DNA from: Thermodesulfobacterium geofontis OPF15
GTDB lineage: Bacteria; Desulfobacterota; Thermodesulfobacteria; Thermodesulfobacteriales; Thermodesulfobacteriaceae
Reading direction: 5' to 3'
DNA length: 64,000 bases
Assembly: GCF_000215975.1 (NCBI RefSeq)
Contig: NC_015682.1
Coordinates: 124,001-188,000, forward strand
Shown piece by piece: positions 1 to 64,000 of the stretch. Position numbers and translations under genes: made by a program. How positions within the stretch are numbered: position 1 is the first letter of the stretch; each line of letters begins with the position of its first letter. The notes beneath the pieces are model-generated. The model saw only the letters and a program-made list of their open reading frames with translations. It was not told where the DNA came from and did not search any database.

Positions 1-37
1 GTTTTTCTTCAATTTTTTCTAAAGAAAAAGACTGCAT
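1..37 (-). CDS. Partial gene downstream of recA, function unknown
   Basis: An ATG on the minus strand at 37 opens a frame that runs off the left edge with no stop (12 complete codons, MQSFSLEKIEEK). It begins 2 bp after the recA stop codon, so it is probably translated with recA. RecX or another recA-linked gene is common at this place, but twelve residues are too few to identify it. Confidence 0.5.
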   Translation of the reverse strand, partial: MQSFSLEKIEEK

Positions 38-39
38 TT

Positions 40-1113
40 TTATTTTGCTTCTTTAAGAATCTTTTCTTGAAAAGGCATATTTTCTAATAATGGTAATCCT
101 GCTAATTCTCTTATTCTTCTTTCTATTTCTTGAGCTAAATCTTTCCTCTCTTTAAGAAGTTTTCTCACACTTTCTCTTCCTTGTCCTAACCTTTCTTCTT
201 TTCCATCAAATTTATAAGTATACCAAGCCCCACTTCTTTCAATAATCCCCATAGCTAATCCAAGATCAATTAATTCTGCTTCTTTAGAAATTCCTTCTCC
301 AAAGTAAATATCAAATTCAACTTCTTTAAAAGGTGGAGCAAGTTTATTCTTAACAATTTTTACTTTTACTCTATGACCTAAGGTTTCTGATCCTTCTTTT
401 ATAGTAGAAATTTTCTTTATTTCTAATCTTAAGGAAGCAAAAAATTTAAGTGCCATGCCTCCAGGTGTAGTCTCAGGAGGTCCCCCAAAGGTATTTATTC
501 CTATTTTCATACGAGTTTGATTTATAAAAACTACAGCAGTATTACTTTTAGAAATAGCAGATGTCAACTTTCTCATAGCTTTTGACATAAGACGAGCCTG
601 AGATCCTACTTGTTGATCTTCCATTTCCCCTTCTAATTCTGCTTTTGGAACAAGAGCAGCTACAGAATCTACGACTACAATATCAACTGCTCCACTTCTT
701 ATTAAGATTTCTGCAATATCTAAAGCTTCTTCTCCTGTAGTTGGTTGAGAGATAAGTAAATCTTCAACCTTTACACCCAATTTTTTAGCATAATTCACAT
801 CGAGAGCATGTTCTGCATCGATAAAAGCTGCAACTCCTCCCAATTTTTGAGCGGAAGCTACCATATGAAGAGCTAAGGTAGTTTTTCCAGAAGCCTCTGC
901 TCCGTAAATTTCAGTAATCCTACCTCTTGGTATTCCACCAATTCCTGTTGCAATATCAAGACTTAATGAACCTGTTGGAATGGTGCTTACTTCAATCTTT
1001 TTTTCACTCTCCCCTAAACGCATTATTGAACCTTTCCCAAATTGCTTTTCAATCTGGGAAATAGCTGCTTCTATAGCTTTTTTCTTATCAAACTCTTTTT
1101 CTACCATTTTCAT
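40..1113 (-). CDS. recA: Recombinase RecA
   Basis: RecA forms the ATP-dependent filament on single-stranded DNA that drives homologous recombination and SOS induction. The 357-aa length is normal. The P-loop at residues 71-79 reads GAEASGKTT, where most RecA proteins have GPESSGKTT or GPEASGKTT. The Walker B segment ([10 protein letters not shown]) and the loop-2 region (NQTRMKIG, then [11 protein letters not shown]) are intact. The start follows a strong AGGAGGGG site 8 bp upstream. A second ATG lies two codons in, but the first fits the spacing. A TTGACT/TATGGT promoter lies upstream. It is divergent from rlmE, and the next minus-strand gene starts 2 bp after its stop. Confidence 0.98.
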
Positions 1114-1152
1114 AAATTTCCCCTCCTAAAAATTTAAGTTATTTTAAATCAT

Positions 1153-1181
1153 ACCATAAAAATTCTTCATTAAAAAGTCAA
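1153..1181 (-). promoter_or_regulatory. Putative sigma-70 promoter of recA
   Basis: On the minus strand a TTGACT -35 (1176-1181) is separated by 17 bp from TATGGT (1153-1158), about 40 bp before the recA start. A second possible -10, TATGAT, lies just downstream but at a 22-bp spacing. No SOS box was recognised. Confidence 0.5.
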
Positions 1182-1183
1182 GT

Positions 1184-1212
1184 TTGGTTTTATTAAATGT
1201 AAATAGTAAAAT
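1184..1212 (+). promoter_or_regulatory. Putative promoter of the rlmE operon, possibly giving a leaderless mRNA
   Basis: TTGGTT (1184-1189), 17 bp, TAAAAT (1207-1212). The -10 ends 8 bp before the rlmE ATG and no Shine-Dalgarno sequence lies between, so transcription would start about at the start codon. Confidence 0.4.
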
Positions 1213-1220
1213 AAAAAATT

Positions 1221-1829
1221 ATGGAAAAAAATCCTTGGTTTGATAAATGGGCTAAAAAGGCTAAAGAAAAGGGATATCCTGCTCGCTCTGTATTTAAACT
1301 TATGGAAATACAAGAAAAATACAAAATCATTCAAAAGGGAGATATAGTTTTAGATTTAGGAGCATCTCCTGGATCATGGTCTAAATATGCTTTAAGTATT
1401 GTGGGAGAAAAAGGAAAAGTGATTGGGATTGATATCTTACCTATAAAAATAAGCCATCCTAATTTTTATTTTCTTCAAAAAGATGTTTTTGAATTAGAAG
1501 AAAATGATTTTAAAAACTTGGGAATAGAAAAGGTTGATGTCCTCTTAAGCGATATGGCACCAAAAACAACAGGAGATAAATTCGGAGATCATGTGAGATC
1601 TGTGAGACTTGCTGAAAAAGCTTTAGAAATAGCAAAAAATTATTTAAAAGAAGGTGGTTCTTTTGTAGTAAAGGTTTTTGAAGGAGAAAAAATACCTATT
1701 TTAAAAAGGCAAATTGAAAAATACTTCAAAAGTGTTAAATTTTTTAAACCTAAAAGCTCAAGAAAAGAAAGTAAAGAAATTTTTATTATAGCTCAAGGAT
1801 TTAAAAAATACCTTTTAAAAAGGGGATAG
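1221..1829 (+). CDS. rlmE: 23S rRNA 2'-O-methyltransferase RlmE (FtsJ/RrmJ family)
   Basis: This family methylates the ribose of U2552 in 23S rRNA using S-adenosylmethionine, late in assembly of the large subunit. The 202-aa protein has the SAM-binding motif DLGASPGSW (residues 45-53) and the K-D-K-E catalytic tetrad expected for FtsJ enzymes, placed here at K26, D111, K151 and E186. It is the first gene of a plus-strand run reaching to about 9 kb, and the SbcD-like gene begins 1 bp after its stop. No ribosome binding site is visible before the ATG. Confidence 0.93.
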   Translation: MEKNPWFDKWAKKAKEKGYPARSVFKLMEIQEKYKIIQKGDIVLDLGASPGSWSKYALSIVGEKGKVIGIDILPIKISHPNFYFLQKDVFELEENDFKNLGIEKVDVLLSDMAPKTTGDKFGDHVRSVRLAEKALEIAKNYLKEGGSFVVKVFEGEKIPILKRQIEKYFKSVKFFKPKSSRKESKEIFIIAQGFKKYLLKRG

Positions 1830-1830
1830 A

Positions 1831-3042
1831 TTGAAAATTCTTCATTCCTCAGATTGGCATTTAGGGAAAAGTTTATTTGGAAAAAAATTAATAGATGAAC
1901 AGGCACTCTTTTTTGAAAAAACTTTTTTCCCTTTGGTAAAGGATGTAAAACCTGATATTTTGATAATTACAGGAGATATAATCGATAAACCAAATCCTGA
2001 TCTGGAAACTTTAAAACTTCTTTCTGAAATTCTTTTCTGGTTATTTAAAGAAAAAATCCCCTCTCTGTTTATTCTCGGAAATCATGATTCCAAAAGAATT
2101 ACTTTATTTAAGGAATTTTTAAAACAAAATTATTTATATATGATTGATAATCTTTATCATTTTAAAGCTCCCTTTATTTGGGAAGATGAAAAGGGTGAAA
2201 AAATTTATTTTTACATTTTACCCTATCTTCCTCTTTATGAATTTAAGGAAAATATTGAAATATTTTGGGGAAAGGAAAATAAAATTGTTGTAGATTTTTT
2301 TGTTAAAAAATCTCAACTTCTTTTAAAAGACTTAGTAGAGCTCCTTTTAAATTTAACTAAAGATAATTTTTATAGACCTGCTATAGCTCTTGGACATTTT
2401 GCAATAGAAAAAGGGATCTTTACTGGAGAAGAAATATCTCTTAAATTTATGGGTTTAGAAGAGGTATTTCCTTTGGAACTTTTTAAAAATTTTGATTTTC
2501 TTCTTTTAGGACATCTTCATAGACTTCAAAAGGTATCTTCAAAGGTTTTTTATTCTGGATCTATCCTTCCTTATAGTTTTGAAGAATCGGTTCACAAAAA
2601 GGGAGTTTGGTTTTTTGAAATAAAAAATAGTGTATTAGTAAAGGAAGAACCTATTTATCTTTCCCCATCCTTTGAAATGAAAATTGTAAAAGGTTATTTT
2701 AAGGATTTAATAAACTCTCCTAAGGATGAAGCTTATATAAAGATAATCCTAAAAGACGAAGAACCTGTTTTACATCCCTTTGAAAGATTAAAAACCGTTT
2801 TTCCTAATCTTTTATTATTAGAATATGAAGATAAAAAAACAGAAATTTCTTCTTTTAGTAAGGATTTTATAATGGAAGAATTTTTAGAAAGCAAAAAAAT
2901 GGAACTGAATGAGGAAGAGCTTTTTAAAAAATTTTACAAATATATAGAAGAAAAGGAGATCGAAGATAAATTATTTGAAGCTTTCAAAAAGTATTTAAAA
3001 GAATTTAAAGAAAACCAAAAGGAGGTGAAATCATGGCCATAA
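1831..3042 (+). CDS. sbcD: SbcD/Mre11-like DNA exonuclease (metallophosphoesterase)
   Basis: SbcD is the nuclease subunit of the SbcCD complex, which cuts DNA hairpins and protein-blocked ends. The 403-aa protein carries the calcineurin-type metal ligands in order: DWH (8-10), GDIID (48-52), GNHD (83-86), a GH at 188-189 and GHLH (227-230). The chosen start is TTG at 1831, with a GGGGAT ribosome binding site inside the end of rlmE. An SbcC partner is not in the window, so the pairing is unproven. The 3' end overlaps dapB by 10 bp, which suggests translational coupling. Confidence 0.85.
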   Translation: MKILHSSDWHLGKSLFGKKLIDEQALFFEKTFFPLVKDVKPDILIITGDIIDKPNPDLETLKLLSEILFWLFKEKIPSLFILGNHDSKRITLFKEFLKQNYLYMIDNLYHFKAPFIWEDEKGEKIYFYILPYLPLYEFKENIEIFWGKENKIVVDFFVKKSQLLLKDLVELLLNLTKDNFYRPAIALGHFAIEKGIFTGEEISLKFMGLEEVFPLELFKNFDFLLLGHLHRLQKVSSKVFYSGSILPYSFEESVHKKGVWFFEIKNSVLVKEEPIYLSPSFEMKIVKGYFKDLINSPKDEAYIKIILKDEEPVLHPFERLKTVFPNLLLLEYEDKKTEISSFSKDFIMEEFLESKKMELNEEELFKKFYKYIEEKEIEDKLFEAFKKYLKEFKENQKEVKSWP

Positions 3043-3845
3043 AAGCTATAGTAGCAGGTGCTGCAGGAAGAATGGGTAAAACTATTATTAATTTAATATT
3101 TCAAAATCCGCAAATAGATCTGATTGCTGCTTTTGAACATCCTGAAAATCCTGCAGTAGGAAGGGATGTAGGAGAAGTAGTAGGACTTCCTAAAACAGGA
3201 ATAATAGTTGAAGATTCCTTAGAGAAAGTTATAGAAAAAGGTGATGTAATTATTGATTTTACTTTTCACAAAGCCTCTTTAGAACATGCAAGAATAAATG
3301 CTAAATATGGAAAAGCTATGGTAATTGGAACAACCGGTTTTTCTAAAGAGGAGCTTGCTGAGGTTCACGAGCTTGCTAAAAAACATTTTCCTTTGGTTCA
3401 AGACTATAATATGAGTATGGGAGTTAATCTTTTAGTAAAATTGGTTGAATTAACTGCTAAAGTGCTTTCTGAAGGTTATGACATAGAAATAATTGAAGCT
3501 CATCATAGAATGAAAAAGGATGCTCCAAGTGGAACAGCTTTAAAACTTGCTAATGCCATAGCTACTGTTCTTGGGAGATCTGATAAAGATTTCAGATTCT
3601 GCAGAGAAGGTATCATAGGAGAAAGAAAAGAAACAGAGATCGGAATACAAACTATAAGAGGAGGAGATATAGTAGGAGAACATACAGTTCTTTTTGCAGG
3701 AATTGGAGAAAGAATAGAACTTACCCATAGAGCTAGTAGTCGTGAAACCTTTGCTCGTGGAGCACTTAAGGCTGCTTTATGGGTTGTAGGAAAACCTCCC
3801 GGAGTTTATAATATGCATGATGTTTTAGGTTTAAAAAACTTATAA
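3033..3845 (+). CDS. dapB: 4-hydroxy-tetrahydrodipicolinate reductase
   Basis: DapB makes tetrahydrodipicolinate with NAD(P)H in the diaminopimelate and lysine pathway. The 270-aa length is normal. The dinucleotide-binding loop is GAAGRMG (residues 9-15). The catalytic region HHRMKKDAPSGTA (157-169) supplies the histidine pair and the lysine that bind and protonate the substrate. AAGGAGGTG lies 6-8 bp before the ATG, inside the end of the SbcD-like gene. Neighbouring murI also feeds peptidoglycan precursor synthesis. Confidence 0.97.
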   Translation: MAIKAIVAGAAGRMGKTIINLIFQNPQIDLIAAFEHPENPAVGRDVGEVVGLPKTGIIVEDSLEKVIEKGDVIIDFTFHKASLEHARINAKYGKAMVIGTTGFSKEELAEVHELAKKHFPLVQDYNMSMGVNLLVKLVELTAKVLSEGYDIEIIEAHHRMKKDAPSGTALKLANAIATVLGRSDKDFRFCREGIIGERKETEIGIQTIRGGDIVGEHTVLFAGIGERIELTHRASSRETFARGALKAALWVVGKPPGVYNMHDVLGLKNL

Positions 3846-3858
3846 ATTTTGGGAATCT

Positions 3859-4644
3859 ATGGAAGAAAAAACTTGCCCTTCAGCTGAATTATTTTTTAAA
3901 AGAGAATTTAAAAAACATACAGGAATAAAGGATATTCGTTTTGTCTTAGCTATCGGGAGTGGTAAAGGTGGTGTAGGAAAAACAACAGTTTCTGCTATTT
4001 TATCCCTTGCTCTAAAAAAAGCTGGCTATTTAGTAGGAGTTTTTGATCTTGATTTTTATGGACCAAATTTACATCTTGTATTAGGTGTCAATAAAAAACC
4101 TATGGTAGAATTTGGAAAAATTAAACCTGTAAGTTCTGATAATATAAAAATTTTAAGTTTAGCTTTAATGATTGCAGAGAAAGAGCCTATCTTTATGAGA
4201 GGTCTTATGGCTTCTAAATTGCTTCAGGAACTTCTTCAAAAGGTAGAATGGGGTCCCCTTGATTTTCTAATTCTTGATTTACCTCCTGGCACAGGGGATA
4301 TATTTCTTACCATGCTTGATTTTTTTAATCCTGAAGGATTTATATTAATAACCACTCCACATAAATTAGCTCTTTCAGATGCAAAAAGAACCCTTTCTAT
4401 CCTAAAAGAAAAAATGGTTCCTATTTTGGGAGTAGTTAAAAATATGGCTGATTTTTTTGAAGATGAAACCTCCTTTCAAGATTTTTTGAATGAGCAAAAA
4501 TTAAATGTTTTATTTGAAATCCCTGTATTAAAAGAGCTTTCAAAAACAGAAAATTTAACAGAAGTTTTTGAATCTTCTGAAAAACAAAAATTTTTAGAAA
4601 CCATTGCTGAAAAGGTGCTTGATAAAGTTTTTAGAATTAAGTAA
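3859..4644 (+). CDS. Mrp/NBP35-type P-loop ATPase lacking the CxxC motif
   Basis: The 261-aa protein belongs to the Mrp/ApbC/NBP35 branch of MinD-like ATPases, which usually carry and deliver iron-sulfur clusters. The deviant Walker A is GSGKGGVGKTT (33-43), switch I is around DLDFYGPN, and DLPPGTGD (140-147) is typical of Mrp. Mrp proteins normally have NMSYF followed by CPxC in the C-terminal third. Here that place reads NMADFFED (195-202) and the protein has a single cysteine (C6), so the usual bridging cluster site is absent. It lies between dapB and a DUF364 gene, 5 bp upstream of the latter. It may be an ATPase repurposed for other metal work. Confidence 0.85.
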   Translation: MEEKTCPSAELFFKREFKKHTGIKDIRFVLAIGSGKGGVGKTTVSAILSLALKKAGYLVGVFDLDFYGPNLHLVLGVNKKPMVEFGKIKPVSSDNIKILSLALMIAEKEPIFMRGLMASKLLQELLQKVEWGPLDFLILDLPPGTGDIFLTMLDFFNPEGFILITTPHKLALSDAKRTLSILKEKMVPILGVVKNMADFFEDETSFQDFLNEQKLNVLFEIPVLKELSKTENLTEVFESSEKQKFLETIAEKVLDKVFRIK

Positions 4645-4649
4645 TATTG

Positions 4650-5408
4650 ATGGCTTATACAGATATTTATAAAAATTTAGTAGAAGCTGGTCTTTCTTTA
4701 GCAAGAGCAAAAAGACTAAAAAGGGTTTGTGTGGGAATTCATTATACTATGGTTGAAATTGAAAGAGGAGGTGTAGGTTTAGCCTATACCTTCTTGCAAG
4801 AAGTAAAAAAATGTTGTGAATTGAGAAACGAAATTACTTTTTGGAAAAGCTCTGCAGATATGGTAGTAAAAGGTTATTTATCAGGCAATCCTATAGAAGA
4901 AGTGATCGGTCTTGCTACTATAAATGCTGTTTTTAACCATAAAAAAGACTTTTTAAAAGATGCTATTCCTGGAGATGTATTTTCAGAAATTAAGTTAAAC
5001 AGTAAAGATGAGATTTTAATGATTGGATATTTTGAACCTCTTTTCAAAAAACTTGAAGGAAAAGTAGAAAAAATTTGGGTAATAGATAAACCCCTTGAAG
5101 AAACAAGTTTAAAGATTTCTGATATAAGTGATAAAATAAAATTAGCTATAATAACATCTTCAACCTTAGTAAATAAAACGCTCCACTCAGTTTTAGAAAA
5201 TTTGGAAAGTGTTCCTGAAATCCTTTTAATAGGTCCTACAACTCCTTTAAATCCTGAAGTATTTAGATTTACACCTATAACATGGCTTTGTGGAAGTATA
5301 GTAAGAGATCCTGAACTTTTATTTAGAATGGTTTGCGAAGGAAAGGGAGCAACTTCTTTCTTTAAAAGTGGTGTTCTTGAAAAGATCAATATAAGGGTTA
5401 AAAAATGA
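4650..5408 (+). CDS. DUF4213/DUF364 family protein, putative heavy-metal chelation domain
   Basis: The 252-aa product has the two-part layout of the DUF4213 plus DUF364 family: an N-terminal region with the GNPIEEVIGLATINA motif and a Rossmann-like C-terminal half with IGPTTPLNP. Such proteins are often placed near metal or cofactor genes and are proposed to bind metals; no activity is established. The preferred start is ATG at 4650, since a TTG directly before it offers nothing better. No clear Shine-Dalgarno is present. It follows the Mrp-like ATPase by 5 bp and its stop overlaps the next ATG by 4 bp. Confidence 0.75.
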   Translation: MAYTDIYKNLVEAGLSLARAKRLKRVCVGIHYTMVEIERGGVGLAYTFLQEVKKCCELRNEITFWKSSADMVVKGYLSGNPIEEVIGLATINAVFNHKKDFLKDAIPGDVFSEIKLNSKDEILMIGYFEPLFKKLEGKVEKIWVIDKPLEETSLKISDISDKIKLAIITSSTLVNKTLHSVLENLESVPEILLIGPTTPLNPEVFRFTPITWLCGSIVRDPELLFRMVCEGKGATSFFKSGVLEKINIRVKK

Positions 5409-5698
5409 ATAAATTAAAATACCTTAGTTCTCAATATCTTTTACCTTTTTTCTTATGGATACTTTTAAGTTTTAGATTCTATCCTTCAGATATCTCAAAA
5501 ACCCTTCTTCATTCAGGAAAAATTTTTATAGGTTGTGGTCTTTATGGATTAGGAATGACTATAATAATTAATGGACTTTTAACAAAATTTGCTAAAAAAA
5601 CTTTGACCAGAGATAGCTTTATCAAAATTGCCCTTTGGTTAGCTGTAATTACTGCTTTGGCTGCAAGTCTTGAATTTTATTTTGGATTGAGAAAGTGA
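5405..5698 (+). CDS. Small membrane protein, function unknown
   Basis: A 97-aa protein, not recognised. About three hydrophobic segments are visible: residues about 10-24, 40-60 and 74-92. The charged loop KFAKKTLTRD lies between the second and third. It overlaps the DUF364 gene by 4 bp (ATGA) and its stop overlaps the murI GTG start, so it is clearly part of the same transcript. Confidence 0.65.
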   Translation: MNKLKYLSSQYLLPFFLWILLSFRFYPSDISKTLLHSGKIFIGCGLYGLGMTIIINGLLTKFAKKTLTRDSFIKIALWLAVITALAASLEFYFGLRK

Positions 5699-6486
5699 TT
5701 GGTATATTTGATTCTGGTCTTGGTGGTTTAACAGTTGTAAAGGAAATATTAAATAAGTTACCTCAATATAAAATCATTTATTTTGGTGATACTGCAAGAA
5801 CTCCCTATGGAACTAAAAGCGCAGAAACGGTAAAACGTTATGCCATAGAAAATACTAAATTTTTATTGGAAAGGGGTGCCAAAATTATTGTAGTTGCTTG
5901 TCACACTGTATCAAGTACAGCTATACCTGTTCTTAAAGAAAAATTCCCAAATATACCCTTTTTTGAAGTAGTAACTCCTTCATTTAAAAAGGCTTTAAAA
6001 CTTACTAAAAATAAAAAAATTGGTCTTATAGGAACAAGAACTACTGTTGAAAGTGGAATCTATGATCAATTGTTTTCTCAAGCTGATTCTGAAATAAAAT
6101 TATATTCAAATCCAGCCCCTCTTCTTGTTCCACTTATTGAAGAAGGTTGGCTAAAAAAACCAGAAACAAGAAAAATTGTTAAAAAATACTTAATTCCTCT
6201 TAAAATGAAAGGAATTGACACCCTTATTTTAGGGTGTACCCATTATCCATTAATAAAGAAAGTTATTCAAGAAAAAGCAGGAAAAAGGATTAAACTTGTT
6301 GATCCTTCGGAAGAGATAGCTTTAGAAGTGAAAAATTTCATTGAAAATACTCCAGAATTAGCTAAGGAACTTCAAGAAAATGGTGAACCAGAAATTTATG
6401 TTTCAGATATTACTCCCAATTTTGAAAAAATTGCTAAATTATTTTTAGGAAGACCTATAAAATTAAAAAAAGTAAATTTAGAATGA
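5695..6486 (+). CDS. murI: Glutamate racemase
   Basis: MurI interconverts L- and D-glutamate for peptidoglycan. The 263-aa protein starts at GTG 5695 (IGIFDSGLGG), overlapping the previous gene by 4 bp. The two catalytic cysteines are C69 in VVACHTVSS and C181 in LGCTHYP. In most racemases the first motif is ACNTAS; here histidine replaces the asparagine at position 70. D6 and S7 of the substrate pocket and the PYGTKS loop are present. Length and both cysteines support an active enzyme. Confidence 0.93.
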   Translation: MIGIFDSGLGGLTVVKEILNKLPQYKIIYFGDTARTPYGTKSAETVKRYAIENTKFLLERGAKIIVVACHTVSSTAIPVLKEKFPNIPFFEVVTPSFKKALKLTKNKKIGLIGTRTTVESGIYDQLFSQADSEIKLYSNPAPLLVPLIEEGWLKKPETRKIVKKYLIPLKMKGIDTLILGCTHYPLIKKVIQEKAGKRIKLVDPSEEIALEVKNFIENTPELAKELQENGEPEIYVSDITPNFEKIAKLFLGRPIKLKKVNLE

Positions 6487-7682
6487 GGCAGAATATGGGA
6501 TACATTGTTGAAATGGGAGAAATTTATTTAGCTGGAAATTATAAAAGAGAAAAACTTGCATTTGTAAAAGGCTCTGGAACAAGATTATTTACTGAAGACG
6601 GTGAAGAATATTTAGATTTTACTTCAGGAATAGCAGTTTGCAATCTTGGGCATGCAAATCAAGAACTAATAAAAGAATTAAATACTCAAGCAGAGCTTCT
6701 TTGGCATACTTCAAATCTTTATTATGTTTCACCTCAAGCTAAACTTGCTAAAAAACTCGTAGAACTTTCCTTTGCAGAGAAGGTATTCTTTGCTAATAGT
6801 GGTGCTGAGGCAATAGAAGCTGGGCTTAAACTTGCAAGAAGATGGGCTTATGAAAATTTTGGAAAAGAAAAAAATCAATTTATAGCTCTTGAAAATTCCT
6901 TTCACGGAAGAACTTATGGAGCCTTATCTGTAACGGGTCAACCTAAGTATTGGGAAGGCTTTGAGCCTTTACTTCCTGGAATTATCTTTATTCCACCAAA
7001 TGATAAAAAGGCATTATCTGCCTCCTTCAATGAAAAAGTCTGTGCTATTATTTTAGAGCCTATTCAAGGAGAAGGAGGGGTCTACCCTTTAGATAAAGAA
7101 TTTGTAGAGCTTGCAAAGGAACTCTGTCAAAAATATAATGCCCTTCTTATCTTTGATGAAGTTCAGACAGGAATAGGAAGGACTGGCAAACTTTTTGCAT
7201 ATGAACATTTTGGGGTTGAACCAGATATTATGTGCCTTGCTAAAGCTCTTGCTAATGGCCTTCCTCTTTCAGCTATGCTTGCTAAGGAAAAAGTAATGAG
7301 TGCTTTTAAACCAGGAACTCATGCCTCAACCTTTGGAGGAAATCCCTTAGCTTGCGCAGTTGCTTTAAAAGTGCTTGAAATAGTAAGTAATCCCTCTTTT
7401 TTAAAAGAAGTTGATTTAAAAGGAAGAATTTTAAAAGAAAAATTAGAAAAAATTAGAAAAGAAAGACCTGACCTCATAAAAGAAGTGAGGGGATTGGGAC
7501 TCCTTATAGGAATAGAATTTAACATTTCTGCTGAAAAAATATATCAAAAACTTCTTGAAAAAAAGATTTTAGTTACTCAACCTAAACCAAATGTTATAAG
7601 ACTTTCTCCTCCTTTAATCATTACTTACAGGGAGATAGACTTTTTTATGGAAACTTTTAAAGAAATTATTACAGTTCTTTAA
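6483..7682 (+). CDS. argD: Acetylornithine aminotransferase (class III PLP enzyme)
   Basis: ArgD transfers the amino group between N-acetylornithine and 2-oxoglutarate in arginine synthesis, and often also serves the lysine branch as DapC. The 399-aa fold type I enzyme has NSGAEA (105-110), the FHGRTYGALS segment, DEVQTG (225-230) and the PLP lysine K254 in CLAKALANG. The first ATG (6483) overlaps murI by 4 bp. A GAGG sits 6 bp before a later ATG at 6495, so the start could be four codons downstream. Ornithine or 4-aminobutyrate aminotransferase is possible, but the length and motifs favour ArgD. Confidence 0.9.
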   Translation: MRQNMGYIVEMGEIYLAGNYKREKLAFVKGSGTRLFTEDGEEYLDFTSGIAVCNLGHANQELIKELNTQAELLWHTSNLYYVSPQAKLAKKLVELSFAEKVFFANSGAEAIEAGLKLARRWAYENFGKEKNQFIALENSFHGRTYGALSVTGQPKYWEGFEPLLPGIIFIPPNDKKALSASFNEKVCAIILEPIQGEGGVYPLDKEFVELAKELCQKYNALLIFDEVQTGIGRTGKLFAYEHFGVEPDIMCLAKALANGLPLSAMLAKEKVMSAFKPGTHASTFGGNPLACAVALKVLEIVSNPSFLKEVDLKGRILKEKLEKIRKERPDLIKEVRGLGLLIGIEFNISAEKIYQKLLEKKILVTQPKPNVIRLSPPLIITYREIDFFMETFKEIITVL

Positions 7683-8992
7683 TGAATTTTTGTTTAACCA
7701 TATTTGATCTTAAAGAAAATCGCTATAGCATAAATGCACTCCTTTCTGCCTTGGAAAAAGAAATTCTTATTGAAGAAATACCCATTTATTTTTTTAAAAA
7801 TAAATCAGCTCTTTTAAAAGGAGTTGAAGAACTTTTAGAAAAATTTGAAAAAATAATAATTGCCTTTTCTTTTTTTACAACCCAACTCTGGGATATAAAT
7901 GATGTTATAAAAACTCTTCAAAAAACTTTTGCATCTAAAAGAAAAAAACTAATTTTAATTGCAGGAGGACCTCATCCTACAGGAGATATAAAGGGTGTTT
8001 TAAATTGGGGATTTGATTTTGTTTTTACTGGTGAAGCAGAAAAAAGTTTCTCAGAATTTATAAGAACTTTAAAATTTAGGGAAAATTTTTCACAAGTAAA
8101 AGGCTTAGCCTATTTAAATGAAAATAAAGAATTTATTTATACAGGTAAATCGGAAAAAATAAATTTAAATTCTTATCCACCCTTTTCTCTAAAACTAAAC
8201 CGGTTAAATCCTATTGAAATTACAAGAGGCTGTCCTTTTGGATGCTATTTCTGTCAAACACCAAGAATTTTTGGAAAAAAAGTAAGACATAGGAGCATAG
8301 AAAATATATTAAAATATGTAGAACTTTTATTAGAAAGAGGCATTAAAGATTTTAGATTTATTACTCCTAATGCTTTTAGTTACGGATCTATTGATGGAAA
8401 AACTTTAAATTTAGAAGCTTTAGAAACTCTTTTAAAAGAACTTCATCAACTTGTTAACCCAATGGGAGGGAGAATATTTTTTGGCTCCTTTCCTTCTGAA
8501 GTAAGACCAGAACATGTTACTGAAGAGACTGTAAATCTTGTAAAGAAGTATGCAAATAACGATAATTTAGTTATAGGAGCTCAATCAGGAAGTGATAGAA
8601 TCTTAAAACTTTGTAAAAGAGGACATACTGTAGAAGATATATATAGAGCTGTAAAATTAACTATTAAAGCTGGTCTTAAAGCTAAGGTTGATTTTATTTT
8701 CGGATTGCCTGAAGAGAAAAAAGAAGATATAAAAGAAACTATAAAAGTAATGGAAGATCTTGCCAAAATGGGAGCCATTATTCATGCCCATACCTTTATG
8801 CCCCTTCCTCAAACTCCCTTTGTTAAAAAAAAGCCAGGTAAAATTGATTTAGACCTTTTAAAGACTATAAATAAACTTCTTGGAAAAGGACTTCTTTTTG
8901 GAGATTGGAAAATTCAAGAAGAACTTGCAGAAAAAATTTATAGATATTTTCAAACAGGTAAAATTGAAGAATGTATTAAGAATAGCATTTAA
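7682..8992 (+). CDS. B12-binding domain/radical SAM protein (resembles the MJ_1487 family)
   Basis: The 436-aa protein has an N-terminal cobalamin-binding-like region (about 1-150) and a radical SAM core with the CxxxCxxC cluster motif at C184, C188 and C191 (RGCPFGCYFCQTPRIFG). GAQSGSDRILKLCKRGH and the downstream FGLPEEKKEDI are typical of the TIM barrel. The combination resembles the MJ_1487 family, whose substrate is unknown. The start codon shares its A with the argD stop. It converges on a minus-strand gene with a 4-bp overlap. Confidence 0.85.
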   Translation: MNFCLTIFDLKENRYSINALLSALEKEILIEEIPIYFFKNKSALLKGVEELLEKFEKIIIAFSFFTTQLWDINDVIKTLQKTFASKRKKLILIAGGPHPTGDIKGVLNWGFDFVFTGEAEKSFSEFIRTLKFRENFSQVKGLAYLNENKEFIYTGKSEKINLNSYPPFSLKLNRLNPIEITRGCPFGCYFCQTPRIFGKKVRHRSIENILKYVELLLERGIKDFRFITPNAFSYGSIDGKTLNLEALETLLKELHQLVNPMGGRIFFGSFPSEVRPEHVTEETVNLVKKYANNDNLVIGAQSGSDRILKLCKRGHTVEDIYRAVKLTIKAGLKAKVDFIFGLPEEKKEDIKETIKVMEDLAKMGAIIHAHTFMPLPQTPFVKKKPGKIDLDLLKTINKLLGKGLLFGDWKIQEELAEKIYRYFQTGKIEECIKNSI

Positions 8993-9195
8993 TCCTTTTC
9001 CTTTTCTAAGTTCTTAATTTCTTCTTCCACTCTTTCTAACTCTTTTCTCAATTCATCACGATATTTTTTAAGCATTTCTAAATATTCAGATTTTGAAATA
9101 AATGGTTCAAATCTCCAACAAAAGGGCGGAAGGAAAGGAAACCCAAAAGACCAAAAAAAACCAAATCCTTGTCCAAATCTACGTCTCCAAAACAT
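8989..9195 (-). CDS. Small protein with aromatic/glycine N-terminus and coiled-coil C-terminus (DUF5320-like)
   Basis: The 68-aa protein has an N-terminal half rich in Phe, Gly and Trp (GQGFGFFWSFGFPFLPPF) and a charged amphipathic helix from about residue 36 (EYLEMLKKYRDELRKELE). This layout recalls DUF5320-type small proteins of anaerobes, whose function is unknown. No ribosome binding site is obvious. Its 3' end overlaps the radical SAM gene by 4 bp. The low-complexity N-terminus makes the call moderate. Confidence 0.6.
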   Translation of the reverse strand: MFWRRRFGQGFGFFWSFGFPFLPPFCWRFEPFISKSEYLEMLKKYRDELRKELERVEEEIKNLEKEKD

Positions 9196-9282
9196 ATCGA
9201 TTTTATTTTAATAGGTTTTTAAAAATTTTCAAATTTAAAAATAACTCTACGGATTGCCTAAAATTGTAAAAATAAACTCTAT

Positions 9283-9310
9283 TGAAAAATTTTGTTAGAT
9301 GAAATATAAA
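9283..9310 (+). promoter_or_regulatory. Putative promoter of the 59-aa membrane protein gene
   Basis: TTGAAA (9283-9288), 16 bp, TATAAA (9305-9310), about 45 bp before the TTG start at 9355. It lies in the 159-bp gap between two genes, where I see nothing else. Confidence 0.4.
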
Positions 9311-9354
9311 ATTATTAAAAATAAAACAAATTCCCATTATGGAGGTGATAGGAA

Positions 9355-9534
9355 TTGAAGGAACTTAGATTATTGGAAAAGATTTTTATTGTATGGGTAA
9401 TGTCTTTTCCTTTACTTGTCATGCTTGCAATTTGGTTAAAAGGTTGGATAGGAGATCTTCTTTTTGGTATTTCTGTTGCAGGTCTTATTTTACCAATCTT
9501 TGCTAGGATTATGGGCTTAGAAAGGGAAGTATAA
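9355..9534 (+). CDS. Small membrane protein of 59 aa with TTG start
   Basis: The frame begins at TTG 9355, 5-6 bp after a strong GGAGGTGATAGG ribosome binding site (9341-9352), and ends at TAA 9532-9534. The product has two hydrophobic stretches, roughly residues 10-28 and 33-50, joined by KGWIGD, and a charged end (MGLEREV). I do not recognise the family. The good ribosome binding site, a plausible promoter and the two-helix pattern argue that it is real. The gene stands alone between the radical SAM and beta-lactamase-fold genes. Confidence 0.65.
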   Translation: MKELRLLEKIFIVWVMSFPLLVMLAIWLKGWIGDLLFGISVAGLILPIFARIMGLEREV

Positions 9535-9579
9535 AATTTTTGCTCCTCCGGAAACTTACTGTAAAAATAAATTTTTTTC

Positions 9580-9608
9580 TTGCCTTAAATAAAAAGCCGA
9601 TTTAAAAT
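9580..9608 (+). promoter_or_regulatory. Putative promoter of the metallo-beta-lactamase-fold gene
   Basis: TTGCCT (9580-9585), 17 bp, TAAAAT (9603-9608), followed by an AAGAGGTGA ribosome binding site before the ATG at 9643. Confidence 0.4.
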
Positions 9609-9642
9609 TTTTATTAAACCAATTTTAAGCAAGAGGTGAATC

Positions 9643-10401
9643 ATGGGAAAAGGACCTTTTTATAGAATTCACCCTATTGTAGTCGGAACTAAGGTTTTTG
9701 ATAAGGGGATGATGACCTATCAACATGACTACGGAAAAGAGTATGTCATTCCCATTTATTGTTGGCTGATAGAAGGTTCAGATAAAGTTATTCTTATTGA
9801 TACAGGTCTTTTAGAGGTTATTCAATCTGAATTTAGAGAACAGGCTATTGGAGGGAAAATATATAAATTTGAAGAAGGACTTGCTAAATGGGGACTTTCT
9901 CCCAAGGACATAGATATTGTAATTCATACCCATCTTCATAACGATCACTGTGAAAACGATTTTAAATGTGTAAACGCAGTATTTTATGCCCATGAACTTG
10001 AGTTTCAATCTGCTTACAATCCTCATCCCTTAGATTTTAGATACAATGCTGAGTTTATAGAAGAAGTAGATCAGGCAGGGCAAATGATTCATATAAAAGA
10101 TGAGATTTTTGAAGTTGTTCCAGGAATTACCATGGTCCATACTCCTGCCCATACCAAAGGAGGAATGAGTGTTCTTATTAATACAGAAAAGGGACTTGCA
10201 GGGATAACTGGATTTTGTGTAATTATGGAAAACTTTAATCCTCCAAACAAAATAAAAGCTATGGGAATGGAAGTTATTCCACCAGGAACAAACATAGACC
10301 CTTACTTAGCTTATGATCAGATGGTAAAATTTAGAGAAACAGTTAATATCTTAATACCTTTGCATGAACCAAGTTTTTCCTCAGTAGAAACTATTCCTTA
10401 A
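9643..10401 (+). CDS. Metallo-beta-lactamase-fold hydrolase (AHL lactonase-like)
   Basis: The 252-aa protein has the zinc motif HLHNDH (97-102) inside HTHLHNDHCEND, a later HTPAHTKGG segment supplying another metal histidine, and a C-terminal LHEPSF. This pattern is closest to the N-acyl-homoserine lactonase and related lactonase group of the superfamily. The substrate cannot be read from the sequence. AAGAGGTGA precedes the ATG. The gene is monocistronic and directly followed by a methyltransferase remnant on the opposite strand. Confidence 0.85.
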   Translation: MGKGPFYRIHPIVVGTKVFDKGMMTYQHDYGKEYVIPIYCWLIEGSDKVILIDTGLLEVIQSEFREQAIGGKIYKFEEGLAKWGLSPKDIDIVIHTHLHNDHCENDFKCVNAVFYAHELEFQSAYNPHPLDFRYNAEFIEEVDQAGQMIHIKDEIFEVVPGITMVHTPAHTKGGMSVLINTEKGLAGITGFCVIMENFNPPNKIKAMGMEVIPPGTNIDPYLAYDQMVKFRETVNILIPLHEPSFSSVETIP

Positions 10402-10584
10402 AACTAAAAACGATTCCTTTCCTAATCTTAGGGATGCCTCTATAGAAAAGTATCCGTCACCGCATCCTGCATCAAGAAAAACAATGCCTTGAGGAAGATT
10501 TAATAGGTCAAATACTTTTGATACTGAAATTATAGATCTACTTGATTTTCCTGCGTGATGATGTTTATGTTTTTTTGAATTCAT
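10402..10584 (-). pseudogene. N-terminal remnant of a class I SAM-dependent methyltransferase
   Basis: A minus-strand frame from ATG 10584 encodes about 55 recognisable residues: a His-rich start ([12 protein letters not shown]) and the SAM-binding motif I, VFLDAGCGDGYFSIEAS. It then loses similarity to the fold, and its open frame runs into the end of the lactonase-like gene. A working enzyme of this type needs about 180 residues or more, so only the 5' end survives. The break coincides with the 3' end of the gene at 9643, which marks an old deletion junction. It starts 16 bp from the divergent nfi. Confidence 0.7.
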
Positions 10585-10600
10585 TTTAAAATATTATATC

Positions 10601-11260
10601 ATGGATTTAACTAAACTTGAAGAAATACAATTAGATTGTGCTAAAAGGGTTATAAAAATAGAGGTTTTAAAAGAAATTAAAACTGTAGGTGGAATTGATG
10701 TAACCTTTGAAAGTTCAAAAGAAAATCCAACTAAAGCATGGGCTTGCATAGTAATTATTAGTTTAGATACTCTAAAGCCTATTTATCAAAAAATCATAGA
10801 AGATATAGTAGATTTTCCTTATATTCCTACTTTTCTTGCTTTTAGAGAACTTCCTCTTATGAAAAGGGTTTATACTGAAGCAAAATCTAAGCCAGATGTT
10901 ATTTTTATAGATGGGCAAGGGATTTCCCATCCAAGAGGTTGTGGGATTGCCTCCCATTTTGGGGTTGAGGTAGGTGCTGTAACTGTAGGGGTTGCCAAGA
11001 AAAAACTTTTAGGAAATTATGAACCCCCTAAGGAAACTCGCGGAAGTTATTCTTATTTAATTTATAATGGTGAAGTTATTGGGGTAGTGCTTCGAACAAA
11101 AGACAAAGTGAAGCCTCTTTTTGTATCCATAGGGCATAAAATAAGCTTAGAGAAAGCTATAGAGCTTGTTTTAAGAACCTCTATCTACCGTATCCCCGAA
11201 CCCTTAAGACTCGCCCACAATCTTTTACAAAGGTTAAGAAAACAGGTTTTAGGTAAATAA
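10601..11260 (+). CDS. nfi: Endonuclease V
   Basis: Endonuclease V cuts DNA next to deaminated bases such as hypoxanthine, which matters at high temperature. The 219-aa length is normal. Predicted metal ligands are D33 (GGIDVTF), E83 (FRELP) and D104 (FIDGQG). The strand-separating wedge PYIP is at 73-76 and [13 protein letters not shown] follows. No ribosome binding site is visible before the ATG. The last 58 bp, encoding [18 protein letters not shown], recur in diverged form at 19054-19111 beyond the restriction cassette. The present 3' end may therefore be a replacement brought by that cassette. Confidence 0.93.
11203..11260 (+). repeat. Left 58-bp direct repeat: 3' end of nfi
   Basis: This segment, including the nfi stop codon, matches 19054-19111 at 53 of 58 positions in direct orientation. 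The two copies bracket the restriction-modification and TIR cassette. The exact shared core is a 30-bp run starting CTTAAGACTCGCCCACAATC. Confidence 0.9.
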
Positions 11261-11282
11261 AAAATGAGCAAGGTAATATTTG

Positions 11283-11310
11283 TTGAAGATAAAAAAAGAT
11301 AAAGTAAGAT
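11283..11310 (+). promoter_or_regulatory. Possible promoter of the hsd operon
   Basis: TTGAAG (11283-11288), 16 bp, TAAGAT (11305-11310) in the 86-bp gap before hsdM. The match is modest. Confidence 0.3.
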
Positions 11311-11346
11311 TTATTTTAAAATTTTTGAAAATTGTAAAGGTAGGAG

Positions 11347-12876
11347 ATGAAGGAAAAGGACTTGATTTTTGAGGATAAGTTATGGAAAGCTGCTGATAAG
11401 TTGCGAAAAAAAGTGGAGGTTCACGAATATAAGTATATAGTTTTAGGATTAATATTTTTAAGATATCTTTCCTTTGCTTTTGAAGAAAAAAGAAAAGAGA
11501 TAGAAGAAAAAGAGGCTAAGCATTTTCCCGAAGATTTAAGATTTAAAGTTTGTGAAGATAGAGATTTTTACATGGCTAACGGAACTCTTTACGTTCCGGA
11601 GAAGGCTCGTTGGGATTACATTCGAAAGAACGCTAATCAGCCAAACATAGGTGAAATAATCGACCAAGCTATAGAAATCTTGGAAAATGAATATCCTAAG
11701 CAATTAAAAGATGTGATACCTAAGATCTACTCTCGCGTCAATCTTGATAGCCACGATTTTGCCTATTTAATCAACCTCTTTTCCCAAATTCATTTTGGTA
11801 AAGATCATCAGGCAAAAGACATTTTTGGTAGGATTTATGAATATTTTCTTGGGAAATTTACTGAAGCAGAGGGTAAAAAGGGTGGAGAATTTTATACCCC
11901 AAGGTCTTTAACCAGGCTTATCGTTGAGATTTTAGATGTAAAGGAGGGGCGTATTTTTGACCCTGCTTGTGGTTCAGGTGGCTTTTTTATTTCAGCCTTA
12001 GAGAAATTACAAAGAGAGGGGATAGGAAATGAGCGGTTGTCCATCTACGCACAAGAGTCCAAGGAGTTTGTTTGGAAGGTTTGTAAAATGAATTTAGCCA
12101 TAAGAGGAGTTGAAGGAGATATACGATGGGGAGATTCTTACCATGATGATAAATTCTTTGACCTAAGGGCTGACTATATCGTTTCCAATCCTCCCTTTAA
12201 TGACAGCGAATGGGGAAGGGATAGAGTTAAACCAAACGACCCGAGGTTTAAGTATGGGCTTCCTCCTGAAAACAACGCAAATTATGTTTGGATCCAGCAT
12301 TATATCTATCATCTTGCCCCAAACGGCAAGGCTGGCTTTGTTATGGCAAATGGAGCCTTGTCCGTAGGAGGAGTAGAAGGTGAAATCAGAAGAAAGATCA
12401 TTCAGGATGATTTAATATATGGAATAATAGCTACACCACCCAAGATGTTCTATACCGTCTCTTTACCCGCTTCTTTATGGTTTATTAGAAAAACGAAGCC
12501 TGAACATATGAAGGGTAAGATCTTGTTTATCTATGCTAAAAAGATGTATAAGTCTATTTCAAGGAAGCAAAACATCTTTACCGAAGAGCACATAGCCAAA
12601 ATTGTAGAAAAGTTTAGGAAGTTTGAACGGGGAGAGCCTGAGGAAATGATAAACGAGGTCGGCTTTGCAAAGGTTGCCACTTTAGAAGAGGTTGCTAAAA
12701 ATGGCTATGTTTTAACTCCGGGAAGGTATGTAGGAATAAAGCTTGACGAAGAGGATATATCTTTTGAAGAGAAAATGAGCCAATATTCAAAAGAGCTTTC
12801 AGAATTGCTAAGAAAAGAGGCAGAACTAACTGAAAAAATACGAGAGGTGTTTAAAAGCTTAGGATGGGAGGTATAG
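11347..12876 (+). CDS. hsdM: Type I restriction-modification methyltransferase subunit HsdM
   Basis: HsdM is the N6-adenine methyltransferase subunit of the type I complex; two copies act with one HsdS. The 509-aa protein has an HsdM N-terminal helical domain (about 6-160), the SAM motif DPACGSGGFF (205-214) and the adenine methyltransferase catalytic NPPF (281-284). The C-terminal helix (EEKMSQYSKELSELLRKEAE) would bind HsdS. AAGG and AGGAG lie just before the ATG at awkward spacing. It heads the cassette, and a small membrane protein gene follows after 12 bp. Confidence 0.96.
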   Translation: MKEKDLIFEDKLWKAADKLRKKVEVHEYKYIVLGLIFLRYLSFAFEEKRKEIEEKEAKHFPEDLRFKVCEDRDFYMANGTLYVPEKARWDYIRKNANQPNIGEIIDQAIEILENEYPKQLKDVIPKIYSRVNLDSHDFAYLINLFSQIHFGKDHQAKDIFGRIYEYFLGKFTEAEGKKGGEFYTPRSLTRLIVEILDVKEGRIFDPACGSGGFFISALEKLQREGIGNERLSIYAQESKEFVWKVCKMNLAIRGVEGDIRWGDSYHDDKFFDLRADYIVSNPPFNDSEWGRDRVKPNDPRFKYGLPPENNANYVWIQHYIYHLAPNGKAGFVMANGALSVGGVEGEIRRKIIQDDLIYGIIATPPKMFYTVSLPASLWFIRKTKPEHMKGKILFIYAKKMYKSISRKQNIFTEEHIAKIVEKFRKFERGEPEEMINEVGFAKVATLEEVAKNGYVLTPGRYVGIKLDEEDISFEEKMSQYSKELSELLRKEAELTEKIREVFKSLGWEV

Positions 12877-12888
12877 GGGGGTGATGGA

Positions 12889-13320
12889 ATGTCTTTTACA
12901 AAAGAAGAGCTTAAAGAGTTTATGGTTGAGGAATTAAAAATCGTTCAAGATATCATCAAAAGGATGGCGCTTAATTCGTTTTTAATAAAAGGCTGGACAA
13001 TAACTTTGGTAGTTGCGACTTTGCTTTTAAAAGGCGAAAAATTTCAAGCATTTATAGCTTTTATTCCCATATTAGTTTTTTGGTATCTTGACACTTATTT
13101 TTTATGGCTTGAAAGGCTATATAGAAGGCTTTATGATTGGATAAGAACTAATAGACTAAATACTGATGAGTATTTATTTGATATGAACTATAGGAGATTT
13201 ATAAAAGATGAACAATCAAGACTCAGAATTATGTTTTCTTTAACCCTTGGTTGGTTTTACGGTTCAATTTTTGTTTTAACTTTGATATATGTAGCTTGCT
13301 TAATAATTAAAGGAGGTTAA
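12889..13320 (+). CDS. Three-helix membrane protein paired with a TIR protein, putative defence effector
   Basis: The 143-aa protein has an N-terminal amphipathic helix (1-28) and three hydrophobic segments at about 31-49, 54-73 and 115-140. A basic cytoplasmic-looking loop lies between the last two (ERLYRRLYDWIRTNRL). No macro, SLOG or SIR2 domain is present, so it is not a known ThsA. AGGGGGGTGATGG precedes the ATG. The ribosome binding site of the next gene (AAAGGAGG) lies inside its end, so the two are translated together. The pairing with a TIR protein suggests a membrane-acting effector; this is inference. Confidence 0.7.
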   Translation: MSFTKEELKEFMVEELKIVQDIIKRMALNSFLIKGWTITLVVATLLLKGEKFQAFIAFIPILVFWYLDTYFLWLERLYRRLYDWIRTNRLNTDEYLFDMNYRRFIKDEQSRLRIMFSLTLGWFYGSIFVLTLIYVACLIIKGG

Positions 13321-13322
13321 AT

Positions 13323-13910
13323 ATGGCAAGAAAAGTATTTTTTAGTTTTCATTATGAAAGAGATGTTTGGCGAGTTAATGTAGTAAGAAACAGTTGGGTT
13401 ACAAAAGGTAATTTTACTACGGCTGGTTTTATTGATGCTGCTGAGTTTGAGAAAGTAAAAAGGCAAGGAGATCAAGCAATAAAGCGATGGATTGATGATC
13501 AATTAGCAGGAACTTCAGTTACAGTTGTTTTAATAGGTGCTGAAACATATTCAAGAAAATGGGTAAGGTATGAAATTATTAAAAGTTTTGATAGAGGTAA
13601 TGGTTTATTAGGAGTTTATATTCATAATATAAAAGATAAAAATGGAATGATAGATTCAATAGGTCTTAATCCTTTTGAGTATGTAGGGGTATTCATCGAT
13701 AAAGATGGCAACGGTTTTTATTGTGAAAGGAATGAGACCGGATGGGATCTCTTTTCCCCTTATTTTAAATGTTCATTAAGATTTGATAAAAAGTATTGGA
13801 CCGACCAAATTTACTTTTTCTCAGCCAAGACTTATGATTGGATTAATGACAATGGATACGAAAAATTTGCGGACTGGATTGAAGAAGCAGCAAGAGAAGC
13901 AGGGAAATAA
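13323..13910 (+). CDS. TIR-like protein (MTH538/ThsB-type, DUF1863)
   Basis: The 195-aa protein fits the MTH538 TIR-like family (PF08937), which includes ThsB of Thoeris. Visible features are the first strand VFFSFHYERD, a second segment around WIDDQLAGTSVTVVLIG (56-72), and AETYSRKWVRYEI (73-85). Its E84 sits where ThsB-type TIRs carry the catalytic glutamate. In Thoeris such proteins turn NAD into a cyclic ADP-ribose signal on infection. No ThsA (SIR2/SLOG) gene is nearby; the only partner is the membrane protein upstream. It is inserted between hsdM and hsdS, and hsdS starts 3 bp after its stop. Confidence 0.85.
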   Translation: MARKVFFSFHYERDVWRVNVVRNSWVTKGNFTTAGFIDAAEFEKVKRQGDQAIKRWIDDQLAGTSVTVVLIGAETYSRKWVRYEIIKSFDRGNGLLGVYIHNIKDKNGMIDSIGLNPFEYVGVFIDKDGNGFYCERNETGWDLFSPYFKCSLRFDKKYWTDQIYFFSAKTYDWINDNGYEKFADWIEEAAREAGK

Positions 13911-13913
13911 TAT

Positions 13914-15221
13914 ATGAAGTTTCGCTGGGAGACAGAGTTTAAGGAAACGGAGATTGGGGAGATACCAAAGGATTGGGAAATTAGAAAATTAGGTGAGTTA
14001 TTGAAAAGTTTAGAAAGTGGTAAAAGACCGAAGGGTGGGGCTTTAGCTCATAATCCGAACGGAATCTTAAGCATTGGTGGCGAAAATATCAATTGGGATG
14101 GAAGTTTAGACCTTTCTGAATGTTTACGATTTGATGAAAATTTTTATAAAAAATTAAAGAAAGGTAGAATAGAACAAGGCGATATTTTATTAGTAAAAGA
14201 TGGGGCAACCATAGGGAAATTGGCTTATATTAAAGAAGCACCAGAAGGCAAGGCAATGGTTAATGAACATGTCTTTCTACTTAAATCAAATAATTCTAAG
14301 ACTTACTCAAGATTTTTGTTTTACTTTTTATTTTCAGAAATAGGTCAACAACAAATTGAAAGTTCAATATCTGGAAGTGCACAAGGTGGTATCAATAAAT
14401 CAATCAAAGATAATATATTAGTTTTTTATCCTCCCCTTCCTGAACAATCACGCATTGCTACTGTCCTATCTTATTTTGATGATTTGATAGAAGTTAAGAA
14501 AAGGCAGAATGAGATTTTGGAAAAGACGGCGATGGCAATTTTCAAAAGTTGGTTCATTGATTTTGAGCCGTTTAAGGATGGGGAGTTTGTGTATAATGAA
14601 GAATTGGGAAAAGAAATACCGAAGGGGTGGGCGGTTAAGAGATTGGGGGAAGTGGTAAAAATTGAAAGTGGAGGCAGTGCTCCTCAAAAGGAAGAATATT
14701 TTATTGGAGGTAAAAATCCTTTTGTGAGAGTAAAACATCTGACTAATTATCCATGTGTGGAAGAAGCCGATTTTATTAATGATGAAGCAGTAGAACAATA
14801 CAATTTAAAACTTTATAATGAAGGAAGCATTATATTCCAGCGAAGCGGAGAATCTTTATCGTTTGGTCGAGTTAATATATTACCATTTAATGCTTACATT
14901 GTGAATCATTTAGCTGTAATTCCCAATTTACCCTCTAATAAGCTATTGATGGAATTTTTGTTTTTCACTCTTAAAAATATCCTTATTGAGTTGATTGAGG
15001 AAAGAAGTGGGACTGCTTTACCATATATCAGGATTTCGGATATTGAAAAAAAAGAAATCCTTCTTCCCCCTCCCCACATCCTCCAATCCTTCCACTCTCT
15101 CGTTGAGCCACTATTTCAAAAAATCATCCTCAATCAAAAGCAAATAATGACCCTTCGGAAAATCAGAGACACTCTTTTACCTTTGCTTGTATTTGGTAAA
15201 TTAAGAATAGAGAAGGTGTAA
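13914..15221 (+). CDS. hsdS: Type I restriction-modification specificity subunit HsdS
   Basis: HsdS recognises the bipartite DNA target. The 435-aa protein has two target recognition domains: one from about 15 to 180 (IPKDWEIRKLGELL at its start), one from about 225 to 410 (IPKGWAVKRLGEVV). They are separated by the conserved helical spacer LPEQSRIATVLSYFDDLIE and closed by a matching C-terminal helix (KIRDTLLPLLVFGKLRI). Both halves are complete, so the subunit should be functional. The recognition sequence cannot be deduced. It starts 3 bp after the TIR gene. Confidence 0.95.
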   Translation: MKFRWETEFKETEIGEIPKDWEIRKLGELLKSLESGKRPKGGALAHNPNGILSIGGENINWDGSLDLSECLRFDENFYKKLKKGRIEQGDILLVKDGATIGKLAYIKEAPEGKAMVNEHVFLLKSNNSKTYSRFLFYFLFSEIGQQQIESSISGSAQGGINKSIKDNILVFYPPLPEQSRIATVLSYFDDLIEVKKRQNEILEKTAMAIFKSWFIDFEPFKDGEFVYNEELGKEIPKGWAVKRLGEVVKIESGGSAPQKEEYFIGGKNPFVRVKHLTNYPCVEEADFINDEAVEQYNLKLYNEGSIIFQRSGESLSFGRVNILPFNAYIVNHLAVIPNLPSNKLLMEFLFFTLKNILIELIEERSGTALPYIRISDIEKKEILLPPPHILQSFHSLVEPLFQKIILNQKQIMTLRKIRDTLLPLLVFGKLRIEKV

Positions 15222-15285
15222 GCTAACAGAATGCCTTAGTAAAATAGTAGAAGACGCATTAAAAAAGCAATAAAAAGAAAAGAAA

Positions 15286-15582
15286 ATGAGAAGAGATAAA
15301 TACTTTATTGAATCTTTAGAAAGGATTAAAACCCTTTTATCAAGATTAAATTTTAAAGGAACAGTCTATCTTTTCGGCTCATCGGTGAGAGATGACTTTA
15401 AAAAAACTTCCGATATTGACCTTGCGGTATCTACAAGCGATAAGAAATTAGTCACTCTATTAAAATATAAATTAGAAGAGTTGCCAATTCCTTATAAAAT
15501 AGATTTACTTGACCTTGAAGAAGTTGGAGAAGAATTAAAAAAGGAAATTCTTAATCACGGGATATTGATTTGGAAAAACTAA
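15286..15582 (+). CDS. mntA: MntA-type minimal nucleotidyltransferase antitoxin
   Basis: The 98-aa protein has the GSx10DxD signature of MntA (G31, S32, then D43 and D45 in TSDIDLAV) and a third acidic residue around D73 (KIDLLDLE). MntA antitoxins transfer AMP to a tyrosine of the partner HepT and silence it. The gene overlaps the following HEPN gene by 13 bp, with the antitoxin first. It lies between hsdS and hsdR, a common type of passenger site in type I loci. Confidence 0.88.
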   Translation: MRRDKYFIESLERIKTLLSRLNFKGTVYLFGSSVRDDFKKTSDIDLAVSTSDKKLVTLLKYKLEELPIPYKIDLLDLEEVGEELKKEILNHGILIWKN

Positions 15583-15968
15583 AGAGAAAATTAGAAGATG
15601 CCAAGAAAGCTATCGTAACTTTAGAAGAAATTCTAATGGAAAAATACTCTAAGATTGTCCGAGATGCTACTATTCAGCGTTTTGAATATACTTTTGAAGT
15701 TGCTTGGAAGCTTTTAAAAGAATATCTCTATCATAAAGAAGGAATAGTTTGCAATTCACCTAAGTCTTGTTTTAGAGAAGCTTTTTCTGTAGGACTATTA
15801 AACGAAGAAGAAACAGTGTTATTCATTCAAATGACCGATGATAGAAATTTGACAAGCCATACTTATGATGAAGAAATAGCGGAAAATCTATATAAAAAGG
15901 TCAAAAATTACTATACATTGCTTAAAAGCTTAATTGAGCGGATTAATAATAACTTAAAGAAACTTTAA
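15570..15968 (+). CDS. hepT: HepT-type HEPN toxin / nucleotidyltransferase substrate-binding protein
   Basis: The 132-aa all-helical protein matches the HI0074-like family (PF08780; RFEYTFEVAWKLLKEYL at 37-53). It contains RNLTSHTY (92-99), an exact Rx4HxY motif: the RNase pair R92 and H97 plus Y99, the tyrosine AMPylated by MntA in the characterised pair. The start is TTG 15570 inside the partner gene. An intact motif in both partners argues for a working toxin-antitoxin pair. hsdR starts 11 bp after it. Confidence 0.85.
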   Translation: MEKLKRKLEDAKKAIVTLEEILMEKYSKIVRDATIQRFEYTFEVAWKLLKEYLYHKEGIVCNSPKSCFREAFSVGLLNEEETVLFIQMTDDRNLTSHTYDEEIAENLYKKVKNYYTLLKSLIERINNNLKKL

Positions 15969-15979
15969 AGAAACTTTAA

Positions 15980-18900
15980 ATGCCTTACCTTACTGAAAAC
16001 TATCTTGTTGAGAAGCCAGCAATTAATTGGTTTCAAGACATCGGATACTCTTATGTTCATGGCTCGTATTTAATTCCTGATGCAGGCGAAAGAGAATCTT
16101 ATAGACACTGTATTCTTAAAAGGAGATTTCTAAATGCTATCCAAAGGCTAAATCCTTGGCTTACAAATACATTGGCAGAAGAGGTTTATAAACGAGTTAT
16201 AGAGCTTGACCACCCAGATTTTATTATCAAAGGAAAGCTATTTTATGACCTTTTAACAAACGGAGTAAAGCTTACCTTTAAGGAAGGAAAAGAAGAAAGA
16301 ACTAAAATTGTTAAACTGATAGATTTTGAAAGCATAGAAAATAACGATTTTCTTATTGCAAATCAGTTTAAAGTGGAATATCAGTATGAAAGAGAGCAAT
16401 ATAAAATACCCGACCTTGTAGTGTTTATAAACGGCATACCTATAGCAGTTTTTGAGCTAAAAAGTTTAAATGCCGAAGAAACCGCAAAGGATGCCTTTTT
16501 AGACCATCAGAGAAAGATAAAAGATATCCCTCAACTTTATGTTTATTCGCAAATTATCGTTGCTTCAGATGGATACGAAACTAAATACGGTTCACCTACG
16601 AGCGATTGGGAAAGGTTCTTTGTTTGGGAAGGTATGTTAAGCGACGATGATGTAGAGGTTGAAGAGATTGCAGATGGCTATTATAAATACATCTATAATG
16701 GCAAAGAAATAACTTCTCTTGAACTATTGATTAAAGGATTGTTTAGAAAGGAGCATATCCTTGAATTCATTAATGATTTTGTCTTTTATGAAAAAGACGG
16801 AGAAACATATAAGAAAAAGATAGCAGGATATCATCAGTTCTATACTGTTAAGAAAGCTATTCAGAGAACGATTGATTGCGTTTTATACGGTAAAACTCCA
16901 GAAGAAAAAAGAATAGGTGTAGTGTGGCATACTCAAGGATCTGGTAAATCTTTAACCATGCTTTTTTATGCTAAAAAAGCTTTAAAGGTAAAAGAACTTG
17001 AAAATCCACTACTAATTTTTATTACCGATAGAAGGGAACTTGACGAACAACTTTATAAGCTTTTCTCGCAGTTTTCCAATGCTAAACAAGCAGAAAGTAT
17101 AAAAGATTTACAAGAAACTATTAGAACTATTGAGGGAAGTATAATATTTACTACCATTCAAAAATTTGGTAAAAGAAAGGCTGAAGAATATCCCTTCCTT
17201 ACGGAAAGGAAAAACATTATCGTTATTGCTGATGAAGCTCATAGAAGCCAATATAGGGAGCTTGCTCAAAATTTAAGAAAAGCCATTCCAAATGCTTCAT
17301 TTATGGGATTTACCGCAACTCCTATAGAACTTCAAGATCGTGATACCTACCTTGTATTTGGAGAACCAATAAGTGTTTATCCGATGGATAAAGCACTCAG
17401 GCACAAAATAATAGTGCCTATCTATTATGAACCAAGGCTTGCAGAACTTCATTTAACAAATGAGTTTATAGATGAAGAGTTTGAAGAACTCTCCGAAGGT
17501 CTTGAACCGGAATTGAAAGAACATTTAAAGAAAAAATATGCAAGACTTGAAGAATTGATCTTAAATCAAGAGCGGTTAGAAAAGATAGCCAAAGACATCG
17601 TTGAGCATTTCAATAAAAGAGTTGAAACACTGGAAGGGAAAGGCATGATAGTTGTTATTTCAAGAAAGGTTGCGGTTGAGCTATATAAAGCTATTAAAAA
17701 AATTCCAAATGCTCCATCAATAGAAGTAGTCATATCAGGGAACAAACAAAGGGACCCTGAGGATTATCATCCGTTTATTAGAAAAGAGAAAGATTTAGAG
17801 GATTTGCTAAATAATTTTAAAAATCCAGAAAAAGACCCAAAGATAGTAATCGTAGTAGACATGCTTTTAACTGGCTTTGATGTCCCTTGTCTTCATACTA
17901 TGTATTTTGATAAACCTATGAAAAATCATAGTCTTATTCAAGCCATAGCCAGGGTAAATAGAGTGTTTAAGGATAAACCTGCTGGTTTAATCGTTGATTA
18001 TATAGGAATTGCTGATGATTTGAGAAAATCTTTGAGCCAATATACCCTTTCAGCTATAAATCAAGTTTTAACCAATATAAATGAAGTGATAGATGTTTTA
18101 AAAGAAAAATATGATATTGTTTCTTCTATGTTTTATGGTTTAAATTATCAAAACTGGAAAAGATTAAAGCCCGAAGAATTAGCTCAATTAACAGTTACAG
18201 CATACAATTTATTACACTCAGAAGATTTGAAGAAAAAATTTATTAAAAACTATCTTGCTCTTAAGAAAGCTTATGCTTTAGCAAGCCCTCATCTTGAAAC
18301 AATTAAAATAAAAGATGATATAATGTTTTTTGAGATGATTAAAAAGATGATCGTAAAGTATTCAAGCACTTCAAGAAAAGAAATATCAAGAGAATTAGAA
18401 TACGAAATTTCTCAACTTATCTCGAGAAGTATATCAGCAGAGGAACCGGTTGATATTTTTTCATTAATTAAAAAAGACAAACCAGATATATCTATTTTAA
18501 ATGAGGAACTACTTTCTAAGATAGCAAATTTAGCTCAAAAAAATTATGCAGTTGACCTTTTAATGAAGCTTATTAAAGATGAAATTAAAACAAGAATAAG
18601 AATAAATCCATATAGATATAAAAGCTTGTATGAAAGATTGCAAAAGTTGATCGAAATGTATAATATAAAACTTATAAGCACCGTTGATGTAATAAACGAG
18701 TTAATAGAAATAGCTAAGGAAATAAAGAAGAAATTAAATGAAGGTAAAGAATTAGATTTAACAGAAGAAGAGTTAGCTTTTTATGATATGTTATTGAAAG
18801 AAGGTGTATTTAGAAACAAAGAAGAAATAATTTATGTAGTAAAAGAAATCAAAAAAACAATTGGTACATTTGTTAAAATTGTAGATTGGAATAAAAAAGA

Positions 18901-19036
18901 AACTTTAAGAGCAAGAATTAAAGTAGCTATAAAGGAGATATTAGCTAAGGTATTAGAAATGAGAGTAGGATACGAAAAGATAAATAAAATCACTTCTGAA
19001 ATTTATGAACAAATAGAAATGTTACATGCTGCATAA
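15980..19036 (+). CDS. hsdR: Type I restriction enzyme endonuclease/translocase subunit HsdR
   Basis: HsdR translocates DNA with ATP and cleaves unmethylated targets away from the recognition site. The 1018-aa protein has the PD-(D/E)xK nuclease near the N-terminus (D145, then E159 and K161 in FELKS), Walker A TQGSGKS (318-324), DEAH (418-421), motif III GFTATP and a second helicase domain with IARVNRVF. The C-terminal helical region is complete. It is preceded by a short direct repeat of AAACTTTAA rather than a clear ribosome binding site. It closes the cassette; the right nfi repeat starts 17 bp later. Confidence 0.96.
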   Translation: MPYLTENYLVEKPAINWFQDIGYSYVHGSYLIPDAGERESYRHCILKRRFLNAIQRLNPWLTNTLAEEVYKRVIELDHPDFIIKGKLFYDLLTNGVKLTFKEGKEERTKIVKLIDFESIENNDFLIANQFKVEYQYEREQYKIPDLVVFINGIPIAVFELKSLNAEETAKDAFLDHQRKIKDIPQLYVYSQIIVASDGYETKYGSPTSDWERFFVWEGMLSDDDVEVEEIADGYYKYIYNGKEITSLELLIKGLFRKEHILEFINDFVFYEKDGETYKKKIAGYHQFYTVKKAIQRTIDCVLYGKTPEEKRIGVVWHTQGSGKSLTMLFYAKKALKVKELENPLLIFITDRRELDEQLYKLFSQFSNAKQAESIKDLQETIRTIEGSIIFTTIQKFGKRKAEEYPFLTERKNIIVIADEAHRSQYRELAQNLRKAIPNASFMGFTATPIELQDRDTYLVFGEPISVYPMDKALRHKIIVPIYYEPRLAELHLTNEFIDEEFEELSEGLEPELKEHLKKKYARLEELILNQERLEKIAKDIVEHFNKRVETLEGKGMIVVISRKVAVELYKAIKKIPNAPSIEVVISGNKQRDPEDYHPFIRKEKDLEDLLNNFKNPEKDPKIVIVVDMLLTGFDVPCLHTMYFDKPMKNHSLIQAIARVNRVFKDKPAGLIVDYIGIADDLRKSLSQYTLSAINQVLTNINEVIDVLKEKYDIVSSMFYGLNYQNWKRLKPEELAQLTVTAYNLLHSEDLKKKFIKNYLALKKAYALASPHLETIKIKDDIMFFEMIKKMIVKYSSTSRKEISRELEYEISQLISRSISAEEPVDIFSLIKKDKPDISILNEELLSKIANLAQKNYAVDLLMKLIKDEIKTRIRINPYRYKSLYERLQKLIEMYNIKLISTVDVINELIEIAKEIKKKLNEGKELDLTEEELAFYDMLLKEGVFRNKEEIIYVVKEIKKTIGTFVKIVDWNKKETLRARIKVAIKEILAKVLEMRVGYEKINKITSEIYEQIEMLHAA

Positions 19037-19053
19037 ACTACTCTAAACTTTGA

Positions 19054-19111
19054 CTTAAGACTCGCCCACAATCTTTTACAAAGATTAAGAAGACAAATTT
19101 TAGGTAAATAG
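19054..19111 (+). repeat. Right 58-bp direct repeat: orphan 3' end of nfi
   Basis: This non-coding relic would read [18 protein letters not shown] and a TAG stop in the nfi frame. It differs from the end of intact nfi at five positions: two silent changes, K to R, V to I, and TAA to TAG. Such conservative change means it comes from a once functional nfi. It ends 7 bp from the mscL stop, the close convergent spacing typical of this genome, so it is probably the original chromosomal end of nfi. Confidence 0.88.
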
Positions 19112-19118
19112 AAATAGC

Positions 19119-19490
19119 TTAAGCTTTCTTTTTTAGTTCTGCAAGAATCTCACGAAGAAGTTTAACTTCTTCTGAAGGCTCAACAGGCGTTTCTTTAGTT
19201 TCTTCTTTCTTTCTTTTTGCCAATTCATTCATAGGAACTATTACAAGAAAATAGATTGCTGTTGAAACAAAAAGAAAGTTTATTATAGCATTTAAAAACC
19301 TGCCCAAAACAATAGGTCCAATCTTTAATCCTGAAAAATCAGGAACACCTATCAAAGTTCCTATTACAGGAGTAATAACATCTGCAACTAAAGAATTTAC
19401 CACTTGACCAAAAGCAGTACCAATAACAACAGCTACTGCAATATCAATTACATTGCCTCTCATTATAAATTCCTTATAACCTTTGAGCAT
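19119..19490 (-). CDS. mscL: Large-conductance mechanosensitive channel MscL
   Basis: MscL opens under membrane tension to release solutes on osmotic downshock. The 123-aa protein has the N-terminal helix MLKGYKEFIMRGNVIDIAVA, the pore-lining segment with GTAFGQVVNSLVAD, a second transmembrane helix (about 66-88) and a charged C-terminal bundle (SEEVKLLREILAELKKK). AGGAGGTG precedes the ATG. Its upstream region runs straight into the P-type ATPase remnant, so its promoter must lie there. Confidence 0.96.
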   Translation of the reverse strand: MLKGYKEFIMRGNVIDIAVAVVIGTAFGQVVNSLVADVITPVIGTLIGVPDFSGLKIGPIVLGRFLNAIINFLFVSTAIYFLVIVPMNELAKRKKEETKETPVEPSEEVKLLREILAELKKKA

Positions 19491-19517
19491 AAAACACCTC
19501 CTACAATTTTTACATAA

Positions 19518-20789
19518 TCAACAAGATTTTTTAGAATTTAAATGCCTTTTTATAAACTTTTCTATTTCTACGGCTATAAAGACGATGGAAGAAAAACAAA
19601 AGGTAAGGGCTAATTCTTTTAAAGAAAGGGGTTGGGTATGAAATAATTTATTAAAAATGGGACAATAAATGATAGCAAGTTGTAAAAAAAATGCTAAATA
19701 CTACTGAAAAAAGTAATACTTTGTTAGAAAAAATTCCTATTTTAAAAAGGGATTCCTTTTCAGACCTTATGGCAAGAACATGTCCTAATTGGCTTAAACA
19801 TAAAACAGAAAATACCATGGTCTGCCAATGCATATGGTATTTAAGAGCTAAAGCCAGAGTAAAAAGAGAGACTGCCCCCATTAGTAATCCTACCCAAATG
19901 ATATGAGTCCAAAGCCCATGGGCAAAAATGCTTTCTTTTGGATGCCTCGGAGGTCTCTGCATTATATCTTTTTCTGCTATCTCTCCTGATAAAGCTATCC
20001 CTAGAAGCCCATCAGTAATAAGATTGATCCAAAGAATGTGGACCGGTAAACTTCTGTTCCACTTCCCATAGCAACACCTATGTCAGCCTTTTTCAAAGCT
20101 GGTGCATCATTTACCCCATCTCCTGTCATAGAAACAAATTGCCCTTTATCTTGTAAAGCTTTTACGATTTTTAATTTTTGCTCAGGAGAAGTCCTTGCAT
20201 AAACCTTTATTTTTTCTACTCTTTTCTCAAACTCCTCTAAATCCATTTCTTCTAATTCCTTTCCTGTGATTAAAACCTCTTCTATAGGATCATTTTTTTC
20301 AACGATTTCAAGTTCCTTAGCAATAGCATAGGCAGTTACAGGATGGTCTCCTGTTATCATAACTACTTTTATTCCTGCAGATTTACAAAGGGCTATAGAT
20401 TCTTTGACCTCCTCTCTTGGAGGATCAATCATTCCACAAAAACCAAGAAAGATTAAATGACTTTCAAGAGCGGAAGTCTCTGAAATATCGGTTGTTTCTT
20501 TATAGGAAAAAGCTAAAAGCCCCATCCCTCTTTTAGCGAACTTTAAAGCCCTATCAAAAATTTCTCTTTTTATGGCTTCAGTAATAGAAATTACCTTTCC
20601 TTCAATTAAGATAAAACCTGATTTTTCAAGAATGGTTTCTAAGGCTCCTTTAGTAAAAATAAGATAACCATTTTCCTTTTTATGGACTGTGGTCATAGCT
20701 TTTCTTTTTGGATCAAAGGGAATTTCAAAAACCCGTGGGAATTTCTTTTGAAGCTCTATTTTAGAAGCACTTTTTTGAAAATATTCCAT
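19518..20789 (-). pseudogene. Decayed P-type cation-transporting ATPase
   Basis: Three pieces of one P-type ATPase survive on the minus strand. 20789 to about 20050 encodes the nucleotide-binding and phosphorylation-domain part (PFDPKRKAMTTVH, MITGDHP, TGDGVNDAPALKKADIG). About 20050 to 19695 resumes in another frame at PVHILWINLITDG and continues with MQRPPRHPKES. After a further shift at an 8-A tract (19684-19691), 19683-19518 gives the true C-terminus (FNKLFHTQPLSLKEL). The actuator domain, the first four membrane helices, the DKTGT phosphorylation site and about 70 residues after GSGTEV are missing. The type resembles calcium-type (PMCA/SERCA-like) bacterial pumps. Confidence 0.85.
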
Positions 20790-20822
20790 TTAGATGCCCA
20801 TTTTAATAAAAAATTTATAAGA

Positions 20823-20850
20823 TTGCAATTATATATTTCTATGTTAGAAT
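20823..20850 (+). promoter_or_regulatory. Putative promoter of the flavin reductase-like operon
   Basis: TTGCAA (20823-20828), 16 bp, TAGAAT (20845-20850), followed by AAGGAGGAAAG before the ATG at 20883. Confidence 0.45.
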
Positions 20851-20882
20851 GGTTTTAAATTGGCAACGCAAGGAGGAAAGAA

Positions 20883-21362
20883 ATGGGATTACAAAAAATT
20901 ATAACTACTTATATACCACAGGGGGTTTTTATAGTAACTTCAAAAATGAATGATAAAATTAATGGAATGACAGCTGCTTGGGTTTCTCAAGTTTCTTTTA
21001 GACCAAGGCTTCTTGCAGTGGCTATTGCTCCCCAAAGATATACTTATGAGTTCATCAAAAGTTCAGGATTATTTTGTATAAATACTTTAAGTAGAGACCA
21101 AATTGATCTTGCCAAACATTTTGGATTTAAAAGCGGAAGAAGTGTTAATAAATTTGAGAATATTCCTTATACTTATTCTTTAAATGGATGTCCTGTTTTA
21201 AAAGATGCTATAGCCTATTTTGAATGTCATGTAGTAGGTGAATGTCAAGCAGGAGATCATATGATTGTCATTGGTGAAGTAACTGATCATCAAGTTTTAA
21301 AAGAAGGTGTTGAACCTTTAATTTTCAAATGGGACGATTTCTTTGGAGGAGTAGAAGGTTAG
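20883..21362 (+). CDS. Flavin reductase-like domain protein (FMN-binding split barrel)
   Basis: The 159-aa protein fits the flavin reductase-like/DIM6 family (PF01613), which binds FMN and serves as flavin or rubredoxin-linked reductase. Diagnostic parts are GVFIVTSKMNDKINGMTAAW near the N-terminus, PRLLAVAIAP, FCINTL, and GDHMIVIGEV near the end. The partner is unknown; in anaerobes such proteins often work in oxygen detoxification. A strong AAGGAGG precedes the ATG. A TPR protein gene follows after 10 bp. Confidence 0.85.
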   Translation: MGLQKIITTYIPQGVFIVTSKMNDKINGMTAAWVSQVSFRPRLLAVAIAPQRYTYEFIKSSGLFCINTLSRDQIDLAKHFGFKSGRSVNKFENIPYTYSLNGCPVLKDAIAYFECHVVGECQAGDHMIVIGEVTDHQVLKEGVEPLIFKWDDFFGGVEG

Positions 21363-21372
21363 AGGTTTTTAA

Positions 21373-21984
21373 ATGGATTTATCTGAAAAATTACTTTCTT
21401 TTCATGAAAAATTAGCTCGTTTTTTTGAAAAATATCTTAGAGCAATCTTAGCATTAATAATTATTCTTTTATTAATCACATTTTTGTGGATAGGTTTCAG
21501 CTATTATAAATCTAAAAAAGAAAAAGAAGCAAGTTTAAAACTTATGGAGGTTGTAAAAGCAGAAAATATAATTTCTGCTTTACAAGAAGTAAAAGAAAAA
21601 TACAAAGGAACCCAAGCTTCCCTTCAAGCATCCCTTCTTTTATTAGACTACTATTATACCCAAAAAAATTATCAGGAAATGCAAAAACTTATAGAGGAAT
21701 TACAAAAAGAATACCCCAAAAAAATGAGAGGAGTAATCTTATATGGAAAAGCTAAAACTTTAGAAATCAACGGAGATTTTAATAGGGCTTTAGAAATTTA
21801 TAAAGAGGTTTCAAAGGTGCAACCAGAATTAAATTTCTTGACCTATTTAGATATAGCAAGAATTGCAGAAAATTTAGGAAAGTTTGATTTGGCAAAAGAA
21901 TATTATCAAAAATATTTGAAAGAATCTAAAATCAAAAATAGTGGGTTTGTGGAATATAAACTTTATGAATTAAGTAAAAAATGA
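21373..21984 (+). CDS. Membrane-anchored TPR protein (YfgM-like)
   Basis: The 203-aa protein has one N-terminal transmembrane helix (about 24-46, LRAILALIIILLLITFLWIG) followed by helical tetratricopeptide-like repeats (FNRALEIYKEVSKVQPE, FDLAKEYYQKYLKES). The layout matches the YfgM/TPR_21 group of inner membrane proteins associated with secretion or envelope quality control. The role here is unproven. It overlaps the next gene by 4 bp (ATGA). Confidence 0.75.
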   Translation: MDLSEKLLSFHEKLARFFEKYLRAILALIIILLLITFLWIGFSYYKSKKEKEASLKLMEVVKAENIISALQEVKEKYKGTQASLQASLLLLDYYYTQKNYQEMQKLIEELQKEYPKKMRGVILYGKAKTLEINGDFNRALEIYKEVSKVQPELNFLTYLDIARIAENLGKFDLAKEYYQKYLKESKIKNSGFVEYKLYELSKK

Positions 21985-22442
21985 CCCTCTCTATTTTTAA
22001 AAAAATTGCCGAAGAAAGAATAAGAAGAGCTATGGAAGAAGGATTATTTAATAATTTAGAATATAAAGGAAAACCCATAGAATTAAAAGAAGATCCTTTT
22101 GTTCCAGAAGATTTAAGAGTAGTTTATAGAATTCTTAAAAATGCAGGATTTTTACCTAAGGAAGTAGAATTAAGAAAGGAAATTTCTAAAATGGAAGAGC
22201 TTTTAGATGAAGAGGTAGGAGAAGCCTATTTAAAAGTAAGAAAATTAACTGCTCTCATTTTCCAATTAAGTCAAATAAGAAAGGGACCTGTTAATTTGGA
22301 AGAAAGTGAATATTATTATAAAATAGCAGAAAAAGTGAAACTTGCTAAACATCAAATACCCTCTGACAAATCTAAAGAAATTGATTGGGCTAAATTACAA
22401 AATCAACTTTATATCTCAGCTCTTAAAAGAAGAAAAAAATAG
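21981..22442 (+). CDS. DUF1992 (DnaJ-homologue-C28-like) protein
   Basis: The 153-aa protein begins with the DUF1992 signature: IFKKIAEERIRRAMEEG, FNNLEYKGKPIEL, and EDLRVVYRILKNAGFLP. This domain is found alone in bacteria and in DNAJC28 of animals. Its bacterial role is not established. The C-terminal half is helical and charged. It is translationally coupled to the TPR gene. Confidence 0.85.
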   Translation: MTLSIFKKIAEERIRRAMEEGLFNNLEYKGKPIELKEDPFVPEDLRVVYRILKNAGFLPKEVELRKEISKMEELLDEEVGEAYLKVRKLTALIFQLSQIRKGPVNLEESEYYYKIAEKVKLAKHQIPSDKSKEIDWAKLQNQLYISALKRRKK

Positions 22443-22458
22443 ATAAAAAACTTCATAC

Positions 22459-23601
22459 ATGGATCTTAAGTCTAAGAATCTTTCTGATGAATTTTTCATG
22501 AAAATTGCTGTTAAAGAAGGTTATAAAGGGTTAGGCTGGACTTCACCTAATCCTCCTGTTGGAGCTGTTCTTATAGATCCTTTAAATAAAAAAATTATAG
22601 CTAAAGGATATCATAAAAAATTTGGTTATCCCCATGCAGAAGTAGAAGCTATAAATAGAGCTAAGGAGAAAGCAAAAGGAAGTATTCTTTATGTCACTTT
22701 AGAACCTTGCTCTCATTATGGGAAAACCCCTCCCTGTACAGAAAAAATTATAGAAGCTGGTATTTCAAAAGTTGTATGTGGAATAAGAGACCCTAATCCA
22801 ATAGCTAAAGGAGGTTTAGAATATTTAAAATCAAAAGGTATAGAAGTAAAGGTTGGAGTTTTAGAAAGGGAAGTGAAAATTCTCACCAGATTTTTTTTAA
22901 GTCATATTTTAAGAAAAAGACCCTGGGTAATAATGAAAGTAGCGTCAAGCCTTGATGGGAGGATAGCAGTTTCTACAGGAGAATCAAAATGGATTACAGG
23001 AGAAAAAGCAAGAAAATATGCTCACAAATTAAGACATATTTGTGATGCCATATTAGTGGGAAAAAATACTATTTTAAAAGATAATCCAGATTTAACCTGT
23101 AGATTAGTAAAAGGGAAAAATCCTATAAGAATCGTCCTTGATACTTACTTGAGTTTAGATCCTAATTTTAAGATTTTTGAGGTTAATAAAAATAAAAAAA
23201 CAATTATAGTTTGCGGAGAAAAAGCAGATCTTCAAAAGGAAAAAATTTTAAAAGCCAGAGGAATTGAGGTATGGAGACTTCCTTTAGAAAGAGAAAAAAT
23301 TGATTTAAATGCCCTTTTAGAAAAATGTAATGAAAATAATATATGCTCTATTCTTGTAGAGGGTGGCGGAAAAGTTCATGGAAGTTTTCTTGAAAAAAAC
23401 TTAGTAGATGAAATCTTCTATATAATAGGTCCTGTTATTATAGGAGATAGAGAAGGAATTTTAGCAATAGAAAGAGAGCCTATTAAAAGTCTTAAAGAAG
23501 CTTTATTTTTAAAAAACTTAAAAGTAAAAAAAATGGGAGATTCTTTCTTATTTCACTGTTTTACCAATGAAGGATTTAAGCTTTTAAATACTCCTTTATA
23601 A
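22459..23601 (+). CDS. ribD: Bifunctional riboflavin biosynthesis deaminase/reductase RibD
   Basis: RibD performs the deamination and side-chain reduction after GTP cyclohydrolase II in riboflavin synthesis. The 380-aa fusion has the deaminase with zinc ligands H59 (HAE, 59-61), C84 and C93 (PCSHYGKTPPC), then a reductase domain from about 150 (MKVASSLDGRIA, STGESKWITG, SILVEGGGKVHGSFL). No ribosome binding site is visible before the ATG. The 3' end overlaps the convergent coaE by 26 bp. Confidence 0.95.
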   Translation: MDLKSKNLSDEFFMKIAVKEGYKGLGWTSPNPPVGAVLIDPLNKKIIAKGYHKKFGYPHAEVEAINRAKEKAKGSILYVTLEPCSHYGKTPPCTEKIIEAGISKVVCGIRDPNPIAKGGLEYLKSKGIEVKVGVLEREVKILTRFFLSHILRKRPWVIMKVASSLDGRIAVSTGESKWITGEKARKYAHKLRHICDAILVGKNTILKDNPDLTCRLVKGKNPIRIVLDTYLSLDPNFKIFEVNKNKKTIIVCGEKADLQKEKILKARGIEVWRLPLEREKIDLNALLEKCNENNICSILVEGGGKVHGSFLEKNLVDEIFYIIGPVIIGDREGILAIEREPIKSLKEALFLKNLKVKKMGDSFLFHCFTNEGFKLLNTPL

Positions 23602-24160
23602 TTTCTTTAAGTTCCTTTTCTAAGTCTTCTATGCTTTTTTCTGAAAAAATAATTCTATGAGCCCTTTTTTCTTTCTCAGAAAGAGGAAGCTGTAATTTAA
23701 GAATCCCTTCTCCCATTTTTTCATCTAATCCTTTTTTTAATATCCTTTCCTTTTGAACTTTTTCTGAACAACTTACAACCCATATTTCATCAAAAAAACT
23801 TTCCCATCCAGCTTCAAAAAGAAGGGGAACCTCAAAAAAAAGAATTTTTTCTTCTTTATTAGCATTAATAAATTCTATACATTTTTTCTTTACTAAAGGA
23901 TGAAATAAGGCTTCCAGTTCTTTCTTAAATTCTTGATTTTCTAAAATTTTTTCTAAAATTTTCTTTTTATTTAATTTTCCATCAGGCTCAAGAATTTCTT
24001 CTCCAAAAATTCCTATAACTCTTTTTTTTATTTCCGGATCTTCATATAAATTTCTAACTACTTCATCACAAGAAAAGGTAGCAAAACCTAAATTTTGTAG
24101 AATTTTAAGAACTGTAGATTTCCCAGTAGCTAAACTTCCTGTAATAGCTATTTTTTTCAT
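23576..24160 (-). CDS. coaE: Dephospho-CoA kinase
   Basis: CoaE phosphorylates dephospho-CoA in the last step of coenzyme A synthesis. The 194-aa protein has the P-loop GSLATGKST (8-16), the CDEVVRNLY substrate segment, HPLVKKK and FFEVPLLFEAGWE. It ends the minus-strand operon that begins with the M23 peptidase and overlaps rluD by 4 bp. Its 3' end overlaps ribD by 26 bp. Confidence 0.94.
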   Translation of the reverse strand: MKKIAITGSLATGKSTVLKILQNLGFATFSCDEVVRNLYEDPEIKKRVIGIFGEEILEPDGKLNKKKILEKILENQEFKKELEALFHPLVKKKCIEFINANKEEKILFFEVPLLFEAGWESFFDEIWVVSCSEKVQKERILKKGLDEKMGEGILKLQLPLSEKEKRAHRIIFSEKSIEDLEKELKEIIKEYLKA

Positions 24161-25077
24161 CTTGAGTCTTTTAATTTTTCTATGTAACTTTGGAACTCCT
24201 CTGGAATAGGGACTCTAAATTTCATTTCTTCATTAGTTCTTGGATGTTTAAAGACAATTTCGTAGGCATGTAGCATAAGCCTTGGAGGCTTAGGAAGATT
24301 ATGTTTTAAACCTCCATAAATTGGATCTCCTAAAATGGGATGACCTATATAAGAGAATTGAACCCTTATTTGATGAGTCCTTCCTGTAACTGGTTTAGCT
24401 AAAACTAAGGAAGCTTTATTAAAAATTTCTAAAACTTCATAAAAAGTAATAGCTAATTTTCCTTCTTTTAAAACTGCCATTTTTTTGCGAGCAATTGGGT
24501 GCCTTCCTATAAAGGTTTCAATTTTTCCTTTTTTCTGAGTTAATCTGCCATAGACAAGAGCTATATAGTTTTTTTCAATTAATCTTTCTTTAAAAGCTTC
24601 TACAAGCTTTTTGTGGGCAAAATCATTTTTGGCAACAAGCATAATACCTGATGTATCCTTATCAAGTCTATGTACAATACCTGGTCTTATTTTACCACCA
24701 ATTCCTGAAAGATTTTTTAGCTTTAAAATGAGTCCATGAACTAAAGTATCATCATAATGTCCAGGTGCTGGATGAACCACTATTCCTGAAGGCTTATTTA
24801 TAACTGCTATGTCTTCATCTTCATAAATAATTTCAAAAGGAATATCTCTTGGTTGAATCTCAATTTCTCTATCAGGAGGAATGAAAACTTTTATTTTTTC
24901 CCCTCTTTTGATTTTATAACTTGCCTTAGAAGGTTTAAAATTTACTAATACATAATTCTCTTTAATAAGAGTCTGAATTCTACTTCTACTTAATTGGGGG
25001 AGTTTTTCTTTTATAAAAATATCAAGCCTTTTAGCCTCATCCTCAGGGGAAACTTCAAAGAGATATTCTTGATTCAT
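24157..25077 (-). CDS. rluD: RluA-family 23S rRNA pseudouridine synthase (RluD-like)
   Basis: The 306-aa protein has an N-terminal S4 RNA-binding domain (about 15-70, RSRIQTLIKENYVLVN) and the catalytic pseudouridine synthase domain with HRLDKDTSG (136-144), in which D139 is the nucleophile. The S4 domain and length favour RluD, which modifies helix 69 of 23S rRNA. RluC or another RluA type is possible. It sits between bactofilin and coaE. Confidence 0.88.
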   Translation of the reverse strand: MNQEYLFEVSPEDEAKRLDIFIKEKLPQLSRSRIQTLIKENYVLVNFKPSKASYKIKRGEKIKVFIPPDREIEIQPRDIPFEIIYEDEDIAVINKPSGIVVHPAPGHYDDTLVHGLILKLKNLSGIGGKIRPGIVHRLDKDTSGIMLVAKNDFAHKKLVEAFKERLIEKNYIALVYGRLTQKKGKIETFIGRHPIARKKMAVLKEGKLAITFYEVLEIFNKASLVLAKPVTGRTHQIRVQFSYIGHPILGDPIYGGLKHNLPKPPRLMLHAYEIVFKHPRTNEEMKFRVPIPEEFQSYIEKLKDSR

Positions 25078-25085
25078 TTAAAATT

Positions 25086-25484
25086 TTAAGAAGTAGAAGG
25101 GCTTTCTGTTTCACAAAATCCGTTTATAGAGGCTCCCTTTTCTATATAAATAGACTTAGTTTTAATATTACCTTTTACCACACTTCCAGAATAAAGTTCT
25201 ACTTCTTCAGCTTTAATATTTCCAAAAATTTGTCCATATAATAAAAGTCTTTTCACTTCAACATCTCCTTTAATAATTCCATTTTCCCCAACCAATAAAC
25301 CACCTTTTCCTTTCACATTACCTTGAATTTCTCCGTCAATTCTTGTTATGCCTTCTCCTATAGAAATATTTCCTTCAAAAAAGCACCCTGAACATATAAA
25401 TGTCCTAATTTCTTCAAAATCCTCTTTTTCTCTTTTTTTATTAAATTTATTCAATATTTTTTCGAAATACTTTATCATTTCCAA
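25086..25484 (-). CDS. Bactofilin (polymer-forming cytoskeletal protein)
   Basis: Bactofilins are beta-helical proteins that polymerise without nucleotide and direct local cell wall synthesis. The 132-aa protein has a short basic N-terminal tail (FEKILNKFNKKREKED), then the repeating beta-helix pattern (EGNISIGEGITRIDGEIQG, KGDVEVKRLLLYGQIFGNI, KGNIKTKSIYIEKGASING). A CxxC (C31, C34) at the edge of the core is unusual. It overlaps the M23 peptidase gene by 10 bp, the classic bactofilin and peptidase pairing. Confidence 0.9.
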   Translation of the reverse strand: MEMIKYFEKILNKFNKKREKEDFEEIRTFICSGCFFEGNISIGEGITRIDGEIQGNVKGKGGLLVGENGIIKGDVEVKRLLLYGQIFGNIKAEEVELYSGSVVKGNIKTKSIYIEKGASINGFCETESPSTS

Positions 25485-26281
25485 ACTATAAATTTAAGAG
25501 GATCTAAAAATTTCGAACCGAGACGTACTTCATAATGAAGATGTGGCCCAAGGCTTCTTCCAGTTGAACCTACATATCCTATTATTTCTCCTGCCCCTAC
25601 CTTTTCTCCACTTCTTACCTTTATTTTAGATAAATGTCCATAGAGAGTTTCATAACCTGATGGATGTTTTATAATTACAGTTTTTCCATAGTCTGAAAGC
25701 CAACCTGCGTATTTAACAATACCCTCAGCAGTAGCATAAACAGGATCTCCATAAGGAGCTTTAATATCAACACCTGTATGGTATTCATATCCACTTCCAA
25801 AGGGATTTTCTCTCCAACCTAAGGTTGATGTTATTTCTCCACTTACTGGAAAGCCTGTTGGAGTAATCCTTAGTTGATTAAAAAGTTTTTCACTTTGAGA
25901 AATCAAAAAACTTAAATACTCCTCATCTGACAATTCCTCAGCTTTTAATCTACTTAAACCTCCAAGAGCATCTTTATCTTTTTTAATCACTCCCCTCTCT
26001 ATGAGATAATTTTCCAATTTGATTAAATTGTTTCTAAGTTTAGTTAATTCTTCTTTATACTTATTATTAAGTTTGGTAACAGTTTTTATTTTCTTTTCTT
26101 TTTCTTTTAACCAAAAATATTTTTGTACAAAAAAGACATTTAATAAATAAGAAAAAAAAGATAAAAAAAAGAAAACAAGCACTAAAACTGAAAAATATTT
26201 TATATACTTTATTTTAAAGCTTATAATTTTTGGTTCTTTACCAGTGGGTGTATGTATTATTATACTTATTTTATCCTTCAT
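25475..26281 (-). CDS. Membrane-anchored M23 peptidase (LytM/Csd-like)
   Basis: The 268-aa protein has a short cytoplasmic N-terminus, one transmembrane helix (about 30-52), a coiled coil (about 56-95) and a C-terminal M23 domain with the metal ligands H168 and D172 (HTGVD) and HLH (247-249), plus H216 (GHLSK). All catalytic residues are present, so it should cut peptidoglycan cross-links. Working with bactofilin, such enzymes shape curved or tapered cells. A strong TTGACT/TATAAT promoter lies upstream and GAGGGGTGATC precedes the ATG. Confidence 0.92.
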   Translation of the reverse strand: MKDKISIIIHTPTGKEPKIISFKIKYIKYFSVLVLVFFFLSFFSYLLNVFFVQKYFWLKEKEKKIKTVTKLNNKYKEELTKLRNNLIKLENYLIERGVIKKDKDALGGLSRLKAEELSDEEYLSFLISQSEKLFNQLRITPTGFPVSGEITSTLGWRENPFGSGYEYHTGVDIKAPYGDPVYATAEGIVKYAGWLSDYGKTVIIKHPSGYETLYGHLSKIKVRSGEKVGAGEIIGYVGSTGRSLGPHLHYEVRLGSKFLDPLKFIVWK

Positions 26282-26336
26282 TGATCACCCCTCTCTTTTT
26301 AGAGTTTGAATTTGATTTGAAGAATTTGTTCAAACA

Positions 26337-26365
26337 ATTATATATGATTTTATTTTAAAAGTCAA
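26337..26365 (-). promoter_or_regulatory. Promoter of the M23 peptidase-bactofilin-rluD-coaE operon
   Basis: On the minus strand TTGACT (26360-26365), 17 bp, TATAAT (26337-26342), about 55 bp before the peptidase start. It is one of the best sigma-70-type matches in the window. Confidence 0.75.
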
Positions 26366-26421
26366 ATCTTAAAAGAAATTTGTTATTTTTTAATTATAAT
26401 TTCAATTTAATTTATTAGCTA

Positions 26422-26449
26422 TTGATTAAATCAGCTTTTGTAATATAAT
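26422..26449 (+). promoter_or_regulatory. Promoter of rpsO
   Basis: TTGATT (26422-26427), 16 bp, TATAAT (26444-26449). Transcription would begin near 26456, right at the base of the leader hairpin. Confidence 0.65.
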
Positions 26450-26456
26450 TAACTTT

Positions 26457-26486
26457 GCTTGGGAAATGGGTAATCCTTTCCCAGGC
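26457..26486 (+). promoter_or_regulatory. 5' hairpin in the rpsO leader, candidate S15 autoregulatory site
   Basis: GCTTGGGAAA (26457-26466) pairs with TTTCCCAGGC (26477-26486) around a 10-nt loop (TGGGTAATCC). It sits at the predicted 5' end of the rpsO mRNA, 26 nt before the start codon. Ribosomal protein S15 represses its own translation through leader structures in several bacteria. The link here is inferred from position only. Confidence 0.45.
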
Positions 26487-26512
26487 TTTAAAATAAATTT
26501 TAGGAGGAAAAA

Positions 26513-26782
26513 ATGCCTTTGGATCCAGAAATTAAGAAAGAAATTATTGAAAAATTTAGACGCCATCCAAATGATACTGGTTCACCTGAAGTCCAAATTG
26601 CTCTTTTGAGTGCAAGAATTAAACAATTAGAGGAACATCTTAAAATACATCGTAAAGATTTTCATTCAAGAAGGGGTCTTATGAAACTCATAGGTCAAAG
26701 AAGAGCCCTTTTGAATTATTTAAAAAGGACTGATTTTGAAAGATACCAAAATCTTATCCAAAATTTAGGTCTTAAAAAATAA
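26513..26782 (+). CDS. rpsO: 30S ribosomal protein S15
   Basis: S15 is an early 16S rRNA-binding protein of the small subunit. The 89-aa length is standard and the core motif [20 protein letters not shown], with [14 protein letters not shown] and RRALLNYLK, is intact. TTTTAGGAGGAAAAA precedes the ATG. It is monocistronic between its own promoter and a bidirectional terminator shared with rpoC. Confidence 0.98.
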
Positions 26783-26802
26783 AGGGGGAAAGACCCCCTT
26801 TT
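26781..26802. terminator. Bidirectional terminator between rpsO and rpoC
   Basis: AAAGGGGG (26781-26788) pairs with CCCCCTTT (26794-26801) around AAAGA, with T-runs on both strands. It can end both the rpsO and the rpoBC transcripts. Confidence 0.85.
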
Positions 26803-26807
26803 AACTC

Positions 26808-29800
26808 TTATACCCAGCCTTTTTCTTCATAAACTATTCTTCCTGTTCCAGCAGGAATAAGTCTACCTATAATAACATTCTCTTTTAAACCTTTCAGATA
26901 ATCAACCTTTCCAGCAATAGAAGCTTCTGTCAAAACTCTTGTAGTTTCTTGGAATGAAGCAGCAGAAAGCCAAGAATCAGTAAGTAGAGCTGCTCTAGTA
27001 ATACCAAGTATAACTGGCTCAGCAACAGCTGGTTTACCTCCCATAGCTAAGACTTTTTCATTTTCTTCTTCAAACTTTACCTTATCTACAATTTCACCTA
27101 TCATAAAATCAGTATCACCAGCTTCTTTAATTTTAACTTTTTTAAGCATTTGTCTTACAATAACTTCGAAATGTTTATCATTTATTTTAACTCCCTGTAA
27201 TCTATAAACTTCCTGAATTTCTTCAACTAAGAATCTAGCGACTCCCTTAACACCTTTTACTCTTAAAATATCATGAGGATTGGGAGATCCTTCTATTAAG
27301 GGATCTCCTGCTTTTACTATATCTCCTTCTCTTACTACTATATGTTTTCCTTTAGAAATATAATATTCTTGAGATTCTCCTACTTCGGGTTGAACTACAA
27401 TTTTCTTTTTACCTCTAACTTCCTTTTCAAAAACAACTTTACCATCTATCTCGGTTATAATAGCATATTCTTTTGGTTTACGAGCCTCAAAAAGATCAGT
27501 AACCTTTGGTAAACCTCCTGTAATATCCTTAGCTTTTAAAGTTTCTCTTGGGATTCTTGCTATAACATCTCCAGCATAAATGTAATCTCCTTCTTGAACA
27601 CTTATTATAGCACCTACAGGAAGTTCATAACGAGCCTTCCCTCTGCCTTCGGGTAAATCTTTAGTTCTTCCCTTTTCATCTTTAATAGAAATACGGGGAC
27701 GATAATCTGTCAATTTATAATCTCTTACCACTATACTTACTCTTCCTGTAGTGGGATCTATTTTTTCATCAACTGTAACTCCTGCAATAATATCTCCAAA
27801 TTTAACTCTTCCATCTATCTCAGCAATAATTGGAGAGGTATAGGGATCCCATTCCACTAACAAATCTCCGGGTTTAACTTCTTGTCCTTCTTCTACTTTT
27901 ATTTTTGCTCCATAAATAACAGGATATTTTTCTAAAATCCTTCCATCAGGACCCTCAATAGCTATTTCTCCTTGCCTATTAAGAGCAACTAAATTCCCAT
28001 CTTTTCCTCTTACTAATCTAAGATTTATAAACTTAACTTTTCCTTGAGATTGTGCTCTATGTTCACTTTGTTCTAAAGCCTTTCCTACTGCACCTCCTAT
28101 ATGGAAAGTTCTCATAGTAAGTTGGGTACCAGGTTCTCCAATGGATTGAGCTGCAATTATACCCACAGCTTCCCCAATTTCTACAAGTCTTCCTGTAGCT
28201 AAATCTCTTCCATAACATTTTCTGCAAACTCCAAATTTAGCCTCACAAGTAAGAACGGAACGAATACTAACCTTTTCAATTCCTGCCTCTCTTAATTTTT
28301 TAACTGCTTCTTCATCTATCTCTTCATTTGCTCTTACTAAAACTTCTCCAGTTATTGGGTCAACAATATCTTCCAAAGCAACTCTACCAAGAACTCTATC
28401 CCATACAGGATCTATAATTTCTCCAGCTTCAATTAAATGCCCAATTTCTATACCATCAATAGTTCCACAATCTTCTTCAGTAACCATACAATCTTGAGCT
28501 ACATCTATTAGTTTACGAGTTAAATATCCTGCATTTGCTGTTTTTAAAGCTGTATCAGCAAGTCCTTTACGGGCTCCATGTGTGGAAACGAAATATTCAA
28601 GAACTGAAAGTCCTTCTCTAAAATTACTTTTAATTGGTGTTTCAATAATTTCTCCAGAAGGTTTAGCCATTAAACCTCTCATTCCTGCAAGCTGTCTAAT
28701 TTGGTCTTTAGAACCACGGGCACCAGAAAAAGCCATCATATAAACTGGATTAAAACTGGGACCTATTACCTTTCTTCCATCAGGACCAATATATTCTTTT
28801 GTTTCCATTTCTTTTATCATTTCTTCTGTAACTCTTTCAGTTGCGTTAGCCCAAATATCTACAGCTTTGTTATATCTTTCACTTTCAGTAATTAATCCAT
28901 CTCTATATTGTTGCCAAATTTCTGCAACCTTTTTCTCAGCTTCAGCTATTATTTCTGCTTTTTTCTTAGGAATGGTTAAATAATCTACACAAATAGAAAG
29001 GGCAGCAGATGTTGCTTGAGCAAATCCCATATCTTTTAATTTATCAGCAAAAATTACAGTTTTCTTCATTCCTGCCTTATGATAGGAAAGATTTATCAAT
29101 CTCTGCAATTCTTTTTTAGTTAAAGGTTTATTATATTCTTCAAATTCTATCTCTTCTGGAACAATGGTAGAAAAAATTACTCTTCCTACTGTAGTATCTA
29201 CCAATTTTCCATTCATTCTAACTTTTATTTTTGCTTGTAACTCAACAGCTCCTGTTTGATAAGCTAAAATGACCTCATCTTTGTCTTTAAAAATTTTGCC
29301 CTCTCCTTTAGCAAAGGGTTTTTCTAAAGTCATATAAAACAAACCAAGAACCATATCTTGAGTAGGATATACAATAGGTATACCATTTGCTGGAAGAAGA
29401 ATATTATTTGTAGAAAGAATTAATACTCTATTTTCGGTTTGAGCTTCAACAGAAAGAGGAACATGGACAGCCATTTGGTCTCCATCAAAGTCAGCATTAT
29501 AGGCCACACACACTAAAGGATGAAGTTGAATAGCTTTAGTATCTATCAATACTGGTTCGAAAGCTTGTATGCCAAGTCTATGAAGTGTTGGTGCACGATT
29601 AAGCATTATAGGATATTCTTTTACAATTTCTTCTAAAGCATCCCATACAGCTGGATGTTCCTCTTCTACAAGTCTTTTGGCTGTTTTTATATTTGTAGCA
29701 TATCCTTGTCTTTCAAGCCAGCCATATATGTAAGGCTTAAAAAGTTCTAATGCCATCTTTTTAGGAAGACCACATTGATGCATTCTTAATTCTGGACCAG

Positions 29801-30869
29801 CAACTATTACCGATCTTCCTGAAAAATCAACTCTTTTACCAAGTAGATTTTGTCTAAATCTTCCCTGTTTTCCCTTTAAAACATCAGATAAACTCTTTAA
29901 AGGTCTTCTATTAGGACCAGTTACAGGACGACCTCTTCTTCCATTATCAAAAAGTGCATCCACCGCTTCTTGAAGCATTCTTTTTTCATTTTTTAAAATT
30001 ATCTCTGGAGCATCAAGGTCTATAAGTTTTTTAAGTCTAACATTACGATTAATAACTCTTCTGTAAAGATCATTTAGATCTGAGGTAGCAAATCTACCTC
30101 CTTCTAAAGGAACAAGGGGTCTTAATTCAGGAGGAATAACAGGAATAACTTGTAAAATCATCCATTCAGGTCTATTCCCAGAATTTTTAAATGCTTTTAC
30201 TAATTGTAAACGTTTCCCTAATTTCTTTCTTCTTGCTTCACTTTGTGTAGTTTGCATTTCTATAGTTATTTCCTGAATTAATTTATCTAAATCAAGAGAT
30301 TTTAATAATTCATATATAGCTTTCGCTCCTGTATCAATAACAATCTTGTCTCCATACATTTCGCTTAAAGCATAATATTTATCTTCAGTTAAAATAGTTC
30401 CTTTAGGATATTCATCTATTTCACTTTCAATTACTACATATTTTTCCAAATAAAGTATAGATTCTACTTCTTTTAGCGTCATATTAAGTAAAAGTCCGAT
30501 TTTACTTGGGATACTTCTTAAATACCAAATATGAGCAACAGGTGCTGCAAGTTCTATATGTCCCATTCTTTCTCTTCTAACTTTACTCTGAATAACCTCG
30601 ACTCCACATTTTTCACAAATTACTCCTCTATGCTTCATTCCTCTATATTTTCCACAGAGACATTCAAAATCTCTTACAGGACCGAAAATTTTTGCACAAA
30701 ATAATCCATCCTTTTCAGGTTTTAAAGTTCGATAATTTATAGTTTCTGGCTTCTTTACCTCTCCATAACTCCATTCTCTTATTTTTTCTGGAGAGGCTAT
30801 ACCTATTTTAATAGCTCTAATCTTCATTAGATCTTTTGGTTTTTCTAAAATAGCTAAAAGTTCCTTCAT
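26808..30869 (-). CDS. rpoC: RNA polymerase subunit beta'
   Basis: RpoC carries the catalytic centre of RNA polymerase. The 1353-aa protein has the N-terminal zinc ribbon ([20 protein letters not shown]), the absolutely conserved [12 protein letters not shown] with the three catalytic aspartates, the bridge-helix region ([20 protein letters not shown]) and the second zinc site ([13 protein letters not shown]). AAGGGGGTG lies before the ATG. It follows rpoB by 20 bp and ends at the terminator shared with rpsO. Confidence 0.98.
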
Positions 30870-30889
30870 TATTTAAAACACCCCCTTTT

Positions 30890-33800
30890 TTATTCTTCTA
30901 TTAATTCAATATCAAGGCAAAGCCCTTGTAATTCCTTAGTTAAAACTCTAAAACTTTCAGGCATACCTCCCTCTAAAAAGTTTTTCCCTCTAACCAATTT
31001 TTCATACATTTTTGCTCTACCTTCTACATCATCACTTTTGACAGTAAGAAATTCATGAAGAGTATAAGCTGCTCCATAAGCTTCTATTGCCCAAACTTCC
31101 ATTTCTCCTAATCTTTGACCACCAAATTGAGACTTTCCACCAAGAGGCTGTTGAGTAATCAAAGAATAAGGACCAGTGGAACGGGCATGAATTTTATCAT
31201 CTACTAAGTGGTGAAGTTTGAGCATATGCATATACCCTACTGTGACAGGCTCTTTAAAAGGCTCTCCTGTCATACCATCATAAAGTATAGTCGTTCCACT
31301 TGGATCTAAACCAGCAAGCTTTAACCATTTTTTAATTTCCTCTTCTTTAGCACCTGCAAAAACAGGAGTTGCAACAGGAATACCATCTATAAATCCTTTA
31401 GCTAACTCTATTATCTCTTCATCACTTTTACCCTCAACTAATCTTTCATATTCCTCTTCACTAAAAATTTCTTTTAAAAGACTTTTTACACTTTCTACTT
31501 GATAATCTTGTGCAAGCTTTGCAAGTTTCTTCCCAAGTTCTTTACAAGCCCATCCCAAATGGGTTTCTAAAAGTTGTCCTATATTCATACGAGAAGGGAC
31601 TCCTAAAGGAGAAAGTATCATATCTACAGGAGTTCCATCTGGAAGATAAGGCATATCCTCTATAGGAACAACCTTAGAAATAACACCTTTATTCCCATGT
31701 CTTCCTGCCATTTTATCTCCTGGCTGAAGCTTTCTTTTCATAGCTACATATACTTTTACAATTTTTAGAACACCAGGAGGAAGTTCATCTCCCTTTTTAA
31801 TTTTGTTTATTTTAGCCTCATACTCCTCAATGATTTCTTTTCTTCTTTTTTCATACACTTCTAATAATTCAGAAACTATTTCTTTTTTAGATGGAGGAAC
31901 AACATCTTTTAATTTTGAAAGTATAGGTGCTGGAATTGAATCAAGGAGTTTAAAAGAAAAGGGTTCTTTCTTTCTAATGTAAATATCTCCTTCCTTTTCT
32001 AAATCTTTTACCGCCTTCTCACCCTCTAAAATCTGAGAAAGTTTTGTAACCAGACCTCTTTTTAAAATCTCTAAAATATCTGCTTGATTTCTCAATAATT
32101 TAGCTATTGCTTCGTCTTCTTTTTGTTTAGCTCTTATATCCTTTTCTAAACCCTTTCTGGTTAAAACTTTAGTATCTATTACAATTCCCTCAATTCCAGC
32201 GGGAACTCTTAAAGAAGTATCTTTTACATCCTTTGCTTTTTCTCCAAAAATAGCTCTTAAAAGTTTTTCTTCAGGAGTAAGAGTAGTTTCCCCTTTAGGT
32301 GTTACTTTTCCTACAAGAATATCTCCCGGTTTTACAAAACTTCCAATTTTTATAATGCCACTTTCATCTAAATTAGATATAAGTTCTTCTCCTACATTGG
32401 GAAGATCTCTTGTTATTTCTTCTCTACCTAATTTGGTTTCCCTTGCTATACATTCAAATTCTTCAATATGTATAGAAGTGAATACATCATCTCTTACCAA
32501 TCTTTCTGAAATAATAATAGAATCCTCAAAATTATATCCTTTCCAAGGCATAAAAGCTACAAGTACATCTTTACCTAAAGCAAGCTCTCCGTGATCCATA
32601 GATGGTCCATCTGCTAAGATATCCCCTTTTTTTATCCTTTGTCCTGGTTTTACAATAGGTCTTTGATTGAAAGTAGTATTTTGATTTGATTTTCTCCATT
32701 TAATAAGTTCGTAAATTTTTATTTCTGGTAAGAGGCCATCCTCTTTATCATATCTTACTACAATTCTTGTACTATCCACATCTTCTACAACTCCATCTTT
32801 TTCAGCCACTAAAAGGAATCCAGAATTTAAAGCAATTGATTTTTCCATTCCAGAACCAATAAGAGGCGCTTTGGGAATAAGCAATGGTACAGCCTGTCTT
32901 TGCATGTTAGAACCCATAAGTGCTCTATTTGCATCATCATGTTCTAAAAACGGAATAAGCGAAGTTGAAACACTTACTATTTGAGCAGGAAATAAATCAA
33001 CTAAATCAACTTCATCTCTATGAGCAATAATAAATTCTCCGTTTTTCCTTGCTGGAACATATTCATCTAAAATATTCCCTTCTTTATCAATTCTAATAGT
33101 TGATTGAGCAATTATAAGGTTTTTTTCTTCAGCAGCATTCAAATATATAACCTGTTTTGTAACCTTTCCGTTTCTTACTAATCTATAAGGAGTTTCTAAA
33201 AAACCATAAGGATTTACCTGAGCATAAGTAGTTGGAGAAACAATTAATCCAATATTTGGACCTTCTGGAGTCTCAATAGGACAGATTCTCCCATAATGAC
33301 TGGGGTGAACATCTCTAACTTCAAAACCGGCTCTTTCTCTTGTTAAACCACCTGGTCCAAGTGCAGAAAGTCTCCTTTTATGAGTAATCATAGAAAGTAC
33401 ATTAGTTTGATCCATAAATTGAGATAACTGCCCTTGAGCAAAAAATTCTTTTACTGCTGCCATAACAGGTTTGCTATTTATAAGTTCTGCAGGGGTTAAA
33501 GTTTCTATCTCTTGGAGTTGAAGCTTCTCTTTAATAATTCTTTCCATTCTCATTAAACCAATTAAAAACTGATTTTCCACTAATTCACCTACAGATCTAA
33601 CCCTCCTATTAGCTAAACTATCTATATCATCTCCTTCTTCCTCATTCTCTTTCATGCGGATTAGCTCTTTCAAAATTGCAATCACATCTTCTAAGGTTAG
33701 GGTTCTTTGAGTAATAGGAAGATCTAAATTCAGTCTCAAGTTTATTTTATATCTTCCAATTTCAGAGAGATCATAAGTTGACGGATCAAAAAATAGAGAT

Positions 33801-34978
33801 CTAAAATAGGCTTCTGCTATTTCTGGAGTTACAGGACTTGCGGGTTTCATTTTTCTAAAAATTTCTATTAAAGCTTCTTCTTTACTTTTTACCTTATCAG
33901 TTTTAAGAGCATCTCTTAAAGCTGAAGAATAACGGTAGGCATCTACAAAAAGAACTTCTACTTCTTTTATGTTTTTTTCTCTTAGTAATTTAAGTTTTTC
34001 TTCAGTAATTTCTTCATTTACCTCAAGTAATACTTCTCCTGTCTCTTTATCTACAATTTCTTTGGCACAAAATTTACCAATTAGCATTTCATCAGGGAGT
34101 TTCAAAACATTTATTCCTGACTGCTTCAATCTTTTAATTATTCCAGCACTTATTACTTTTCCTTTTTTTACTAAAACTTCCCCTGTTTCTGGATGAACAA
34201 TATCTATAGGAGCTTTTTGCCCAGCTAAAAGTTCATAATTTAACTCCTTTTCTACCCCTTCTTCTAAAATTCTATATTTTTCTGTTGGGTAAAATAAAGA
34301 AAGGATCTCCTCTTCCGATAATCCCATAGCTTTTAAAAATACCGTTGCAGGAATATTTTTCCTTTTATCAATTCTTACCAAAAATCTCCCTCTATAATCA
34401 TATATAAAATCTAACCAAGAACCTTTTACAGGAATTACTCTTCCAATATAAGTTAATCTACCAGCCTTAGCATGGGTTTTATCCTTTTCAAAAATTACTC
34501 CGGGAGACCTTTGAAGTTGATTAACTACAGCTCTTTCGGTACCATTTATAATAAATCTTCCATCTTCTGTCATAAGAGGAATTGTACCAAAATAGATTTC
34601 CTGTTCTTTTATATCCTTTATACTTTTCACTCCAGTTTCTGGATCAAGATCATAAGTTACTAAACGTACTCTTAATTTCATTGGAGCTTCATAAGTTAAT
34701 CCTTTCTCCTTAGCTTCATCTGGCGTATATTCTGGAGGTAAGATTTTATAATCTAAATATTCCAAAACAGCTATGTCTGAATAATCTTTTATAGGAAAAA
34801 CTGTAGAAAAACATCTATGAATTCCTACATCCTGTCTTCTATCTGGAGGGGTATTTGCTTGTAAAAATTTCTGATAAGATTCCTTAGGAATTTTTAAAAG
34901 ATCTGGTAAATCCTGAATTTGTTGGACCTTTACAAAACTTTTTCTTATTTTGGGTCTCTGATTAGTATTATGGGACAT
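30890..34978 (-). CDS. rpoB: RNA polymerase subunit beta
   Basis: The 1362-aa beta subunit is full length. The rifampicin pocket (plus-strand 33370-33430) reads [18 protein letters not shown], differing from the usual DQNNPLSEITHKRR at three places. The conserved [21 protein letters not shown] and [13 protein letters not shown] segments are intact. It lies behind rplL across a 12-bp perfect hairpin that could act as attenuator or processing site. GGAGGGTGATC precedes the ATG. Confidence 0.98.
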
Positions 34979-35006
34979 CTACAGATCACCCTCCTTTAAA
35001 AATTTG

Positions 35007-35042
35007 AATAGGGTTCCCCCATCTTCATAAGGGAACCCTATT
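35007..35042 (-). promoter_or_regulatory. Hairpin between rplL and rpoB, candidate attenuator or RNase processing site
   Basis: AATAGGGTTCCC (35007-35018) and GGGAACCCTATT (35031-35042) form a perfect 12-bp stem. On the transcribed strand it is followed by CAAATTTTTAAAGG, a weak U-rich tail. In E. coli the rplL-rpoB gap holds an attenuator and an RNase III site that adjust polymerase to ribosomal protein levels; the same placement here suggests a similar role. Confidence 0.6.
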
Positions 35043-35087
35043 ATTGTATTTTTTCTTAAATTTTTAAAATATTTTTTATTAAACAAG

Positions 35088-35477
35088 TTATTTAATTTCT
35101 ACCTTTGCCCCTACTTCTTCTAATTTTTTCTTAATAGTTTCTGCTTCTTCTTTAGAAACACCTGTCTTAAGTGGTTTAGGAACAGATTCTACTAACTCCT
35201 TAGCCTCTTTTAATCCCAATCCAGTAATCTCTCTCACCACCTTAATTACATTAATTTTATTAGATCCGATATCAGTAAGAATAACATCAAATTCTGTTTT
35301 TTCCTCAGCAGGAGCTGCCTCACTAGCAGCTGCCTGGGGAGCTACTGCTGCTACTGCTGCAACTGGTGCTGCTGCAGTAACCCCAAATTTTTCTTCAAGT
35401 TCTTTAATAAATTGAGATAGTTCCAAAACACTCATGTTAGCAATAAATTCAATTACCTCTTCTTTAGTTACTGGCAT
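35088..35477 (-). CDS. rplL: 50S ribosomal protein L7/L12
   Basis: L7/L12 forms the flexible stalk that recruits translation factors. The N-terminal dimer domain, an Ala/Pro-rich hinge (about 38-56) and the C-terminal domain ([31 protein letters not shown]) are all present. The ATG at 35477 is preferred because AGGAGG lies 8 bp before it; an upstream in-frame TTG at 35483 is too close to that site. This gives 129 aa. Confidence 0.97.
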
Positions 35478-35500
35478 TTCCAATCCCTCCTTTTTAAGTT

Positions 35501-36028
35501 TTATTCTCCTTTAGCTTTCTTTTCTTCAATAGCTTTAAGCACATAAAGAAAATTTCTAATAATGGCTGAAAGAACACCTATAAAATTAGCAATTGGTGCT
35601 TGAAGAGTACCAAGAAATTGAGCAAGTAAAACCTCCTTTGGAGGAAGTTTAACAAGCTCTTCAATAGCAGCTGCTTCAAATCCCTTACCCTGTATTACAA
35701 AACCTTTTAATTGTAAGGATGGATGCTCTTTTATAAATTTATTTAAAACCTTTGCTATCTCAACCGGATCTTTGTAAGCAATAACAAGTGCTGTTGGACC
35801 TTCTACATAATCATTTATTGGTTGAGCAGGTGTTTCTTGTGAAGCTAATCTGATCAAGGTATTTTTAACAACTCTAAATTCCCCTCCCTTTTCTCTTATT
35901 AATTTTCTAATTTCGTTACTTTCTGCAACTGTAAATCCTCTAAATGAAGTAACAAAAACCCCCTCAGAATTTAAAAACTTTTCCTTTAAATTTTTAACAA
36001 TTTCCTGTTTCCTCATTCGAGTAAGCAA
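35501..36028 (-). CDS. rplJ: 50S ribosomal protein L10
   Basis: L10 anchors L7/L12 dimers to the ribosome and represses its own operon through the mRNA leader. The 175-aa protein has the expected N-terminal rRNA-binding region ([32 protein letters not shown]) and the C-terminal L12-binding helix. The TTG at 36028 is chosen as start because AGGAGG lies 6 bp upstream; the ATG four codons later would be too far. Confidence 0.96.
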
Positions 36029-36049
36029 GGCTAACCTCCTTAAGTATCA

Positions 36050-36188
36050 TCTAATTTTTTTGAAAGGGTACCCTTTCGCCTCTAAGTAGGCTGGGAAAAA
36101 CTTTTCCCCATTTAAGCCTCACCTGGCACCTACTTGTCTTAGGCCCCAAGAGTAACCCTTACTTTTGAAGGATTCTCATGGGGCTTTT
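36050..36188 (-). ncRNA. Ribosomal protein L10 leader RNA
   Basis: The 173-nt gap between rplA and rplJ holds a structured leader. On the minus strand AAGTAGG pairs with CCTACTT around an internal GGGAAAAGTTTTTCCC hairpin. It is flanked by a 5' helix (GCCCCATGAGA with TCTTGGGGC) and a 3' perfect palindrome GAAAGGGTACCCTTTC (36062-36077). The position and the AAGTAGGTGCC element match the L10 leader class, which L10-L7/L12 binds to repress rplJL. Confidence 0.8.
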
Positions 36189-36201
36189 ATTTTTAACAAA
36201 T

Positions 36202-36921
36202 TTAATCTCCTGAATACTTATGTATTAAATTTCTAACATCATTTGGGTCTACTTTTATACCAGGTCCCATAGTAGTAGAGATAGTTACTCCTCTTATATA
36301 TTGTCCTTTAGCTGCTGAGGGTTTTGCTTTTAAAAGGGCTTCAAAAAAAGCAGCTAAATTTTCTAATATTTTCTTTTCACCAAAAGACACTTTACCAACG
36401 GGTGCATGAACTACTCCTGCCCTATCCACTTTAAAATCAACTTTACCTGCCTTTATTTCTTTAACTGCTTTAGCTATATCAAAAGTCACTGTTCCTGTTT
36501 TTGTGCTTGGCATAAGCCCACGAGGTCCCAATATCTTACCAATCTTACCTAATTGAGGCATCATATCAGGAGTTGCTACCACTTTATCAAATTCTAACCA
36601 TCCCTCTTGAATTTTTTTAATCAAATCCTCATCTCCTACATAATCTGCTCCTGCTTCCATAGCTTCTTTTGCCTTTTCTCCTTTTGCAAAAACTAAAACT
36701 TTAACAGGTTTACCAGTTCCATGAGGTAAAACCACAGAACCTCTTACCATCTGATCTGCATGACGAGGATCTACACCCAAATTAACTGCTACCTCTACAG
36801 TTTCATCAAAATTAGCATAAGAAGTATCTAATGCTAATTTAACAGCTTCCTCAAAAGTATATCTTTTAGTTCTGTCAACCTTTGCTAAAGCCTCTCTATA
36901 TTTTTTACCTCTCCTAGCCAT
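36202..36921 (-). CDS. rplA: 50S ribosomal protein L1
   Basis: L1 forms the mobile stalk at the ribosomal E site. The 239-aa length is normal. The signature region [20 protein letters not shown] is intact, as are [16 protein letters not shown] and the C-terminal [10 protein letters not shown]. Its 11-bp spacing from rplK and the L10 leader behind it follow the usual bacterial order. Confidence 0.98.
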
Positions 36922-36932
36922 TTTCTCCTCTC

Positions 36933-37358
36933 CTAATCCACAATTTCTATTCCCATACTTTTAGCAGTCCCTTCAATAGTTTTCATAGCTGCTTCTAAGG
37001 AAGAAGCAGTAAGATCTTGCATTTTAAGTTTTGCTATCTCCTCTAATTGTTTTCTGGTAATTTTTCCTACTACCTCTTTTTTTGGATTATGAGCACCTAC
37101 CTCAATTCCAGCTGCCTTTTTTAAAAGTACCGATGCCGGAGGTGTTTTTAGTTCAAAAGTGAAAGATCTATCAGCATAAATAGTAATTACTACAGGTATA
37201 ATCATACCTTCTTGATTACGGGTTTTTTCATTAAATGCTTTTACAAACTCCATTATATTAACTCCATGCTGACCCAAAGCAGGACCAACTGGTGGCGCAG
37301 GAGTTGCCTGACCTGCAGGGAGTTGTAATTTTACCTGTGCTATAACTTTTTTAGCCAT
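36933..37358 (-). CDS. rplK: 50S ribosomal protein L11
   Basis: L11 binds 23S rRNA at the factor-binding centre. The 141-aa protein shows the proline-rich N-terminus ([20 protein letters not shown]) with the thiostrepton-site prolines and the C-terminal rRNA-binding domain ([20 protein letters not shown]). It follows nusG by 16 bp, with a clear GGAGGGATAAAGG ribosome binding site. Confidence 0.98.
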
Positions 37359-37374
37359 ATTCCTTTATCCCTCC

Positions 37375-37899
37375 TTAAATCTTCTGTAAATAGGCAAATT
37401 CTATTTCCACAGGAGTTTCTCTACCAAAAATACTCACTAAAACTTTTACTTTACCTTTTTCAGGCTTTACCTCATCAACTATACCTATAAAATTAGCAAA
37501 GGGTCCCTCTGTAATCCTAACTCTATCTCCTTGCATAAATTGATATCTTGGTTTCGGTTTAATTTCTTCAACCACAAGCTGAGAAATAAGTCTTTCTACT
37601 TCTTCACTTCTAAAAATATATAATTTATCTCCTCCTATTATATCAATAACTCCTTTTATCTTTTTTATTTCTTCTTTAAGAGCTTCATCAAGTTCTCCAT
37701 AAATCAAAAAATATCCTGAATAAAATCTTTGAGTAACCTGTTTTTCTGGAGAAAAAACTATTTCTATTTCCTTTGGAGGCGGAACAAAAATCTTTTCTAC
37801 TTTTTCCTTTGCTTTTTCTTCCAATAATTTTTCCACTTTTTGTTTAATATCTTCCTCTAAACCTGACCAAACTTGAACAGAATACCAAATTTTACTCAT
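37375..37899 (-). CDS. nusG: Transcription antitermination/elongation factor NusG
   Basis: NusG binds RNA polymerase and links it to ribosome or Rho. The 174-aa protein begins WYSVQVWSGLE and has FYSGYFLIYGEL in the NGN domain, and the KOW motif GDRVRITEGPFANFIGIVDE near the C-terminus. A charged insertion (KLLEEKAKEKVEKI) lies in the NGN domain. The gene starts 1 bp after secE. Confidence 0.97.
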   Translation of the reverse strand: MSKIWYSVQVWSGLEEDIKQKVEKLLEEKAKEKVEKIFVPPPKEIEIVFSPEKQVTQRFYSGYFLIYGELDEALKEEIKKIKGVIDIIGGDKLYIFRSEEVERLISQLVVEEIKPKPRYQFMQGDRVRITEGPFANFIGIVDEVKPEKGKVKVLVSIFGRETPVEIEFAYLQKI

Positions 37900-37900
37900 C

Positions 37901-38140
37901 TTATCTTACCAAAAATGAAATTAGCGCATTATAAATTATATCTAATAAACCTAAATAGGCTCCTATAATTATGCTAAAAAACATAATCATTAAAACACTA
38001 AGTATTACTTGTTTTTTAGGAGGCCAAGTAATTTTTTTGGCTTCTATTTTAACCTCTTCTAAAAATTTTACACCCTTTGATATTAAATTTCCTTCTTTTT
38101 CTTTAATTATTTTATCTTTTACTATTTCTTTAGCTTTCAT
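37901..38140 (-). CDS. secE: Preprotein translocase subunit SecE
   Basis: SecE clamps the SecY channel. The 79-aa protein has the conserved amphipathic helix (FLEEVKIEAKKITWPPKKQV) and a single transmembrane helix (about 49-72), the short form typical of thermophiles and Gram-positives. It lies between tRNA-Trp and nusG as in most bacteria. The ribosome binding site is weak (GAGAAG). Confidence 0.95.
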   Translation of the reverse strand: MKAKEIVKDKIIKEKEGNLISKGVKFLEEVKIEAKKITWPPKKQVILSVLMIMFFSIIIGAYLGLLDIIYNALISFLVR

Positions 38141-38166
38141 ATCTTCTCAATCTTAAATAATTAAAA

Positions 38167-38243
38167 TGGCAGGCCAGGAGGGACTTGAACCCCCAACCTT
38201 CGGATTTGGAGTCCGATGCTCTGCCAACTTGAGCTACTGGCCT
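38167..38243 (-). tRNA. trnW: tRNA-Trp (anticodon CCA)
   Basis: A cloverleaf on the minus strand with acceptor arm AGGCCAG/CTGGCCT, anticodon loop CTCCAAA and T-arm GGTTCAAGTCC. The 3' CCA is encoded, unlike the other tRNA genes here. It sits between rpmG and secE, the standard bacterial place. Confidence 0.95.
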
Positions 38244-38246
38244 ACC

Positions 38247-38417
38247 TTATTTTTTAACCTCTCTATGAACTGTATGCCTTTTTTCCCATGGACAATATTT
38301 TCTTAACTCCAATCTATCAGGAGTATTACGTCTATTTTTTGTAGTGGTATAATTAATTCTTTTACATTCAGTACATTGAAGATGAATAATTATTCTTGCT
38401 TCACCCTTTTTAGCCAT
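38247..38417 (-). CDS. rpmG: 50S ribosomal protein L33
   Basis: The 56-aa frame from ATG 38417 to TAA 38247 reads [18 protein letters not shown] and then [20 protein letters not shown], which is L33. Zinc-type L33 has four cysteines in two CxxC pairs; here C15, C18 and C42 remain and the fourth position is glutamate (CPWE). It is an intermediate between zinc-binding and zinc-free forms. It lies between tuf and tRNA-Trp. Confidence 0.95.
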
Positions 38418-38433
38418 AATCTAAAACCTCTTT

Positions 38434-39633
38434 TTATTCTAAAATTTTTGTAACAACTCCTGCTCCAACCGTCCTTCCACCCTCTCTTATAGCAAACCTC
38501 AACCCCTCCTCTAATGCAACCGGCTTTATTAACTCAACCTCTAACTCCACATTATCTCCAGGCATCACCATCTCAACCCCATCAGGTAACTTTATAACCC
38601 CTGTAACATCTGTCGTCCTAAAATAAAACTGCGGTCTATACCCACTAAAAAATGGCGTATGCCTACCTCCCTCCTCCTTCTTCAACACATATACCTCAGC
38701 CTTAAACTTAATATGCGGCTTTATACTACCAGGCTTCGCTACCACCTGACCCCTCTCTACATCATCCTTCCCTACTCCCCTCAAAAGTATCCCTATATTA
38801 TCACCAGGTAATGCCTCATCAAGTATCTTCCTAAACATCTCAATACTTGTTGCAACCGTCTTAATCGTCGGCCTAAGCCCTACCACCTCAACCTCATCTC
38901 CAGGCCTAAGCACTCCCCTCTCTACCTTACCCGTCACAACCGTTCCCCTACCACTTATACTAAATACATCCTCTATAGGCATCAAAAACGGCTTGTCTAC
39001 ATCCCTTATTGGCTCAGGTATATACTCATCCATCGCCTTCACCAACTGCCATATAGCCCCACACCACTGACACTCCTCCTTACCACACCCACACTCAAGC
39101 GCTCTCAAAGCACTACCCCTTATAACCGGTACCTCATCACCAGGAAATCCATACTTCGTAAGTAATTCCCTAACCTCTAACTCAACTAAATCCAATAACT
39201 CAGGATCATCTACCATGTCAATCTTGTTCATAAATACCAATATGTACGGAACATTAACCTGCCTCGCAAGCAATACATGCTCCCTCGTCTGAGGCATAGG
39301 ACCATCATCTGCTGCAACAACAAGTATTGCCCCATCCATCTGCGCTGCACCAGTTATCATGTTCTTTATATAATCAGCATGACCAGGACAATCTATATGC
39401 GCATAATGCCTCTTCTCACTCTCATACTCCACATGCGCAAGCTGTATCGTTATACCCCTTGCCTTCTCCTCAGGTGCCTTGTCTATCTCATCAAATGGAA
39501 CCCACCTCGCTAATCCCTTCGTCGATAACACCCTCGTTATCGCACTCGTTAATGTGGTCTTCCCATGATCAATATGCCCAATAGTCCCTACATTTAAATG
39601 AGGCTTCTTCCTCTCAAATTTAGCCTTCGCCAT
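38434..39633 (-). CDS. tuf: Elongation factor Tu with a four-cysteine insertion
   Basis: EF-Tu delivers aminoacyl-tRNA to the ribosome. The 399-aa protein has G1 GHIDHGKTT (19-27), DCPGH (81-85), NKID (136-139) and GSAL (173-176), plus intact domains 2 and 3. At the end of the G domain an added segment reads [17 protein letters not shown], with C181, C183, C188 and C191 in a CxCx4CxxC pattern, suggesting a metal site. Codon choice (AAG, GGG, ACG, GCG, CTC on the coding strand) is unlike the AAA/GGT/ACT style of neighbouring ribosomal genes. Confidence 0.98.
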
Positions 39634-39684
39634 CTCCTCTCCTCCCTAAAAATATAATTATAATCCAATTTTTATTTTTATTTA

Positions 39685-39757
39685 AGCCCACGACCGGACT
39701 CGAACCGGTGACCACTTCCTTACCAAGGAAGTGCTCTACCTCCTGAGCTACGTGGGC
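39685..39757 (-). tRNA. tRNA-Thr (anticodon GGT)
   Basis: Acceptor arm GCCCACG/CGTGGGC, anticodon stem CTTCC/GGAAG around TTGGTAA, and a T-loop in GGTTCGAGTCC. No 3' CCA is encoded. It lies between tRNA-Gly and tuf, probably on one transcript. Confidence 0.95.
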
Positions 39758-39775
39758 TTAATTATCAATTTTCAA

Positions 39776-39847
39776 AGCGGGCGACGGGACTCGAACCCGC
39801 AACCCTCAGCTTGGAAGGCTGATGCTCTACCATTGAGCTACGCCCGC
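39776..39847 (-). tRNA. tRNA-Gly (anticodon TCC)
   Basis: Acceptor arm GCGGGCG/CGCCCGC, anticodon stem CAGC/GCTG around CTTCCAA, T-arm GGGTTCGAGTCCC. No 3' CCA is encoded. Confidence 0.95.
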
Positions 39848-39865
39848 ATTACCAAATAATTTAAA

Positions 39866-39948
39866 TGGAGGGGGGAGGATTTGAACCTCCGAAGGCGAAA
39901 GCCACCGGGTTTACAGCCCGGCCCCTTTGGCCGCTCGGGTACCCCTCC
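39866..39948 (-). tRNA. tRNA-Tyr (anticodon GTA)
   Basis: A class II tRNA with a long variable arm (TGGCTTTCGCC). Acceptor arm GGAGGGG/CCCCTCC, anticodon loop CTGTAAA. No 3' CCA is encoded. It is the first gene of the tRNA-tuf run. Confidence 0.95.
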
Positions 39949-39981
39949 AATTTTTATTAAAATTAACTTATTTTAAAATTT

Positions 39982-39987
39982 TGTCAA
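39982..39987 (-). promoter_or_regulatory. Consensus -35 element before the tRNA-Tyr/tuf operon
   Basis: A perfect TTGACA on the minus strand lies 33 bp before the tRNA-Tyr 5' end. The -10 is less clear; TAATTT at a 16-bp spacing is the best fit. This gap (39949-40004) is the only space between qmoC and the tRNA genes. Confidence 0.5.
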
Positions 39988-40004
39988 GAGAAGCTAAAGT
40001 GATA

Positions 40005-41198
40005 TCAAGACATTTTCTGATTTATATCCTTAAAATATAAATCAAATACAACTGCTGTTGTTCTAAAAGCAAGATGTGCAAATTTAGAATAAGCTACACC
40101 TAAAAATAAAATAAATACAAATACTAAATGGGCAATATAAATTAAAGAAGTAAGTGATCTTAGAGCAGAAATATTACGAAAGATTTCGATTCCAAATCCA
40201 GTTAAACCAACCAATAAAATTAAATACACTAAAAAACTATCAGGATAACTAGTCTTTACACTTTTTTCCCTTTCAGCTTGAGATCTTCCTAAAATTATAC
40301 TAATAATCCCATAAAGAAGCATAAGCCCTCCGATATTCCCCAACCATTTTACAGGATGAAGAAGAGGATTCCAAGGTGTATGAAATCCTAAAATATCTGC
40401 CATAACAAAAACAATAGCTGTAGTTAAAGCTAAGAGAATAAAAGCCCAAAGGAGAACTTTATGAGGTAAAGCTCTCCATTTATTAGCTTCACATTTTTCA
40501 AATCTATTGTGATTTAAAATTTCTCCAATGGCTGAAAGTAAATAAGTTTTTAAAATAGTCCACATACCATATCTATAAGCTTGAGGAATCTTATAAGTTT
40601 CTACATAGGCATTCCACATTCTGTTAATAGCTGAAAATAAAATAATAATTACAAAAACTGCTAAAGGTAAAAATATTACATCTATCATCAAAACTCTTGC
40701 AGGAAGATGGATAAACCAAATTTCATAAGAAGGACCTCCGTAAGGGAAAGAATCCGCATCAAAGAAATTGGGAATTCCTCCAAAGGTAGCAATTGTAGCA
40801 ATTAAAATAAAAAAGAGGGCAATTAATATAAGAATAGGAAATCCCCAAGCATTATTATAAAAGGTGTGTAAAAATTTAAAGGGTGTTGCTTCTTTAATAA
40901 CAGAAAGTCTTAAGGCTGCCATTACTTCACCAGGATTAGCTCCTCTCGGACAATATTTACTACAATCTCCACATTGATGACATAACCAAATAGCTGGATC
41001 ATTAAGTAATTTCTCTTTAAAACCCCATTGAGCTAAAATCATCTGTTTTCTTGGGAAGGGTGCTTCATCAGGTGATAAAGGACAAACTGTAGAACAAGTA
41101 GCACATTGATAACATTTTTTTAATGTATCTCCTCCTAAGCTCTGTATTTCCTTAATTGCTTCTAAATCTACATCAACTTTTATAATTTCATTAGCCAT
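40005..41198 (-). CDS. qmoC: Quinone-interacting membrane-bound oxidoreductase subunit QmoC
   Basis: QmoC is the membrane subunit of the complex that exchanges electrons between the quinone pool and AprBA. The 397-aa protein has two HdrC-like 4Fe-4S sites (C29, C32, C35, C39 and C73, C76, C79, C83) followed by a six-helix-type cytochrome b/NarI-like membrane domain from about residue 120. It is the last gene of qmoABC, 12 bp after qmoB. Confidence 0.95.
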   Translation of the reverse strand: MANEIIKVDVDLEAIKEIQSLGGDTLKKCYQCATCSTVCPLSPDEAPFPRKQMILAQWGFKEKLLNDPAIWLCHQCGDCSKYCPRGANPGEVMAALRLSVIKEATPFKFLHTFYNNAWGFPILILIALFFILIATIATFGGIPNFFDADSFPYGGPSYEIWFIHLPARVLMIDVIFLPLAVFVIIILFSAINRMWNAYVETYKIPQAYRYGMWTILKTYLLSAIGEILNHNRFEKCEANKWRALPHKVLLWAFILLALTTAIVFVMADILGFHTPWNPLLHPVKWLGNIGGLMLLYGIISIILGRSQAEREKSVKTSYPDSFLVYLILLVGLTGFGIEIFRNISALRSLTSLIYIAHLVFVFILFLGVAYSKFAHLAFRTTAVVFDLYFKDINQKMS

Positions 41199-41210
41199 AG
41201 CAATCCTCCT

Positions 41211-43418
41211 TTACCAACCTTTAAATGGATTTTCTTCAAATCCTTTTATTTCTTCATTAAATTCATTCATCTTTTTAATTACCTCTTCTACTTCATCAAT
41301 AGCTACAGTGTATAAAGTTACTCTTTCTGGCTCTAAAGCGAGTTGTTGTAAAGTTTCTGCAACATTTTCCATACGTCTATTAGCTAATTCACTTCCTTTA
41401 ATAAAATGGCACTGATAATTTTCACCATATTTACATCCTAATAAAAGAATTCCATCATAACCTTTACTCATGGCATCTTTAACAAAAGAAACATTAACTG
41501 CTCCTAAACATCTAACAGGGATTATTCTAAAAGTAACAGGTATGCTTTTTCTTTGAAGAGCTGCCATATCTAAAGCTGGTAGAGCATCATTTTCACAGAT
41601 AAAAGCCATAAGCCTATAAAGTCCATAACCTTGTTCTGGCATTTCAGTTGCCCTTATCATATTTCCAACCATCTCAATAGAGTAATCTTTAAAATTAATA
41701 ATTCTCTGAGGACAAGCACCGAAACAGGTTCCACAACGTCTACATCTTGTAATATTTGGTAAAGGATTACCTTTTTCATCTTCATTTAAAGCACCAAAAG
41801 GACACTCTTCAGTACATCTTTTACACTGAGTGCACATTTTAAGGTCAAATTCTGGATAGGCAAAATCCCAAGTTCTTGGATGAACTGCATGACCCTCTTC
41901 AATAGCAACAAGGCACTGAATAGCCTTAAGAGCTGCTCCACGTGCATCTTCTATTGCTTGTGCTATAGTCATTGGTTGATGAATTGCACCTGCAGCATAA
42001 ATACCAGTTCTTCTTGTTTCATAGGGGAAACAAATATAGTTAGAATCGGCATATCCATAAAAGAGTTCAAGTTCATCAGGAGGTAACCCTGGACCTTGTC
42101 TATATTCTAAATTAAGGACAGGTCCTTCAGCTGTTACAGGAACCATTCCTATAGCGAGGACCACCAAATCAACATTTATTTCTAATTTTTCTCCCAATAG
42201 CGTTTCTTCAACTATTACTTTTACTTTTCCATCTTCCCCCTCAGAAACTTCAACCACTTTACCCTTAGTTAAAAAGACACCTGGATCGTCTTGCAAAGTT
42301 TTATAAAAGTTTTCATAAATTCCCATTGTTCTCATATGGTCATAAATTATAAATGCCTTTGCATCAGGATCTGCTTCTCTAATATATTTAGCCTGTTTAA
42401 GAGAAGCTAAACAACAATATCCTGAACAATAGGGTAAATGATTTTCGTCTCTTTGTCCAGCACATAGAATAAAAAGAACACTTTTAATAGGTGCCCCATC
42501 TGAAGGTCTTATAAATTTACCTTCTTTTGCCATTTCCTCAAATTGAACATTAGTGACTACATTTTTAATATTTCCATATCCTAAGGAGTCAAGTTTACTT
42601 GCATCATAAGGTTTAAATCCAGCTGCTAAAACAATAGCCCCTATTTTGACCTCCTCTTCTTTTCCATCTACATTAATCTTTACCTTAAATAGTCCAGGCA
42701 TTCCTGAAATACTTGCAACAGTTGCCTTTTTATAAACCTTAATTTTTTCATTACTTTCTACTTGAGAAATAAGTTCATCTACTATAGGAGGAACAATATT
42801 TTTAAAAGGATGTTTAACTTCGCAATGACCCTTCATTTTAGCAACAAATCCACCCAGTTCTTTTTCCTTTTCAACTAATACTACATCATAACCGGCATTA
42901 GCAGCTTCTAAAGCTGCTGTCAATCCTGCTACTCCCCCACCAATAACAAGTATAGTTTTAGAAATTTCCTCTTCTGGTTTAAATGGTTCAGGAAGTTTAT
43001 AAACTTGAAGTTTAGCAACTCCCATTTTAACATAATCCTTTGCTAAAGCCATAAGCTCATTTTTAAAAGGAACTCCCTCGATATAGTCAGCAGTGTCTTC
43101 TAAAATCTCTCCTCCTTCTCCTAAAAGAAATCTACTCCAAACTATTCCTTCCCTTAAATTAACCCTTTCTACAGCCACATTTCCAAAATCAAAGACATCA
43201 TAATTAACTCTTGGAGAACAGGCACAAATAGAAACAGCATCAAGTCCGTTCTCTTTAATTTTTTCTTCAATAAAAGCTTTGCCCTCCTTTGAACAGAGAA
43301 ATTCCCTACTATATACTGCAACTGCTCCCTGATCACGAGCAGCATTTTCTAATTCTGCAATATCTAAACGATTACCAATATCACAAGAAGTGCATATAAA
43401 TACACCTATCTTTTCCAT
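41211..43418 (-). CDS. qmoB: Quinone-interacting oxidoreductase subunit QmoB (HdrA-like flavoprotein with MvhD domain)
   Basis: The 735-aa protein combines an N-terminal HdrA-like part, an FAD-binding Rossmann motif (VIGGGVAGLTAALEAA at about 154), two ferredoxin-type 4Fe-4S motifs (CTQCKRCTEECP and CRRCGTCFGACP) and a C-terminal MvhD-like iron-sulfur domain (VRCLGAVN, LLGCKYGENYQCHF). This is the standard QmoB layout. In the current view it faces AprBA and passes electrons between QmoA and QmoC. Gaps to qmoA and qmoC are 3 and 12 bp. Confidence 0.95.
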   Translation of the reverse strand: MEKIGVFICTSCDIGNRLDIAELENAARDQGAVAVYSREFLCSKEGKAFIEEKIKENGLDAVSICACSPRVNYDVFDFGNVAVERVNLREGIVWSRFLLGEGGEILEDTADYIEGVPFKNELMALAKDYVKMGVAKLQVYKLPEPFKPEEEISKTILVIGGGVAGLTAALEAANAGYDVVLVEKEKELGGFVAKMKGHCEVKHPFKNIVPPIVDELISQVESNEKIKVYKKATVASISGMPGLFKVKINVDGKEEEVKIGAIVLAAGFKPYDASKLDSLGYGNIKNVVTNVQFEEMAKEGKFIRPSDGAPIKSVLFILCAGQRDENHLPYCSGYCCLASLKQAKYIREADPDAKAFIIYDHMRTMGIYENFYKTLQDDPGVFLTKGKVVEVSEGEDGKVKVIVEETLLGEKLEINVDLVVLAIGMVPVTAEGPVLNLEYRQGPGLPPDELELFYGYADSNYICFPYETRRTGIYAAGAIHQPMTIAQAIEDARGAALKAIQCLVAIEEGHAVHPRTWDFAYPEFDLKMCTQCKRCTEECPFGALNEDEKGNPLPNITRCRRCGTCFGACPQRIINFKDYSIEMVGNMIRATEMPEQGYGLYRLMAFICENDALPALDMAALQRKSIPVTFRIIPVRCLGAVNVSFVKDAMSKGYDGILLLGCKYGENYQCHFIKGSELANRRMENVAETLQQLALEPERVTLYTVAIDEVEEVIKKMNEFNEEIKGFEENPFKGW

Positions 43419-43421
43419 TTT

Positions 43422-44660
43422 TTACCCCCTTAATATAGTTTGAACAGCTTTCAAAGCTGCGCCAGTTGCTGTTTCATTAGAAGTCATAACATCAAGAGGC
43501 ATTTTAGCACATCCACAAGCAATTATCCCGTTTTCTGAAATTACAAAACCGTTTTCATCAACTTCAAGTCCTTTAATATTTATTCCTGCTATACTTGGTT
43601 GCATACCAAGTGCAAGAACAACCAAGTTGACTTTTTCATGTATTTTTTTACCTGAAAGTATATCTTCTGCTGTGACTATTAAATCTTTAGTTTCAGGATC
43701 TTCTTCAATTTTCGCTACCTTTCCTTTAATAAAATTAATGCGAGCCTCATTTTGAGCTCTTCTTAAAAATTTTTCATATCTTCCAGGTGTTCTTATATCT
43801 ATGTAAAAAATTAAGGCTTCAGCCTCAGGATCTTGTTCAGCTAAATATAAACTTTGCTTAAGAGAGGCTAAACAACATATATAGGAACAATAGGGCAAAT
43901 GATTTTCATCACGTGATCCAGCACACTGAACAAAGGCAACCCTTTTAGGAAAACTTTGATCCGAAGGTCTTAAAATTTTTCCTCCAGTTGGTCCCCAGGG
44001 CGAAGCAAGTCTTTCCATTTGCATATTGGTTATCACATTAGCATATTTACCATACCCTAAATTATCAAGTTTTGTAGCATCATAAGGTTTCCAACCAGTT
44101 GCCCATATAATAGCTCCTACTTCAAACTCTAAGGTTTCTTCTTTCATATCTGGATCTATAGCATTATATTTACAAGCAGACATTATTCTTTCTAAATCTC
44201 CGGGAGCTAAGGCGGATTTATCAAGAACATATTTCATAGGAAATGCCATAGGATGAGGCAAATAAATTGCTTTTGTTTTTCTTAATCCAAAATCAAATTC
44301 ACTTACTCTTTCACCCTCACAAACTTTCTCACACTCTCCACAAGCTGTACAATTGTCATTCACATATCTTGGCTTAACAACTGCCTTTACTTTATAATTT
44401 CCTTTTTCGCCAGAAATTTCTGCAATTTCTGTCATAGTATAAACTTTGATTCTGGGATTAGTTTTAATTCTTCTATAATTAATCTCTAAACCACAACTAG
44501 GAGGACAAAGTTTTGGAAAATAATATCTCAGTTGAGCAACCCTTCCACCTAAGCTTGGTTCTTTTTCAATTAATATTACTTCAGCTCCAACCTCAGCAGC
44601 TTCTACTGCTGCTGTTATTCCACTAATTCCTCCTCCTACAACTAATATAGGTTTTTTCAT
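43422..44660 (-). CDS. qmoA: Quinone-interacting oxidoreductase subunit QmoA (HdrA-like flavoprotein)
   Basis: The 412-aa soluble flavoprotein starts with the FAD motif VVGGGISGITAAVEAAEVG, then an HdrA-like cysteine segment (CPPSCG), a partial ferredoxin motif NCTACGECEKVC and LPYCSYICCLASLKQS. TTAGGAGGTAATT precedes the ATG. No promoter is seen between aprA and qmoA; instead a terminator and a 22-bp inverted repeat fill the gap, so expression probably depends on read-through from aprBA. Confidence 0.95.
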   Translation of the reverse strand: MKKPILVVGGGISGITAAVEAAEVGAEVILIEKEPSLGGRVAQLRYYFPKLCPPSCGLEINYRRIKTNPRIKVYTMTEIAEISGEKGNYKVKAVVKPRYVNDNCTACGECEKVCEGERVSEFDFGLRKTKAIYLPHPMAFPMKYVLDKSALAPGDLERIMSACKYNAIDPDMKEETLEFEVGAIIWATGWKPYDATKLDNLGYGKYANVITNMQMERLASPWGPTGGKILRPSDQSFPKRVAFVQCAGSRDENHLPYCSYICCLASLKQSLYLAEQDPEAEALIFYIDIRTPGRYEKFLRRAQNEARINFIKGKVAKIEEDPETKDLIVTAEDILSGKKIHEKVNLVVLALGMQPSIAGINIKGLEVDENGFVISENGIIACGCAKMPLDVMTSNETATGAALKAVQTILRG

Positions 44661-44676
44661 AATTACCTCCTAAGAA

Positions 44677-44727
44677 TTATTTTCAGGATAAATCCCCTCT
44701 CTCAAAGGGGATTTATCCTGAAAATAA
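44677..44727 (-). promoter_or_regulatory. Perfect 22-bp inverted repeat in the qmoA leader
   Basis: The arms 44677-44698 and 44706-44727 are exact reverse complements (core CAGGATAAATCCCCT) around a 7-nt loop. The stem ends 6 nt before the qmoA ribosome binding site (44666-44670), so it could modulate qmo translation, stabilise the processed qmo message, or act as an attenuator. Protein binding as DNA is also possible. Confidence 0.7.
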
Positions 44728-44730
44728 AAT

Positions 44731-44766
44731 AAAAAAAGAGGGGGCTTAAAGCCCCCTCTTTTTTTT
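44731..44766. terminator. Strong terminator after aprA, usable on both strands
   Basis: AAAAAAAGAGGGGGC pairs with GCCCCCTCTTTTTTT around TTAAA. It lies 10 bp after the aprA stop codon, between the sat-aprBA and qmoABC parts of the cluster. Confidence 0.85.
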
Positions 44767-44776
44767 ATTCTAAATT

Positions 44777-46777
44777 TTACGGTCCAAGTGGATCAGGAAT
44801 AATCTGGACATAAGGATAAGTTTCTAAAGTCCACTCCTTAGTTTCAGGATTATAAGAGGAAAGAGTGAAGCATCTCCAATTTGCATCATCAAGATTGGGA
44901 AAGTCAGTTCTGTAATAGTATCCAGGATAACGGGTTTCTTCACGGAAGAGAATATGTAAAAGATGAGCTTCTGCAGTCCATACACGATGTCTATTTTCAT
45001 AAGCTCTCATAAGTTCATGAAGGTCTCTTGCAGCTGCAAGCTCCATATCTTCCTTAAGCATCTTAATAAGCTCAAGACCTCTTTCAAGCATAACTTTATT
45101 AGTTTTATAGAAGGTGGAGCATCCAGCAACGTATTCATCCATAAGTTTCATAAGTCTATCCTGAATATGACGAGGTATCAAGTAGTTTGGATTAACTTCA
45201 TAAGCAGTAGTTGCAGTCTTAAATTGTTCAAATCTATACCAGGGACCATAAATTTCTTTCTTTAATTCTTCAGGATTTTCTTTTGGAGTAGGTTTGTAAT
45301 CTTTATGATCTAAGCAGAATTTTACCATAGCTTTAGCTGCAATTCTACCTTCTACATGAGAACCAGAGGAGAATTTATGTCCAGATGCTCCTACAGTATC
45401 TCCTGCACAGAAAAGTCCCTTTACTGTGGTCATTCTGTTATAAAGCCCGATTTCTCTCCAAGGAGCTTTATATTCTTCAGGAACCCAATCTTCATCAGGA
45501 CCGCATACCCAAGCACCGGCACATCCAGCATGAGATCCTAAAAGATAGGGTTCTGTAGGCATAATTTCAGAGGGGAGTTTTTCAGGTTCAATATTTAAAC
45601 AAGCCCAAAGTCCAGCCTGAGTTACACACATGTCAAGGAAGTCTTCCCAAGCTTCAGCAACAAGATGTTTAAATTCTTTCTTATCCATTTTCTCAGCAGC
45701 TTCCTGAAGCGCCCATTCAGTATGCATATAGATAGGTCCACGTCCAGCTTCCATTTCAATAAGCATAGCATGGTTTCTCAAGCAGGTTCCAATATGAGAT
45801 GCCTCACCATAAGGAGCAAATTTCTTTAACTCATCTTTATGCTTTGCTACATAATCTTCTCCAAATGCATTAGTTGCTCTTGCTTTAAAGAGTAAGAACC
45901 ATGCTCCAACTGGACCATAACCATCTTTAAAACGTGCAGGTATAAATCTATTTTCCATAAGTACAAGCTTAGCACCAATTTGGGCACACATTGCATATCC
46001 TGTTCCAGGATTCCATACAGGATACCAAGCACGCCCTTTTCCTTCACCAATTGATCTTGGACGGAATACATTAACAGCTCCACCAGTAGCAAGTAATGTA
46101 GCATTTGCTTTAATAATATAAATTTTGTTTTCTCTTACAGAGAATCCCACTGCTCCAGCACAACGATTAGGCTCATTAGCATCAAGAAGAGGTCTTACAA
46201 TAAAACATCTTTCAATAATTTCTGCCTTATCATAACCAGTAAGAGCATTTTTGGCTGCTTCAGCAACAATTACTTTATAAGATTCACCATTAATCATTAT
46301 CTGCCAGCGACCAGAACGAACAGGTTGAGCACCAGCTTTAAGAGTTAGCCCTTTAGCCTTTGCTTCAGCACCATCTAAGGTTTTTCCAGTCTGGGGATCT
46401 TTTTTCCAAATAGGGAGACCCCATTCTTCAAAACAATGAACTGTATCGTCAACATGACGACCTACATCAAAAACAAGGTCTTCACGAACAATACCCATTA
46501 AGTCACAACGGACCATTCTAACATAGTCATCAGGTGTATTCTCCCCAATATAGGTATTTATAGCAGAAAGACCCATAGCTACTGCACCAGATCTTTCCAT
46601 AGCAGCCTTATCACAAAGAATAATTCTTAATCCATGAGGTTTAGCCCACTGAACAGCTTCTACCGCAGCACCACAAGCTGCCATTCCACCACCAACTATC
46701 AAAATATCTGTTTCCTTTTCTACAATTTCAGGTTCTGCACATTCTAAACCAGGATTATAATGCCAAATCTTAGGCAT
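44777..46777 (-). CDS. aprA: Adenylylsulfate reductase subunit alpha
   Basis: AprA binds FAD and reduces adenosine 5'-phosphosulfate to sulfite and AMP in the cytoplasm. The 666-aa length is typical. The FAD motif ILIVGGGMAACGAAVEA is near the N-terminus and FCAGDTVGASGHKFSSGSH near the middle. The true start is the ATG at 46777, because AAAGGAGGTGGC lies just before it; an earlier in-frame TTG contains that site. aprB is 32 bp upstream. A terminator follows. Confidence 0.97.
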   Translation of the reverse strand: MPKIWHYNPGLECAEPEIVEKETDILIVGGGMAACGAAVEAVQWAKPHGLRIILCDKAAMERSGAVAMGLSAINTYIGENTPDDYVRMVRCDLMGIVREDLVFDVGRHVDDTVHCFEEWGLPIWKKDPQTGKTLDGAEAKAKGLTLKAGAQPVRSGRWQIMINGESYKVIVAEAAKNALTGYDKAEIIERCFIVRPLLDANEPNRCAGAVGFSVRENKIYIIKANATLLATGGAVNVFRPRSIGEGKGRAWYPVWNPGTGYAMCAQIGAKLVLMENRFIPARFKDGYGPVGAWFLLFKARATNAFGEDYVAKHKDELKKFAPYGEASHIGTCLRNHAMLIEMEAGRGPIYMHTEWALQEAAEKMDKKEFKHLVAEAWEDFLDMCVTQAGLWACLNIEPEKLPSEIMPTEPYLLGSHAGCAGAWVCGPDEDWVPEEYKAPWREIGLYNRMTTVKGLFCAGDTVGASGHKFSSGSHVEGRIAAKAMVKFCLDHKDYKPTPKENPEELKKEIYGPWYRFEQFKTATTAYEVNPNYLIPRHIQDRLMKLMDEYVAGCSTFYKTNKVMLERGLELIKMLKEDMELAAARDLHELMRAYENRHRVWTAEAHLLHILFREETRYPGYYYRTDFPNLDDANWRCFTLSSYNPETKEWTLETYPYVQIIPDPLGP

Positions 46778-46809
46778 AGTGCCACCTCCTTTCAAATTTT
46801 TTAAATTTT

Positions 46810-47310
46810 CTAAGCTGTTTTAATTTTCATAGTTTTACCAAGTGCACCAACTTCAAATTTTTTGTTTAATACTGCAGCAGGTTTAGCAGGCTCTTTTCCA
46901 TCAGCAGCTTCAGTAAAAAGCTGATTGGTATTAATTAATGCAGGATCGGGTGTTGGTTTCCCTACTGTAGGATCAGCAGAACCTTCAGGAGTAGTTCTTG
47001 TAGGATACTTAAATCTTAAAACCACACCATTTCTAAATTTAATTGTCCACATAATATCAGTAGTTCCACGCATAGGTTGACAGGTTCCATGAAGAGGAGC
47101 GAAATCTGCATAATGTCTTACAGAAATTGCTCCTTGAGGACAGCTTTTTACACAGCTATAACATTCCCAGCACTGATCAGGTTCCTGATTGTAAGCTTTC
47201 ATTGCTTCAGGATCAAGAATCATAAGGTCATTAGGACAAATGTACATGCATACTGTTTTGTCTCCACCTTTGCATCCGTCACATTTTTCAGGATTTACAT
47301 AACTTGGCAT
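46810..47310 (-). CDS. aprB: Adenylylsulfate reductase subunit beta
   Basis: AprB is the two-cluster ferredoxin-like subunit that feeds electrons to the FAD of AprA. The 166-aa protein has the cluster motifs KCDGCKGGDKTVCMYICP (near residue 9) and QCWECYSCVKSCP (near 47), then the extended C-terminal tail that wraps around AprA. AGGGGGTG precedes the ATG. It lies between the small 134-aa gene and aprA. Confidence 0.97.
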   Translation of the reverse strand: MPSYVNPEKCDGCKGGDKTVCMYICPNDLMILDPEAMKAYNQEPDQCWECYSCVKSCPQGAISVRHYADFAPLHGTCQPMRGTTDIMWTIKFRNGVVLRFKYPTRTTPEGSADPTVGKPTPDPALINTNQLFTEAADGKEPAKPAAVLNKKFEVGALGKTMKIKTA

Positions 47311-47334
47311 ATTAACACCCCCTTTATAGTTTTT

Positions 47335-47739
47335 TTATTGAACTGGTTTTTGTACTGGATTTTTTTGTAATTCTAAAATATCACTTATATCAATATCTGG
47401 AACAGGAAGCTCTCTATCTTCTTTTTCAATCTCTTCCTTAATAGAAGGAAGTTCTTCAAGGGCTTTCTCGATAACCTCTGGACCTAAGGATTTTAATTCT
47501 ACAACCTTCTTAAATACGAGTCTTTTAAATGCAGCTGGAGTTTCTTCAATAAAACCTCTTGCGTCAAATCTTGCTCTTGAGAATTGATCAATAGTTTTTT
47601 GAGCAAGATCATCAGGAACCTCAATTACCAATCTTTTCAAAGCTCCTCCAAAAATAGGTTCAATTTTCTCTTCAAGAGGTGTTCCTTTTATAGCTGCAAG
47701 TCTTTTTTCATCTAATATGATTGCAAAATATTTAGCCAT
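47335..47739 (-). CDS. Conserved small protein between sat and aprB, function unknown
   Basis: The 134-aa protein has no cysteine, no signal peptide and no membrane helix. It begins AKYFAIILDEKRLAAIKG and has a predicted alpha/beta part (RLVIEVPDDLAQKTIDQFSR) with an acidic C-terminal tail ending in a proline/glutamine stretch. I do not recognise a domain with certainty; similar small genes accompany sat and aprBA in some sulfate reducers. The ATG at 47739 is chosen for its GGAGGTGAAT site. It may assist assembly or assay the state of the Sat/Apr enzymes; that is speculation. Confidence 0.8.
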   Translation of the reverse strand: MAKYFAIILDEKRLAAIKGTPLEEKIEPIFGGALKRLVIEVPDDLAQKTIDQFSRARFDARGFIEETPAAFKRLVFKKVVELKSLGPEVIEKALEELPSIKEEIEKEDRELPVPDIDISDILELQKNPVQKPVQ

Positions 47740-47757
47740 ATTCACCTCCTTTACTTT

Positions 47758-49167
47758 TTAAGAAATTTTTTTCTTTAAATGTTCTGGTATATCCATATGA
47801 GGAAGATCTACTTCTAATCTTTCTTCTCTTTCTTTTAAATATTTCTCATTGTTGAAAGGATAACCAAATTCTTTCCACCATTTCACAACCACTTTATAAA
47901 CCTCAGGTCTATAAATTTCTGGTGGTGGTGTTAGACCTTCATTTATAAGTCCTCTAATAAAGCTACCAGAGTATCTTGAATAAATTCCTTTATGATTACA
48001 ATTTTCAGAATAGGCAAATTCTTTACATTTTGGACAATACCAAAATTCAGCAATATTTTGAGGTCTTATATAAAATCCACCAGGAACAGCAAAAGGAGGT
48101 GCATCAAATCCAAAACTTGGAATTCCTTTAGACCATAAAATCTGTGTTGCATAAATGTCATAATATTCACCTAATGCAGCATGGTCTCTTCCAAACATAT
48201 GGAAAGAAATTCCCATGTTCTGTCTAATTACAGCGTGAAGTAAAGATTCTATTGGATTCCCATATCTCATATCCCAAAGGGTTATAGTAACCATGTGTCT
48301 TTCTGGCTTAATATAACCAGCAAGATGCAACATTTCATGAGCTTCTACAATTGCTTCATCTGGGAAGTCACCTATTCTTTTTGCTCCAATAATAGCATTA
48401 ACTACTATTCCATCACAAGGTTTAATATCACCAATATAAGCTGCCATCTTCATTAATGCTTCATGTCCAGTATGGGGAACATTTCTTGTTTGATGAGCAA
48501 TAACTGTTGTCCATCCTCTTCTCTTAAATTCTTCTCTTGCTTTCTTAGGTGGATACCAAAATCTATCAAAAGGAGGTCTAAGTTTTGGTTCATTAATAAT
48601 AGTATATTTTCCTGCAAGAATAATCTTATTCAAAGAACGGTATATGTTATAGCCAGTATGTTTCTCATCAAAGGGAACTTTCACAACTTCAGGATTTTTC
48701 TCAGGTGTTCCAAAAGTTCTTACTGCTACATCACCTGGATTTATTTCATAGACTTCTTCAATCTCAAGAATAGCAAAAGGTTCACCCTTTAATCTTAAAA
48801 GTAACCAATCCCCTGGTCCAATTTCACCAAATTTTTCACGAAGTTGTTTAAAATCATCTTCAGAAATATCAAAAAGGATTGGATAAGGGAATACCCATCC
48901 GCTCAAAAGTCTTCTTCTTTCAAGAACACTTTCAAGTTCAGCTTTTGTCATCGAACCTTCAACAGGGCTAAAAAATCCATAACAAACTGACATAATTTCT
49001 CTATAAACATTTCTAACAGGATTACCTTTAAAAAGGGTTGGTTTAATGTCATAAACTGCTGAACATTTTTCCATAAGTTTCCAAGCTGCACGAGGATCTC
49101 TTACTACTCTTTCAACAAGCTTTCCACCATGAGGTGGGGGTAGATCTTTAATCCTTATATCCTGCAT
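47758..49167 (-). CDS. sat: Sulfate adenylyltransferase (dissimilatory ATP sulfurylase)
   Basis: Sat makes APS from sulfate and ATP, the activation step of sulfate respiration. The 469-aa protein has the nucleotide-binding region IAHQTRNVPHTGHEALMK and GRDHAALGEYYD, and near the C-terminus a zinc-site pattern (WYCPKCKEFAYSENCNHKG) seen in dissimilatory and thermophilic ATP sulfurylases. The ATG at 49167 is chosen because AGGAGGTG lies 5 bp upstream. It is the first gene of the cluster. Confidence 0.96.
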   Translation of the reverse strand: MQDIRIKDLPPPHGGKLVERVVRDPRAAWKLMEKCSAVYDIKPTLFKGNPVRNVYREIMSVCYGFFSPVEGSMTKAELESVLERRRLLSGWVFPYPILFDISEDDFKQLREKFGEIGPGDWLLLRLKGEPFAILEIEEVYEINPGDVAVRTFGTPEKNPEVVKVPFDEKHTGYNIYRSLNKIILAGKYTIINEPKLRPPFDRFWYPPKKAREEFKRRGWTTVIAHQTRNVPHTGHEALMKMAAYIGDIKPCDGIVVNAIIGAKRIGDFPDEAIVEAHEMLHLAGYIKPERHMVTITLWDMRYGNPIESLLHAVIRQNMGISFHMFGRDHAALGEYYDIYATQILWSKGIPSFGFDAPPFAVPGGFYIRPQNIAEFWYCPKCKEFAYSENCNHKGIYSRYSGSFIRGLINEGLTPPPEIYRPEVYKVVVKWWKEFGYPFNNEKYLKEREERLEVDLPHMDIPEHLKKKIS

Positions 49168-49173
49168 ATTCAC

Positions 49174-49300
49174 CTCCTATAAATTTAGAATTTGTTTGTT
49201 AAACCTAAAATTAAAAAAATAATTTCAAAAGTCAAACCTAATTTTAAGCTGTTATAAATAATTTTTTAAAATTATTTAAAATCTCAACTGAATTGAAAAA
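49174..49300 (-). promoter_or_regulatory. AT-rich upstream region of the sat-apr-qmo cluster
   Basis: This stretch must hold the promoter of the sulfate reduction genes. A TTGACT lies at 49230-49235 on the minus strand, but no good -10 stands at the right distance. It is almost pure A and T with several poly-T runs. No operator palindrome was recognised. Confidence 0.3.
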
Positions 49301-49374
49301 TTGATTTTTATTTTTTTGAAAATTTTTTTGTTTTTTCATTTTCTTTTTAATCTTTTAAAAAAATTTTTTTGTAC

Positions 49375-49380
49375 TATAAT
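49375..49380 (+). promoter_or_regulatory. -10 element of the polyprenyl synthase gene
   Basis: A perfect TATAAT (49375-49380) with no good -35. It lies 25 bp before the GTG start at 49406 and inside the longer open frame, which supports the downstream start. Confidence 0.45.
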
Positions 49381-49405
49381 TACTAAAAAATTTAAGGACT
49401 TTACA

Positions 49406-50392
49406 GTGTCGGAAGTAGAAATTTTAGAAAAAATAAAATCTGAATTAAATATTATAGAAGAAACCCTCAAAACCTATTTAGACTCTCAACATCCCTTTAT
49501 AAATCAAGTAAGTGAATACATCATTTTTTCTGGTGGAAAAAGAATTAGACCTTTATTAACAGTTCTTTGTGCCAAACTTTTTTTAAACGAAAATTTAAAT
49601 AACAGATATTTAGAAACTATTTATAGAACTTCAATACTTTTTGAATATTTACACGCAGCAACCCTTCTTCATGACGATGTAGTTGATTCTGCAGAGTTTA
49701 GAAGAGGGAGAAAAGCTGCCAGAAATCTTTGGGGAAATCAAGCAACTATTCTTGTAGGAGATTATTTATATGCTAAGGCTTTAAGACTTGCAAGCCTATT
49801 AGAAAATCCAAGGGTAATGGATGTAATTACACAGACCACACTTCTTATGAGTGAAGGAGAAATTTTGCAACTTCTTAATCTTGATAATACCACTCTTACA
49901 GAAGCTGAGTATGAAGAGGTTATTTACAGAAAAACTGCTGTTTTAATATCTGCTTGTTGCGAGGTAGGGGCTATTTTGGGAGAAGCTAAACCAAATGAAT
50001 GTTTGTTACTTAAAAATTTTGGTAAATATTTAGGACTTGCTTTTCAAATAATTGATGATCTTCTTGATTATTTAAGTGAAGAAACAGGGAAAGATTTAGG
50101 AAAAGACTTTAAAGAAGGAAAAATAACCTTGCCTGTCATTTATGCCTTACAGTTAGCAGATACTGAAGAAAAAAATACACTTCTTTATTTACTTAAAACT
50201 CCTGAAGTTGAAAAAAAGGATTTTGAAACTGCTAAAAAAATTATTGAAAAAAATCAAGGATTTATAAAAAGTAAAGAAAAGGCTGAGCAATATATAAATT
50301 TAGCTAAGGATTGTTTAAAAGAATTGCCCAATAATTTTTATAAAGATTTACTTCTTTTTATAAGTGATTATCTTTTAAAAAGAAAAAAATGA
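49406..50392 (+). CDS. ispB: Long-chain polyprenyl diphosphate synthase (IspB-like)
   Basis: This trans-prenyltransferase makes the isoprenoid side chain of the respiratory quinone, on which QmoC depends. The 328-aa protein has GGKRIRPLL, the first aspartate-rich motif in LLHDDVVDSAEFRRG and the second in QIIDDLLDY. The GTG at 49406 is preferred: AAGGA lies 7 bp before it and a TATAAT lies upstream. An earlier start would add a hydrophobic low-complexity leader. Chain length is not deducible with certainty. Confidence 0.9.
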   Translation: MSEVEILEKIKSELNIIEETLKTYLDSQHPFINQVSEYIIFSGGKRIRPLLTVLCAKLFLNENLNNRYLETIYRTSILFEYLHAATLLHDDVVDSAEFRRGRKAARNLWGNQATILVGDYLYAKALRLASLLENPRVMDVITQTTLLMSEGEILQLLNLDNTTLTEAEYEEVIYRKTAVLISACCEVGAILGEAKPNECLLLKNFGKYLGLAFQIIDDLLDYLSEETGKDLGKDFKEGKITLPVIYALQLADTEEKNTLLYLLKTPEVEKKDFETAKKIIEKNQGFIKSKEKAEQYINLAKDCLKELPNNFYKDLLLFISDYLLKRKK

Positions 50393-51042
50393 ATTACCTT
50401 AAGCTTCTTGTTTTTGATTGTGATGGTGTTCTTTTTGATTCAAAATTAGCAAATATCAATTTTTATAATTATATTTTAAAAAAATTAGGTAGATCTCCTC
50501 TAACTCCTGAAGAAATAGAATTTATTCATATGCATTCAGTAGATGAGTGCCTTCAGTATCTTTTAAGAAATCATCCTGAAAAATTAGAATTAGCAAAAAA
50601 AATCCAAAAGGAAACTCCCTATCAACTCTTTTTAAAATATATGACTTTAGAAGATGGACTTATAGATTTTTTAAATTGGGCAAGAAAATATTTTTATTTA
50701 GCAATATGTACTAATAGAACTACCTCAACTTTTCCTCTTTTAAAACATTTTAATTTGAAAAACTACTTTGATTTTGTTATGACTGCTTCCATTGTTCCTA
50801 AAAATAATCCCTTAGCCCTTCTTACTATTTTAAAACATTTTAAAGTGGAAAAGGAAGCCACCCTTTATATAGGTGATTCAAAAGTAGATAAAGATTTATG
50901 CGAAAAATGTAAAGTTAAAATGGTTTCCTTTAAAAATCCCAATTTATTAGCTGATTTTTATATCAAAGATTATAAAGAACTAAAAAAACTTATAGAAGAA
51001 AATTTTCAGTTTTATCCCTTAAAAAAGAATAAACTTTATTAA
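50389..51042 (+). CDS. HAD-family hydrolase, phosphoglycolate phosphatase-like
   Basis: The 217-aa protein has HAD motif I DCDGVLFDS (10-18), motif II in ICTNRTT, motif III lysine in IVPKNN, and motif IV in YIGDSKVDKD. The cap domain is of the small helical type. The substrate is unknown. It overlaps the polyprenyl synthase by 4 bp, and its 3' end overlaps the convergent helicase gene by 53 bp. Confidence 0.85.
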   Translation: MNYLKLLVFDCDGVLFDSKLANINFYNYILKKLGRSPLTPEEIEFIHMHSVDECLQYLLRNHPEKLELAKKIQKETPYQLFLKYMTLEDGLIDFLNWARKYFYLAICTNRTTSTFPLLKHFNLKNYFDFVMTASIVPKNNPLALLTILKHFKVEKEATLYIGDSKVDKDLCEKCKVKMVSFKNPNLLADFYIKDYKELKKLIEENFQFYPLKKNKLY

Positions 51043-53308
51043 AAACTCTTGTGACTTCAAATTTTGAAAAATCTCTCGTTTCTTCTATTTCGGGAATTAA
51101 AATATAAAGAGTTTTGATAGCTCTTGTAAATCCTACATATAGCAAATTAAACAATTCCATTTTGATTTTAGCCTTTTCTAAATACCACCCTATTTTTCCT
51201 TCACCAGGAAGCTCATTTTTTCTTCCTTTATAGATGTTTCCGTTATAAAATACTAACCCAAGATCTGAACTATATGGTTTTTCTTCCCAGAAAAGAGGTA
51301 ATATTACATGATTAAATTCAAGCCCCTTTGCTAAATGAAAGGTAAGAACTTTGATAGCTGATTTATCTTTAGGCATCTCCAATTCATCTTCTGAATATTT
51401 CTCCCAATATTCCAAAAATTCTTCTAAATCCCCACCTTTAAAAGAAAAATCTAATATTATACTTAAAAATTTATAGAGATAAGCTAACTCTTTGTTCTTT
51501 TTTTCTTCTAATTTAAATTTTTTTACTATATATTGACAAAGCTCATAAAGAGAAAGATATTTTCTAACTGAAAGAATTTCTTCTATATAATTTTCCCAAA
51601 GGGAAGGGTATTCTTTTTTAAAAAATTCAACTAAACTTATATTACTACCTGTAAGTTTGAACTCACAATACTTTGATAAAATATCCAATGAGTTTTCAAA
51701 AAAATCACCACTTAAAAACCCAGCTAAGGCTATTTCATCTTCTAAATAATTTAAAAATTTAAGAAGAGAAAAAAAGGCATTTATAAGGGGAGACTCTTTT
51801 ATTTTTAAAAATGAACTTCCTATTACTTTAAATCCCTCAGAAATAAGAAAAGAAGATAGCTCAGTGATATCTTCATTTTTCCTTACTAAAATAGCAACAT
51901 CATCTAAATCTTTTTTTTGTTCAAGATCCCTTAAAATATTTAAAATTTCTTTTTTTATTAATTCTTTTACCTTTTCCTTAGGGGATTTTCCTTCTATATT
52001 TTCTTCCATTTTCAAAAACTTACATTCTACCTCACCTTTAAAATCATTTACAGCTTCTTGAATTACATTCTCAAAACTCCAGTCAAAATCTTTTAAAACA
52101 TAAGTTAATATTTCTTCTTTTTCTTCTATTTTTTCTTTACCAAAAATAAGCTCCTCTAACAGTTCCTTTTTTAACTCTAAATTTTTATTTATGTAAGAAA
52201 AAAAGAGATTATTAAATTTAACGATCTCAACTGCACTTCTATAGTTTTTTCCTAAAACTTCAACTTTTATGGGATAGGAAGAAAATTTTTGCATAAACTC
52301 TGCCAAAATAAAAGGATCTCCTCCCTTCCATTGAAAAATTGACTGTTTTGGATCACAGGCACAAATGAAAAATTTATTTCTACTAAGTACATCTTCAACT
52401 ATAGGTAAAATCGCTTCCCATTGAACACGATCGGTATCTTGAAATTCATCTATTATAATTCCTTCTAATTTGCCCAGTTTTACATAAATCCAGGGAATAA
52501 ATTCCGGAAAAAAAGTAAGATGCTGGGATAATATTTCTTTCCAAATCCCGATAAATAATGTCTTTTCTCTACTAAAAACCTCCTCTAATTTTTTCTTCAA
52601 AAGTGTATATAAAACTAAGTAATAATCTTTTGGATCTTTAAAAGTTTCTATTTCATTAAAATCTAAAAAAATTTTTTCTATTTTATTCTCTTGATAAGTA
52701 CCTAAGGTGTCCAGAAGTTCCTTTTTATAGGTAATTTTCTGAAAAATTTTTTCTGAATCCTTTATTAATTTGTTTTTTATGTCAATTTTTAATTTCTCTT
52801 CGTTAGTAAGAAGATAATCTACAAAATTTTCTAAAAATTTTAATAATCCTTCAGTTTTTTTTGCAGCTTCAAAAATTTCATTAAGTGCCTTCTCTATAAG
52901 ATTTTTTTCTATATAAGTTTTTATCTGAAAATCTGCAGGCATATCTAATTCATAAGAAAGGGCTCTATAAAGATTTAAAAGAAAACTATCAATAGTTTTT
53001 ATCTGAAAAGAATCATAATTTAAAAATATCTCTTCTAAAAAAAACTCAGCTCTTTCTGGAGAAATTCCTGTTTCGTAAGTCTTAATTTTCCCTTTTTCAG
53101 TTTGTTTATAAATCTCTTTTAAAAAAGATATAATTCTTTCTTTCATCTCAAAGGAAGCTTTATTTGTAAAAGTAATTGCAAGTAGACTTTTAAGATTAAA
53201 TTCTCCCTCTTCATAAATTTTATTTAGGATTTTTAAATAATTGAGAGCTAATTGATAGGTTTTACCACTTCCGGCACTGGCGTTATAGATTATTATATTG
53301 TCAGTCAT
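50990..53308 (-). CDS. UvrD/RecB-like superfamily 1 helicase without nuclease domain
   Basis: The 772-aa protein has the P-loop ASAGSGKTYQL (10-20), ITFTNKAS, DEFQDTDRVQW (motif II), KQSIFQWKGGD (motif III), GKNYRS (motif IV), FHLAKGLEFNHVILP (motif V) and YVGFTRAIKTLYI (motif VI). The helicase core resembles AddA/RecB, but the protein ends about 35 residues after motif VI, where AddA and RecB carry a PD-(D/E)xK nuclease. No AddB/RecC gene is nearby. The ATG at 53308 is preferred, since the P-loop follows directly. Confidence 0.85.
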   Translation of the reverse strand: MTDNIIIYNASAGSGKTYQLALNYLKILNKIYEEGEFNLKSLLAITFTNKASFEMKERIISFLKEIYKQTEKGKIKTYETGISPERAEFFLEEIFLNYDSFQIKTIDSFLLNLYRALSYELDMPADFQIKTYIEKNLIEKALNEIFEAAKKTEGLLKFLENFVDYLLTNEEKLKIDIKNKLIKDSEKIFQKITYKKELLDTLGTYQENKIEKIFLDFNEIETFKDPKDYYLVLYTLLKKKLEEVFSREKTLFIGIWKEILSQHLTFFPEFIPWIYVKLGKLEGIIIDEFQDTDRVQWEAILPIVEDVLSRNKFFICACDPKQSIFQWKGGDPFILAEFMQKFSSYPIKVEVLGKNYRSAVEIVKFNNLFFSYINKNLELKKELLEELIFGKEKIEEKEEILTYVLKDFDWSFENVIQEAVNDFKGEVECKFLKMEENIEGKSPKEKVKELIKKEILNILRDLEQKKDLDDVAILVRKNEDITELSSFLISEGFKVIGSSFLKIKESPLINAFFSLLKFLNYLEDEIALAGFLSGDFFENSLDILSKYCEFKLTGSNISLVEFFKKEYPSLWENYIEEILSVRKYLSLYELCQYIVKKFKLEEKKNKELAYLYKFLSIILDFSFKGGDLEEFLEYWEKYSEDELEMPKDKSAIKVLTFHLAKGLEFNHVILPLFWEEKPYSSDLGLVFYNGNIYKGRKNELPGEGKIGWYLEKAKIKMELFNLLYVGFTRAIKTLYILIPEIEETRDFSKFEVTRVFNKVYSFLRDKTENFLL

Positions 53309-53321
53309 TTGAATAAATTGT

Positions 53322-53329
53322 ATTATAAT
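53322..53329. promoter_or_regulatory. Shared symmetrical -10 between the helicase and rsmE genes
   Basis: ATTATAAT provides a TATAAT on both strands within the 24-bp divergent gap. TTGTCA (53298-53303) on the plus strand and TTGCCA (53347-53352) on the minus strand stand at 20 and 19 bp, longer than ideal. Confidence 0.4.
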
Positions 53330-53332
53330 CCT

Positions 53333-54079
53333 ATGGATATTCAAGGTGGCAATAGATTTTTCTTTACCTTTGAGAAGGAAGGCTTTCTTTCTGAAGAGGA
53401 ATCTCATCATTTAATAAGGGTCTTAAGAAAAAAAGTAGGAGAAAGAATAAAGCTCATTGATGGAAAAGGAAATGAATATGAAGGAGAAATTGTAAAAATA
53501 ATAAAAAAAGGAAAAAAAATAAAAGCAAAAGTAAGATTACTTGAACTTTTAAGAAAAGAAAAACCTTCATCAGTAAAAATTATAGCTCTCGTTCCTCTTT
53601 TAAAAGGGGACAAAACTGAATTTTTAATAGAAAAAGGAGTAGAGCTTGGAATAAATGAATTTATTCCCTTTCAAAGTGATCATTCTGTAGCTAAGATTTC
53701 TTCTAAATTAGATGAACGTTTAAAGATAAAAGCTATAAATGCTTTAAAACAATCAGGAAGACTTTATCTTCCAGAAATTAAGCCACCAATAATTTTGAGA
53801 AATTTTTTATCTGAAAACCCCTTCCCCTCATCTCTTAAAATAGTTGCTTTACCAGAAAAAGGTATTTTTTTAGAAAAACTTATAGAAAAACTGATTAATT
53901 CTAAGGAGATTGTTTTGATTTCAGGTCCTGAGGGAGGATTTAGCAAGGAAGAAGAAAAATTATTAAAAGAAAAAAACTTTATCCCCCTTTTTCTTTCCCC
54001 TTATATTTTAAGAGCTGAGACTGCTTCTTTATCTTTAATGAGTTTTGTCTCCATTTTTGTAAATTTCTATTTTGGATAA
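53333..54079 (+). CDS. rsmE: 16S rRNA m3U1498 methyltransferase RsmE
   Basis: RsmE methylates N3 of U1498 in 16S rRNA. The 248-aa SPOUT enzyme has an N-terminal PUA-like part (EEESHHLIRVLRKKVGERI), KGDKTEFLIEKGVELGI, and the knot region with ISGPEGGFSKEE and LRAETASLSLMS. The ATG at 53333 is the first that gives the normal N-terminus; no ribosome binding site precedes it. Confidence 0.93.
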   Translation: MDIQGGNRFFFTFEKEGFLSEEESHHLIRVLRKKVGERIKLIDGKGNEYEGEIVKIIKKGKKIKAKVRLLELLRKEKPSSVKIIALVPLLKGDKTEFLIEKGVELGINEFIPFQSDHSVAKISSKLDERLKIKAINALKQSGRLYLPEIKPPIILRNFLSENPFPSSLKIVALPEKGIFLEKLIEKLINSKEIVLISGPEGGFSKEEEKLLKEKNFIPLFLSPYILRAETASLSLMSFVSIFVNFYFG

Positions 54080-54149
54080 AAAGATTGAAAAAAGTTAAAT
54101 ATGTGGTTTTATTAAATTTATAGAAAAAAATAAAAGAGGTGTTTTTAAG

Positions 54150-54635
54150 ATGGGAGGACGTTCTCGTAAATCTATTTTAAAACAAAAAATGGCAAAGTAT
54201 TATAGAGAAAGAGAAAATCCTCTTGCTTTACTTGCTTTACAAGATGAAATTATACGTTTAAACAAAGACAAGCTGGATCTATTTCAAGAAAATTTAGAAT
54301 ATTTAAGAACTCTTGACTTATCTACTGATCACGAAAGACCTGCTTCTAAACTAAGTATAAGGCGTTTCCCTAATGAACCAGATAAAAAATTTACTACCAG
54401 AGCTTTTTATGAAACTTTATATCCTATTACTTTAGAATATAGATTTATGCCTCTTCAGGCGATCTTTGTGTGGTATCTAAGAGCTTTAGAAATGATTTAT
54501 GGAGAAAAAATTCCTAAGATTCATTTAAATAGACTTCAAAAATGGATAAAATATTGGCTTTCAAGTCTTACTCCTGAACAGGAATTAAAACTTAAAAGTG
54601 CAGTAATATCTTGGATTTTAAATAGATTTACATAA
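54150..54635 (+). CDS. Hypothetical protein of 161 aa
   Basis: I do not recognise this protein. The N-terminus is basic (GGRSRKSILKQKMAKYYRER), followed by a helical region (NPLALLALQDEIIRLNKDKLD) and a C-terminal half rich in aromatic residues (FYETLYPITLEYRFMPLQAI). No signal peptide, cysteine or clear membrane helix is seen. AGAGGTG lies before the ATG. It ends 1 bp before a secreted DUF4198 gene, so both are probably one transcript. Confidence 0.65.
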   Translation: MGGRSRKSILKQKMAKYYRERENPLALLALQDEIIRLNKDKLDLFQENLEYLRTLDLSTDHERPASKLSIRRFPNEPDKKFTTRAFYETLYPITLEYRFMPLQAIFVWYLRALEMIYGEKIPKIHLNRLQKWIKYWLSSLTPEQELKLKSAVISWILNRFT

Positions 54636-54636
54636 A

Positions 54637-55464
54637 ATGATTTTTATTCTTGTTTTCATCTTTATAAACCTTTTTGTCTCTCCTTCTTTAGCTTACAAAC
54701 TCTTTATAATTTCTTTTCCTGATAATTATGGAAAAATGAAAAAAGAGAAAATATTTTATGTTGGAGCAGCAGAACCTGCTTTTGGTGCTATATATGATCT
54801 AAAACCACCTAAAAGGTTCTTCCTCCTTACTCCAGATAAAAAAACCATAAAAGTTACTCTTTTCAGAACAAAATACGAAGACAAGGCATTAAATTTAGAA
54901 AGAATTGGATATAAAATACAATTATCCTTAGAAACTAAAGGAGATCACTATATATGTATAGAAAGTGATTATTATCTTACAAGAGATTTAAAATTAACAA
55001 AATCCTTTGCTAAGGTTCCTCTTCATGTAGAAATAGAAAAGGGTTGGGATAATTTTTGTGGATTTGATTTAGAAATAAAACCTTATACCAGACCCTATGG
55101 ATTTAGTGATAGAGGTATTTTCTGGGGACAGGTTTTATATAATAATAAACCTCTTTCAAATGTTATTGTAGAGTTTGAAAGATTTAGCCCAGTTTTTTTA
55201 AATTTAGAAGATTTACCAAAGGATTCTTATGGAGAAATAAATTATCCCTATTTAAAGAAAACTGTAAAAACTAATAAAGATGGGTTTTTTGTAGTATCTC
55301 TTGAAAAACCAGGATGGTGGGTTCTTACAGTTAAAAGGGGAGCAGGTATTAAAACCTTTGGGAATACTTCCTACCCAGTTGAAATAGCAAGCCATTTTTG
55401 GATATATGTTTTCCCTTCTAAAGAGGAAAATTTAAAATATAACTTTTTAGAAAAAACACCTTGA
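54637..55464 (+). CDS. Exported DUF4198 family protein
   Basis: The 275-aa protein has a signal peptide (hydrophobic 2-15, cleavage near SLAYK) and the DUF4198 pattern: FLLTPDKKTIKVT, GDHYICIESDYYL, RPYGFSDRGIFWGQVLYNNKPL, KTNKDGFFVVSLEKPGWWVL. The family is periplasmic and often linked to nickel or cobalt uptake. No metal transporter gene is nearby, so the role here is open. Its stop codon overlaps the -35 of the next gene. Confidence 0.75.
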   Translation: MIFILVFIFINLFVSPSLAYKLFIISFPDNYGKMKKEKIFYVGAAEPAFGAIYDLKPPKRFFLLTPDKKTIKVTLFRTKYEDKALNLERIGYKIQLSLETKGDHYICIESDYYLTRDLKLTKSFAKVPLHVEIEKGWDNFCGFDLEIKPYTRPYGFSDRGIFWGQVLYNNKPLSNVIVEFERFSPVFLNLEDLPKDSYGEINYPYLKKTVKTNKDGFFVVSLEKPGWWVLTVKRGAGIKTFGNTSYPVEIASHFWIYVFPSKEENLKYNFLEKTP

Positions 55465-55489
55465 CTTTAATTTAGATTTTTTTTATAAA
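55461..55489 (+). promoter_or_regulatory. Promoter of the universal stress protein gene
   Basis: TTGACT (55461-55466), 17 bp, TATAAA (55484-55489). The -35 overlaps the stop codon of the previous gene. Confidence 0.7.
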
Positions 55490-55530
55490 GAATTTTTGAT
55501 AAATTTAAAAATGTAAAGCGGAGGTTTCTT

Positions 55531-56376
55531 ATGTATAGAAAAATTTTAGTTGGACTTGATGGTTCAGAAAGAAGTAGGTATGCCTTAGAAGAAGCTTTAA
55601 ACTTTGCCAAAAATACTAAAGCTGAAGTTATAGCTATAAGTGTTATTCCTCCCCAAAGAGAATTAGTAAGCTCTTTTTCTTTATTTACTCATATAAAAGA
55701 TTTTATCAGAAAAAATTATGAAAAAGCTCTTGAAGAAGCAAAAGATTTAGCTGAAGAAAAAGGTTTAACTATCAAAACTGTCCTTGAAGAGGGGAATCCT
55801 TATGAAAAAATTATTGAAGTTTCTCAAAAAGAGGGATGTGATCTTATCGTTACAGGAAGAAGGGGGCTTACCGCTTTTGAAAAAATTTTATTAGGAAGTA
55901 CTGCACATAGAGTTATAAATAATAGTCCAGTTGATGTACTTATTGTCCCTATAAACACCAAAATAAGTTTTAAAAAGATTTTAGCAGCAACAGATACATC
56001 TGAATATGGAAATAAAGCAGTTAAAAAAGCAGGAATGTTAGCTAAAAGTTATAACGGAGACTTAGGTATTTTATCTGTAATTAAAATTCCTATAGAGCCT
56101 ATAATTGATCTTCAAGAAATTTTAGAAACCCTTAAAAAAGAGTTAGAGTCTCATTTAGTTTTTCTTTCAGAAGATATAAGTAACGAAGGGGTTAGGGTGG
56201 AGATTTTTGTAAAATATGGAGAACCTCATAAAGTAGTAATTGAAACAGCAAAAGAAATAGATGCAACAGCTATCGTTATAGGTGCTTATAGTTCTGCAAG
56301 TAAGAAATCTTTAGGAAGTGTAGGAGAAAAAATAATTGCTCATTCTTTCTGCCCTGTATTGATAGTAAAAAGTTAG
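55531..56376 (+). CDS. Tandem universal stress protein
   Basis: The 281-aa protein holds two UspA domains (about 1-146 and 148-281). The first ends with the ATP-binding pattern TGRRGLTAFEKILLGSTAH, which is complete. The second has GAYSSASKKSLGSVGEKI, a variant. Tandem UspA proteins respond to starvation or stress and bind ATP. AAAGCGGAGG lies before the ATG. The 3' end overlaps convergent dnaB by 4 bp. Confidence 0.92.
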   Translation: MYRKILVGLDGSERSRYALEEALNFAKNTKAEVIAISVIPPQRELVSSFSLFTHIKDFIRKNYEKALEEAKDLAEEKGLTIKTVLEEGNPYEKIIEVSQKEGCDLIVTGRRGLTAFEKILLGSTAHRVINNSPVDVLIVPINTKISFKKILAATDTSEYGNKAVKKAGMLAKSYNGDLGILSVIKIPIEPIIDLQEILETLKKELESHLVFLSEDISNEGVRVEIFVKYGEPHKVVIETAKEIDATAIVIGAYSSASKKSLGSVGEKIIAHSFCPVLIVKS

Positions 56377-57758
56377 ATAGGCAAAGAAGTATCTAAGTTT
56401 CCAAAAGAAGTATATTGAGGGAAATAATGTAGTTTAACTATTCCTATAGGACCATTTCTTTGCTTTCCAATTATTATTTCTGCAATACCTTTTTCTGGAG
56501 TTTCTTTATTATAAAATTCGTCTCTATAAATAAATAAAATTACATCTGCATCTTGTTCTAAAGCTCCTGATTCTCTGAGATCTGAAAGTTGAGGTCTTTT
56601 ATCAGGTCTTTCTTCGACTTTTCTATTTAACTGGGATAAAGCTATAATGGGGATATTAAGCTCCTTAGCTAAGGATTTTAAACCTGCAGAGATTTCTGAA
56701 ATTTCTTGCTCTCTTCTTTCTTTTCTTTCAAGTCCTTTCATAAGTTGAAGATAATCAATCACTAAAAGTCCTAAAGGTATTTCTTTTAAAAGTTTTCTTG
56801 CTTTAGCTTTTAGTTCTAAAATATTAATTCCTGGGGTTTCATCAATATAAATATGGAGTTGACTTAAGGTTGATGCTGCTTGAGTTATTTTTTGCCATTC
56901 TTGAGAATCAAGCTGTCCTGTTCTAAATTTTTGAAAACTCACTTTAGCTTCAGCACAAAGCATTCTTGCACAAAGTTGTTGCTTACCCATTTCTAAGGAA
57001 AAAATTGCTGCCCCAATATTAGTTTGTTTACAAGCATTTCTTACAATATCAAGTGCAAAGGCAGTTTTCCCCATTCCAGGACGTCCAGCAAGAATAATCA
57101 AATCTCCCTTTTGAAGTCCTGCTGTTAATCTATCAAGATCATAAAATCCAGTAGGAATTCCTGTTATAGATGTTCCTTTTTTGTAAATATTTTCCAAATG
57201 TTTTATAGTATCTTTTACTACTTCTTTTAAAGGAGAAAAACTTTCTCTTCTTCCATAATAGGAAAGATCAAAAAATGCCTTTTCTGCATAATTAAGTAAT
57301 TCTTGGGAGTCCTCTACTGAGTAATAAGCTCTATATATTAAATCTTGACTTATCTTTATAATTTCTCTTAAAATACTTTTTTCTTTAACAATTTTAGCGT
57401 AATGAAGAATGTGAGCTGAAGTTGGAAGAAGACCAACAATTTCTGAAAGATAAACTGCTCCACCAGCTCTCTCTAATTCTCCCATTTTATCTAGCTCATT
57501 ATGAACTGTAACAATATCAATAGGTTCATCTTTTTCAAAAAGAGAAAGACAAGCTGAGTAAATCACTCTATGAGCTGGAGAATAAAAGTCTTCTGGTTTT
57601 AAATAATCAATAATTTTAACCAATGAAGAGGGATCTACAAAAATGCTTGCTAAAAGATACTTTTCTGCTTGTAAATCTTGAGGAGGTAAAAATTCTGGGG
57701 AAAAGGCAACTTCAGATTGTATTTTTATTTCTTTTTTTGAACGTTTATTAGAAGGCAT
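56373..57758 (-). CDS. dnaB: Replicative DNA helicase DnaB
   Basis: DnaB unwinds the replication fork as a hexamer. The 461-aa protein has the N-terminal DnaG-interacting domain (LPPQDLQAEKYLLASIFVD), Walker A GRPGMGKTAF, LLVIDYLQLM and the arginine-finger region IGKQRNGPIG. No intein is present. It starts directly at the rplI stop, ending the rpsF-rpsR-rplI-dnaB operon, a common bacterial order. Confidence 0.97.
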   Translation of the reverse strand: MPSNKRSKKEIKIQSEVAFSPEFLPPQDLQAEKYLLASIFVDPSSLVKIIDYLKPEDFYSPAHRVIYSACLSLFEKDEPIDIVTVHNELDKMGELERAGGAVYLSEIVGLLPTSAHILHYAKIVKEKSILREIIKISQDLIYRAYYSVEDSQELLNYAEKAFFDLSYYGRRESFSPLKEVVKDTIKHLENIYKKGTSITGIPTGFYDLDRLTAGLQKGDLIILAGRPGMGKTAFALDIVRNACKQTNIGAAIFSLEMGKQQLCARMLCAEAKVSFQKFRTGQLDSQEWQKITQAASTLSQLHIYIDETPGINILELKAKARKLLKEIPLGLLVIDYLQLMKGLERKERREQEISEISAGLKSLAKELNIPIIALSQLNRKVEERPDKRPQLSDLRESGALEQDADVILFIYRDEFYNKETPEKGIAEIIIGKQRNGPIGIVKLHYFPQYTSFGNLDTSLPI

Positions 57759-58205
57759 TTATTTTTCTTCTAATACTTCAACTTTTATATTAACTATTTT
57801 ATCACTACTTAATTTTATAGGAACCTCAAAAGTACCTAACTTTTTAATAGGTTCCTCTAAAAGAACCTGGCTTTTTTCTATTTCTATTCCCTTTTCTTTT
57901 AGCATATTTACAATATCAATCAAAGAAACAGACCCAAAAATTCTATCATCTTCTACAGTTTTTCTATAAACTGTTAAACTTATTCCTTCAAGTTTTTCTG
58001 CAAGACTTTCAAGTTTTTTTCTTTCTCTCTCAGCTTTAGCTAATATAATTTTTCTTTGATTTTCTAAAGCTTTAATAGTTTTCTGATTAGCTAAAATAGC
58101 TAATCCCTTAGGAATAAGATAATTTCTTGCATATCCATCTTTAACTTTTACTACATCTCCTGCTTTACCAAGTTTAGGGACATCCTTAATTAGAATTACT
58201 TCCAT
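57759..58205 (-). CDS. rplI: 50S ribosomal protein L9
   Basis: The 148-aa protein has the N-terminal rRNA-binding domain with the L9 signature (GKAGDVVKVKDGYARNYLIP), the long connecting helix (KAERERKKLESLAEKLEG) and the C-terminal domain. The ATG at 58205 is chosen because GGAGG lies 7 bp upstream; a farther in-frame GTG start contains that site. Confidence 0.97.
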   Translation of the reverse strand: MEVILIKDVPKLGKAGDVVKVKDGYARNYLIPKGLAILANQKTIKALENQRKIILAKAERERKKLESLAEKLEGISLTVYRKTVEDDRIFGSVSLIDIVNMLKEKGIEIEKSQVLLEEPIKKLGTFEVPIKLSSDKIVNIKVEVLEEK

Positions 58206-58227
58206 ATATTCCTCCACCAATGTTTAT

Positions 58228-58482
58228 TTATTCCATTTCTATATCAGCAACAAAAGGTAAAAGAGCCATTATTCTTGCTCTTTTTATTGCAGTAGTTAAT
58301 CTTCTTTGATGATAAGCACAAGTACCGGTCTGTTTTCTATGTATAATCATACCTTTTTCATTTAAAAAGGGTTTTAAAATTTCTGGATTCTTATAATCAA
58401 TCTTTAAATTAGGATCTACACAAAATTTACAGACCTTTTTTCTAGTTAAAAATCTTCTCTTTATACTTAAAGTATCATTCAT
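58228..58482 (-). CDS. rpsR: 30S ribosomal protein S18
   Basis: The 84-aa protein has an N-terminal cysteine pair (KKVCKFC) and the S18 core IDYKNPEILKPFLNEKGMI and GTCAYHQRRLTTAIKRAR. A third cysteine (GTCAYH) gives the pattern seen in zinc-binding S18 forms. S18 pairs with S6 on the small-subunit platform; rpsF lies 14 bp upstream. Confidence 0.97.
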   Translation of the reverse strand: MNDTLSIKRRFLTRKKVCKFCVDPNLKIDYKNPEILKPFLNEKGMIIHRKQTGTCAYHQRRLTTAIKRARIMALLPFVADIEME

Positions 58483-58496
58483 TTTTAACCTCCCTT

Positions 58497-58853
58497 TTAA
58501 TTTTCTTTAACCTCGGTACTTTCTTCAGCAGGATCAAATCTTTCTTTTAATTTTACAATAATAAACCTTATTACCCTTTCGTCAATTCTAAAAAATTCCT
58601 CCAAATCTTTTGGCAAATCTGCAAGTCCATAAAATTCTATTAAAACATAATATCCTTGTTTTTTCTTTTGAATAGGGTAGGCAAGTTTTCTTAAACCCCA
58701 CTCATCAATTTTTAAAATTTTACCTTCTTTTGATTCTACGATTTGTTTGATTTTTTCTAAAACCTGATCTTTCTCATCCAATCTTTCTGGATGAATAATA
58801 AAAAGGGATTCCCATTTACGGAATCTTTTGACAGGTTTTAACAGTTCAAACAT
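58497..58853 (-). CDS. rpsF: 30S ribosomal protein S6
   Basis: The 118-aa protein has the S6 pattern SLFIIHPERLDEKDQ, GLRKLAYPIQKKKQGYYVL and RIDERVIRFIIVKL, with an acidic C-terminal tail (EESTEVKEN). AGGAGGG precedes the ATG. It heads the operon with rpsR, rplI and dnaB. A 10-bp hairpin lies in its leader. Confidence 0.97.
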   Translation of the reverse strand: MFELLKPVKRFRKWESLFIIHPERLDEKDQVLEKIKQIVESKEGKILKIDEWGLRKLAYPIQKKKQGYYVLIEFYGLADLPKDLEEFFRIDERVIRFIIVKLKERFDPAEESTEVKEN

Positions 58854-58876
58854 AAGTCCCTCCTTCTGGCCCTTTG

Positions 58877-58902
58877 GCCCCCTTTAAAAATATAAAGGGG
58901 GC
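58877..58902 (-). promoter_or_regulatory. Hairpin in the rpsF leader
   Basis: GCCCCCTTTA (58877-58886) and TAAAGGGGGC (58893-58902) form a perfect 10-bp stem 24 nt before the rpsF start, with a further G/C-rich stretch (CAAAGGGCCAG) towards the ribosome binding site. S6:S18 complexes bind leaders of rpsF in many bacteria, but the hallmark of that motif was not confirmed here. It could also be a weak terminator after tRNA-Val. Confidence 0.45.
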
Positions 58903-58912
58903 AAGGAGTTAA

Positions 58913-58984
58913 TGGGCGGTGCTGGATTCGAACCAGCGACATCCACCGTGTGAGGATGGCGCTCTACCCCTGAGCTAACCGCCC
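58913..58984 (-). tRNA. tRNA-Val (anticodon CAC)
   Basis: Acceptor arm GGGCGGT/ACCGCCC, anticodon stem CCATC/GGTGG (one T-G pair) around CTCACAC, T-arm CTGGTTCGAATCCAG. No 3' CCA is encoded. It lies between the NUDIX gene and rpsF on the minus strand. Confidence 0.94.
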
Positions 58985-59021
58985 TTTTGAATTATTATTA
59001 AATTAATCTATATTTTATTTT

Positions 59022-59405
59022 TTACAAGTCTCTCTTTATATTTTCTAAAAGTTTTTTATCCGCAGGACAAAGCTCAAGTTCTTTAACTTCTTCAAAGTTA
59101 ACCCATCTCAATTCTAAAGCCTCTTTAAGAAAAGGTTCTTCTTCAGACTCTATCTCAAATAAAAAAAGTTCTATCTCACCTTCTGGATACTTATAATTTG
59201 TCTTACCAAGAAGTTTTTTAACTTTTGGTTTAATACCTAATTCCTCTTCTAATTCCCTTTTAATTGCAGACTCTAAGGTTTCTCCATTTTCTACCTTACC
59301 TCCTGGAAATTCCCAAAGTCCTCCTCTTTTTTTATTTACAGGTCTTTTAACAAGTAAAAACCGGTCTCCCTTTTTCAAAAACCCTGCAACTACTTTTAAA
59401 GCCAT
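59022..59405 (-). CDS. NUDIX hydrolase, MutT-like
   Basis: The 127-aa protein has a full NUDIX box (GGKVENGETLES, then RELEEELGI) preceded by GGLWEFPG, and resembles MutT, which removes 8-oxo-dGTP. The C-terminal ELRWVNFEEVKELELCPADK is typical of MutT. The ATG at 59405, next to the purB stop codon, is preferred over an upstream frame that would overlap purB by 38 bp. Confidence 0.9.
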   Translation of the reverse strand: MALKVVAGFLKKGDRFLLVKRPVNKKRGGLWEFPGGKVENGETLESAIKRELEEELGIKPKVKKLLGKTNYKYPEGEIELFLFEIESEEEPFLKEALELRWVNFEEVKELELCPADKKLLENIKRDL

Positions 59406-59406
59406 T

Positions 59407-60732
59407 TTACTCCCCAAAAACCCTTTCAAATATTTTATCCACATATCTTAAATAATAGGAAATATCAAAGACCTTTTCAATTTCCTCTTTACTTAAGAAT
59501 TTTAAAATCCTCTCATCTTTTAATACTAGATCTTTAAAATTGAGTTCTTTATCCTGCCATACCTTCATAGCTAATTCTTGTACAATTCTATATGCTTCTT
59601 CTCTTGTCATTCCTTTTTCAGTTAAACAAAGCATAACCTGTTGAGAAAAAATAAGCCCTCTTAATAAATTAAAATTCTTTTTCATGTTTTCAGGATAAAC
59701 CACTAAATTTTTTAGAAGCCCTTCTAATCTTGCAAGCATGAAATCAGCTACAGTTGTAGCATCTGGTACAATAACCCTTTCAACTGAAGAATGACTGATA
59801 TCTCTTTCATGCCAAAGAGCTACATTTTCTAAAGCAGGAATTAAATAACCCCTTAAAAGTCTTGCGAGTCCACAAAGATTTTCTGAAAGGATGGGATTTC
59901 TCTTGTGAGGCATAGCTGAAGAACCCTTTTGCCCAGGAGAGAAATATTCTTCTGCCTCTAACACTTCAGTTCTTTGTAAATGTCTTATTTCTGTAGCAAT
60001 TTTTTCTACCGTTGTCCCAAGAATTGCAAGAGAAGCCATATATTCTGCATATCTATCTCTTTGGACAATTTGATTAGAGATAGGATCTGGTTTAAGACCA
60101 AGTTTTTCACAAACATAGGCTTCTACCTCTGGTGGAACATGAGCAAAGGTTCCTACAGCTCCTGATATTTTTCCATAGGAAATATTTTCTAAAGCTCGAT
60201 TGAGCCTTGCTTCATTTCTTTTCATTTCTTCATACCAAAGTGCAAGTTTTAATCCAAAAGTAATTGGTTCAGCATGAATTCCATGAGTTCTCCCTATCAT
60301 TAACGTATCTTTAAATTCATAAGCTCTGTCTTTTAAAACATCTTTTATTTTTTTTAAATCCTCTATAATAATTTCCATAGCCTTTTTCATTAGCCATGCC
60401 ATAGCAGTATCAAGCATGTCAGAAGAAGTCATACCAAGATGTAGATAACGTGCAGAAGGTCCTATAATTTCAGAAAGATGCGTTAAAAAAGCTATTACAT
60501 CATGTTTAGTTTCTTTTTCAATTTCTTCTACTCTTCTTATATTTTCCTCAGTAAAACCTTTTTCTATATAGGGGATTAATTTTTCCTTTATAATTTGATA
60601 ATCCCTCTCTGGAACTTTACCAAGCTTATGCCAAGCTTCACAGGCATAAAATTCTACTAAACACCAAACCCTTAATTTTTCTTCAGGACTCCAAAGTTTT
60701 GCCATTATAGGTCTTGTATATCTGGGTATCAT
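59407..60732 (-). CDS. purB: Adenylosuccinate lyase
   Basis: PurB acts twice in purine synthesis, on SAICAR and adenylosuccinate. The 441-aa protein has TSSDMLDT, RTHGIHAEP with the catalytic histidine region, and the fumarase-superfamily signature GSSAMPHKRNPI. It is the long single-domain form common in thermophiles. AAGGAGG lies 11 bp before the ATG, slightly far. The NUDIX gene begins 1 bp after its stop. Confidence 0.96.
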   Translation of the reverse strand: MIPRYTRPIMAKLWSPEEKLRVWCLVEFYACEAWHKLGKVPERDYQIIKEKLIPYIEKGFTEENIRRVEEIEKETKHDVIAFLTHLSEIIGPSARYLHLGMTSSDMLDTAMAWLMKKAMEIIIEDLKKIKDVLKDRAYEFKDTLMIGRTHGIHAEPITFGLKLALWYEEMKRNEARLNRALENISYGKISGAVGTFAHVPPEVEAYVCEKLGLKPDPISNQIVQRDRYAEYMASLAILGTTVEKIATEIRHLQRTEVLEAEEYFSPGQKGSSAMPHKRNPILSENLCGLARLLRGYLIPALENVALWHERDISHSSVERVIVPDATTVADFMLARLEGLLKNLVVYPENMKKNFNLLRGLIFSQQVMLCLTEKGMTREEAYRIVQELAMKVWQDKELNFKDLVLKDERILKFLSKEEIEKVFDISYYLRYVDKIFERVFGE

Positions 60733-60784
60733 TTTTCAAGTAACCTCCTTCTTAAAATTATCATATTCTTTTGTAAACAATTAT

Positions 60785-60813
60785 TTGACTTTTTGCTTAA
60801 TTTTATGTATATA
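60785..60813 (+). promoter_or_regulatory. Promoter of the LysM-NlpC/P60 gene
   Basis: TTGACT (60785-60790), 17 bp, TATATA (60808-60813), in the 121-bp divergent gap with purB. Confidence 0.55.
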
Positions 60814-60853
60814 AATATTTTTAAAATTTATCAAATCTGGAAAATTTTTATAG

Positions 60854-62062
60854 ATGGGGAAAAAATTTTTTTACATATTCAGCTTTATTTTAATCATATC
60901 TTTTTTTCCTTTAAAAGCTTTTTGTAAATCTCAATCTTTTTATGAACATAATTTAAATTTAAAATTTATTCCTTATTTAGTAAAAAAGGGAGATACTTTA
61001 TATAGCATTGCTAAAAGATATGAAGTTTCTATAGAAGAACTTAAAAAAATAAACAATCTTCAAGATGAAAGTATTTCTATAGGGCAAATTTTAAAAATTC
61101 CTACCAATAAAGAACTTTATTATTCCCAATTTTTAAAAACTTCAAAAAACTTTTCTTCCCAAGAAAACAAACCAATCTCCTATCATAAGGTAGCAAAAGG
61201 TGAGACCTTATATAGTATTTCAAAAAAATATGGAATACCTATTCAAGAACTAAAGAAAATTAACAATTTAAAATCTACAAAACTTAAAGTTGGACAAACA
61301 ATAAAAATATATCAAAATTTGGAAAAAGTAGCAAAAAAACCTGAGGAAAAGGAATTTATATTTTACGAAGTTAAAGAAGGAGATACCCTCTATACTATTT
61401 CTCTAAGACACAATGTATCTATAGATTTAATCAAAGATCTGAATGGTATCAAAGATAATGTAATTTTTGTAGGGCAAAAATTAAAAATACCTTACAATCC
61501 TTTAGAAGAACCTTTTACTTTAGAAAATCCTGCTATTCGATTTAAAGAAAAACCAAAAGAATTAATATCTCAAAAATTTAGTGTAAACTTTTTATCTAAA
61601 TCCTTTATTGATGAGAAAGATGAAAACTTACTTAAGAAAAAATTCTTAGAAATTTCCAAACAATTTAGTGATTATTTATATAAACTTGGTGGGAGTGGAA
61701 ATGGATATTTAGATTGTTCTATGTTTGTAAAACTTGTATATGAAGAATTAGGAATTGACCTTCCTAGAACCTCACGGGAACAATTTTTGGTAGGTATAAA
61801 TGTAAAAAAAGATGAGTTAATACCAGGAGATCTTGTTTTCTTCTCCAGATACAGAGACAAAGATAATATTTCCCACGTAGGAATTTATATAGGAGACAAT
61901 AAATTTGTTCATTTTTCTTCAAGAAGAAGGGGGTTATCTATAGATTCTTTAGACGAACCCTATTTTAATGAGAGGTTTGTAGGTGCTAAAAGAATTATAA
62001 ATGGGGAGATTTTGGAACAATTTTACAAGTTTAGTCGTAAATTAGAGGAAGGAAAATCTTAA
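60854..62062 (+). CDS. Exported LysM-repeat NlpC/P60 peptidoglycan hydrolase
   Basis: The 402-aa protein has a signal peptide (hydrophobic 5-23), three LysM domains (about 41-83, 110-153, 171-213) and a C-terminal NlpC/P60 domain. The catalytic cysteine is C288 in GYLDCSMFVKLVYEELG; H341 (SHVGIYIG) and H353 (FVHFSS) complete the site. Such enzymes cut the stem peptides of peptidoglycan during growth or daughter cell separation. C24 lies near the signal cleavage site, but the lipobox is poor. No strong ribosome binding site precedes the ATG. Confidence 0.93.
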   Translation: MGKKFFYIFSFILIISFFPLKAFCKSQSFYEHNLNLKFIPYLVKKGDTLYSIAKRYEVSIEELKKINNLQDESISIGQILKIPTNKELYYSQFLKTSKNFSSQENKPISYHKVAKGETLYSISKKYGIPIQELKKINNLKSTKLKVGQTIKIYQNLEKVAKKPEEKEFIFYEVKEGDTLYTISLRHNVSIDLIKDLNGIKDNVIFVGQKLKIPYNPLEEPFTLENPAIRFKEKPKELISQKFSVNFLSKSFIDEKDENLLKKKFLEISKQFSDYLYKLGGSGNGYLDCSMFVKLVYEELGIDLPRTSREQFLVGINVKKDELIPGDLVFFSRYRDKDNISHVGIYIGDNKFVHFSSRRRGLSIDSLDEPYFNERFVGAKRIINGEILEQFYKFSRKLEEGKS

Positions 62063-62066
62063 ATTT

Positions 62067-63035
62067 TTAAGAATAATGTATTAATTTGAGGGTTTCTCTA
62101 TCTACTTCATAGGAATTTTCCCTTTCTTTTTTAGCTAACTCTAAAGCTTCTTTGGCTCGGTTTATAAGAAAGGAAACTGATCTTTCCAAGGATATTTCTG
62201 GCAAAATTTGGGAAATTCCAATAGAAAGGCTAATCTCTTTATTAACCTCTTCCCACTTTTTAATAATCCTTTCAGCTATTGCAAGGGATTTTCTCCAATT
62301 AATGTAGGGAATAATAATTACAAATTTGTCTTCATCATATCTACATACTTTATCAATTTTTTCTCTTGTTGATTTTTGAAGAACCTTAGCAAGTTCCCTT
62401 AAAATTTTTTCTCCGCTTTGATGTCCATAATGACGATTATACCATTTAAAATTATCTATGCTTATCATAAAAATTACAAGAGGATATTTTTGTCTTAAAG
62501 CTCTATAAGCCTCCTCCATTATAACTTCTTCAAAATATTTTCTATTAAAAACCCCTGTAACCAAATCTTCTCTTTCTATTTTTCTTATTTCCTTAAACAT
62601 GAGATATTCTTTAAGAAGCTTAAAGATTTTTGCTTTGAATTCTTCTAAGGAAAAGGGTTTTATTATAAAATCATCTACTCCCCAGGAGAAAAAATCTAAA
62701 AAATCTACTTTTAAAAGATAAAGATATTCTAAAATCATAAAATCAAGAATTATTAAAATCTTACTTTCTGGAGCTAACGTTTTTATATTAAAAACAAAGC
62801 TGGAAAATCCCTCTTTAAGCTCCTTAGAAAGTATTATTAATATTTGAAATTTTTCTTGTTCAAGGTTCGTAAACATTTCCTCTTTTGAAAATGCTTCTAC
62901 CACATCTATATTAAATTGGGTTAAAAATTTATTTAACAAGGCTCTAAAAGCTGGATCATTCTCTACATACATTAGCGCTTGAACTTTTTCCTTAAATCTT
63001 TCTTCTATTTGCTTACATAAATCTAGAAGTTTCAA
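62067..63035 (-). CDS. Response regulator-like protein with degenerate receiver and degenerate GGDEF domain
   Basis: The 322-aa protein has an N-terminal receiver-like fold (about 15-145) and a GGDEF-type domain (about 150-310). In the receiver the acidic pocket reads YVENDP, the phospho-acceptor aspartate position falls in IIILSKE-like sequence without Asp, and only the lysine (IIKP, K126) is kept. The GGDEF signature is DEDKF (234-238), although upstream D194 (SIDNFKWYN) and the fold are kept. It is therefore probably not a diguanylate cyclase; it may bind GTP or c-di-GMP or act through protein contacts. Confidence 0.85.
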   Translation of the reverse strand: MKLLDLCKQIEERFKEKVQALMYVENDPAFRALLNKFLTQFNIDVVEAFSKEEMFTNLEQEKFQILIILSKELKEGFSSFVFNIKTLAPESKILIILDFMILEYLYLLKVDFLDFFSWGVDDFIIKPFSLEEFKAKIFKLLKEYLMFKEIRKIEREDLVTGVFNRKYFEEVIMEEAYRALRQKYPLVIFMISIDNFKWYNRHYGHQSGEKILRELAKVLQKSTREKIDKVCRYDEDKFVIIIPYINWRKSLAIAERIIKKWEEVNKEISLSIGISQILPEISLERSVSFLINRAKEALELAKKERENSYEVDRETLKLIHYS

Positions 63036-63176
63036 TTTTAAAACTCCCTTGTAAAATAGTTTTTAAATTAAATTAAAAACTATTTATTTCAATCTTTCGG
63101 TAAATTTTAGCTATACTTAACTTAAAAAACAAAAATATCTTGATTTTTTAATTTCTTGATTTACACTAAAACCATT

Positions 63177-63551
63177 ATGGAACCTCCAAACAAAGTAGTT
63201 GACTTAAAAGATTGGATAAATGCTTTTTGGAATTTCCAAGAAGAGGATTTACAATATTTACAAAATTTAATCATAAAAAAAACACCTCTTGATCCTGAAG
63301 AAATAATAAATAATTTAAAAGAAAGGATTAAAACCAGAAAGGCTTTTTATCAAATCTATAAACACCTTCCTAAAAAAGATTTATCTCCCAAAGATTTAGA
63401 ATGGGCAGAAAAAAAACTTGCAGAAATTATATATAGAGAAGATTTAATAACTGAACTTACTAACAAAATTTTAGATCTTCTTACTTTCTTTGTTGAATCT
63501 GAAAAAGCTGTTTTTCCAGAACTTCCGTCAAATCCCTTTTTAGTACACTAA
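63177..63551 (+). CDS. Hypothetical helical protein of 124 aa
   Basis: Not recognised. The protein is mostly charged helices (LKDWINAFWNFQEEDLQYL, EEIINNLKERIKTRKAF, DLEWAEKKLAEIIYRED) with a hydrophobic patch at LLTFFVES and no signal peptide. The ATG at 63177 is preferred over a TTG at 63156 that overlaps a possible -10 (TACACT). kdsD starts 6 bp after its stop, so the two probably form an operon. Confidence 0.6.
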   Translation: MEPPNKVVDLKDWINAFWNFQEEDLQYLQNLIIKKTPLDPEEIINNLKERIKTRKAFYQIYKHLPKKDLSPKDLEWAEKKLAEIIYREDLITELTNKILDLLTFFVESEKAVFPELPSNPFLVH

Positions 63552-63557
63552 TTTTCT

Positions 63558-64000
63558 ATGAAAGAAAAAGAAGTCCTTCTTGAAAGAGCTAAAGAAATTC
63601 TTCAAATAGAAAAATTAGGTCTTGAAGAGGTTTCTAAAAATTTAAATGATTCTTTTGTTCAAGCTTTAGAACTTATTTTAAACATTAAGGGAAGAGTAGT
63701 AGTTACAGGAGTAGGGAAAAGCGGAATTATAGGAAGAAAAATTTCAGCTACTCTTTCTTCTACAGGAACACCTTCTTTTTTCCTTCATCCAGTTGAAGCT
63801 CTTCATGGAGACTTAGGAATGGTCACCTCTGAGGATATTTTACTTGCTATCTCCTATTCTGGAAATACTCTCGAGGTTTGTGAACTTGCTTCTATTCTTA
63901 AAAAAAGAAATATCAAAATAATAAGTTTAACTGGAAATCCAGAAAGTAGATTAGCAAAACTTTCTGATATAATTATCAATACCAAAATTCCTAAAGAGGC
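63558..64000 (+). CDS. kdsD: Arabinose-5-phosphate isomerase KdsD, truncated by the window edge
   Basis: The frame starts at ATG 63558 and is open to the right edge (147 codons seen). The SIS domain is clear: VVVTGVGKSGIIGRKISATL, HPVEALHGDLGMV, and AISYSGNTLEV. These match KdsD/KpsF, which converts ribulose-5-phosphate to arabinose-5-phosphate for the Kdo of lipopolysaccharide. This implies a Gram-negative envelope. CBS domains would lie beyond the window. Confidence 0.9.
   Translation, partial: MKEKEVLLERAKEILQIEKLGLEEVSKNLNDSFVQALELILNIKGRVVVTGVGKSGIIGRKISATLSSTGTPSFFLHPVEALHGDLGMVTSEDILLAISYSGNTLEVCELASILKKRNIKIISLTGNPESRLAKLSDIIINTKIPKE

Follow-up and report, generated by a model that had tools for sequence, protein, structure and literature searches.

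Among the closest described systems are the ABC importers of Ruminiclostridium cellulolyticum, in which, according to the excerpted report, internal intrinsic terminators set the ratio of the flanking transcripts, and a longer poly-U tract gives higher termination efficiency (PMC9045158). The aprA-qmoA junction of Thermodesulfobacterium geofontis OPF15 is similar in that a stem-loop and T tract stand between a first gene whose product is needed in greater amount and the membrane-partner genes, but the importer terminators have poorer U tracts, and a second conserved stem is not described in the excerpts of that report (PMC9045158). In Bacillus subtilis cggR-gapA and glnRA, hairpins in the leader of the downstream gene stabilise the downstream product of an RNase Y cut made upstream of the stem, with an effect that depends on exonuclease activity; the part of the article available indicates that the cggR stem sets stoichiometry by stabilising the downstream piece, not by driving the cut (PMC11780869). 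The present junction likewise has a leader stem ahead of its downstream gene, but here a terminator lies upstream of the stem, RNase J is missing and there is no known cut site. In operons shaped by selective RNA processing and stabilisation, intergenic stem-loops set the subunit ratios of complexes; in the excerpted accounts these stems lie at the 3' ends of the selected genes (PMC4423207, PMC8219983), whereas the second stem described here is a 5' leader.

The junction lies in a window of 64,000 nucleotides, which is the whole stretch of DNA that we analysed (contig NC_015682.1, positions 124,001 to 188,000, forward strand). AprBA and QmoABC form the electron-accepting core of sulfate respiration, and there is no settled account of how cells keep the very abundant soluble enzyme and its membrane partner in balance. 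At the aprA-qmoA junction, a conserved and compact RNA device would provide an answer that can be tested directly in a lineage of thermophiles, and the double hairpin might be used as a well-defined component for adjusting gene ratios at high temperature. A description of the junction was not found in the open-licence literature (most subscription journals fall outside that scope), and in the excerpts of an article on sequencing-intractable gaps, qmoABC occurs only in the reference list (PMC3409199). In Desulfovibrio piezophilus under pressure, the protein levels of AprA and QmoA move in opposite directions, and the expression of aprA/qmoA does not change significantly, as given in the portion of that study available (PMC3559428). 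These opposite shifts show that the ratio is tunable, and are silent on the double hairpin.

We propose, with a probability of about one half, that a two-part RNA element splits one transcription unit at this point, with the terminator limiting read-through into qmoABC and the second hairpin serving as the qmo leader. Both hairpins belong to kinds of part that are already known, and one order keeps them in a fixed arrangement.

Layout of the aprA-qmoA junction

On the minus strand the genes run in the order sat, a DUF6955 gene, aprB, aprA, a 116-nt gap, qmoA, qmoB and qmoC. The aprA-qmoA gap is the sole long one in this string, and all others are short. The features are as follows, in window coordinates.

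46810 to 47310, minus strand: aprB (TIGR02060 above cut-off)
44777 to 46795, minus strand: aprA, adenylyl-sulfate reductase alpha subunit, the upstream gene (TIGR02061, E 8e-300, above cut-off)
44731 to 44765, minus strand: hairpin 1, intrinsic terminator (perfect 17-bp inverted repeat with a G+C core and a T-rich tail at 44730-44721)
44677 to 44727, minus strand: hairpin 2, conserved RNA stem of the qmoA leader (22-bp perfect inverted repeat, covariation, strand asymmetry, single copy)
44666 to 44671, minus strand: qmoA Shine-Dalgarno AGGAGG (from the sequence; 5 nt past the end of hairpin 2)
43422 to 44660, minus strand: qmoA, which opens the membrane-complex genes (named by HdrA-type similarity and by its place ahead of qmoB and qmoC)
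41211 to 43418, minus strand: qmoB (HdrA-type similarity and position)
40005 to 41198, minus strand: qmoC (NF038018 above cut-off)

NCBIfam matches above cut-off identified sat, aprA, aprB and qmoC; for qmoA and qmoB the NCBIfam matches were to HdrA-type models only, below cut-off. The best named relatives by QmoA were Thermodesulfobacterium records at 90–92% identity. The DUF6955 protein between sat and aprB (136 aa, window 47335-47745) was recognised by Pfam (E 1.3e-28) and had no NCBIfam match.

The original prediction held that the gap consists of a terminator and an exact 22-bp inverted repeat placed just ahead of the qmoA ribosome binding site, and the coordinates bear this out. Read along the minus strand, hairpin 1 is followed by 3 nt, hairpin 2, TTCTTAGGAGGTAATT and the qmoA ATG. 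The two arms of hairpin 1 (44731-44747 and 44749-44765) are complementary at 17/17 positions, and the minus strand directly after it reads ATTTTATTTT; on the sense strand a T tract comes directly after the G+C-rich stem, as in an intrinsic (Rho-independent) terminator. Folded as the plus strand, the whole region reached -57.6 kcal/mol (z = -10.35), a value that none of 200 shuffles equalled.

Structure and rarity of hairpin 2

The arms of hairpin 2 (44677-44698 and 44706-44727) are complementary at 22/22 positions around a 7-nt loop, and as minus-strand RNA the stem grows to 24 pairs with a 3-nt loop. It is a stable stem that leaves the Shine-Dalgarno free, as would suit a 5' stabilising hairpin if the functional message begins close to it. 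Rarity was judged in a 284-kb sample (G+C 31%) made up of the window and 11 further 20-kb stretches of the genome, which contained three perfect stems of at least 14 bp with loops of 3–12 nt; the two longest were hairpins 1 and 2. Allowing G-U pairs and up to 2 mismatches gave 30 entries of at least 18 pairs when both strands were counted; stems with imperfections are thus not rare. Hairpin 2 was the longest of these 30, and one of two without a mismatch.

Hairpin 2 has a predicted energy of -33.6 kcal/mol at 37 C; at 80 C the value is -9.8 kcal/mol, and 23 pairs remain, suggesting that the stem should stand at thermophilic growth temperatures. Going by these predictions, its length may be nothing more than what heat demands. 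A stem of 22 pairs exceeds what a simple 5' shield would need at moderate temperature, which counts against our proposal; the group, however, is thermophilic.

Conservation in related genomes

A search of related genomes for the same double hairpin, proposed along with the original prediction, proved positive, with a terminator and a second stem in 37/37 gaps of the order Thermodesulfobacteriales. From 159 qmoA loci, 137 aprA-qmoA gaps were read (22 loci had no readable aprA neighbourhood), of which 111 were unique. After exclusion of two gaps longer than 450 nt (L126 and L135), 109 were sorted into 37 from Thermodesulfobacteriales, 52 from other Desulfobacterota and 20 from Nitrospirota, the groups being assigned from record titles and kinship only. 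The terminator was called as the first hairpin after aprA with at least 4 T in 8 bases; within the order an earlier criterion had mostly picked hairpin 2 in its place, and the z values from that criterion were not used.

A terminator followed aprA in 37/37 gaps of Thermodesulfobacteriales, 47/52 of other Desulfobacterota and 20/20 of Nitrospirota. The predicted separation of aprBA from qmoABC by a terminator is thus upheld, with both hairpin and T tract present in the window and the terminator kept throughout the order. The stretch between terminator and qmoA folded with z < -3 in 35/37, 14/51 and 9/20 gaps of the three groups, respectively. The two gaps of the order that missed this cut were L016 (z -2.6) and L108 (z -0.3); in L108 the terminator call took in part of the stem, and its near twin L109 had z = -5.7. 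Within the order, gaps measured 107–142 nt, and the second stem spanned 14–28 positions in all 37 (at least 19 in 35/37); the medians were 22 pairs (Watson-Crick or G-U), 6 nt for the loop and 20 nt for the distance between stem and ATG. Scored without credit for G-U, the second stem passed a comparison with 40 shuffles in 33/37 gaps; L024, L026, L027 and L036 failed.

The constant position of hairpin 2 ahead of the Shine-Dalgarno points to a leader function. It also bears on the idea that hairpin 2 is a second, back-up terminator. The scan did label it terminator-like with a weak tail, but the minus strand after it reads TTCTTAGGAGG, which has no T tract, a further terminator would silence the membrane complex, and the position of the stem is tied to the ribosome binding site; we regard this identity as very unlikely.

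We considered and rejected the notion that the double hairpin is universal among sulfate reducers. Terminators are nearly so; outside the order, second stems occur only in part of the gaps and, to judge from the sequences, lack the G-U bias described below, which counts against our explanation. Eight Nitrospirota gaps (L144, L156, L139, L146, L159, L143, L149 and L158) carry, after the terminator, repeats of the AATGCA type or long palindromes whose loops are large, without a G-U bias.

An Rfam search gave 102 listed matches, all under their gathering scores (the best at 44.6 bits, with 75 required), and we set these weak matches aside as generic hairpin matches. With a covariance model of the whole gap, the aprA-qmoA site of close relatives headed the match list. 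Twelve other matches were read, of which 11 resembled single terminators and one (L176) was a terminator plus hairpin linked to a RAYT-like gene; in one of the 11, that in L182, a weaker and imperfect hairpin came after the terminator.

The L176 match brings up the reading of hairpin 2 as a mobile palindrome of the REP or MITE type that landed here by chance, for which a terminator and hairpin by a RAYT-like gene elsewhere in a relative is the one supporting sign. Hairpin 2 is single copy, with no second copy found in the genome, and it occupies the orthologous position in 37/37 gaps, with covariation; an accidental insertion is extremely improbable. In L176 (positions 1645-1759; same genus), the terminator and a long perfect hairpin are followed by a REP-associated (IS200-type) transposase-like gene. 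This double hairpin is a look-alike of quite different origin, the gene having been named by eye.

Selection on the second stem

Between the main sub-lineages of the order, the sequence of the second stem varies widely while its pairing is kept. Covariation was measured in three alignments, A1, A2 and A3, of 20, 9 and 7 sequences, which together cover 36/37 gaps (L105 was left out). Pairs had changed on both sides at 13/20, 11/18 and 6/19 positions, respectively, and covariation scores stood above their shuffled means in each (0.507 vs 0.206, 0.619 vs 0.372 and 0.376 vs 0.233). When the register was slid by one column, paired cells dropped from 95–100% to 53–67%, a control that is biased in favour of the fixed structures, since these were derived from the same alignments.

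A DNA palindrome is expected to gather G-U and A-C mismatches alike, composition aside, whereas an RNA stem read towards qmoA is expected to retain G-U only. Stems were therefore picked on Watson-Crick matches alone, with G-U and A-C treated alike. Over the 37 gaps of the order the ratio of G-U to A-C was 85:1 at the milder penalty and 75:1 at penalty 1.0; a first register search (57:2) was replaced because it had found wrong or truncated stems in L024, L027, L032 and L036. G-U was carried by 30/37 gaps and A-C by 1/37, among related sequences that are not independent. Shuffled gaps of the order gave 542:158 (mononucleotide) and 1717:573 (dinucleotide); these nulls are also rich in G-U, indicating that part of the excess, but not all of it, reflects composition. 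In other Desulfobacterota the ratio was 65:56 against 856:717 in shuffles (47/52 gaps, those with less than 40 nt after the terminator having been dropped), and in Nitrospirota it was 47:32 against 369:327. Because these ratios are close to the shuffled ones, second stems outside the order may be DNA repeats.

Together, covariation and G-U bias argue for selection on the sense-strand RNA, and by these comparative signs hairpin 2 in Thermodesulfobacteriales is selected as RNA read towards qmoA. The double hairpin is a strongly conserved RNA feature, for which an ordinary role is plausible. Mismatches in the second stem over the 37 gaps comprised 22 G-G and 0 C-C, and a G-G mismatch recurs within the stem in most sequences of sub-lineages A2 and A3, where it perhaps marks a contact with a protein or enzyme.

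Promoter and operator signals

The gap had been described as lacking a visible promoter. One sigma-70-like match, TTGAGA-18-AATAAT (44705-44676), does lie inside hairpin 2, agreeing at 10/12 positions where 0.3 such matches are expected, so the statement needs amending to that extent; a start from it would fall within the qmoA Shine-Dalgarno. The match recurs in close relatives only. Scanning the 37 gaps of the order with a sigma-70-type consensus only, we found promoter-like matches in 5/37 (1.8 expected) and usable ones in 1/37 (1.3 expected), and hence no usable conserved promoter of this type, in line with the substance of the claim.

The same observations weigh on the possibility that the gap is a DNA operator or a qmoABC promoter, with the palindrome as the binding site of a regulator. 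The perfection of the palindrome and the single 10/12 match would suit such a site. The G-U:A-C ratio is unlike that of DNA palindromes, however, the stem sequence turns over between genera, and the match is unconserved with its start inside the Shine-Dalgarno. An operator palindrome would be marked by a conserved half-site and no strand bias among mismatches, and hairpin 2 failed on this count. We consider this reading improbable.

Proposed mechanism and possible RNase III processing

In the mechanism that we favour, polymerases coming from sat-aprBA would reach the intrinsic terminator right after aprA, where most would stop, so that the aprBA message would carry a stable hairpin at its 3' end. 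In transcripts that read through, the next feature is a long stem, some 22 pairs in length and held at about 20 nt ahead of the qmoA start, which covariation and G-U bias indicate to act as sense-strand RNA. Hairpin 2 would then most likely become the 5' structure of the qmo message once the upstream part of the transcript is lost, and from that point could shield it from 5'-end-dependent decay by RNase E/G or RNase Y. Terminator and hairpin 2 together would hold Qmo at a lower level than AprBA, with no need of a second promoter. It is a reasonable hypothesis that the terminator sets the AprBA:Qmo ratio, and the best reading of hairpin 2 is probably that, as a leader, it stabilises the qmo 5' end or marks a processing site. 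The T tract of hairpin 1 is long, and read-through may consequently be low, as far as its sequence can tell; this would be hard to reconcile with the need of the pathway for the Qmo complex, and counts against our explanation.

The genome has genes for RNase III, RNase E/G and RNase Y (all above cut-off), and no RNase J was found in it above cut-off. With RNase J absent, protection would have to act against the 5'-sensing endonucleases (RNase E/G or Y), or else the stem would be a substrate of RNase III. In the latter case, hairpin 2 would be a processing stem, about two turns of double-stranded RNA at which a cut parts the aprBA message from that of qmoABC, like the stems of the pnp leader and rRNA spacers. 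RNase III substrates have about 20 or more pairs of near-continuous helix. With 24 positions here and an order median of 22 pairs, equal to two helical turns, the stem is long enough; paired length clusters at 21–24 (median 22) while sequence and loop are free, and the enzyme is encoded. Length by itself is weak evidence, however, internal G-G mismatches are retained in several lineages, and a cut would leave the qmo 5' end unstructured. We rank 5' protection narrowly ahead because cutting would destroy the constantly placed structure, and consider RNase III processing a credible but rather unlikely alternative.

More speculatively, and in our view unlikely, the whole element could be an order-wide structured RNA new to the catalogues, in which a partial terminator is combined with a two-turn stem that is cut or capped, with an output that shifts with temperature because both stems are near their predicted limit of stability. 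If so, one sulfate-respiration transcript would yield two messages of different abundance.

Downstream genes

Following qmoC (window 39600-40005) are tRNA-Tyr, tRNA-Gly, tRNA-Thr, tuf, tRNA-Trp and ribosomal protein genes in the same direction, and no terminator-like hairpin was found between qmoC and tRNA-Tyr in the window. The terminator after aprA might therefore mainly shield this tRNA-tuf-ribosomal cluster, rather than set the AprBA:Qmo ratio, and the qmoC-tRNA-tuf order (tRNA-Tyr-Gly-Thr-tuf after qmoC) is indeed shared with 6/9 of the relatives fetched. The other three (L013, L017 and L018) lack that neighbour and have both hairpins, so we rejected insulation of the cluster as the sole reason for the element. 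Even as its main role, shielding seems doubtful and of low probability, as it leaves hairpin 2 unexplained and the terminator is also present in distant groups. A TTGACA hexamer lies just 3' of qmoC.
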